This document shows, piece by piece, positions 1-29,670 of a stretch of DNA of 29,670 nucleotides. The DNA is from a virus, in the IMG/VR virus record IMGVR_UViG_3300031245_000006, positions 1 through 29,670 of that record; one strand, 5' to 3'. The notes under the pieces are model-generated. The model was not told the DNA's origin and searched no databases. It worked only from the letters and a program-made list of their open reading frames with translations. Numbering within the stretch: the stretch's first letter is position 1; each line of letters opens with the position of its first letter. The translations under genes were made by a program, and so were the position numbers.

Positions 1-208
1 CGACGACGCTAGAGCTGCGGAAGAGGACAACAACCAGAGCGCCGAGCCGGTGCCAATCTGGTTCGGGAACGTGCGTCCCGACCAGAAGTTCATAATTCAG
101 CGGACGGATGATGTCTTTGTTCGTCGCCGGGCAAGCCTCGGAGCGCGAGAGGACTCGGACGAGTTCTTCACAGTCCTTAAACCGTTCGATCTTTACCGAC
201 TTGAGCAT
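1..208 (-). CDS. Partial small protein of unknown function, truncated by the left window edge
   Basis: Reading leftward from an ATG at 208-206, the frame stays open to base 1, giving at least 69 residues beginning MLKSVKIERFKDCEELVRVL. The start is set by a strong Shine-Dalgarno, AAGGAGGTG, a few bases upstream, and by a near-consensus sigma70 promoter at 246-274. I do not recognise the family. The visible part is charged at the N-terminus and becomes hydrophobic (ALVVVLF) close to the edge. It is the first of two leftward genes that are transcribed away from the replication operon. The C-terminus is not visible, so length and function cannot be judged. The rightward frame overlapping it lacks a comparable ribosome binding site and promoter. 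Confidence 0.75.
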   Translation of the reverse strand, partial: MLKSVKIERFKDCEELVRVLSRSEACPATNKDIIRPLNYELLVGTHVPEPDWHRLGALVVVLFRSSSVV

Positions 209-245
209 TGTACACCTCCTTATGATAGATGATTGTCACACCAAC

Positions 246-274
246 AGTATACCGCGCCGAAGCGCGGTTGTCAA
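246..274 (-). promoter_or_regulatory. Sigma70-type promoter for the leftward gene starting at 208
   Basis: On the minus strand TTGACA (274-269) is followed by a 17-bp spacer and TATACT (251-246). Both hexamers are at or next to consensus. A perfect inverted repeat, ACCGCGC CGAA GCGCGGT (251-268), fills the spacer almost exactly, so a dimeric regulator bound there would occlude RNA polymerase. The operator role is inference. Confidence 0.85.
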
Positions 275-285
275 GGGGAGAGAAG

Positions 286-321
286 GGAAAATAAAAGCGC
301 CCCGGCGACGTGCCGAGGCGC
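286..321 (-). terminator. Rho-independent terminator of the gene 342-764
   Basis: Read leftward, the arms GCGCC/GGCGC (321-317 and 301-297) with an inner CGGC/GCCG pairing form a GC-rich hairpin. It is followed by TTTTATTTT at 296-288. It lies about 20 bases after the stop codon of the leftward gene. Confidence 0.8.
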
Positions 322-341
322 GAAGACGACAGAAGTGTGGG

Positions 342-764
342 TTAGCCGTAGATGTCAACGATGAGGTTGGCGAATGCCTCAACCGGAGTTTCACCTTCGC
401 CGTGTCGATTACGCTGCCCGCGTGCGGTCTTAATAAAGGCGTCGGTAATCCATTCGCCGTTTTTGACGTGTTTGATTTCGATACGAGAGATTTTTGGATC
501 ACTGAAGAGCAGTGTGACAAACGCCCCCAGGCGATACTGGAACTGCTCCGGGATAGGCGTTCCTGTCAGCACATCATCGTTGATAGGACGCTCCAGAGAT
601 TTAGACGTGCTAATTATAGGTCTGTTCGTTGCGGAAACGGCTTCATACCGCGTGGTGATGCGCGCCATACCGTAGACGCGCTCGACTATAACTGAAGTGG
701 ACAAGATGCGCGCACCTTCTAACGAGGTGACCACAACGCGCTCAACTTCGGATGATGCATTCAT
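342..764 (-). CDS. Hypothetical protein, 140 aa
   Basis: Not recognised. The start at 764 (ATG) is chosen because AAGGAGG lies 6-7 bases upstream and the promoter at 802-830 is correctly placed for it. A longer frame would run into the promoter itself. The protein begins MNASSEVERVVVTSLEGAR and is rich in beta-branched residues in its first half. Its C-terminal part has alternating hydrophobic stretches and ends with a short amphipathic helix (PVEAFANLIVDIYG). No membrane segment, signal peptide or cysteine cluster is seen. It is a single-gene transcription unit with its own promoter and terminator, divergent from the replication operon. That position is typical of early regulatory or host-interaction genes, but nothing in the sequence proves such a role. 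Confidence 0.8.
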   Translation of the reverse strand: MNASSEVERVVVTSLEGARILSTSVIVERVYGMARITTRYEAVSATNRPIISTSKSLERPINDDVLTGTPIPEQFQYRLGAFVTLLFSDPKISRIEIKHVKNGEWITDAFIKTARGQRNRHGEGETPVEAFANLIVDIYG

Positions 765-801
765 AGGCTGCCTCCTTATAATAGACGAACATAACGTATA
801 C

Positions 802-830
802 ATCATACCACACACCCGCCGGACTGTCAA
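802..830 (-). promoter_or_regulatory. Sigma70-type promoter for gene 342-764
   Basis: On the minus strand TTGACA (830-825), a 17-bp spacer ending GTGTGG, then TATGAT (807-802). It is back to back with the rightward promoter at 857-886 and shares the same GC-rich spacer end. Confidence 0.85.
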
Positions 831-856
831 GCGCCGAAACTCATCTCATAAACCGC

Positions 857-886
857 TTGACACGCGGGGAGGTTGTGTGGTATAAT
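857..886 (+). promoter_or_regulatory. Main early promoter of the replication operon
   Basis: TTGACA (857-862), an 18-bp spacer ending GTGTGG, then consensus TATAAT (881-886). The start codon of the primase/helicase follows 45 bases later. It forms a divergent pair with the promoter at 802-830. Confidence 0.88.
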
Positions 887-890
887 CAGT

Positions 891-911
891 CTTGGCGTAG
901 TAGACGCTAAG
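891..911 (+). promoter_or_regulatory. Inverted repeat in the leader of the replication operon
   Basis: CTTGGCGT and ACGCTAAG (891-898 and 904-911) are inverted with one mismatch around a 5-base centre, just downstream of the -10 box and across the expected transcription start. It could be an operator or a short leader hairpin. Its role is inferred from position only. Confidence 0.4.
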
Positions 912-931
912 TTAGGAGGGAGGAAGGGGAT

Positions 932-3838
932 ATGTCTATATCAATTGCAGATTACCTCGACTTGCTCTACGGCGACGATACCGCCGCATATACGACCGTC
1001 AGCGTCAAACTGACCGACGGTCGCTTCAAATGTCAGACATTCAGCCTCTCGCAGCGCGCCGAAATCGTCAAGTATATCGAGAAACACCTCGTATACGACA
1101 TCTACATCAAGCGCGCGTCGCAAAAAAGAATCCCAGACCCCGGATCGTCCGGCAGCGCCAAACTTGCACACCTCCAGCGCGTCATCACCGCGGATATTGA
1201 CATCCAATCCGCTGCGCACGCGAAGGATACGCTCCCCGCGTCGAAAGACGACGCGCTCCGGCTGCTGGGGGAGAGCGGCTTGCCGGAACCAACGCTGATC
1301 GTCCACACCGGCAACGGGCTGATGCCGGTCTGGGCGCTGCGCGAACCGCAGAAAGCGGACGACGTTGCGCCGGTGCAAGCGGGCGTCGAGGCGCAACTGC
1401 GCATCACCGCCGCGCGCTACGGCTGGGCGCTCGACAACACCGGCGACGCCGCGCGGTCGATTCGCGTCGTTGGATCGTACAACTGGAAGCAACGACCGCA
1501 GAAGAAGCCCGTCACCGTCATCCGCAACAGCGACCGCTACTACGACCTGAACGACTTCGCCCAGTTCGCGCGCAAGCCGTTGCTCGCGCCGAAGCGCGTC
1601 GGCGGCGCGGCGACGCGGGAAACGATTGAGACGTTGCTGCGCTACATCCCCGGCGACGGACTTGAGTACAATATGTGGCTTGCGGCGGTGTGGGCGATCC
1701 AGTCCGCGCTGCCGGAAGACGTGGCGGCGGAGGTGCTGGACAACTGGACATACGACTGGGAGAAGCACCGGAAGCCCGATCACGTCGAGAGCGGGATCGG
1801 CGTCTTGGTCAACCTCGCACGAAAGTACGGTTTTGAGGGTACAGTGCCGGGTCTGCGCGGCGGGTACGTCGTATCGCCGGAACTGCCCGACGCGATGCGT
1901 ATCAACCAGCGCTATCTGGATATTGAGATCGACCCGGATGACAACTACCCGAATATCGTTGTCATCCGGTCGGCAAAAGGCACCGGTAAAACGCAGTGGC
2001 TGGCGGAGGCGGCGACGTGCTACCGGCGCGTGCTGTCGGTGGGGCACCGCGTCTCGCTGGTGCGCCAGAGCGCGGCACGGCTGAATCTTACCCCGTATTA
2101 CGAAGACGGGAAGTGGATCACGAACGCCCCGCGTGTTGCTACCACCATCCACAGTCTCGACAAAATCGAGACAGACACGCCGTATGATCTTGTGATCGTT
2201 GACGAGATCGAACAAGTGTTGAAAGCGATTGTCAACGACCGCAATCTGAAAAGCCGCAAGGTATCGGCTGTCGGCGCGTTGATGGAGCATCTCCGCAAAG
2301 CGCGTTTGATTATTCTCGCCGACGCCGACGTGGGCGAAGCGACGCTGACGTTCATTCAGTCTGCGTTTCCCGACCAGCCGATAGCCTACGTCGAAAACGA
2401 GTACGCACACCGCGCAATCGATCATCTCGTACTGCTGCCGACGCCGGAAGACGTTCTCCAGAAATCGCTGGAGTGGTACGACCCCAACGAGTGTAAAATC
2501 GCGCTTGCGTGCAACACCCGCGCCGACGCCGACCGCGCGGAGTTGTTCTACCGCCAGTACGCGCCGGGCGCGCGGATACTGAAGATCACAGCAGAAACGA
2601 GCGACAACAACAACGAGACGCTTGAGCGTATCAACGATATTCTACGAGACATTGATATTTTCATCTACTCCCCGTCAGTTGGAACGGGCGTGTCGATCGA
2701 CATTGAAGGATTCGCACTGTTCGGCATCGCCCGCAACGGCGTCGGCGTCGGCGACGTTGACGACTTCCGCCAGCAGTTGGGGCGTATTCGCAACCCGCTT
2801 GAGCGCGAGATCAACGTGTACGTTGAGACCAAGCGAATGAACGAACCGACCTCGCCCGAAGCGTACCGCGATCTCGCCAAACTGCGCGAACTGGAAGATG
2901 ACTTCCGCATTTCGCGCGCGAACGGCGCGCCGGAACCGGCGACGGAGTGGGATCGCGTGTACCTCGATCTCTACTGCGTCGTCAAAGCGAAGACCGCGGC
3001 GCAGAAGAACGCATTTTTTGATAACTTCGTCGGCGCGTATGCGGCTGAAGGCGTTGAAGTCTGGGATGACCGCGACAAGCCGCATCTGCCGACCGACCGA
3101 CGCCGCGAACTGGCGAAGTCGTTGCGCGAACAGCGCGAAGCGCAAGAGCGCGCCCGCGCCGAGCGCATCGCTAACGCGCCCGCGCCGGATGACGCGCAGA
3201 CGGAAGAGCAAAAGCGCGACGCAGAGCGGAAGGTCGAGTTAGAAGAGCGCTACGGCATCGACGTTGACGCCGACCTCGTACTCGACGACGAGCGCGGCGC
3301 ATACGGGCAGGCGCAGCGCTTCGCGGCGGTTGAGGACGCAGAGATAGCGAAGGCGCTGGACGAGATGGAGACGACGCGGCGCTTCAGTGCAGACCGCAAC
3401 CGGTTCGCATTGTTCGCGATCTGGTTCAATATGTTGATTACGGCGCTGCGATTGCGGATCGAAGAGGGTGCAGAAATTGCAATCACCGAAGAGTTTGTTG
3501 ACCTCGTTGACCGGAACCGATTATTGATCCAGGCGGCGCTGGGGATCAAGGTGCGCGAAGATTTCCGCCGAAAGCCGATGTCGTTTATCGGCGCGCTCTT
3601 CGCCCGCATCGGCGTCGGTATCGAAGGGAAGCAACAGCGCACAGACGGCGGGAAGCGGGTGCGCGTCTACCGGCTGGTGGGCGTCGAACGGGCGCGACTA
3701 CGCACCACCGGCATCCGCAAGCGGCACGCAGACCGCACCGCGCCGGTGTACGAGTTTTTCGGAACTGCTGTCACAACACATCATAGAAATAAAAGAAAGA
3801 CTGCTGTTGTGACATCTGCTGCTACTGCTGTACACTAG
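932..3838 (+). CDS. Bifunctional primase/helicase, AEP primase plus CyRepA/origin-binding-type helicase
   Basis: A 968-residue replication protein. The N-terminal third fits an archaeo-eukaryotic primase-like domain: TADIDIQ (86-92), HTGNGLMPVW (125-134), and RSIRVVGSYNWKQ (175-187), which matches the R-x-(P/V)-G-s-x-N-x-K pattern of that superfamily. A superfamily 2-type helicase follows. It has Walker A GTGKT (350-354), Walker B with DEIE (424-427) preceded by VATTIHSL, and the motif SPSVGTGVSI near 580, as in herpes UL9-like origin-binding and CyRepA proteins. A long charged region (about 690-830) precedes a C-terminal segment of unknown role. The start has a purine-rich ribosome binding site, GGAGGGAGGAAGGGG. 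Residues 947-961, nearly the whole C-terminal tail, are encoded by a copy of the 45-bp palindromic element. It probably opens and drives phage replication together with the polymerase downstream. The exact primase activity is inferred from motifs. Confidence 0.85.
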   Translation: MSISIADYLDLLYGDDTAAYTTVSVKLTDGRFKCQTFSLSQRAEIVKYIEKHLVYDIYIKRASQKRIPDPGSSGSAKLAHLQRVITADIDIQSAAHAKDTLPASKDDALRLLGESGLPEPTLIVHTGNGLMPVWALREPQKADDVAPVQAGVEAQLRITAARYGWALDNTGDAARSIRVVGSYNWKQRPQKKPVTVIRNSDRYYDLNDFAQFARKPLLAPKRVGGAATRETIETLLRYIPGDGLEYNMWLAAVWAIQSALPEDVAAEVLDNWTYDWEKHRKPDHVESGIGVLVNLARKYGFEGTVPGLRGGYVVSPELPDAMRINQRYLDIEIDPDDNYPNIVVIRSAKGTGKTQWLAEAATCYRRVLSVGHRVSLVRQSAARLNLTPYYEDGKWITNAPRVATTIHSLDKIETDTPYDLVIVDEIEQVLKAIVNDRNLKSRKVSAVGALMEHLRKARLIILADADVGEATLTFIQSAFPDQPIAYVENEYAHRAIDHLVLLPTPEDVLQKSLEWYDPNECKIALACNTRADADRAELFYRQYAPGARILKITAETSDNNNETLERINDILRDIDIFIYSPSVGTGVSIDIEGFALFGIARNGVGVGDVDDFRQQLGRIRNPLEREINVYVETKRMNEPTSPEAYRDLAKLRELEDDFRISRANGAPEPATEWDRVYLDLYCVVKAKTAAQKNAFFDNFVGAYAAEGVEVWDDRDKPHLPTDRRRELAKSLREQREAQERARAERIANAPAPDDAQTEEQKRDAERKVELEERYGIDVDADLVLDDERGAYGQAQRFAAVEDAEIAKALDEMETTRRFSADRNRFALFAIWFNMLITALRLRIEEGAEIAITEEFVDLVDRNRLLIQAALGIKVREDFRRKPMSFIGALFARIGVGIEGKQQRTDGGKRVRVYRLVGVERARLRTTGIRKRHADRTAPVYEFFGTAVTTHHRNKRKTAVVTSAATAVH
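3769..3813 (+). repeat. 45-bp palindromic element, copy 1 (coding)
   Basis: TGTCACAACA and TGTTGTGAC ends enclose an AT-rich core with the sequence AGAAATAAAAG. It lies in frame in the 3' end of the primase/helicase gene and encodes VTTHHRNKRKTAVVT. GAACTGCTG upstream and ATCTGCTGCT downstream extend the palindromic character. Confidence 0.9.
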
Positions 3839-3847
3839 GGGGCGCGT

Positions 3848-4126
3848 ATGGCGATCTATCGCGACGTGATATTTTGGAGCGGCGCGACCGACGGCGACTG
3901 TGAGGCGACGGTGGTGCGGGCGCGGCTGCTGGGGATGACTATTGATCTGGGTGATGATGACGAGCGTCCGGACAAAATGACTGCATTTTACGAAGCAGAT
4001 GGCGGCGGGATAATTGTGTACGAAGTAGAGTGTTGGGAAGCGGACGGACGAATGACCGCCCGTTGGCGGCGCGTTGCGTCGCTTGAAGAGATGCGACGTG
4101 CGTATCTGGAGCGGCTTGAGTTGTAG
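3848..4126 (+). CDS. Small protein of the window's four-member paralogue family, 92 aa
   Basis: Function unknown. An ATG at 3848 follows AGGGGG by 6-7 bases and lies 10 bases after the primase/helicase stop. The sequence looks like a small alpha/beta protein. A central block, TAFYEADGGGIIVYEVECW, precedes a C-terminal helix (SLEEMRRAYLERLEL). The same layout (an aromatic patch, a D/E-G turn, hydrophobic strand IIVxxV, then an acidic helix) recurs in the products at 13204-13491, 13669-13989 and 15375-15680. Unlike those, this member sits inside the early operon with no private promoter. Homology is judged by eye and is moderate; enzymatic motifs are absent. A host-directed or regulatory role is possible but unproven. 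Confidence 0.75.
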   Translation: MAIYRDVIFWSGATDGDCEATVVRARLLGMTIDLGDDDERPDKMTAFYEADGGGIIVYEVECWEADGRMTARWRRVASLEEMRRAYLERLEL

Positions 4127-4132
4127 CGTTCG

Positions 4133-4579
4133 ATGAAATCGTTTGACGAACAAGCCGCGTTCGGGCTGCCCTACGAACGCTTGATCGCGCAGACGGCGGC
4201 GCTGCTGCTCTACCCGCAGCGTCTCGATCTGACGCTGGTGCGGCTGGACGCCTACGCGCCGCTGGATTATCTGCTGCTGGACGGCGATTGTCCGATCGCG
4301 GCGTTGGAGGTCAAGCGCCGGTCGGTGCGCTCTGATACGTATCCGACAACGATTATTCCGCAATCCGTTGTCGATGCGGCGCGTCGCTTGACAATCCCCG
4401 TTTTCGCTGCTATTCTCTTCACCGACGGATTAGCCGTATTCGATGTGCTGCGCACGCCCTCAACCGCACGCTGGCTGCGCACGCGGCGCGGGCGGTTGCG
4501 GAAGCACCGCGAGTACGACATCTCAGAAAGGTTGGTGCGAATTGAGGAAGTACATCAACTGCCGCGACGAGGCGCTTGA
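4133..4579 (+). CDS. PD-(D/E)XK nuclease-like protein, 148 aa
   Basis: The product contains DYLLLDGDCPIAALEVKRR (residues about 43-61), where D, then E-V-K after a hydrophobic strand, fits the core of the PD-(D/E)XK nuclease fold. The following helix and strand (SVVDAARRLTIPVFAAILF) also agree with that fold. It resembles small type I restriction R-subunit-like or Holliday-junction-resolvase-like domains, but I cannot place it in a named family. It starts at an ATG 6 bases after the previous stop with no clear Shine-Dalgarno, which suggests coupled translation. It overlaps the polymerase gene by 38 bases. In a replication operon it may process recombination or replication intermediates. The C-terminus is very basic (TARWLRTRRGRLRKHR), consistent with DNA binding. 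Confidence 0.65.
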   Translation: MKSFDEQAAFGLPYERLIAQTAALLLYPQRLDLTLVRLDAYAPLDYLLLDGDCPIAALEVKRRSVRSDTYPTTIIPQSVVDAARRLTIPVFAAILFTDGLAVFDVLRTPSTARWLRTRRGRLRKHREYDISERLVRIEEVHQLPRRGA

Positions 4580-6845
4580 CGCGGTTCAAGCGCTGCTCGA
4601 ATGCGAGGTGCTTGCGTTCGATATTGAGACGCAACCGTTGTTTCGCTACCCGAAAGATCGGACAAAGACGGCGTACCGGGCGTACTTCGCGTACCTCAAA
4701 CGCAATCGTTGGGGTCTGACCTACGATCCCGATCCCGACGACCTGCCCGACCCGCTGCCGCCGCCGGCGGATCATCTCGCCGAGAAACAGCGCCTGCAAC
4801 GCCTCCTCAACGACGCGCCGCGCGGCGGGAAGACCTCGGCGCGACGCATCAACGATCTAGAGCGCGCGCTTGAGGCGCTTGACGACGAGGTTGTACCGGC
4901 GTGGGTGATGCGGCACGTCGCGCGTCTGCTTCTGAGCGGCGACTACGCCAACGACCCGGTGCGCCCCGGTCTCGACCCGCGTACTTCTCGTATTTTCCTC
5001 GTCCAGTTCGCAACGCCCGGCGGCGACGCCTACTGCTTCAACGTGCGTCGTACTGGGCTGGACGTTTTCATTCCGATCTTCGAGCGCGTGCCGCTGGTCG
5101 GGGCGAACCTCACCTTTGATGTGCAGTTTGTGCTGCACACCGTCGGCGTTTTTCCGCGCGTCGCGTGGGATGTGGTTGTCGCCGACCGCGTGATCACGCT
5201 CGGTCTCGACGTTCCGCACTCCCTCGCTGCCGTCGCCGAACGCTGGATCGGCGAGACGCTCGACAAAAGCGTTCGCGAGACGTTCGGCAACCCGCACGCG
5301 CTCGAACCGACGCCGTCGCAAGTCGAGTACGCGCTCAAAGACGTTGAGGTTCTTTTCCCGACCCAACGCCGCCAGCAGCAGCGCGCGGAAGCGTTGGGCG
5401 TGCCGGACGCGGTGCGGCTGTTCGTCAACCTCACCGTTCCGACCGCAGCGATAGAGTACTGCGGGCTGCGCATCGACGCCGCCCGGTGGAACGAACTCGC
5501 CGACGAGGCGGAGCGGCGACTGCGCGCTGCATCAGAGCAATTCGCCGAATATCTCGGCGTCGAACCGAACGAGTTGACGAAACGCGAACTGGTGAAAACC
5601 GCGGCGAAGATGCGCGGGGTGAACATCGAATCGCTTGACAAGCAAGAGTTGGGCGAAGTCGAACGCGAGTACGAAGACGATCCGGAGCGGCGTCGGTTTT
5701 TCGACCTCTACCGCGCCTGGTCGCACTGGCAGAAGCGCGTTTCGACTTACGGACGTGGGTTTCTGTCGCACATCCACCCGTTGACCGGTCGGATACATCC
5801 GAACCTAAAGATAGCCGGGACGGACACCGGGCGGTTCGCGTGCGGCGAACCCAATCTCTTGAATATCCCGCGCGGCGAGGGTGACGATCTGGACTACCGC
5901 AGCGCGTTCGTTGCGCCGGAAGGGTTTGTTTTTGTGAATGCGGATTACGCTGCGATGGAGCAGCGCATCGCCGCCGATCTCTCAGAAGACCCCGCACTGC
6001 TGGCGTTGTTCCGTTCCGGCGGTGACAACCACAGCGTTACCGCGGCGCTGATGTTCCACATCCGGCGCGGGGACGTTGACGAACCGACACCGACAATGCT
6101 GACGTTCCAGAACCAACCGGTTGAGGGGTACGTTCTTCCGTCGGGCTGGGACGCGCAGCGAACGGTGCGGTTTGTGATTGAAAGCGGGTTGATGGAGAAG
6201 ATCGGGAAGACGTACAAGAAGACGACGCGGCAAGTCGCAAAGGTGGTTGCGTTCTTATACTTCTACGGCGGCACGCCGGTCGGGCTGGCGAAGAAGTTGC
6301 ATATAACGGTCGACGAAGCGGCGCAATTCTTCCGAGAATTCAGTGCGGCGTATCCGGTACTGTCGCGTTGGTTCGCCGACTGCGGGCGCGCGCCGTTCGA
6401 GCAGAGCGCCAGGCGCGTCGACGGATCGACCGCCGGGTACGTTTCGACCTACGCCGGTCTGCGCCGCTGGTTTACGCTGCCGACGCCCGCCGCCAACCGC
6501 GCTGATGAGAAGCGCGTCTGGCGCGAGCGCGGCGCGATCCAACGTCAGGCGATGAACCACCCTTGTCAAGGGGGGAATGCGGTCATTATGGCGCAAGCGA
6601 TGGCGGACGCCTTCCGGCTTTGCGAACCGCGCGAGGGCGGGATTGAAGCGACGCTGGGGATCGAACGAATGATCGTCGCGCCGATCTATGATGAGGCGCT
6701 CGCTATCGTACCCGCGTCGCTGCCGGAAGAGGACGCGCAGCGTTGGCTGGAGCAGACGATGCTTGACGCGGCGCAGCGGTATATGACGCAGTGCCCGCCC
6801 GCAGTCGAGGTGAACCCTATTTCTAAGAATTGGAGGAAGTACTGA
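4542..6845 (+). CDS. Family A DNA polymerase with 3'-5' exonuclease domain
   Basis: The replicative polymerase, about 767 residues. I chose the TTG at 4542 because AGAAAGG lies 9-10 bases upstream and the protein then begins KYINCRDEALDAVQALL just before the exonuclease; upstream in-frame sequence has no polymerase character. Exo I is FDIET (26-30), Exo II NLTFDVQF (189-196), Exo III YALKDVEVLF (263-272). Polymerase motif A is NADYAAMEQRI with D468. Motif B is the helix around RQVAKVVAFLYFYGG. Motif C is IYDEALAI with D717; the usual H of HDE is Y. TGRFACGEPNLLNIP is typical of bacterial and phage PolA. About 110 residues (31-140), rich in proline, aspartate and charged helices, are inserted between Exo I and the next exonuclease strand, which is unusual. 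No 5'-3' exonuclease domain is present. Confidence 0.92.
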   Translation: MRKYINCRDEALDAVQALLECEVLAFDIETQPLFRYPKDRTKTAYRAYFAYLKRNRWGLTYDPDPDDLPDPLPPPADHLAEKQRLQRLLNDAPRGGKTSARRINDLERALEALDDEVVPAWVMRHVARLLLSGDYANDPVRPGLDPRTSRIFLVQFATPGGDAYCFNVRRTGLDVFIPIFERVPLVGANLTFDVQFVLHTVGVFPRVAWDVVVADRVITLGLDVPHSLAAVAERWIGETLDKSVRETFGNPHALEPTPSQVEYALKDVEVLFPTQRRQQQRAEALGVPDAVRLFVNLTVPTAAIEYCGLRIDAARWNELADEAERRLRAASEQFAEYLGVEPNELTKRELVKTAAKMRGVNIESLDKQELGEVEREYEDDPERRRFFDLYRAWSHWQKRVSTYGRGFLSHIHPLTGRIHPNLKIAGTDTGRFACGEPNLLNIPRGEGDDLDYRSAFVAPEGFVFVNADYAAMEQRIAADLSEDPALLALFRSGGDNHSVTAALMFHIRRGDVDEPTPTMLTFQNQPVEGYVLPSGWDAQRTVRFVIESGLMEKIGKTYKKTTRQVAKVVAFLYFYGGTPVGLAKKLHITVDEAAQFFREFSAAYPVLSRWFADCGRAPFEQSARRVDGSTAGYVSTYAGLRRWFTLPTPAANRADEKRVWRERGAIQRQAMNHPCQGGNAVIMAQAMADAFRLCEPREGGIEATLGIERMIVAPIYDEALAIVPASLPEEDAQRWLEQTMLDAAQRYMTQCPPAVEVNPISKNWRKY

Positions 6846-7537
6846 TGACATCATTTTTTGGCGTCAAAATCCAGAAACCGCAACCGCTCGTTGACGCCAT
6901 CCGCAGCGTCGTTTCTGCGAAGCGTCGCCCGGTCGCCGCGCGGGATCGGGTGTACGCGAGCGAGATTTCTGCGTGCGACCGGCGGATAACGTTCGCGCTG
7001 ATGGGCTGCGAACCGGACGCGCCACGCTCAGACAGTCCGTCGGCGCTGCTGGGCGACGCGATCCACGCGCATCTCGAAGCGCTGTTGATGGAGGCGTTCC
7101 CCGGTCGCGTTGAAACAGAGGTGCGGGTGGTGAGCGGCGCGGTCTCCGGGCGGATTGACGCGCTGCTCATCGAAGAGGACAACACACTGACGGTGATCGA
7201 CATCAAGACCGTCAGCGCAAAGGAGTGGGCGGCGCGGTCGAAACTGGAAGAATACGTTGACCAGATCAGCGTCTACGCCGCGCTGGTCGAGGCGCAGACG
7301 GGTGTGGTGCTGCTGGTCAACCGCGACACCGGCGAGATGGAGGAGATGCGTTTCGAGATCGACCGCGCCCGCGCGGAGGCGCTGCTGTATAAGGCGCTGC
7401 GGTTGCAATCGCTCGCGCTGGATGGGTATATCGCGGAAGCAAAAGCGTGGGGTACGGAAGAGTGCCGTTGGTGCCCGTTCCGCAAGCGGTGTGAACCGCT
7501 TGACAAAACGGGCGTTCTGGCGTATACTGCGGAGTAA
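6845..7537 (+). CDS. RecB/Cas4-like PD-(D/E)XK exonuclease, 230 aa
   Basis: The nuclease core is readable in order: LLGDAIHAHLEALL (motif I His), SGRIDALLI (Asp), VIDIKTV (D-x-K) and DQISVYAAL (motif Gln-Tyr). A Cys in SACDRRI near the N-terminus and the C-terminal CRWCPFRKRC suggest the four-cysteine iron-sulfur cluster site of Cas4/AddB-like nucleases. Such phage enzymes resect DNA ends for recombination or host-DNA turnover. The ATG at 6845 shares its A with the polymerase stop (TGATG), with GGAGG upstream, so translation is coupled. No cas1 or cas2 and no repeat array is near, so a CRISPR role is not supported. A promoter lies within its 3' end. Confidence 0.85.
   Translation: MTSFFGVKIQKPQPLVDAIRSVVSAKRRPVAARDRVYASEISACDRRITFALMGCEPDAPRSDSPSALLGDAIHAHLEALLMEAFPGRVETEVRVVSGAVSGRIDALLIEEDNTLTVIDIKTVSAKEWAARSKLEEYVDQISVYAALVEAQTGVVLLVNRDTGEMEEMRFEIDRARAEALLYKALRLQSLALDGYIAEAKAWGTEECRWCPFRKRCEPLDKTGVLAYTAE
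7500..7528 (+). promoter_or_regulatory. Internal promoter for the SSB-like gene and downstream genes
   Basis: TTGACA (7500-7505), 17-bp spacer, TATACT (7523-7528), located inside the last codons of the nuclease gene and 46 bases before the next start. It probably boosts expression of the SSB-like protein, which is needed in high copy. The match to consensus is strong, but a coding-sequence coincidence cannot be excluded. Confidence 0.7.
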
Positions 7538-7574
7538 GGCGATTGCGCCGAAGACGATAGAAAGGAAGTAAGGT

Positions 7575-8042
7575 ATGTTCAAGGAACTCATTTCCAACGG
7601 TAAAGACGGGCACGAACGACCGGAGTTGAACGGCGCGTACATCGGGCGGTTTCTGGGCGTCAAAGAGCGTCAGCGTTCGACGTTTGAGACGCGGCTTAGC
7701 CCGGAGCCGGAACTTGAGGATGTTTTTGTGTTTGAGTTCGAGGTCGAGGACGATGACGGGAACCCGCTGCGCGTCTCAAAGTGGGTGCGGAAGCCGAAAC
7801 GGTTGACGCATCCAAACGGCGGGAAGGTTACCAATCTCTACAAGACGCTGGCAGCGTTGTACGGCGTATCGGTGATGACGGACGAACAACTCAACGCTGC
7901 TGAGGAGTTCGTCCAGAGCGCGGTCGGGCGTGAGTATCAACTCACAATCGAGACCAAGCCCAGCGGCTGGTACGAGATTGTGCACATCGCGCCGGTACGC
8001 GCGCGGCAGCGGAAGACGAAAGAAGATGAAGTCCCGTTCTAA
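7575..8042 (+). CDS. Probable single-stranded DNA-binding protein, 155 aa
   Basis: The C-terminus is KEDEVPF, which closely resembles the acidic, phenylalanine-terminated tail (DDDIPF) that bacterial SSB uses to recruit partners. The body is rich in beta strands with aromatic and basic residues (FVFEFEVEDDDGNPLRVSKW, then KRLTHPNGGKV) as expected of an OB-fold, and the size is right. It lies between two nucleases downstream of primase and polymerase. ATG 7575 follows AAAGGAAG. The preceding internal promoter would allow high expression. The identification rests on the tail, size and context; the sequence is not close to canonical SSB. Confidence 0.65.
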   Translation: MFKELISNGKDGHERPELNGAYIGRFLGVKERQRSTFETRLSPEPELEDVFVFEFEVEDDDGNPLRVSKWVRKPKRLTHPNGGKVTNLYKTLAALYGVSVMTDEQLNAAEEFVQSAVGREYQLTIETKPSGWYEIVHIAPVRARQRKTKEDEVPF

Positions 8043-8442
8043 AAGCGAGCCACGGTGGAAGCGAAAGGAGCGTGACGCATTACGGGCTTTGCAAGCCACA
8101 TTCGGGCGGGTGAGCGATCCGTCGCTTGCCCGCCTTTTGACGCCGACGGGGCGCGTGGGGCACCTCACACGCTTCGGCGTTGATGGGTTCGTTGGCAACG
8201 ACCCGGGATACGCAGTTGAGGTGAAAGCGAGGCGAAAGATGTTGACCAAACCGACGCTCGACGCATTGCTTCAGACAATCGACCGCGCGGCGCGCTTTGA
8301 GCGCATCCCGCTGTTCGTTTTGGTGTTCGGGGATGATGTGCCAACCCGAACCGAAAACGGCGCGCGGGTGGATCGGGAGTGGGTGATGATGCCCCGGCGG
8401 GTTCTTGATGAACTCGTCGGGAAGGAGCGGAAGGATGAATGA
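8026..8442 (+). CDS. PD-(D/E)XK nuclease, resolvase or VRR-NUC-like, 138 aa
   Basis: GVDGFVGNDPGYAVEVKARR (about residues 51-70) shows the D...E-x-K signature of PD-(D/E)XK nucleases, and the flanking SLARLLTPTGRVGHLTRFG and a C-terminal helix fit a Holliday-junction-resolvase or VRR-NUC-type fold. The N-terminus is strongly basic (MKSRSKSEPRWKRKERDALR). It starts at ATG 8026 inside the end of the SSB-like gene (17-base overlap) with a purine-rich upstream stretch. It probably resolves or trims branched DNA. It is the third nuclease-like gene of this operon. Confidence 0.7.
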   Translation: MKSRSKSEPRWKRKERDALRALQATFGRVSDPSLARLLTPTGRVGHLTRFGVDGFVGNDPGYAVEVKARRKMLTKPTLDALLQTIDRAARFERIPLFVLVFGDDVPTRTENGARVDREWVMMPRRVLDELVGKERKDE

Positions 8443-8800
8443 CGCTGAAGAGCGCTTTGTGCGCCGGTACGCGCATCTGGCAGCCGATGCGCCGCTCGAC
8501 CGCCACGCGGCGCGGGCGCTGCTGCGGCGCGCGTTGGCGGATCGGGAGGCGCTGGCGGAATATCTGCTCGAACACGAGTGCGCACCGTCGTTGCTCGGCG
8601 AGTTCATCTATCGTCATTGGAACGACGCGCTGAGCGATGCGGCGCGCGGCGCGTCGTTGTGTCTGGCGTCGCGGACGCTGCGGGCGCTGGATTGTCTTGA
8701 GGAACGCGACCGGTGGGCAGTGCTGGAGTGGATGCAGCGTGGGGTTGTTCCGTCAACGCGCATTCTGTGTCGGTTGTGTGAGGAGATCGACGATGCGTGA
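8435..8800 (+). CDS. Helical protein of unknown function, first of a tandem pair, 121 aa
   Basis: Not recognised. Starts at ATG 8435 after GGAGCGGAAGG, overlapping the nuclease by 8 bases. The protein is almost entirely predicted helical, alanine-, arginine- and leucine-rich. It resembles its neighbour at 8793: the segment LDRHAARALLRRALADREALAEYLL followed by EHECAPSLLGEFIYRHW aligns well with the corresponding segment there (LDETRLLRWTRHKL, then GYRPTFIRYFLRYHI). The pair most likely arose by tandem duplication. A nucleic-acid or replication-complex accessory role is possible from context only. Confidence 0.65.
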   Translation: MNDAEERFVRRYAHLAADAPLDRHAARALLRRALADREALAEYLLEHECAPSLLGEFIYRHWNDALSDAARGASLCLASRTLRALDCLEERDRWAVLEWMQRGVVPSTRILCRLCEEIDDA

Positions 8801-9248
8801 CGACGATCTGCGCGCCGCGATGTCGTTCTTCGCAGCGCGACTGCGCGGCGCGGAATTAGACGAGACGCGACTGCTGCGTTGGACGCGCCACAAACTGCGC
8901 AGCGACGCGCAGGCGGTCGCAGAACTGATGCTGACGGTCGGGTATCGTCCGACGTTCATCAGATACTTTCTGCGCTACCACATCCCGGCGCTCCGCGAGA
9001 GCGCGGCGGTCGGGGAAACGTACATCGATCCCGACGCGGCGGCTGAAGCGCATCTGGGGTTGTGCTGGCGTTTGGATGATGCTGTGCTAACCGTCGTTTC
9101 TGACCTCCACTCCGCCGCGAAGCGGCTGCGCCAGCCGTACCGCGATCTCGCGGCGGTCTGCCTACGGTGGGGGTACGTTCACGAGACGGTGGTGCAGATG
9201 TTGGCAAAAGTACTAGAAAGGAAACCGCAAAATGTGGTGGAAGATTGA
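8793..9248 (+). CDS. Helical protein of unknown function, second of the tandem pair, 151 aa
   Basis: Not recognised. Start ATG 8793 overlaps the previous gene by 8 bases; GAGGAG is just upstream. Residues about 4-58 align by eye with the previous protein (matching hydrophobic and arginine positions, then the F-I-x-R-Y-x-x-R-Y/H-H/W pattern). The C-terminal half (LHSAAKRLRQPYRDLAAVCLRWGYVHETVVQML) is an additional, helix-turn-helix-like stretch: a helix, the turn RWGY, then another helix. DNA binding is thus conceivable but not demonstrated. Confidence 0.65.
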   Translation: MRDDDLRAAMSFFAARLRGAELDETRLLRWTRHKLRSDAQAVAELMLTVGYRPTFIRYFLRYHIPALRESAAVGETYIDPDAAAEAHLGLCWRLDDAVLTVVSDLHSAAKRLRQPYRDLAAVCLRWGYVHETVVQMLAKVLERKPQNVVED

Positions 9249-9471
9249 AGAAGTTCCGGCGCAAGAGTTAGAAGAGTGGGAACGCGCGCTCGTGCGTTGC
9301 GAAAACAGAGCGAAGCGCGATTTGGAAGCGCGCGCGGCGGGCGTGTTCGTCATCTTTGTGCGCGAGGGCGAGACGCGCCCGGAGTACGCGCCGGGCGACA
9401 AAGCGCCGGAAGGCGCGTATTTGGTGGGGAAGTGGACGCTCAAGAAGAAAGGATGGATGTGGTATGAGTGA
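9232..9471 (+). CDS. Small protein of unknown function, 79 aa
   Basis: ATG 9232 after CTAGAAAGGAAAC, overlapping the preceding gene by 17 bases. The protein begins MWWKIEEVPAQELEEWERAL, has a hydrophobic strand GVFVIFVREGETRP, and ends with the lysine/tryptophan-rich KKKGWMWYE. It is probably a small soluble alpha/beta protein. Tight overlaps on both sides support it as a real operon member; no function can be assigned. Confidence 0.6.
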   Translation: MWWKIEEVPAQELEEWERALVRCENRAKRDLEARAAGVFVIFVREGETRPEYAPGDKAPEGAYLVGKWTLKKKGWMWYE

Positions 9472-10105
9472 CCTCATTGCGTGGATTATCGCGGCGGGGG
9501 TGATCTTCGCCCTTGTCAACAGCAACGTCGCCGACGGACTGCTGAGCGCGCTTGACCTCAGCGACAATCTCAAGCGTGCGGTGGACTGGGCGCGCGGGGT
9601 GCGCGGGGTTCCGGCGGGCGTGGCGTCGGTCTGTTTCTTCATTCTCGCGTATGTGTTCGGAGCACTGGCGTACCGCTACGACCTCGTACCGACGTGGCGG
9701 TTCATCCAGCCGATTGCGGCGGACGTACTGGCGACGGGCGCGGAGTGGTTGACGCTATTTGCGCTGTTCCTCACGCTGCTGCCGACGCTGATTGAGTTGG
9801 CAACGGTCGGACTGGTGCAGCGCGACATTCGGGCGCTCCAGTGGATGGTGTACTTCTTCATCTTTTTTGATATTGTCACCGACTTCGGAGAAGCGGTCGC
9901 GTTGGTGGAGGTATGGCAGCGCGGCGGACTGTTTGCGCCGCTGCCGGACGCGCTGCAAGGCGCGGCGGTGGTGATGGCAAAAATCGGCTGGACGTTTGCG
10001 GCGTCGTTCGCGTTTGAGTTCCTCGCCATTCTGTGCGCAGTAACGGCGCTGCTGTTGGCAGCGAATGTCAGAGCGCCCGGCGGAGGAGGAGGAGGCGGAC
10101 GGTGA
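9464..10105 (+). CDS. Multi-pass membrane protein paired with the FtsK-like ATPase, 213 aa
   Basis: Hydrophobic segments are seen at about 5-20 (IAWIIAAGVIFALV), 51-70 (VASVCFFILAYVFGALAY), 80-110 (a long stretch including LTLFALFLTLLPTLIELA), 125-140 (WMVYFFIFFDIVTDF) and 175-205 (FAASFAFEFLAILCAVTALLL), so about five membrane spans. It ends with a run of glycines. ATG 9464 overlaps the previous gene by 8 bases, and its stop overlaps the GTG of the FtsK-like gene (GTGA), so the two are probably made together and may form a membrane complex. I do not recognise the family. A holin role is unlikely given its position and size. Confidence 0.75.
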   Translation: MSDLIAWIIAAGVIFALVNSNVADGLLSALDLSDNLKRAVDWARGVRGVPAGVASVCFFILAYVFGALAYRYDLVPTWRFIQPIAADVLATGAEWLTLFALFLTLLPTLIELATVGLVQRDIRALQWMVYFFIFFDIVTDFGEAVALVEVWQRGGLFAPLPDALQGAAVVMAKIGWTFAASFAFEFLAILCAVTALLLAANVRAPGGGGGGGR

Positions 10106-11661
10106 ACGTCAGCGGCAAAACGGTGTTTCTAATGCTGTTCGGCGTCGCGCTGGCGTTCAGCGTTGATCCGATTGCCGGCGTCTTCGCGTTCCTCGCGCTG
10201 GCGGCGGCGACCAACCGCGACGCGGCGGCGCGTGTTTACCACGCGCTGAACGACGCCGCGTATCGGGTCGAGCGGCAACTCGAACAGCGCGGCTGGCTGC
10301 CGACGGCGCTCGCCGGAAGTGTCACAACACCGCGTATAAATAAAGAAGAAGATACTGTTGTGACGGTTGATGAGCAAGCGCCCGCCGGTGCGGGCGCGGG
10401 CGTCGCAGCCCCCGCTGCCGCAGCCCCCGCTGCTGTCACAACACCGTATAGAAATAAAAGAGAAGATGATGTTGTGACGCTTCCTTCTCCGTCGCTGTTC
10501 AACCCGACCGACCCGCGCCCGGCGCGGTACGCCGTCCCGCTGGGTGTTGACCAGACCGGCGCGTTTCGTTGGTTGGACTTCGGCGCAGACGCGCTGCATA
10601 TTGGGCTGTACGGAACCAGCGGCTGCGGCAAAGACCACCTTCTGCGGCTGTGGTTCGCGACGCTGCTCAACGAGCGCGGGGTTCGCTGGGCGATCCTCGA
10701 CGGGAAAGGGGACTGGCTGACGCCGAACATCGCGCGGCTGCCGCAGATGCTGTTCCCTCCCGCCGGAGGGTACGGCGAGGAAGGACAACAGCGAATACTG
10801 AGCGCGATTGCGACAATCAACGAAGAAGCAAAGCGTCGGTTCGGGCTGCTGCTGAGCGCCGGAGTGCGCAGCGTCGAGGAGTACAACCAAACCGCGCCCG
10901 ATCCGCTGCCGCTGCTCGTTGTGTTGGCGACGGACATCATCGACGTTGTGGACGAGACGGAACGACTGCTGATCGCGCTCGTCAGCAAGGCGCGGGCGTT
11001 GGGGATTAGGGTGATCGTCTCGATGCAGACGCCGACCGGCAAGCGGCTTGAGTGGCGGATGAACCTCTCGACGCTGATCGCCGGCGCGCTGGTGGACGGA
11101 AGCCAGGACGCGCCCGCGCTGGGCGTGCGCGACCCGAAGGCGCTGCTGTACCGACCGTCGCAGTTGCCGCCGCCGCCCGGCGAGCGCGGGGTGTTTGTGG
11201 TGCGTCACAACAACGAACAATTCCTCATCCGCACGCCGGCGCTGGTCGGGGATTTTGATGCGCTCGTCAACGCGCGCAACGACGCGGCGCTGTTGGAGAC
11301 GTTGTTGTTCAGCGCTGTCACAACACCGCGTATAAATAAAAGAGAAGCAGATGTTGCGACAACTGATGCGCAGATGCCCGTCCCGGCGCATCAGCAAGCG
11401 CTGGGACAGCGGGGACGGGCGGATACGGCATCAGAACGCGCTGGGACGGCTGTTGTCCCGTCCCCGACCGTCCCCGAACCCGCCAAAAACGCCCAGATCG
11501 GGGGTTTCCTCGGGGACGGGGACGGCGGGGACGATGCGTTGTTATCAGCGCTGGCGGCGCTTCGACGCGCGGGGTTCAGTCGAGAGCAGGCGCGGGCGTT
11601 GGGCGCGCGGTTTCGCAACGAAGACTGGGCGCGCGCGGCGCGGTTGAATAGCGAGGATTGA
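10102..11661 (+). CDS. Membrane-anchored FtsK/HerA-like ATPase with three in-frame palindromic elements, 519 aa
   Basis: Residues about 6-35 are two hydrophobic segments, then a linker, then a RecA-like ATPase core (about 135-385). Walker A is GTSGCGKD (171-178). The strand LLVVLATDII with D278 sits where FtsK has its Walker B D-E, and VSMQTPTGKRLEWRMNLSTLIAGALVDGSQDAPALG matches the late FtsK-like region. K is followed by D instead of S/T, and the Walker B Glu is not evident, so ATP hydrolysis may be altered. A 45-bp palindromic element supplies residues 74-88, 112-126 and 406-420, all outside the ATPase core. The C-terminal 60 residues look like a small helical DNA-reading domain (DALLSALAALRRAGFSREQARAL). 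GTG 10102 overlaps the upstream stop. DNA translocation or segregation is the likely role, by family. Confidence 0.75.
   Translation: MNVSGKTVFLMLFGVALAFSVDPIAGVFAFLALAAATNRDAAARVYHALNDAAYRVERQLEQRGWLPTALAGSVTTPRINKEEDTVVTVDEQAPAGAGAGVAAPAAAAPAAVTTPYRNKREDDVVTLPSPSLFNPTDPRPARYAVPLGVDQTGAFRWLDFGADALHIGLYGTSGCGKDHLLRLWFATLLNERGVRWAILDGKGDWLTPNIARLPQMLFPPAGGYGEEGQQRILSAIATINEEAKRRFGLLLSAGVRSVEEYNQTAPDPLPLLVVLATDIIDVVDETERLLIALVSKARALGIRVIVSMQTPTGKRLEWRMNLSTLIAGALVDGSQDAPALGVRDPKALLYRPSQLPPPPGERGVFVVRHNNEQFLIRTPALVGDFDALVNARNDAALLETLLFSAVTTPRINKREADVATTDAQMPVPAHQQALGQRGRADTASERAGTAVVPSPTVPEPAKNAQIGGFLGDGDGGDDALLSALAALRRAGFSREQARALGARFRNEDWARAARLNSED
10320..10364 (+). repeat. 45-bp palindromic element, copy 2 (coding)
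   Basis: Perfect TGTCACAACA/TGTTGTGAC ends around a core with ATAAATAAAGAAG. In frame in the FtsK-like gene, encoding VTTPRINKEEDTVVT in the linker between membrane segments and ATPase core. Confidence 0.92.
10434..10478 (+). repeat. 45-bp palindromic element, copy 3 (coding)
   Basis: Perfect ends, core with AGAAATAAAAGAG. Encodes VTTPYRNKREDDVVT in the same frame and orientation as copy 2. An Ala/Pro/Gly-rich linker of 23 residues separates the two copies. Confidence 0.92.
11316..11360 (+). repeat. 45-bp palindromic element, copy 4 (coding, slightly degenerate)
   Basis: Left end TGTCACAACA, right end TGTTGCGAC with one change. Encodes VTTPRINKREADVAT, residues 406-420 of the FtsK-like protein, between the ATPase core and the C-terminal domain. 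Length is still exactly 45 bases. Confidence 0.88.
11363..11540 (+). repeat. GGGGACGG-rich low-complexity coding segment
   Basis: Within the 3' part of the FtsK-like gene, GGGAC/GTCCC motifs occur many times on both strands, and two imperfect direct copies of GCATCAG...GCTGGGAC (11388-11410 and 11428-11450) are present. CTGATGCGC and GCGCATCAG (11363-11371, 11386-11394) are inverted. It encodes a Pro/Ala/Gly-rich linker. Confidence 0.6.
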
Positions 11662-11679
11662 CAACGGAAAGGAGCGGTG

Positions 11680-12405
11680 ATGGCGACGATCATCTCATAC
11701 GGCGGCGGCGTGCAGAGTACCGCGCTGGTGGTTTTGGCGATGCAGCGCGGCTGGCGGATCGATGAGATTATCCACGTTGATCTGCTCGACGCCGAAGCGC
11801 CAAACACGCGCGAGTACGTCGCGTACTTCGCGGGTTGGCTGCGGGAAACGCACCGGCGCGGCATAACAATCCTACAGCGCGATCTGTACGGGGATATGCT
11901 GGCTAATCCGGCGTTTACGCCCGCGCCGTGGCGCGCGGCTGACGGATCGTTTATGTTGAAGCGCCAGTGCACGCGGCAGTATAAAGTCGAACCTATCCGG
12001 CGCTATTTGTACCAGCAGTACAAACGCGAGAAGATACAACTAATGCTGGGAATCAGCGTAGACGAGTTCCACCGTATGCGCGATTCCGGTTCTGCGCGCA
12101 TCGAAAACGTCTACCCGCTGGTAGACGAGCGCCTGACCCGCAACGACTGCCGCGCGATCCTCGAACGCGCCGGGTTGACACCGCCGCCGAAATCGTCGTG
12201 CTGGTTCTGTCCGTATCGATCCGTCCGCAGTCAGTCTGAGTTGCTCAAGCAGTACCCGGCGCTGCGGGGGATGGGGGAGGAACTGGAGCGTCGGATCAAC
12301 GATGAGCGCCGGGCGCGGGGGAAAGACGAGATTGTAGTGCTGCGGGCGGGCGCTGCGTCGGAAGAGCAGAGCGACTTCTGCGAGGAGGGATTCTGCGACG
12401 CTTAG
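11680..12405 (+). CDS. PP-loop ATPase, PAPS-reductase-like family, 241 aa
   Basis: The N-terminus ATIISYGGGVQSTAL is the PP-loop (SxGGxxS) of adenine nucleotide alpha hydrolases, which adenylate or bind AMP in PAPS reductases, tRNA thiolases and DndC. HVDLLDAEAPNTREYVAYFAGWL is the second nucleotide-associated block, LKRQCTRQYKVEPIRRYL resembles the PAPS-reductase core, and SSCWFCPYRS plus a late Cys pair (DFCEEGFCDA) may bind metal. Phages commonly carry such members but their substrate is unknown. ATG 11680 is preferred to GTG 11677 because AAAGGAG is 5-6 bases upstream of it. No dnd partner genes are nearby. It could act in nucleic-acid modification or sulfur metabolism; this cannot be decided here. 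Confidence 0.75.
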   Translation: MATIISYGGGVQSTALVVLAMQRGWRIDEIIHVDLLDAEAPNTREYVAYFAGWLRETHRRGITILQRDLYGDMLANPAFTPAPWRAADGSFMLKRQCTRQYKVEPIRRYLYQQYKREKIQLMLGISVDEFHRMRDSGSARIENVYPLVDERLTRNDCRAILERAGLTPPPKSSCWFCPYRSVRSQSELLKQYPALRGMGEELERRINDERRARGKDEIVVLRAGAASEEQSDFCEEGFCDA

Positions 12406-12414
12406 GCGAGTGTT

Positions 12415-12459
12415 TGTCACAACACGCTATAGAAATAAAAGAAGAAGAGATGTTGTGAC
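12415..12459 (+). repeat. 45-bp palindromic element, copy 5 (intergenic)
   Basis: Perfect ends, core CTATAGAAATAAAAGAAG. It fills most of the gap between the PP-loop gene and the membrane protein gene, and the ribosome binding site GAAGGAGA follows 2 bases after it. Confidence 0.92.
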
Positions 12460-12477
12460 GGTGAAGGAGATGTACTC

Positions 12478-13155
12478 GTGAAGTTCCGCATTCTCGCAAC
12501 GCTATCGGTTCTGTTGCTCAGCGCCCCGTCCGCGCTGGGCGTCCAGCGCGCCCTCGCCCCGACGCGCGGCGAGTTGGCGGGCTGGCTGGCGGCGGTGGGG
12601 ATCGAGTTGGCGTATCTGTCGCTGGCGTTCGCGGCGTTCGCCGATCCGCAGCGCCAACGGTTGGCGGCGCGCGTGGCGCGGGCGGCGGTGCTCACTGCGA
12701 TTACGCTCAACGTTCTGGCAGACTACGCCGCGCGCGTTCCGGCGGGGCTGAGCGGCGCGGCGCAGTTTCTTGCGTCGTTCGATTGGTTATTGCTGGCGCT
12801 GTCGGTGCTGGAGAGCGCGCCGCTTGCGACGCTGGCGTATACGCTTGCGACGTTGCTGCATACGCACAGCAGTTCGCATCCGCAACCGGATGCGTCGCAT
12901 ACGGCGCAGCATACGGCGCATACGGATACGCATACGGCGCAGCATACGGCGCATACGGATACGCATACGGCGCAGCATACGGCGCATACGGATACGCATA
13001 CGGCGCAGCATACGGCGCATACGGATACGCATACGGCGCATACGCAGCGCACTGCGTCGTACCGGTGCCCGCACTGCGGTGCGGCGCTGGCGAAGCAGCA
13101 GCAGTACGCGGCTGCGCTGCGGTACGGACATTGCGGGAAGTGTAAGGGAAAATAA
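12478..13155 (+). CDS. Membrane protein with 11-residue His/Thr tandem repeat and C-terminal zinc ribbon, 225 aa
   Basis: GTG 12478 follows GAAGGAGA; the upstream ATG 12469 is stopped after three codons. Hydrophobic segments at about 3-20, 35-60, 65-85 and 98-125 suggest four membrane spans. Residues 141-184 are four identical copies of HTAQHTAHTDT, followed by a partial copy. The C-terminus is CPHC...HCGKC, a CxxC/CxxC zinc ribbon. The histidine-dense repeat may bind metal ions or be a flexible spacer on one side of the membrane. The gene ends the early operon at a bidirectional terminator. Family unknown; a metal-sensing or membrane-anchor role is speculation. Confidence 0.75.
   Translation: MKFRILATLSVLLLSAPSALGVQRALAPTRGELAGWLAAVGIELAYLSLAFAAFADPQRQRLAARVARAAVLTAITLNVLADYAARVPAGLSGAAQFLASFDWLLLALSVLESAPLATLAYTLATLLHTHSSSHPQPDASHTAQHTAHTDTHTAQHTAHTDTHTAQHTAHTDTHTAQHTAHTDTHTAHTQRTASYRCPHCGAALAKQQQYAAALRYGHCGKCKGK
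12898..13029 (+). repeat. Perfect 33-bp tandem repeat, 4 copies
   Basis: Four identical 33-bp units run without interruption, followed by a partial unit. They encode HTAQHTAHTDT four times. Identity at the DNA level, including third positions, indicates recent expansion by slippage or unequal recombination. Repeat copies are joined without spacers, so this is not a CRISPR array. Confidence 0.95.
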
Positions 13156-13159
13156 GAAG

Positions 13160-13186
13160 CCCCGTCCGTTGCCGGACGGGGTTTCT
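13160..13186. terminator. Bidirectional Rho-independent terminator
   Basis: CCCCGTCCG and CGGACGGGG around a TTGC loop, with TTTCT on the plus side and CTTCTTATTTT when read leftward. It serves the early operon (rightward) and the gene 13204-13491 (leftward), which converge here. Confidence 0.85.
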
Positions 13187-13203
13187 GGGTTGCGGCGGGT
13201 CGT

Positions 13204-13491
13204 CTACTGAATGACGCCCGCCTTGCGGAGGATGAATGCGTAGTCTTTGGCTGCGGCTTCGAGATCGGGATACTCGAAGATTTCGGCTTCGCAGTAGTGT
13301 CCTTCCCGCTTGACGTAGAAGATAACAATGCCTTCATCCCACTGAATGATACGGTACTGAATGTCCGCTTCCTCGTTCTCAAACCGAACCTCGCCGATTT
13401 CCTCCGCGTCCTCGTAGGTGACGGTCTCGTAATCGTTCTCTTCGTCCCAGTTCCAGTGCCGGTAGCCACGCCAAATGCTGATGGTTGCCAT
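13204..13491 (-). CDS. Small protein of the paralogue family, 95 aa
   Basis: Function unknown. Starts at ATG 13491 after AAAGGAAGG; longer upstream reading would cross its own promoter. It begins MATISIWRGYRHW, closely matching MATVQLWRGVRR of the divergent gene at 13669 and YKIWQGERT of 15375-15680. A middle hydrophobic strand (EGIVIFYVKREG) and a C-terminal acidic helix ending in AGVIQ follow the same plan. It is strongly acidic. It is a single-gene unit with private promoter (13537-13565) and terminator. The fold is probably a small alpha/beta sandwich; no catalytic motif is seen. Confidence 0.85.
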   Translation of the reverse strand: MATISIWRGYRHWNWDEENDYETVTYEDAEEIGEVRFENEEADIQYRIIQWDEGIVIFYVKREGHYCEAEIFEYPDLEAAAKDYAFILRKAGVIQ

Positions 13492-13536
13492 AGGATTGCC
13501 TTCCTTTCTCGTAGGGTGATTATTGTTTACGTCTCT

Positions 13537-13565
13537 ACTATACCGCACACGTCGCGATTTGTCAA
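13537..13565 (-). promoter_or_regulatory. Promoter for gene 13204-13491
   Basis: On the minus strand TTGACA (13565-13560), a 17-bp spacer ending GTGCGG, TATAGT (13542-13537). Divergent with the promoter at 13602; the 36 bases between the two -35 boxes are AT-rich with AATTTC-type repeats. Confidence 0.85.
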
Positions 13566-13601
13566 GCCCCAATTTCGCGGAAATTCCGGCGAATTTCCCG
13601 C

Positions 13602-13630
13602 TTGACAACCGGCGCGGGGTGTGGTAGTAT
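13602..13630 (+). promoter_or_regulatory. Promoter for gene 13669-13989
   Basis: TTGACA (13602-13607), a 17-bp spacer containing GGCGCGGGGTGTGG, TAGTAT (13625-13630). The same spacer core is found in the promoters at 15724-15752 and, with changes, at 14445 and 15790. Confidence 0.85.
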
Positions 13631-13668
13631 ATGAGCGTAATCGATACACGCTCTAGAGGAGGTCTAAG

Positions 13669-13989
13669 ATGGCTACGGTTCAACTCTGGCGGGGTGTCCG
13701 GCGCGTCGTACTTGGTGATGAGTTCGCGAGCGGGGAGATTGTCGAATTTGACGGTGAGCGCATCGGCGGGTTGTGGGAGGAGCACAACTCACGCGGTACG
13801 GAGACGGGCTTCTACCGCGCGTCTGACGGTCGATTTATTGTTCATCAACGGCGATGGAGCCGCTGGGAGAACGAGCCGGAAATCTCGGAGGTCTTTGTCT
13901 TCCCCACTCCGGCTGATGCAGAGGGGCGGTTCTGGTGGGAACTTGAGCAGGCGGGTCTCATCCCGCCGCGCACGGTGACGCTGGGTTGA
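13669..13989 (+). CDS. Small protein of the paralogue family, 106 aa
   Basis: Function unknown. ATG 13669 follows AGAGGAGG by about 7 bases. It begins MATVQLWRGVRRVVLGDEF, then GEIVEFDGERIGGLW, TGFYRASDGRFIVHQRRW, and a C-terminal helix after VFVFPTPADAEG. These blocks match the products at 13204-13491 and 15375-15680 and, more weakly, 3848-4126. A private promoter precedes it and a hairpin (13997-14034) follows. The repeated cassette structure suggests duplication and divergence, as expected for accessory phage genes acting on the host. No direct function is visible. Confidence 0.85.
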   Translation: MATVQLWRGVRRVVLGDEFASGEIVEFDGERIGGLWEEHNSRGTETGFYRASDGRFIVHQRRWSRWENEPEISEVFVFPTPADAEGRFWWELEQAGLIPPRTVTLG

Positions 13990-13996
13990 TCAGTTC

Positions 13997-14034
13997 GGGG
14001 CGTTCCGGTTCGCCGGATCGCCCCTTCGCTTTTT
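13997..14034 (+). terminator. Rho-independent terminator after gene 13669-13989
   Basis: GGGGCG/CGCCCC with inner CCGG/CCGG (13997-14024), followed within a few bases by CTTTTT. The next gene's ribosome binding site begins immediately after, so some read-through probably feeds it. Confidence 0.7.
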
Positions 14035-14046
14035 ACGGAGGTGGGT

Positions 14047-14373
14047 GTGAAAATCCAATTCGAGCGACACCCGCACGCTATCTGCGCCGTCCTCACCGAG
14101 CCGGGCGAGTGCGACCGGATCATCAACGTCGCCCGCCCAAGCGACGCCTTCGACGTTTTCGCACTCGACATCAACGCCGCAGCGTTTACGCCGCTCGATA
14201 CGCTGTTCTCACTGCCGCGCGTCGTGCTGGTCGAGATCGAACGACGCGCGGAAGGTTGGCGCGTCGAGGTGGCGTATTGGCATAAAGGTCTGGGCACGCT
14301 TGCGCAGTATGAGGAAGACGCGGCGACGCTCTCAGAGGCGTTAGCGCGTTGTGTGTGGGCGCCGGCGAGGTAG
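14047..14373 (+). CDS. Hypothetical protein, 108 aa
   Basis: Not recognised. GTG 14047 follows GGAGG by 5 bases; GTG 14041 is the alternative but overlaps the ribosome binding site. The protein begins MKIQFERHPHAICAVLTEPGECDRII and ends with a strand-helix unit (LVEIERRAEGWRVEVAYW then a helix ATLSEALARCVW) that is vaguely similar to the C-terminal half of the small paralogue family. I see no own promoter. It depends either on read-through from the gene upstream or on an undetected signal. A strong terminator follows at 14396. Confidence 0.7.
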   Translation: MKIQFERHPHAICAVLTEPGECDRIINVARPSDAFDVFALDINAAAFTPLDTLFSLPRVVLVEIERRAEGWRVEVAYWHKGLGTLAQYEEDAATLSEALARCVWAPAR

Positions 14374-14395
14374 GCGGTGCGGGTTGACGTTGTGG

Positions 14396-14427
14396 AGCGC
14401 CGGGCGAACGTCCGGCGCTTTTTGTTT
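14396..14427 (+). terminator. Rho-independent terminator after gene 14047-14373
   Basis: AGCGCCGG and CCGGCGCT (14396-14403, 14412-14419) form a perfect stem with an 8-base loop, followed by TTTTTGTTT. Confidence 0.88.
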
Positions 14428-14444
14428 GCCTTGAACGTTGGGTA

Positions 14445-14473
14445 TTGACAAACGGTGCGGGTTGTGGTAAAGT
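14445..14473 (+). promoter_or_regulatory. Promoter for gene 14518-15189
   Basis: TTGACA (14445-14450), 17-bp spacer ending GTTGTGG, TAAAGT (14468-14473). The downstream leader GTAATCGAT is shared with the leader at 13637. Confidence 0.82.
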
Positions 14474-14517
14474 GTAGTCACGGTAATCGATTTACTACAG
14501 AGAAAGGAAGAGATGCT

Positions 14518-15189
14518 ATGCCCAGCAGCGAACTTGCTCACTTTTTGAACGTCGCCCTCGACATTCAAGCGCCGCCGTTTTCCGGTATTCACGTCGCCGA
14601 CGGCGTGATACTGGCGACCGACGGCGTAATGCTGGTCGCCAAGAAGTTCGACGTAGTGTTTATGCGCGGCGAAGGCGCGATCTCGCCGAAAGCCGCGAAG
14701 GTGCTTGAGGCGCTGGCGGAGGCGACGTGGATCGGAAGCGTCGCCGTTGTTGGGAACCGCGTGACCGCGACCGCGCGAAGTACGCGGTATGAGGAGAACG
14801 TAGGCGAGGTGGCGGGCGAGTACTGCGAGGTGAAGTTGCCCGAATTCTACTGCCCGCGCGTCCCGATAGTGCGGATGCTCGCGGTGCTGACAGACGAGAG
14901 CCGCGGGTGGGTGCAGATCGTCGAGAATCCCCGGATAAAGAACGTCAAAGAGTGGAGCGTGAAGGAGTTCGTTGCGTTGATGAGTAATCCGCGCGAAGGA
15001 TACGAACTCTTCCGATTGAAGGACATCGATGATGAGCACTGGTATAGTGTCGCCCAGTTGCGGCGCGGACTTCGACTGTTCGGAGCGAAGGCGCACCTAA
15101 GCGTGCGCCGCAACCGAGACGGCTGGTTATGCTTTGAGGATCGGTGGGGGCAGACGTTCGCAATCACTCCGTTCGTCAAGCGCAACTAG
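14518..15189 (+). CDS. Hypothetical protein, possibly sliding-clamp-like, 223 aa
   Basis: ATG 14518 is chosen because AGAAAGGAAGAG lies upstream; an in-frame GTG at 14455 lies in the promoter. The segment GIHVADGVILATDGVMLVAKK (about 21-41) resembles the ATDGhRL-type loop of DNA polymerase III beta-clamp domains. The C-terminal RNRDGWLCFEDRWGQTFAITP resembles the last strand and conserved proline end of a clamp. The body alternates strands. The likeness is weak and the length is only about 60% of a three-domain clamp, so this is a hint, not an assignment. Its own promoter and terminator make it an independent unit. Confidence 0.6.
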   Translation: MPSSELAHFLNVALDIQAPPFSGIHVADGVILATDGVMLVAKKFDVVFMRGEGAISPKAAKVLEALAEATWIGSVAVVGNRVTATARSTRYEENVGEVAGEYCEVKLPEFYCPRVPIVRMLAVLTDESRGWVQIVENPRIKNVKEWSVKEFVALMSNPREGYELFRLKDIDDEHWYSVAQLRRGLRLFGAKAHLSVRRNRDGWLCFEDRWGQTFAITPFVKRN

Positions 15190-15210
15190 TCTCCAACGCA
15201 AGCGCCAGAG

Positions 15211-15242
15211 CCGCCGGACGCGCGTCCGGCGGTTTCTGTTTG
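15211..15242 (+). terminator. Rho-independent terminator after gene 14518-15189
   Basis: The perfect palindrome CCGCCGGACGC/GCGTCCGGCGG (15211-15232) is followed by TTTCTGTTTG. Confidence 0.8.
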
Positions 15243-15250
15243 TTCAGCAG

Positions 15251-15295
15251 TGTCACAACACCGTATAGAAATAAAAGAGAATGATGTGTTGTGAC
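15251..15295 (+). repeat. 45-bp palindromic element, copy 6 (intergenic)
   Basis: Perfect ends, core CGTATAGAAATAAAAGAG. TTCAGCAG lies directly upstream, as at copy 7. It is placed between two convergent terminators (15211-15242 and 15320-15354). Confidence 0.92.
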
Positions 15296-15319
15296 GGCAG
15301 CGCGGGCTTGGCGACGGCG

Positions 15320-15354
15320 GGGAAAAGAAAACCCCGCGCTTGTGAGGCGCGGGG
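15320..15354 (-). terminator. Rho-independent terminator of gene 15375-15680
   Basis: Read leftward, CCCCGCGC/GCGCGGGG arms (15354-15347 and 15339-15332) are followed by TTTTCTTTTCC. Confidence 0.85.
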
Positions 15355-15374
15355 GTTCGGGTCGGGTTCGTTGA

Positions 15375-15680
15375 CTAGATGAGGCGCAGTTCCTCAAGAG
15401 CGTATCGCTGCTCGCTCTGCGCAGCTTCATCTAGGTTGCTGAATCGGTAGATTACGGCGCGGCTAGGTTCACCGAGGCTGTATTTTCGTTCCACAATATT
15501 GATCACGACCTCACCCTCGGATGTCTGATAAACGTAGTACGCTGTGCCGGAAAACCCGTCGGGGTTCACATCTTCAAACCAACCGAGTTCCTCGGCAACA
15601 ATCTCGACAACGGTGTACTTGCCGGCGTCGTCGCCGGGCAGAAATGTTCGCTCGCCTTGCCAAATCTTGTAGGTCTGCAT
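15375..15680 (-). CDS. Small protein of the paralogue family, 101 aa
   Basis: Function unknown. Starts at ATG 15680 with AGGAGG about 8 bases upstream. It begins MQTYKIWQGERTFLPGDD, then VVEIVAEELGWF, TAYYVYQTSEGEVVINIVERKY, and a C-terminal helix after VIYRFSNLDEAAQ. This is the same order of blocks as in 13204-13491 and 13669-13989. It is acidic and without cysteines. Its promoter and leader are near-copies of those of its relatives, so promoter and gene probably duplicated together. No catalytic residues stand out. Confidence 0.85.
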   Translation of the reverse strand: MQTYKIWQGERTFLPGDDAGKYTVVEIVAEELGWFEDVNPDGFSGTAYYVYQTSEGEVVINIVERKYSLGEPSRAVIYRFSNLDEAAQSEQRYALEELRLI

Positions 15681-15723
15681 TTTAGGTTCCTCCTATGTGA
15701 TAGCGTTGATTTACTGTGACTAT

Positions 15724-15752
15724 ACTCTACCACACCCCGCGCCGTTTGTCAA
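15724..15752 (-). promoter_or_regulatory. Promoter for gene 15375-15680
   Basis: On the minus strand TTGACA (15752-15747), a 17-bp spacer with GGCGCGGGGTGTGG, TAGAGT (15729-15724). Divergent with the promoter at 15790; the spacing region between them is AT-rich (AATTTTCG repeated), as in the 13566-13601 divergent region. Confidence 0.85.
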
Positions 15753-15789
15753 TACCCAATTTTCGAGATTTCGCCGCGAATTTTCGGAC

Positions 15790-15818
15790 TTGACAACCCG
15801 GCGCGTGTGTGGTATACT
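15790..15818 (+). promoter_or_regulatory. Promoter for gene 15853-16062
   Basis: TTGACA (15790-15795), 17-bp spacer with GGCGCGTGTGTGG, TATACT (15813-15818). Confidence 0.87.
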
Positions 15819-15852
15819 GAGCGCGTAGATGATATGCGAAAGGAGACCACGA

Positions 15853-16062
15853 ATGCCCAAACGACGTTCTGCACCTAAGCCCCAACCCGCGCGCGAACTC
15901 CTCGTTGCGGAAGGCGAGGACTTCCGCATTCTGTTCGACCGCGAGTCGAAAGACTACGCGGTTGAGTACCGCGGACAGCCGGTCGGTTGGCGCGCGTCCG
16001 TGAGCGAGGCGCGGCGTCTGGTGGAACAGTTGCGGTACGAGGACGCGCGGCGCGGCGAGTAA
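15853..16062 (+). CDS. Small protein, 69 aa, unknown function
   Basis: ATG 15853 follows GAAAGGAG by about 7 bases; an earlier ATG at 15829 lies before that site and is less likely. A basic N-terminus (PKRRSAPKPQPARE) precedes a compact unit with strands FRILFDRESKDYAVEYRG, QPVGWRA and a helix SVSEARRLVEQLRYE. This strand-strand-helix plan is similar to the last half of the small paralogue family, but identity is low. It is a single-gene unit with its own promoter and terminator. Confidence 0.75.
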   Translation: MPKRRSAPKPQPARELLVAEGEDFRILFDRESKDYAVEYRGQPVGWRASVSEARRLVEQLRYEDARRGE

Positions 16063-16087
16063 CAGACGATTCCCCTTCTCCTCCTCC

Positions 16088-16119
16088 CAGAAACCCCGTC
16101 GGCAACGGCGGGGTTTCTG
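16088..16119. terminator. Bidirectional Rho-independent terminator
   Basis: CAGAAACCCCG and CGGGGTTTCTG (16088-16098, 16109-16119) form an 11-bp perfect stem whose own arms supply short T-runs in both directions. Confidence 0.75.
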
Positions 16120-16131
16120 GTTGTTCAGCAG

Positions 16132-16176
16132 TGTCACAACACTCGATCTTCTTTTATTTATACGCAGTGTTGTGAC
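16132..16176 (-). repeat. 45-bp palindromic element, copy 7 (intergenic, reverse orientation)
   Basis: Perfect ends; the core reads TCTTCTTTTATTTATACGC, the reverse complement of the coding copies. TTCAGCAG lies directly upstream. Confidence 0.92.
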
Positions 16177-16234
16177 ACCCGCCGCACCACCTGAAAGTAG
16201 TACTTCCCCGCGCCCGCCGTCGGATCATCAGCAG

Positions 16235-16278
16235 TGTCACAACACATCATCTTCTTTTATTATACGCAGTGTTGTGAC
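16235..16278 (-). repeat. Palindromic element, copy 8 (intergenic, reverse, 44 bp)
   Basis: Same ends and core as copy 7 with one T lost from the core (TTTTATTATACGC). ATCATCAGCAG lies directly upstream. It is the only copy whose length is not 45 bases. Confidence 0.9.
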
Positions 16279-16390
16279 ACCCCGCGCTCGCGCCGCGATC
16301 TGGTGTACGAAAAGTCTGGGTTTTTGCAGTACAATTAAAGTGAGGGGCACACAGCGCCCCGCTGAAGAGAGAGGAGTAGGAGGGCATCAC

Positions 16391-16615
16391 GTGAACCTTC
16401 CCTTTTCACAACCGTTGGACAAAGTGACCTACGGCGCGTTAGCCGCCGCAACCGTCGTCATTCTCGCGTGGGCGCTGCGTGAGTTCGCGGGGATCGATCT
16501 GCCCGCCGAGGTGCAGTCGGCGCTGGTGGTCATCTTCGGCTACGTCGTCTCGTATTACATCCCGCTAAGTGAGGTTGAGGCTAAAGCGATCGCTCAGACG
16601 TTCTACCGCAAATGA
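16391..16615 (+). CDS. Holin-like membrane protein, 74 aa
   Basis: GTG 16391 follows GGAGTAGGAGGG. Two hydrophobic segments, VTYGALAAATVVILAWAL (about 12-29) and LVVIFGYVVSYYIPL (about 45-60), are joined by an acidic/aliphatic loop. A basic C-terminus follows (AKAIAQTFYRK). The size, topology and position at the head of the late module match small phage holins of the r1t-like type. These form membrane lesions that release endolysin, but no endolysin is in this window. It overlaps the next gene by 4 bases (ATGA). Another small membrane role cannot be excluded. Confidence 0.65.
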   Translation: MNLPFSQPLDKVTYGALAAATVVILAWALREFAGIDLPAEVQSALVVIFGYVVSYYIPLSEVEAKAIAQTFYRK

Positions 16616-16815
16616 CCGTTGACGAACTGCTGACAGACGAATCCCGCGCTGCGGTGTTGCGCGCGCTGCTGATGATCGTTCTCAACGAGAGCGACCCCGC
16701 AAGCGCGCGCGTTGCCGCCGCGCGGCTTTTTCTGTCGCAGTTCGATGAGCAACCGAACGCCGATCAGAACGTGCTGGTGATCGTTGATGAGGCGGCGTTC
16801 GTCAAAACGGTATGA
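16612..16815 (+). CDS. Short TerS-like protein, 67 aa
   Basis: ATG 16612 overlaps the stop of the holin-like gene. The sequence VDELLTDESRAAVLRALLMIVLNESDPASARVAAARLFL is helical and, with the alanine/arginine pattern, recalls small-terminase helices. It immediately precedes TerL. At 67 residues it is much shorter than usual small terminases (about 100-180), so either it is a minimal version or only an accessory factor. The late end is VLVIVDEAAFVKTV. Assigned mainly by position. Confidence 0.5.
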   Translation: MTVDELLTDESRAAVLRALLMIVLNESDPASARVAAARLFLSQFDEQPNADQNVLVIVDEAAFVKTV

Positions 16816-16816
16816 G

Positions 16817-17998
16817 GTGCGATTGCCGCAATTGCACGCAGATCAGATCGCCGTCGCAGAACAGACCAGAAGCGCGCGGTTTGTGCATCTGCGCGCCGGG
16901 CGGCGGTGGGGGAAATCGCACTTATTGGCGCGAATGTTGGTCGAGGCGGCGTTGGTGCACCGGCAGACGGTCGGATATTTCGCTCCAACGTATAAGTTGA
17001 TGCTGCCCGTCTGGGAACAAGTGCGACGAACGCTGCGTGCACCGGCAGCAACGGAATACAAAGCAGAGCGACGGATCGACACATCGACCGGCGGGCGCGT
17101 CGAGTTCTGGTCGCTCGACAATGAGGACGCGGGGCGGTCGCGCGGGTACGATCTGATTGTGGTGGACGAGGCGGGATTGGTCAGAAACCTAGAGACCATC
17201 TGGCGTGAGAACCTCATCCCCGCACTGCTCGACCGGCGCGGGCGCGCGGTGCTGGCGGGAACGCCGAAGGGACGCGGCGACTTCTGGCGCATTCACCAGA
17301 CCGCGCTTGACGATCCTCGCTGGGCGACGATCCGGCGTTCAACGAGTGACAACCCGCGTCTCGACCCGGCAGATATTGCGCTGCTGCGATCCGCGATGAC
17401 CGAGCGCGCCGCGCGTCAAGAACTCGACGCCGAGTTCTTAGATGACGGCGGCGCGGTGCTCCGCAACGTCCGCGCGTGCGTCGGCGAGATCGTCCGCAGC
17501 AACGAGGCTGCGGTGATCGGCGTTGACTGGGGGCGCTACGAGGACGCAACCGTATTTGCCGCGCTTGACCCGCAGACGCGGTGCATCGTTGACGTAGAGC
17601 GTCTCGTTGATGTTGATTTTGCAACCCAGCGCCGCGCGCTGGTCGCGTTCTGGAAGCGCAACGGCGGCGGCGCGGTGATTGCGGAAGCGAACAGCATCGG
17701 CGCGCCGAACATCGAAGAATTGCAGCGCGCCGGGCTGCCCGTCCAGGCGTTTACAACGACGGTCGCTTCAAAGCCGCTGCTGATTGACACCCTCGCGCTC
17801 GCGTTGGAGCAGCGAACGATTGTGCTGCCGGAATTGGACTGGCTGCTCAACGAACTGGAGATGTACAGCGTCGATATTTCCGCGTCCGGTCGCGCCCGCT
17901 ACAGCGCGCCGGAGGGGTGTCACGACGACGGTGTGATCGCGCTGGCGCTGGCGGTGTGGGGCGCGGCGCGCGGCGCCGAGGTGCTGTTTGATGTCTAA
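16817..17998 (+). CDS. terL: Terminase large subunit (TerL), DNA packaging ATPase-nuclease
   Basis: Walker A is AGRRWGKS (27-34), Walker B LIVVDEAG with D117-E118, and the coupling motif LAGTPKGRG starts near 146. The RNase H-like nuclease domain has GVDWG (D237), AEANSIG (E290) and CHDDGVIALALA (D370-D371). All catalytic motifs are present. It translocates and cuts phage DNA at the portal. I chose GTG 16817, two bases after the previous stop; an upstream in-frame start at 16784 lies inside the previous gene. At 393 residues it is compact but complete. The gene overlaps the portal gene by 8 bases. Confidence 0.93.
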   Translation: MRLPQLHADQIAVAEQTRSARFVHLRAGRRWGKSHLLARMLVEAALVHRQTVGYFAPTYKLMLPVWEQVRRTLRAPAATEYKAERRIDTSTGGRVEFWSLDNEDAGRSRGYDLIVVDEAGLVRNLETIWRENLIPALLDRRGRAVLAGTPKGRGDFWRIHQTALDDPRWATIRRSTSDNPRLDPADIALLRSAMTERAARQELDAEFLDDGGAVLRNVRACVGEIVRSNEAAVIGVDWGRYEDATVFAALDPQTRCIVDVERLVDVDFATQRRALVAFWKRNGGGAVIAEANSIGAPNIEELQRAGLPVQAFTTTVASKPLLIDTLALALEQRTIVLPELDWLLNELEMYSVDISASGRARYSAPEGCHDDGVIALALAVWGAARGAEVLFDV

Positions 17999-19904
17999 GT
18001 CGGTTGCACAACTGGTGCTGTCGCAGAGCGAGCGCTACGACATCAAGGCGCTGAACCTTGAAGATTTTCTTCCGTCCGCGTGGACGGGCGTGTTCACCGG
18101 TGACGGCGACGCGGTTGATGTCGAGACGGCGTATGAGCGCGTCGCGGTGGTGCGGACGGCGGTGACGCTGCGCGCCAACGCCCTCGCGTCGCTGCCGTGG
18201 GAGATTACGACGCGGCGCGGTACGCTGGTCGCATTCGACGCCGAGCGACTGGCTGCGCTCATTCGCGGAATTGAGATCGATCTGTGTCTGTACGGCGCGG
18301 CGTATCTGCTGCGCGACCCCGCCGCGCCGCTCGGTCTCCGTCGTCTGCACCCGCGTACCATCACTCCGATCACCGACGCAAAACGCGGGCTGGTCGGGTT
18401 CACCCGCCGTGTGAACAACACAGAAGTGCGGCTTGAACCGGAAACAGAACTACTGCACATCTGGGAACCGTCGGTGAGGAGCGAGGTTGAACCCGGCGTC
18501 GGGTTGGTGACGACCGCGCTGACCCAAGCCCGCGCACTGCTGGCGGCGGAGCGCTACCAGACGGCGTACTTCGAGCGCGGGGCGGTGCGCCCCACCGTCT
18601 GGATGTTCGCCCAGCGCCCCACCGACGCCGAGCGGTCGCGGTTTGAGCAGTGGCTGCGCCAACTCGTCAGCGGCATCCGCAACGCATTCCGGCATCTCGC
18701 GCTGTCGAGCGAGATCAAAACGGTGACGCTGGGCGATACACTGTCCGACGCGATCCAGCCGGAACTGCTCCGGCGCGCAGCGGAAGTGATGATTACTGCG
18801 TTTCAAGTTCCAATGTCGCTGGTGTTCTCGAACGCCAGCAACTACGCCACCGCTCAGCGTGATTATCAGACGTTTATCCTACTGACGATCCTCCCCCGCA
18901 CGCGCGAAATTGCAGCGATGCTGCAACCGCATTTTGCCGCGTACAATCAGATTTTACGCTGCAACGAGGCGCGCATTGACGCGGTGCAGAACTCGGAACT
19001 GGAAAAAGCGGAAGCGATCCAGAGACTCACCGGGCAGCCCGTGCTGACGCTGAACGAAGCCCGGGCGCGGCTTGACCTCCCGCAGTTCGTTGAGGACGCG
19101 GCAGACCAAGAACTACTGCGTCTGCGTAACCGGTTGGCGATTGCGCGGGAAGCAGTTGCTGCCGGTCTCGATACGAGAACGGCACTGCGGCTGGCGGGCG
19201 TCAACGGCGCGGTAAGTGAGGAGCCGGCGGACGTTGAAGCGAAATCGCTGAAGAAAGACGAAGCCGAACCGGAACTGATGCCGCACGAGGTGCAACTGTA
19301 CCGCGACCTCAAGCGCGCATTCCAGCAACTGCGCGGGATCGTCCTCGACGGCGCGGATGAGATTACGGCGAAGGAATTCAACGAGATACTGTACCCCGCG
19401 ATGCGCCGCAACATCGAGACAATCGCGCGTCTGTTCGCCGACGAAATGCGGGTTGAGGTCGGCGTAACCGTCAACGTCGATGCGCTGCTCGCAGACTGGG
19501 CGGAAGAAGCGACGCGCCGCCAGGTGGAAGAATTGCTCTATCCGTACACGCGCGACTACATCGCCCGCGCCGTCGCCGCGTGGCGACGGATGCCGGGCGC
19601 CGACCGCGCCGAACTCGTTGCAATGATCGAACCGGTCGTTGGAGCGAAGCGCGCCGAGACCGTCGCGATTACCGCTGCAACCGAAGCGGCGACGGCGGGC
19701 GTGCGGGCGTATCGTGAAGGGATGCGCGCAGAGCATAATCTGGAGTACGTGATGATCTGGGAGACCGCAAACGACGAGCGGGTGTGTCCGATCTGCGGCG
19801 CGCTCCACGGCAAGCGCGAGGACGAGTGGGGCGGGCGTTCCGGTCCGCCCGCACACCCGCGTTGTCGTTGCGGGGTGCGACTGGAGCGGATCGATGCGGG
19901 TTAG
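17991..19904 (+). CDS. Portal protein fused to a MuF-like minor head domain, 637 aa
   Basis: Residues about 1-400 are a phage portal of the HK97/SPP1 type: VAVVRTAVTLRANALASLPWEI, GAAYLLRDP, TPITDAKRGLVGFTR, LLHIWEPS and MSLVFSNASNYATAQRDY are characteristic. A charged linker (about 400-430) leads to a C-terminal domain ending NDERVCPICGALHGKREDEW, with C599 and C602, then a distal HPRCRC (622-627), as in phage Mu gpF/SPP1 gp7-like proteins. In most phages these are two neighbouring genes, so this looks like a fusion. The start ATG 17991 overlaps the TerL stop. It forms the dodecameric portal where DNA enters; the MuF part is normally internal to the head. Confidence 0.9.
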   Translation: MSKSVAQLVLSQSERYDIKALNLEDFLPSAWTGVFTGDGDAVDVETAYERVAVVRTAVTLRANALASLPWEITTRRGTLVAFDAERLAALIRGIEIDLCLYGAAYLLRDPAAPLGLRRLHPRTITPITDAKRGLVGFTRRVNNTEVRLEPETELLHIWEPSVRSEVEPGVGLVTTALTQARALLAAERYQTAYFERGAVRPTVWMFAQRPTDAERSRFEQWLRQLVSGIRNAFRHLALSSEIKTVTLGDTLSDAIQPELLRRAAEVMITAFQVPMSLVFSNASNYATAQRDYQTFILLTILPRTREIAAMLQPHFAAYNQILRCNEARIDAVQNSELEKAEAIQRLTGQPVLTLNEARARLDLPQFVEDAADQELLRLRNRLAIAREAVAAGLDTRTALRLAGVNGAVSEEPADVEAKSLKKDEAEPELMPHEVQLYRDLKRAFQQLRGIVLDGADEITAKEFNEILYPAMRRNIETIARLFADEMRVEVGVTVNVDALLADWAEEATRRQVEELLYPYTRDYIARAVAAWRRMPGADRAELVAMIEPVVGAKRAETVAITAATEAATAGVRAYREGMRAEHNLEYVMIWETANDERVCPICGALHGKREDEWGGRSGPPAHPRCRCGVRLERIDAG

Positions 19905-20250
19905 CGTCTCTGTCGATCTCAACAACGCACTGCGCAAACTGCTGCCGCGTTCGGCGCGGATCGAAGCCGCGCTCGACGCGGGCGCGACCGCTGCGCACGG
20001 TATGATGCAAATCTATCCGCCGCCGCCCGCGGGTTCACGCTACCGGCGCACCGGTAACTTACGGCAGAAATTGCGGATCAAGAAACTGTCGAAAACATCG
20101 CGCATCGTCGAGAATACCGCGTCCTACGCGCGGTTTGTGTACGGAATGCCGCAAGCGCGCGTCCATCGCGGGCGCTGGGCGTCGGTGCGGGATGCGGCGG
20201 AAGCGGCGAAGAAGGAAGCAATTGCGGTGCTGAAGGAGAGGGGGAGGTGA
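19894..20250 (+). CDS. HK97 gp10-like protein, 118 aa
   Basis: PPPPAGSRYRRTGNLRQKLRI, TASYARFVYGMPQ and the C-terminal helix AAEAAKKEAIAVL match the gp10-like tail-completion/minor capsid family (P-x-TG-x-L-R, then A-x-YA-x-FV). ATG 19894 overlaps the portal stop by 11 bases. In HK97-like phages gp10 lies after the capsid gene, so its position before the protease is an altered order. It is probably a structural protein of the head-tail joint. Confidence 0.65.
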   Translation: MRVSVSVDLNNALRKLLPRSARIEAALDAGATAAHGMMQIYPPPPAGSRYRRTGNLRQKLRIKKLSKTSRIVENTASYARFVYGMPQARVHRGRWASVRDAAEAAKKEAIAVLKERGR

Positions 20251-20251
20251 A

Positions 20252-20731
20252 ATGACGGAGTGGCAGACCGCGCCCGGCGCGGCGTTGAAGGCAGTCGAGG
20301 GCGGCGACGTTGAGGGCTTGCTGGTGGTGTTCGGCAGTCCCGACGCCGTTGACCTTGAAAACGAGTTCTTCACAAAAGAAACCGACTTTGGTCGTCTGCG
20401 CGAAACCCCGATCTGGCTGAACCACGCGCAGCCGGTCAAAACGGCGAGCGGGGTTATCCTCATCGAGGATCAGATCGGCTACGGCGCGCTGGAACTGACC
20501 GACGAGGGAGTTATTATCCGCGGGCTGCTCGACGCGAAATACCGCTACCTCGCGCAGATCGCGCCGGAGTTGGGCTGGTCGAGCGGTACGGCGGCGCATC
20601 TGGTGGTGCGTCAACCGGTCGGGAACGCGCTGCACATCAAACGCTGGCTTTTAGGGCTGGACGCGAGCATCACGCCGACGCCCGCCGAGCCGCGCACAAT
20701 GATACGGAATTACCGGTTAGTTATCAGATGA
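20252..20731 (+). CDS. Prohead protease, HK97-like (S78-type), 159 aa
   Basis: VEGLLVVFGSPDAVDLENEFF is the usual N-terminal strand pair; WLNH with H58 and LGWSSGTAAH with S110/S111 are the expected catalytic His and Ser. The C-terminus LLGLDASITPTPAEPRTM is also typical. It matures the capsid and is made just upstream of the capsid gene. ATG 20252 after GGGGAGG. Its stop overlaps an in-frame ATG of the next gene (ATGA). Confidence 0.85.
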   Translation: MTEWQTAPGAALKAVEGGDVEGLLVVFGSPDAVDLENEFFTKETDFGRLRETPIWLNHAQPVKTASGVILIEDQIGYGALELTDEGVIIRGLLDAKYRYLAQIAPELGWSSGTAAHLVVRQPVGNALHIKRWLLGLDASITPTPAEPRTMIRNYRLVIR

Positions 20732-20748
20732 AGGAGGAGACGAAGGAG

Positions 20749-21909
20749 ATGACGGAAATTGTAATGAACCAGGCGGAACTCGCTGCCGAAATCGCCGCGC
20801 GGCTGCGTGACGAAGTGGCGGCGGCGGTGAAAGCGCAGAGCGTCGGCGTGGCGACCGGCGCGCCCGCTGCGGAAGACGGCGGATCGTTCGGCGACTTCTT
20901 GAAGTGCGTTGCAACCAACGACGTTCAGCGGTTGCGCGCGGTCTACAAGAGCGCAAAAGCGTTGGACGAAACGACCGGCGCGAGCGGCGGGTTTCTGGTG
21001 CCCACTCAGTTCGAGGAGCGTATCCGCGCGGTCGGCGCGCCAATGCTGTTCGACCAACTTGTTGCCGCCGGGCGCGGTCCGTTGATGCTGCGGACGAACG
21101 CAGCAGAGTTGGCGCTGCCGGTGCTGGAGCAAGACCAAGCGCCGAACGTCGAAAGCAGTGCGCTGGTCGGCGGAGTGCGGCTGATCTGGCGCGAACAGAG
21201 CGCAGACGTTCAAGAGAGCGAACCGAAGTTCGAACAGCGCATCTTCCGCCCGCACGCGGCGGACGCCTACGTTGCCGCCTCGACCGAGTTGATCACCGAC
21301 GCGCCGCAGGCGTTGGAAGACACGCTCGTTACGCTGTTCGGGCGCGCCTACGCGGCGCTCAGGGCGCGGGTGATGCTGCGCGGCACCGGCGTCGGTCAGC
21401 CGCGCGGGATTATCGGGCACCCGGCGTCGATCAGCGTCGCACGCTCCACCACCGGCACACAAGTTGAGCGTGACACCGACACCATCCTCGCAATGATCCA
21501 GCGCCTGCTGCCCGGCAGCGCAACCGCCGTCTGGATCGCCCATCCGTTCTGGAGGGCGCGGTTGATGGCGACGCGGCTTGCGGAAACGCTGCTCTATACG
21601 GTCAACGGACAGTCGCTCGTGTACGGCGATACCCTCGCGGGCATACCGATTGCGTACAGCGAGCACCTGCCGGCGGTAACCGGCGCGGGATCGCTCATCC
21701 TCGCCGATCTGTCGTACTACGCGATGGTGGAGCGCGCATCGTTCAGCGTTGCGTTCAGCGAGCACGTGCGGTTTTTGAAACGCCAGTCCGTCTGGCTGTT
21801 CGGTGTGCGGATCGACGGCGCGCCGCTCGTCAACGCGCCGCTGATCCTCGCGGACGGCGCGGGCAACAACACCGTCAGTCCGTTCGTTGAGATCGCGGCT
21901 GGTACGTAA
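20749..21909 (+). CDS. Major capsid protein, HK97 fold, 386 aa
   Basis: TGASGGFLVPTQFEERI marks the start of the mature shell domain; RAYAALRARVMLRGTGVGQPRGIIG and LADLSYYAMVERASFSVAFSEH are typical HK97-family blocks, and the C-terminus ends in FVEIAAGT. Residues before TGASGG (about 75) are the charged, helical scaffold-like delta domain removed by the protease upstream. Two starts are possible: ATG 20749, about 9 bases after AAGGAGGAG, preferred, or ATG 20728 overlapping the protease stop. After the gene lies a long non-coding region with repeat elements. Confidence 0.9.
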   Translation: MTEIVMNQAELAAEIAARLRDEVAAAVKAQSVGVATGAPAAEDGGSFGDFLKCVATNDVQRLRAVYKSAKALDETTGASGGFLVPTQFEERIRAVGAPMLFDQLVAAGRGPLMLRTNAAELALPVLEQDQAPNVESSALVGGVRLIWREQSADVQESEPKFEQRIFRPHAADAYVAASTELITDAPQALEDTLVTLFGRAYAALRARVMLRGTGVGQPRGIIGHPASISVARSTTGTQVERDTDTILAMIQRLLPGSATAVWIAHPFWRARLMATRLAETLLYTVNGQSLVYGDTLAGIPIAYSEHLPAVTGAGSLILADLSYYAMVERASFSVAFSEHVRFLKRQSVWLFGVRIDGAPLVNAPLILADGAGNNTVSPFVEIAAGT

Positions 21910-21918
21910 TAGGCGGGG

Positions 21919-21963
21919 TGTCACAACACTCTATAGAAATAAAAGAAGAACGGGTGTTGTGAC
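21919..21963 (+). repeat. 45-bp palindromic element, copy 9
   Basis: Perfect ends, core CTATAGAAATAAAAGAAG. It begins 10 bases after the capsid stop. ACTGCTGATGACC follows the right end. Confidence 0.92.
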
Positions 21964-22023
21964 ACTGCTGATGACCGGAAGGCGGGGAGTACTCCATTCG
22001 GGTTAGGCGACGGTCGGGCGGAC

Positions 22024-22068
22024 TGTCACAACACAGCATAGAAATAAAAGAAGATGCGGTGTTGTGAC
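22024..22068 (+). repeat. 45-bp palindromic element, copy 10
   Basis: Perfect ends, core GCATAGAAATAAAAGAAG; ACTGCTGATGACC follows the right end exactly as at copy 9. Confidence 0.92.
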
Positions 22069-22118
22069 ACTGCTGATGACCAGCCCGCGCCCGGCGCGGG
22101 CGTCACAACAGTCAAGGC

Positions 22119-22163
22119 TGTCACAACACTCTCTATAAATAAAGAAGAAGCAGGTGTTGTGAC
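22119..22163 (+). repeat. 45-bp palindromic element, copy 11
   Basis: Perfect ends, core CTCTATAAATAAAGAAGAAG. A half-element lies 8 bases upstream of its left end. Confidence 0.92.
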
Positions 22164-22249
22164 GGCGACGGGTTACGGATCAACGGTTGAACAATAGCGG
22201 GCGCTGTCACTACCGGCGTTGTGACGGCGCACGAGAGGAGGAGCATACA

Positions 22250-22666
22250 ATGCTTGTTCAGGAGACCATTCAGCCGCTGTTGCGGTACTTCAGCGCAGGC
22301 GTCACGCAAGATACGAACACACCGGTCGTTAGCATCGCAAACGCTCAGGCGGTGCGGATCGTTGCGCACACCGGAGCCGTAGCAGGGTCGGCGACGCTGC
22401 GGGTGTTCGTAAATAACGTGAACGACATAACCGGCGCGGTTCAAATACCGAGCAAGGCGGTTCCGTTGGCGTCGAACTCGTCTTACGAGATTTTCGTTTC
22501 CGGCGCCGAGGCATACGCAGCGATTGCGCGCGCGGCGTTTCTGTACGTACAAATCGACGTAGTGGAGAACTCGTCTCCGATCGTTCCGATCGCAATCGAA
22601 GTCTCGGCGTTCCCGGGGCGCAGCGTTCCCACGTCGCTGCCGGCGAACTGGACGCGCGTGCTGTGA
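22250..22666 (+). CDS. Head-associated accessory protein, 138 aa
   Basis: ATG 22250 follows GAGAGGAGGAG. The protein is beta-rich (TPVVSIANAQAVRIVAHTGAV, SATLRVFVNNVNDITGAVQI, FLYVQIDVVENSSPIVPIAIEV) without cysteines or charged clusters, and ends in SLPANWTRVL. Its position directly after the capsid gene and its beta-sandwich-like pattern suggest a head decoration or fibre-like protein. I do not recognise a named family. Confidence 0.65.
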   Translation: MLVQETIQPLLRYFSAGVTQDTNTPVVSIANAQAVRIVAHTGAVAGSATLRVFVNNVNDITGAVQIPSKAVPLASNSSYEIFVSGAEAYAAIARAAFLYVQIDVVENSSPIVPIAIEVSAFPGRSVPTSLPANWTRVL

Positions 22667-22674
22667 GGTAAACG

Positions 22675-23247
22675 GTGTACGCAACGCCGGCGCAACTCAA
22701 AACGTATCTCGGCGTCACATCAGCGTCTGATGACGCGCTGCTGACCGATCTGCTCGTGCGCGCTACGTCGATGATTGAGCAGATGACGCGCAAAACGTTT
22801 GCTGCGCCAACGGCGACATCCCGGACGTTCGGGCGCGAACTGATGCTGTGGGACGGACTGCTGAAGCGGGATTATCTGCTGTTGCCGTCGGGCGTCTACG
22901 TCGCATTGCTGGTCAGTGCGACCGACGGCGACAACGCAGCGATCCCGCCGACGGAGATCGACACGCACCCGCCCGACGCGCCGTATACGGTGCTGGCGCG
23001 GCGTGACAAGCGCTGGTGCGGCGCGTCGCAGCAGGCGACGATCACCGCGCGCTGGGGGTACAGCATCACCCCGCCCGCGGATATTGTCCACGCGACAATC
23101 CGGCTCGCCGCGTGGCTGTACCGGCAGCGTGGGACGGCGAACGACCCGGATCGCCCGACGGTGGCGGACGGCGGGTTAGTGCTGCTGCCGTCGGCGCTGC
23201 CCGACGACGTTCGTTCAGTATTGGAGCGCTACCGCGATGTCGTATAG
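22675..23247 (+). CDS. Head-tail connector protein, gp6-like, 190 aa
   Basis: YATPAQLKTYLGVTSASDDALLTDLLVRATSMIEQMTRKTF is the classic N-terminal helix pair of the phage gp6-like connector family. Next come strands, then PPADIVHATIRLAAWLYRQRG, the family's second helical block. It forms the ring that joins portal and tail. GTG 22675 with GAGG upstream, 8 bases after the previous stop; overlaps the next gene by 11 bases. Confidence 0.85.
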   Translation: MYATPAQLKTYLGVTSASDDALLTDLLVRATSMIEQMTRKTFAAPTATSRTFGRELMLWDGLLKRDYLLLPSGVYVALLVSATDGDNAAIPPTEIDTHPPDAPYTVLARRDKRWCGASQQATITARWGYSITPPADIVHATIRLAAWLYRQRGTANDPDRPTVADGGLVLLPSALPDDVRSVLERYRDVV

Positions 23248-23698
23248 TTCCGTTATCGACATCATCGAACTGCTGGCGGGACTGGCGGTGCAGTACAACA
23301 GCGCCGTCGTACCCGTCCGGCGACTGACGACACAGCCGAACTGGTCAGACGCCGCGCAGTTGCCGGTGCGGATTATTCCGACGCTCGGCGGACTGCGGCT
23401 GATCGAGGGCGGGGTGTACACCCCCACGCGCGCGACGCGGGCGGTGTGGGAGATCGATGATCTGCTGCTGGTGCGCGATGTCGGGATGGGGCGCGGTGTT
23501 GCGGATACGGCGGCGGCGCTGGTTGACTATATCGAAGACTACGTTGCGCGACTGCGGTTCGCGTGGCTCGCGCGCGGCGACGTGCAATTACTCAACGTGA
23601 GCGGAATAATCGACGTTATTCGGTACGGCGAGCGGGCGTATGAGGGCGTTGCGATGACGACGAGGTTCGCACATCTCGTACGCGCGCCGTCGAGTTAG
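23237..23698 (+). CDS. Probable tail-completion or neck protein, 153 aa
   Basis: ATG 23237 overlaps the connector gene. N-terminal helix SVIDIIELLAGLAVQYN, then strands (PVRIIPTLGGLRL, TRAVWEIDDLLLVRDVG), then a helix VADTAAALVDYIEDYVARL. The arrangement resembles head-tail joining proteins such as the lambda gpU-like group, and the position between connector and tail tube supports it. Family identity is not firm. Confidence 0.6.
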   Translation: MSYSSVIDIIELLAGLAVQYNSAVVPVRRLTTQPNWSDAAQLPVRIIPTLGGLRLIEGGVYTPTRATRAVWEIDDLLLVRDVGMGRGVADTAAALVDYIEDYVARLRFAWLARGDVQLLNVSGIIDVIRYGERAYEGVAMTTRFAHLVRAPSS

Positions 23699-23709
23699 GA
23701 GGGTAGGAG

Positions 23710-24228
23710 ATGTCGCACTCTGGAGTTCTTGCCGGGCTGTACGCCGGTAATTTCGCGGTCGAGATTTCGACCGATGCTACGACCTGGACGGCAGTATCTA
23801 ATGCAACGGTGAAGGTAGACGACGTTGAACTGAACCGACCTTCCGGTGAGGCGTATGTCGGCGGATCAAGCGACTACGCGACGATCACTGTCGGCAAGCG
23901 AGAGCCGGTTGAACTTACACTGACGTTTCTCTACAACGAAGCGGCGAACTCTGCCGCGAACACCATCTTTGACCGGTTCCAAAGCGCCACGCCGACCCTC
24001 GGCGTGCGCTGGTCGCCGCGCGGGCTGGTCGGCAGCGCCCGCGCGTATGGAACGAGCAATGATGGCGGGACAACGTTTGGATTGGGGGTGATTACCGGCG
24101 TGACGCTCAGCGCGCTCGATCCGAGCGACGCCGAACCCTACGTTGCGATGGTGACGGTGCGAACGCCGTCAATCCGCCAGTACACGCTCGCTGCGAGCGA
24201 CCCGACCAACCTCAATCCGGCGTCGTAA
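23710..24228 (+). CDS. Major tail tube protein, 172 aa
   Basis: ATG 23710 follows AGGAGGGTAGGAG. NFAVEISTDATTWTAVSNATVKVDDVELNRPSGEAYVG, then VELTLTFLYNE and a C-terminal VAMVTVRTPSIRQYTLA are the beta-rich blocks expected of a siphophage tail-tube protein, and FGLGVITGVTLSALDPSDAEP fits the family's second sheet. It polymerises around the tape measure. It lies at the expected place before the chaperone genes. Confidence 0.75.
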   Translation: MSHSGVLAGLYAGNFAVEISTDATTWTAVSNATVKVDDVELNRPSGEAYVGGSSDYATITVGKREPVELTLTFLYNEAANSAANTIFDRFQSATPTLGVRWSPRGLVGSARAYGTSNDGGTTFGLGVITGVTLSALDPSDAEPYVAMVTVRTPSIRQYTLAASDPTNLNPAS

Positions 24229-24240
24229 AAGGAGGATGCT

Positions 24241-24690
24241 ATGACCAAACCGGCAGAGATTTACGACATCGACACTATTCGCGTCGACCGAAGCGCGTTG
24301 ACAATCCGCGACGCCGCAAGCGTGCTCAACAACGAACTGACCGCGCCGGTCGTGGCGCGTTTGGTGAGGAAAGCAATCGGGGATCAGGCGGATCGGTTCC
24401 CGCTGCGCGCGCTGAAGACGGTGTACGAGCGGGTGCTGCCGCAGATTTTCGAGCCGGACGAGGCGGTTCGGTCGCGGGTGGCGGGGCTGGTTCCCGCAGT
24501 CGGCGAGATCACCCTCGGCGAGTATCACGAGTTTCTGGACGCAAGCGAGCGTAAAATTGCGTTCCCGCCGGTCGCGGCAACGCTGCTCATCAAAGCCTAC
24601 GGCGAGGACATTCTGAACGAACCGTATGCCGCCGCCGCGCTGTTGCTCAAAAAGATTTTTGACAGCATCGGCGATGAGGGAAACGAGTGA
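24241..24690 (+). CDS. Tail assembly chaperone-like protein, 149 aa
   Basis: ATG 24241 after AAAGGAGG. The protein is helical with VLNNELTAPVVARLVRKAIGDQ and FPPVAATLLIKAYGEDILNEPYAAAALLL. Its place between tail tube and tape measure and its size fit the first tail assembly chaperone (lambda G position). Family homology is not directly recognised. In lambda a -1 slip makes a longer product, but here the -1 frame meets a stop (660-662 of 24xxx) right after the AAAAAG run, so slippage is not supported. Confidence 0.65.
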   Translation: MTKPAEIYDIDTIRVDRSALTIRDAASVLNNELTAPVVARLVRKAIGDQADRFPLRALKTVYERVLPQIFEPDEAVRSRVAGLVPAVGEITLGEYHEFLDASERKIAFPPVAATLLIKAYGEDILNEPYAAAALLLKKIFDSIGDEGNE

Positions 24691-24899
24691 TGCGGGCGAC
24701 GGCGCTGGGTCTGTTCGACCTCGCGCCGTTGCCCGCCGCGTACACTGAGTTGGTGTTATGTCGGGACATCTACCACTGCCCGCCGGACGCGCTTGACCGG
24801 CAACCGCTCCGGCGCGTGGCGCAGCATCTCGCCGCGCTGCGCGCGGAACGGCGGTATCAGGCGATTACGACGGAGCATCAGCGGAAGAAGCGCCGATGA
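24690..24899 (+). CDS. Second tail assembly chaperone-like protein, 69 aa
   Basis: ATG 24690 shares its A with the previous stop (TGATG), so it is probably made by reinitiation. The sequence LFDLAPLPAAYTELVLCRDIYHCPPDALDRQPLRRVAQHLAAL ends in a basic tail (EHQRKKRR). In siphophages the small product that precedes the tape measure (lambda T position) is similar in size and often expressed by frameshift; here it looks like an independent gene. Overlaps the tape measure start by 4 bases (ATGA). Confidence 0.65.
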   Translation: MRATALGLFDLAPLPAAYTELVLCRDIYHCPPDALDRQPLRRVAQHLAALRAERRYQAITTEHQRKKRR

Positions 24900-27163
24900 G
24901 CGATGTCGTCATCAAACTGAGCGCAGTTGACGCTGCAAGCGGCGTGCTGGAGCGCGTCGCCCAGAATGTTCGCGGCGTCGGGCAAGCCGCAAGCGCGCAG
25001 CACGGCGCGTTCGGCGCGCTGGAGCAGGTGGCGGTCGGCGCGCTGCGGCAAATCGGCGCGGCGGCGGTCAATCTGGCTGCAACCGGAGTTGCAGCCCTCG
25101 GAAACCAACTGCGTTCCAGTATCGACGTTGCCGCGAACTTCGAAAGTGCGCTCTTCAAGTTTCAAGCCGTCGCGGGCGACTCGCTGACGAAGGCAGGGCT
25201 GTCGTTTGACGATGTGAAGGCGAAGGCGCTTGAACTCGGCTCGTCAACGCAATTCAGCGCGCAACAAGCGCTGGACGCGATGACGGAGTTAGTCAAAGGC
25301 GGCGTCAACGTCAAAGATGTGCTGGGCGGCGCGACGGATGCGACTCTTGCGCTTGCGGCGGCGGCGCAACTCAACCTCGCCAACGCCGCCACAATCGTTG
25401 CGAAGCAGTTGGGCGTCTGGGGCGATACCGGCGTGACCGCCGCGAACGTCGCCGATCTCCTCGCGTCCGCCGCGAACGCGAGTACGGTGGACGTTGAGGA
25501 ACTCGCGCTCGGTCTGGCGAACGTCGGCGGCAGCGCAAAAGTCGCCGGGTTGTCATTTCAGGAAACCGTCCAGACGATGGCGCTCATCGCGCCCTCGTTC
25601 AGCAGCGCCGCAGATGCCGGTACGTCGCTCAAAACATTCCTTCAGCGCTTGATCCCGACGACAAAAGATGCAACGCGGATGATGGTCGAGTTGGGGCTGG
25701 CAACGGAAGACGGGAAGTCGAAATTTTTCGACGCGAAAGGCAACTTTATCGGGATGGAGGCGGCGGCTCGGTTGTTGCACGACGCAACGAAAAACCTCAG
25801 CGAGGAGCAGAAATTTCTCGCATTGAACACCATCTTCGGAACCGACGCAATCCGCGCGGCTGCTGCAATCGCGGGCGCGGGCGCTTCCGGCTACAACGAG
25901 ATGGGTCAAGCGATGAAAGACGCCGGAGGCGCGGCGCAGGCGGCGGCGATAATGCAGCAAGGATATAAGTTCACGTTGGATCAGTTCAACGCGGCGGTGG
26001 AGACGCTTCAGATCACCGTCGGCGGCGCGCTGTTGCCGCATCTCACGCAGTTAGTCGCAGTTGCGGCGGAAGGCGTCAATACGTTCACCGCCTGGGCTTC
26101 CGGCATCCTCAGCGCCGCCGATCCCGTCGCGGCGTTGGCGGCGCAGATCGGGCTGGTCGGGGTGACCACCGGCAGCGTGCAGCAGACGGTCGCCGCTGCT
26201 GCGGCTGCGATCTTCGCAGCGTGGGACACGCTGAGCGCCGCGCTTGCGCCGTCGGCGCAAACTGCGTGGGACGCGGTGCAGTCTACGGTGCAGACCGCGC
26301 TTGCCGCAGTGCAGCAAGCAGTGTCGTTTGCGACTGCGTTGGTGGTGCGTATCTGGAACGCCCACGGCGCGGATATCCTCGCGTTTGCGCGAAAGACGTG
26401 GGACGGGGTGATGAGCGTCGTCACCGCTGCCGCGCGGTTCGTTCAAGCCGCGATTGAAGCGTTGGTCGCGGCGGCGCAGTGGGTGTGGCGCAATTTCGGA
26501 AACGAGATCACCGCCGTCGCGCGGTTCGCGTGGAACCTCATCAAAACACTGACCGAAACCGCACTCGCCGTACTGCGTGGACTGTTCGAGGCGGGAACCG
26601 CAGCGCTGCGCGGCGACTGGAGCGCGGCGTGGGAGGCGATCAAGCGCGTCGCCGAAGCGTTGTGGAACGGGATACGCACATCTGCCGAACATCTGATGAA
26701 CACGCTATCGTCGCTGTTTCAGTCGCTGTACCCGCGTCTCGAAGAGGCGTTCCGTCACGCGATTGCGGGCGCGGCGTCGCTCGGCGCGGCGCTGATCGAC
26801 GGAATACGCAGCGGTGTGGAGAGCGCGGCGCGTTGGTTGGCGGATGCAGCGGCGAGAGCAGCGGCAGAGGCGCTTGACGCGGCGAAGCGGGCGCTCGGTA
26901 TTCACTCGCCGTCGCGCGTCGCGGCGCGCGAGGTCGGCGTACCGCTCGCCGAAGGTATTCTGCGGGGATTGACCGAGGGGTTAGCGCCGCTGCCGCTGCT
27001 CACGCGCGACGCGGTGACGCAACCGCCTCCGGCGTCGGCAACGGTCAACGTCGGCGGCATTACCGTCAACGCTGCGCCGGGAATGGACGAGCGGCGGGTT
27101 GCAACTCTGGTACGCAGCGAGATCGATAACCTCACGCGGTTAGCGCGTTTCGGGAGGGTGTGA
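24896..27163 (+). CDS. Tail tape measure protein, 755 aa
   Basis: Residues about 85-330 match the phage minor-tail TMP core (PhageMin_Tail/TIGR01760): AANFESALFKFQAVAG, FSAQQALDAMTELVKGGVN, DLLASAANASTVDVEELALGLANVG and AGTSLKTFLQRLIP. Long alanine-rich helices follow. The C-terminus ALGIHSPSRVAAREVGVPLAEGI is the conserved end block of such proteins. It sets tail length and helps DNA ejection. At 755 residues the tail should be fairly short. The start ATG 24896 overlaps the preceding stop. Confidence 0.9.
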   Translation: MSDVVIKLSAVDAASGVLERVAQNVRGVGQAASAQHGAFGALEQVAVGALRQIGAAAVNLAATGVAALGNQLRSSIDVAANFESALFKFQAVAGDSLTKAGLSFDDVKAKALELGSSTQFSAQQALDAMTELVKGGVNVKDVLGGATDATLALAAAAQLNLANAATIVAKQLGVWGDTGVTAANVADLLASAANASTVDVEELALGLANVGGSAKVAGLSFQETVQTMALIAPSFSSAADAGTSLKTFLQRLIPTTKDATRMMVELGLATEDGKSKFFDAKGNFIGMEAAARLLHDATKNLSEEQKFLALNTIFGTDAIRAAAAIAGAGASGYNEMGQAMKDAGGAAQAAAIMQQGYKFTLDQFNAAVETLQITVGGALLPHLTQLVAVAAEGVNTFTAWASGILSAADPVAALAAQIGLVGVTTGSVQQTVAAAAAAIFAAWDTLSAALAPSAQTAWDAVQSTVQTALAAVQQAVSFATALVVRIWNAHGADILAFARKTWDGVMSVVTAAARFVQAAIEALVAAAQWVWRNFGNEITAVARFAWNLIKTLTETALAVLRGLFEAGTAALRGDWSAAWEAIKRVAEALWNGIRTSAEHLMNTLSSLFQSLYPRLEEAFRHAIAGAASLGAALIDGIRSGVESAARWLADAAARAAAEALDAAKRALGIHSPSRVAAREVGVPLAEGILRGLTEGLAPLPLLTRDAVTQPPPASATVNVGGITVNAAPGMDERRVATLVRSEIDNLTRLARFGRV

Positions 27164-28383
27164 TGAGAATACGGAAGATCGGAACGCTTGTGTTCAACGC
27201 GGATACGAACATCATCGTTGACGCAACTAATCAAGACGCGCCCGGCGTCGGGTTCAACGCGAATGCGCTTTTTGACCCGCAACCGTTTACGGCGGAAATT
27301 GCGTTCCGGCGCGCAACGCGCCAGGGCGCACTCGGCGCAGTGAACGCGCTTGCGCGCGAACTGTACAGTTACGCGCAGCGACGGCGAGACAACCTTCCCG
27401 CAGTTGCGGGCGGCGCGGAAGTGATCATCGACGACGCAAGCGGCAGTGCAACGCTGGCAGCGCACCTTCGTGACGCAGCCGTCACTCTGTCGAGCGTCGA
27501 GACGACCGCAACCGGCGTGATCGCGCGGGTGCGGGTGACGGGAACGCTGGTCGCTCCGTTTCTCAGTACTACGAGTTTGCTGAATTCATTTTCGTCACTG
27601 CGACCATACGAACGTCGAACTATATCGCTGCCGGGATTAGGCGATGAATATCTTTACAAAAACGGATTTTATTGTTTCATCTCGAATATGCCGGGTCTCT
27701 ACAATGCGCTGTTTGCAGCCGAGGAGCGGGAGAGCGCAACAGGGGGAAGCCGTATCCAGGCGATCAATACAACGTCGGTTTCAAGCGGGATTACGACGGA
27801 GACGTGGAACGCAAACTGGGCGACGTTGACGCGCGCGCGGTTCTCGTCTGCGACGAGCGGAACGATCACCTACCCCATCTCCACGACCATCCCGGCAGAC
27901 GTATACCGCCTGTTCATCGAGATTTTCTGTCCAACCACACCGGCGGCAAATGCGCGTTATCTCATCGGTTGGGAAGGACAGCCGCAGATTGCGGAAACGA
28001 TAACGGCAGGTCGCTCGTGGTATATGCCCGCGCTCATTACCCGCGACGGCGCACCGATCACGGTGACCCTCGAAGTCCAGAACGTACCGAGCAACACGCT
28101 GGTAATGCCGCTCATCCTCATCCCATCCGACGGCGTTTCCGTCTGGAACATCGTCACGCCGCCGACGCTCATCGTGTTTCATATGTATGACCCGCAATAC
28201 GCCCTTCCGCGCCCTTTCCGAACTATTCCGATCGGAACGATTTACGGCGCGCCGGGGTTTGTTTCGAGTCGTCACATTACGGTGTTTCTCGGTATGACGA
28301 CGGCAAATCACAACGACCTCACCGGCGCATCCGCCAACTTGGACGTGCGCTCGTATCGAATCGAACCCGCCGCGTTCGCGTGA
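27163..28383 (+). CDS. Tail protein, possibly distal tail/baseplate, 406 aa
   Basis: ATG 27163 overlaps the tape measure stop (TGATG), with GGGAGGG upstream. It begins MRIRKIGTLVFNADTNIIVDATNQDAPG. The N-terminal half is beta-rich, and the C-terminal half, from about residue 140, contains jelly-roll-like strands (TSGTITYPISTTIPADVYRLFIEIFC, PITVTLEVQNVPSNT). By position after the tape measure it corresponds to a distal tail or receptor-binding-platform protein. No named family is recognised. GC content drops around 27560-27720. Confidence 0.65.
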   Translation: MRIRKIGTLVFNADTNIIVDATNQDAPGVGFNANALFDPQPFTAEIAFRRATRQGALGAVNALARELYSYAQRRRDNLPAVAGGAEVIIDDASGSATLAAHLRDAAVTLSSVETTATGVIARVRVTGTLVAPFLSTTSLLNSFSSLRPYERRTISLPGLGDEYLYKNGFYCFISNMPGLYNALFAAEERESATGGSRIQAINTTSVSSGITTETWNANWATLTRARFSSATSGTITYPISTTIPADVYRLFIEIFCPTTPAANARYLIGWEGQPQIAETITAGRSWYMPALITRDGAPITVTLEVQNVPSNTLVMPLILIPSDGVSVWNIVTPPTLIVFHMYDPQYALPRPFRTIPIGTIYGAPGFVSSRHITVFLGMTTANHNDLTGASANLDVRSYRIEPAAFA

Positions 28384-28393
28384 GGAGGCGGCT

Positions 28394-29670
28394 ATGCTTG
28401 TTGCAATCGCCGAACCGCATCAACAATTCCCCGTCCCGCTCACCGTCGCGGACTACGAGTTCTCAACGTCTGATGACGGCGACGAGCGCGGGCGCGTCAC
28501 GCTGCCGCCGGGCTATGCGCGCTCCGGCGTGATGACGCAGATCGGCGATGAGTTGATCGTCTATTGCACGCAACTCTCGCGCACCGTCTGGCGCGGACAG
28601 ATCGAGCGGATCGAGGAAGCGCGTGACGGCAGCATCACCTGGCACGCGCTGGGGTTCGGCGCATTACAGCGCGAGGCGCGGATTTCGGTCGTGCAGAATG
28701 TGTTTACTACGACGAAATGGAAGCCCGTCAGTTCCGGGTTTATGCCCAACAGCGGCTACAATTCGCGCCCCGACCTGTGGGAGTATGAATTTATTCCAGG
28801 CAATTTGTTTATATCTATACGGATAGTAACAAAGAGAACGTTTACAATTTCAAATTCAACGCTTTTCTTCGTCGCGTATTTGTACGCTCAACCGGAACGC
28901 TACGCAACGATCACATCAAACGAGCGTCTATATGTAGGAGTAACTACAACGGGTCTGGCGACCGGCGTATGGGTCGCGCCGGTGACGGCTATTCCACAAC
29001 CGAATACGTACACGCTGACGCTCGGCACATTCTCCAGCATCAACAACGAAGGGGTCATCACAGCATCGACGTGTTACGGCTGGGTCGTCGGCGTGCGGGC
29101 GTCCGGCAACGAAACGACCGTGGGGGCGACGTCTGTTGCGTTTCTTGCGAGAATCAACGACCCCGGCGCCGGCGGAATCAACGCCGAATTGCTCTCTACC
29201 GCGCTGATCGCACGCGGCGGATGTTGTGACATCTACCTGCCGTCTCAAACGATAGTTGATATAGAAAACCCGAACGCAAACCTACGCGAAATTATCGAGC
29301 ACGTCAGAACCGATTATTCGTCCGTCAGGTACCATCTCAAGCGCTTCCTGCGCGACCGACCGCGCCCGGTTATCGACCTTCGCTCGGATAGTACACTGGT
29401 CTGGCGCTTCCCGGAAAAGACGCGCGTCGTTGATATTTCCAAAGCGCCATCTCGCGTATTTGCGCAATATCGCGGCTACTGGACGGATCATCTGACCGCG
29501 ACGACAACGATACAATCGTTAGAATCGCGCCGCCGACTTGCCCGGCGCGTCGCCGGCGTCGGCGAATACGGCAGCAAGACGACTGCAGACGCGCGGCGCG
29601 ACGAGGCGGCGATTGCGCTGGATCGCCAGATCGCGCCGTTGACGGTCGAGTTGGACAATTCGCGCTACGA
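28394..29670 (+). CDS. Tail protein, partial at the right window edge, at least 425 aa
   Basis: ATG 28394 after GAGGAGG; the frame is open to the last base. N-terminal strands (TVADYEFSTSDDGDERGRVTLPPG) and IGDELIVYCTQLSRTVWRGQIERI resemble tail-hub (gp44/gpJ-like) proteins that bind the tail tip, consistent with the position two genes after the tape measure. An AT-rich segment (about 28785-28880; FISIRIVTKRTFTISNSTLFF) and a following beta-rich insert look like an accessory domain, perhaps carbohydrate-binding. The C-terminal end of the protein, and any lysin or peptidase domain, is beyond the window. Confidence 0.65.
   Translation, partial: MLVAIAEPHQQFPVPLTVADYEFSTSDDGDERGRVTLPPGYARSGVMTQIGDELIVYCTQLSRTVWRGQIERIEEARDGSITWHALGFGALQREARISVVQNVFTTTKWKPVSSGFMPNSGYNSRPDLWEYEFIPGNLFISIRIVTKRTFTISNSTLFFVAYLYAQPERYATITSNERLYVGVTTTGLATGVWVAPVTAIPQPNTYTLTLGTFSSINNEGVITASTCYGWVVGVRASGNETTVGATSVAFLARINDPGAGGINAELLSTALIARGGCCDIYLPSQTIVDIENPNANLREIIEHVRTDYSSVRYHLKRFLRDRPRPVIDLRSDSTLVWRFPEKTRVVDISKAPSRVFAQYRGYWTDHLTATTTIQSLESRRRLARRVAGVGEYGSKTTADARRDEAAIALDRQIAPLTVELDNSRY

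Follow-up and report, generated by a model that had tools for sequence, protein, structure and literature searches.

The stoperators of the cluster A mycobacteriophages are the closest known case to the repeated element described here; their orientation follows transcription, and a site that has been reversed no longer represses (PMC6550527, PMC9283540). Stoperators and the element are alike in that many copies of one phage-specific asymmetric site lie mostly in short intergenic gaps (PMC6550527, PMC9283540), and in that orientation is tied to the direction of transcription (210 to 0 for the element in transcribed slots). By analogy the element may be functionally like the stoperators, but it differs from them in build: a stoperator is a 13 bp asymmetric site bound by a monomer, whereas the element is 44 bp long with two inverted 10 bp arms and an asymmetric core, and, unlike stoperators, it also occurs in frame in coding linkers. 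Nor was a repressor recognized here, whereas a stoperator is occupied by the immunity repressor of the phage and halts elongation. The Rickettsia palindromic elements, REP and MITE repeats are likewise short palindromic repeats found both between genes and in frame within them (PMC3733652), but they are regarded as mobile and reside in host chromosomes, whereas the element is fixed, undecayed and confined to phages. Dispersed centromeres (chromosomal parS; SopC/OB sites) resemble it in being short inverted repeats distributed across a replicon (PMC5016525), although no ParA/ParB-like gene was recognized here and the orientation of the element follows transcription. Finally, in chloroplast DNA small hairpin loops of up to ~50 bp are known to flip by mutation between short inverted repeats (8–18 bp in Juglans; PMC5492656). 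The core of the element flips in the same way; however, the chloroplast inversion is a mutational process only, whereas the flips seen here hit a conserved functional core, and their products are absent where the element is transcribed.

The element was studied in a window comprising a 29 670 nt stretch of viral DNA (IMG/VR record IMGVR_UViG_3300031245_000006), which contains 11 copies, seven intergenic and four inside genes (Table 1). It consists of a GTCACAACAC arm, a 24 bp core that is purine/AT-rich and asymmetric, and a GTGTTGTGAC arm, the two arms being inverted relative to one another. Half-sites GTCACAACA with no more than one mismatch number 28 in the window, compared with a mean of 4.7 and a maximum of 9 in 100 dinucleotide shuffles of it. 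Since seven of the 11 copies are intergenic, what repeats is DNA and not, for the most part, a peptide. The stretches between the capsid-gene elements (21964–22119, and in relatives) contain recurring GC-rich palindromes, for instance GCCCGCGCCCGGCGCGGGC, as well as the motif ACTGCTGATGA, which also recurs. The window also encodes a paralogous family of ~100-residue proteins (13207–13491, minus strand; 13669–13986, plus strand; 15378–15680, minus strand), several of which have a strong promoter of the TTGACA-17-TATA type and which differ in number, order and strand from one related phage to the next, and it contains a perfect 33 bp tandem repeat (12896–13040, 4.4 copies) inside the ORF at 12478–13155 that encodes repeated HTAQHTAHTDT peptides.

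Table 1. Coordinates of the elements and associated features in the window
Feature	Position	Strand	Remarks
Primase-helicase gene, one element	932..3838	+	Helicase part matches PF02399
Element, primase-helicase C-terminal tail	3770..3813	+	In frame
Candidate binder, small all-helical protein with two HTH-like motifs, 152 residues	8790..9248	+	In the element phages examined
FtsK/SpoIIIE-like ATPase gene, three elements	10102..11661	+	GTG start at 10102
Element, slot FtsK-1, before ATPase core	10321..10364	+	In frame as VTTPRINKEEDTVVT
Element, slot FtsK-2, before ATPase core	10435..10478	+	In frame as VTTPYRNKREDDVVT
Element, slot FtsK-3, after ATPase core	11317..11360	+	VTTPRINKREADVAT; one arm mismatch
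Intergenic element, 10 nt 3′ of PAPS-reductase-like gene	12416..12459	+	
Intrinsic-terminator-like hairpin upstream of 15252 element	15208..15235	+	
Intergenic element, in the gap between two convergent genes, with the terminator-like hairpin of each gene on either side	15252..15295	+	
Opposing intrinsic-terminator-like hairpin of convergent gene	15332..15354	-	
Terminator-like hairpin CAGAAACCCCGTC..GGCGGGGTTTCTG upstream of 16133 element	16088..16119	+	From sequence
Intergenic element, directly 3′ of terminator-like hairpin, upstream of late operon	16133..16176	-	
Intergenic element, upstream of late operon	16236..16278	-	43 bp
Intergenic element, first of three behind major capsid gene	21920..21963	+	
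Intergenic element, second behind major capsid gene	22025..22068	+	
Solo half-site GTCACAACA	22102..22110	+	18 bp upstream of full element
Intergenic element, third behind major capsid gene	22120..22163	+	

A scan of IMG/VR (89 stretches) and the retrieval of loci through three proteins yielded 323 distinct copies among related viral contigs, and the three longest relatives, searched whole, carry nine to ten elements each. The family, known only from metagenomes, has about ten copies per genome at fixed places: the primase tail, three in the FtsK-like gene, the 3′ side of the PAPS-reductase-like gene, the convergent gap (at 15.2 kb in the window), the region upstream of the late operon and the 3′ side of the capsid gene, the last with three to five copies, the number varying between phages. 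No empty site was found among the relatives compared, which argues against recent insertion. A host-borne element was considered and rejected: when 84 980 bacterial and archaeal species genomes were scanned for the arm pattern, 12 matches came back, roughly the number expected by chance, and every one lacks the A-rich core, so that the element with its core is absent from these genomes. When the capsid-gene cluster was compared by BLAST with 50 697 phage records, only weak and unrelated matches were returned; Rfam contains no match to the element, and searching the literature for the arm sequence gave chance hits only, the top ones being unrelated. Because both the cellular scan and the phage BLAST were negative, the element is, as far as tested, confined to one metagenomic phage group. 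We note that a different and larger contig of 52.7 kb (L039) has a single element (2014–2057) adjoining relatives of g14455 and of the small-protein family, possibly reflecting exchange between phage groups.

The copies are strongly conserved. Of 369 arm-pattern matches, 353 have at most two mismatches among the 20 arm positions, those with more being coreless; no decayed copies were seen, in that no core-bearing element has more than three arm mismatches. The length is 44 bp in 304 of the 323 copies, outside genes as well as within them. The conserved part of the core is TA[T/G]AAATAAAAGA, with its first four and last seven positions largely free, and this pattern is shared by coding and non-coding copies, apart from a relaxation of the innermost right-arm base that is found mainly in coding copies. 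Solo half-sites are also enriched (53 against ~6 expected), many of them ~20 bp from a full site. No clear helical phasing of neighbouring copies was apparent. In two contigs (L083, 2755–2776; L047, 3481–3502) the two arms are separated by only 4 bp (GTCACAACACTTCTGTTGTGAC), forming an element without its core.

Transcription units were predicted from gene order, terminator-like hairpins and consensus scans. In the transcribed slots (inside genes, behind the capsid gene and behind the PAPS-reductase-like gene) the purine-rich core lies on the sense strand in 210 of 210 copies, whereas in the boundary slots (the convergent gap and upstream of the late operon) orientation is mixed, with 49 plus and 42 minus; when only distinct sequences are counted the figures are 119 to 0 and 26 to 27, and as the phages are related, these are not counts of independent trials. 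Boundary copies mostly lie directly 3′ of a terminator-like hairpin (22 of 26 in the convergent gap, 34 of 63 upstream of the late operon), and in contig L046, which has small genes in a row, the order terminator, element, promoter, gene is repeated. In these boundary slots, cores have been reversed or replaced whole between near-identical flanks; for example, contigs L031 and L132 differ at two of 48 flanking positions and at 19 of 24 core positions, but at only two of 24 when one core is reversed. The products of core inversion are missing from the transcribed slots; their absence suggests that the direction relative to transcription is under selection. The PAPS-reductase-like gene has an element on both sides in one phage (L087, 4309–5155), and in another the gene is absent and a single element is left (L036, 7522–7565), as if the elements bounded its gain or loss.

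We propose tentatively, with slightly less than even confidence, that the element is a dispersed phage-specific DNA site, putatively protein-bound, that acts on transcription at the boundaries of units. That the site is needed in untranscribed gaps indicates that it acts as DNA, and a direction rule that holds only at places traversed by RNA polymerase suggests that transcription is affected directionally. A phage protein controlling transcription probably binds it; this binder would be phage-encoded, since no scanned cellular genome has the element, and would grip the two inverted arms, with the A-rich core giving direction. The bound element could then stop read-through in the manner of a roadblock or silencer, or work as an operator, with a directional effect on RNA polymerase that may parallel that of the L5 repressor at stoperators. 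Against this, the FtsK and primase genes would be odd places for a roadblock unless they are meant to be silenced. The product of 8790–9248 is one candidate for the binder; its HTH hit is weak and below cut-off (E=0.0028), its AlphaFold model is good and helical (pLDDT 81), and no fold match in the PDB or structural relative was found. A bolder version, which we consider rather unlikely, is that the elements are phage-wide fixed docking sites at which the direction of a flipped or exchanged core tells the phage protein which way to block or to pass RNA polymerase, the sites being written through protein linkers when they are needed inside genes.

Three other explanations have been weighed, each of which we regard as improbable. 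The first is a palindromic repeat (RPE/REP/MITE-like) that spreads within phage genomes, is tolerated in linkers and is homogenized by gene conversion. It would account for the copies in frame within protein linkers (three in FtsK and one in the primase), for the varying copy number in the capsid slot and for the swapping or reversal of whole cores between unchanged flanks, which shows exchange between copies, but it does not fit slots that are occupied in all relatives, with neither empty sites nor decayed copies; moreover, no target-site duplication is evident, no transposase was recognized among the window proteins scanned and the scanned cellular genomes lack the element.

A site for replication or segregation, either origin-like and bound by a replication protein or dispersed and centromere-like, is similarly doubtful. 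The phage-plasmid N15 has dispersed centromere-like sites of this kind. Here the inverted boxes flank an A+T-rich spacer, the presence of the element in untranscribed gaps suggests a role at the DNA level, and the helicase part of the primase matches both Herpes_ori_bp (PF02399, above cut-off) and RepA, the replication protein of phage phiHAP-1. However, about ten sites are spread over 30 kb, no ParA/ParB-type gene is present among the Pfam and PHROG matches of the window proteins scanned (several small proteins being without assignment), and the adherence of orientation to transcription is left unexplained.

The third, and to our minds no better placed, is an element of the mRNA, in which a hairpin with a purine-rich loop stabilizes or processes transcripts such as that of the capsid gene. 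The invariable sense orientation in transcribed slots, in non-coding copies too, and the three to five copies at the capsid 3′ end are as expected of it. The behaviour of the arms is not: among 61 pairs with a change, pairing on the sense strand is broken in 53, there are no double changes and no compensatory base changes in the arm stem were found. Arms that are nearly unchangeable, uncompensated and broken in pairing when they do vary are unlike an RNA stem, and copies are also kept in the gaps between terminators and promoters; Rfam, as noted above, offers no match. A longer inner stem was also considered, and was set aside because its covariation is weak (z of 2–3 at three positions) and insufficient.

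The copies inside genes were the starting point of the initial annotation, which placed the encoded peptides at residues 74–88, 112–126 and 406–420 of the FtsK-like protein and at 947–961 of the primase-helicase. These positions are exact, the former with the GTG start at 10102 and the latter being encoded by the copy at 3770–3813, although one changed arm base in the third FtsK copy (GTTGCGAC) gives V-A, not V-V. The FtsK motor domain is identified by its match to phrog_1358 (E=1e-17), PF01580 falling just below cut-off (23 against 24 bits), and the peptides do lie on both sides of the ATPase core (residues ~130–347 in the translation from 10105) and never inside it. The predicted FtsK structure is a poor model (mean pLDDT 37) in which the peptides are unstructured. 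In each of the 17 FtsK homologues the element occupies these three positions, within linkers whose length and sequence are otherwise variable and which lie on both sides of a strongly conserved ATPase core; each of the 14 primase homologues carries one in frame in its C-terminal tail. With every homologue occupied and no empty site, the element is a long-established, fixed feature, not one recently inserted. Occupancy of all homologues is also one of the two findings that the initial annotation had named as grounds for refutation. The earlier picture of copies in linkers or tails on both sides of the ATPase core stands, whereas insertion is doubtful and the suggestion that the peptide is a structural or interaction tag is not supported. 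At four-fold-degenerate third positions in the FtsK homologues, 12 of 12 in the arms are invariant as against 19 of 101 elsewhere (P=3e-8), showing that selection acts on the nucleic acid. That the peptide was selected as a protein tag, with the intergenic copies as relics, is thus very improbable: the coding copies are always 45 bp, in frame and in linkers, with V-T-T, K and V-T residues invariant, but most copies are non-coding yet equally conserved in arms, core and 44 bp length, and the arms are kept at synonymous sites. Evolution preserves the DNA site, not the peptide, and the peptides arise where three sites fall inside the FtsK-like gene. The peptide would be a by-product tolerated by flexible regions, both FtsK linkers and the primase tail being presumably flexible at these points.

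If the reading as a dispersed site acting on transcription is true, phages would have a second type of control site that is both dispersed and orientation-dependent, and neither the 50 697 sequenced phages searched here nor Rfam yielded its architecture. It would also show clearly how a DNA signal can overwrite the protein sequence of linkers, and would caution against taking every in-frame peptide repeat in a phage protein for a feature of the protein. The flips of the core between constant flanks amount to a natural experiment on the orientation allowed at each place.
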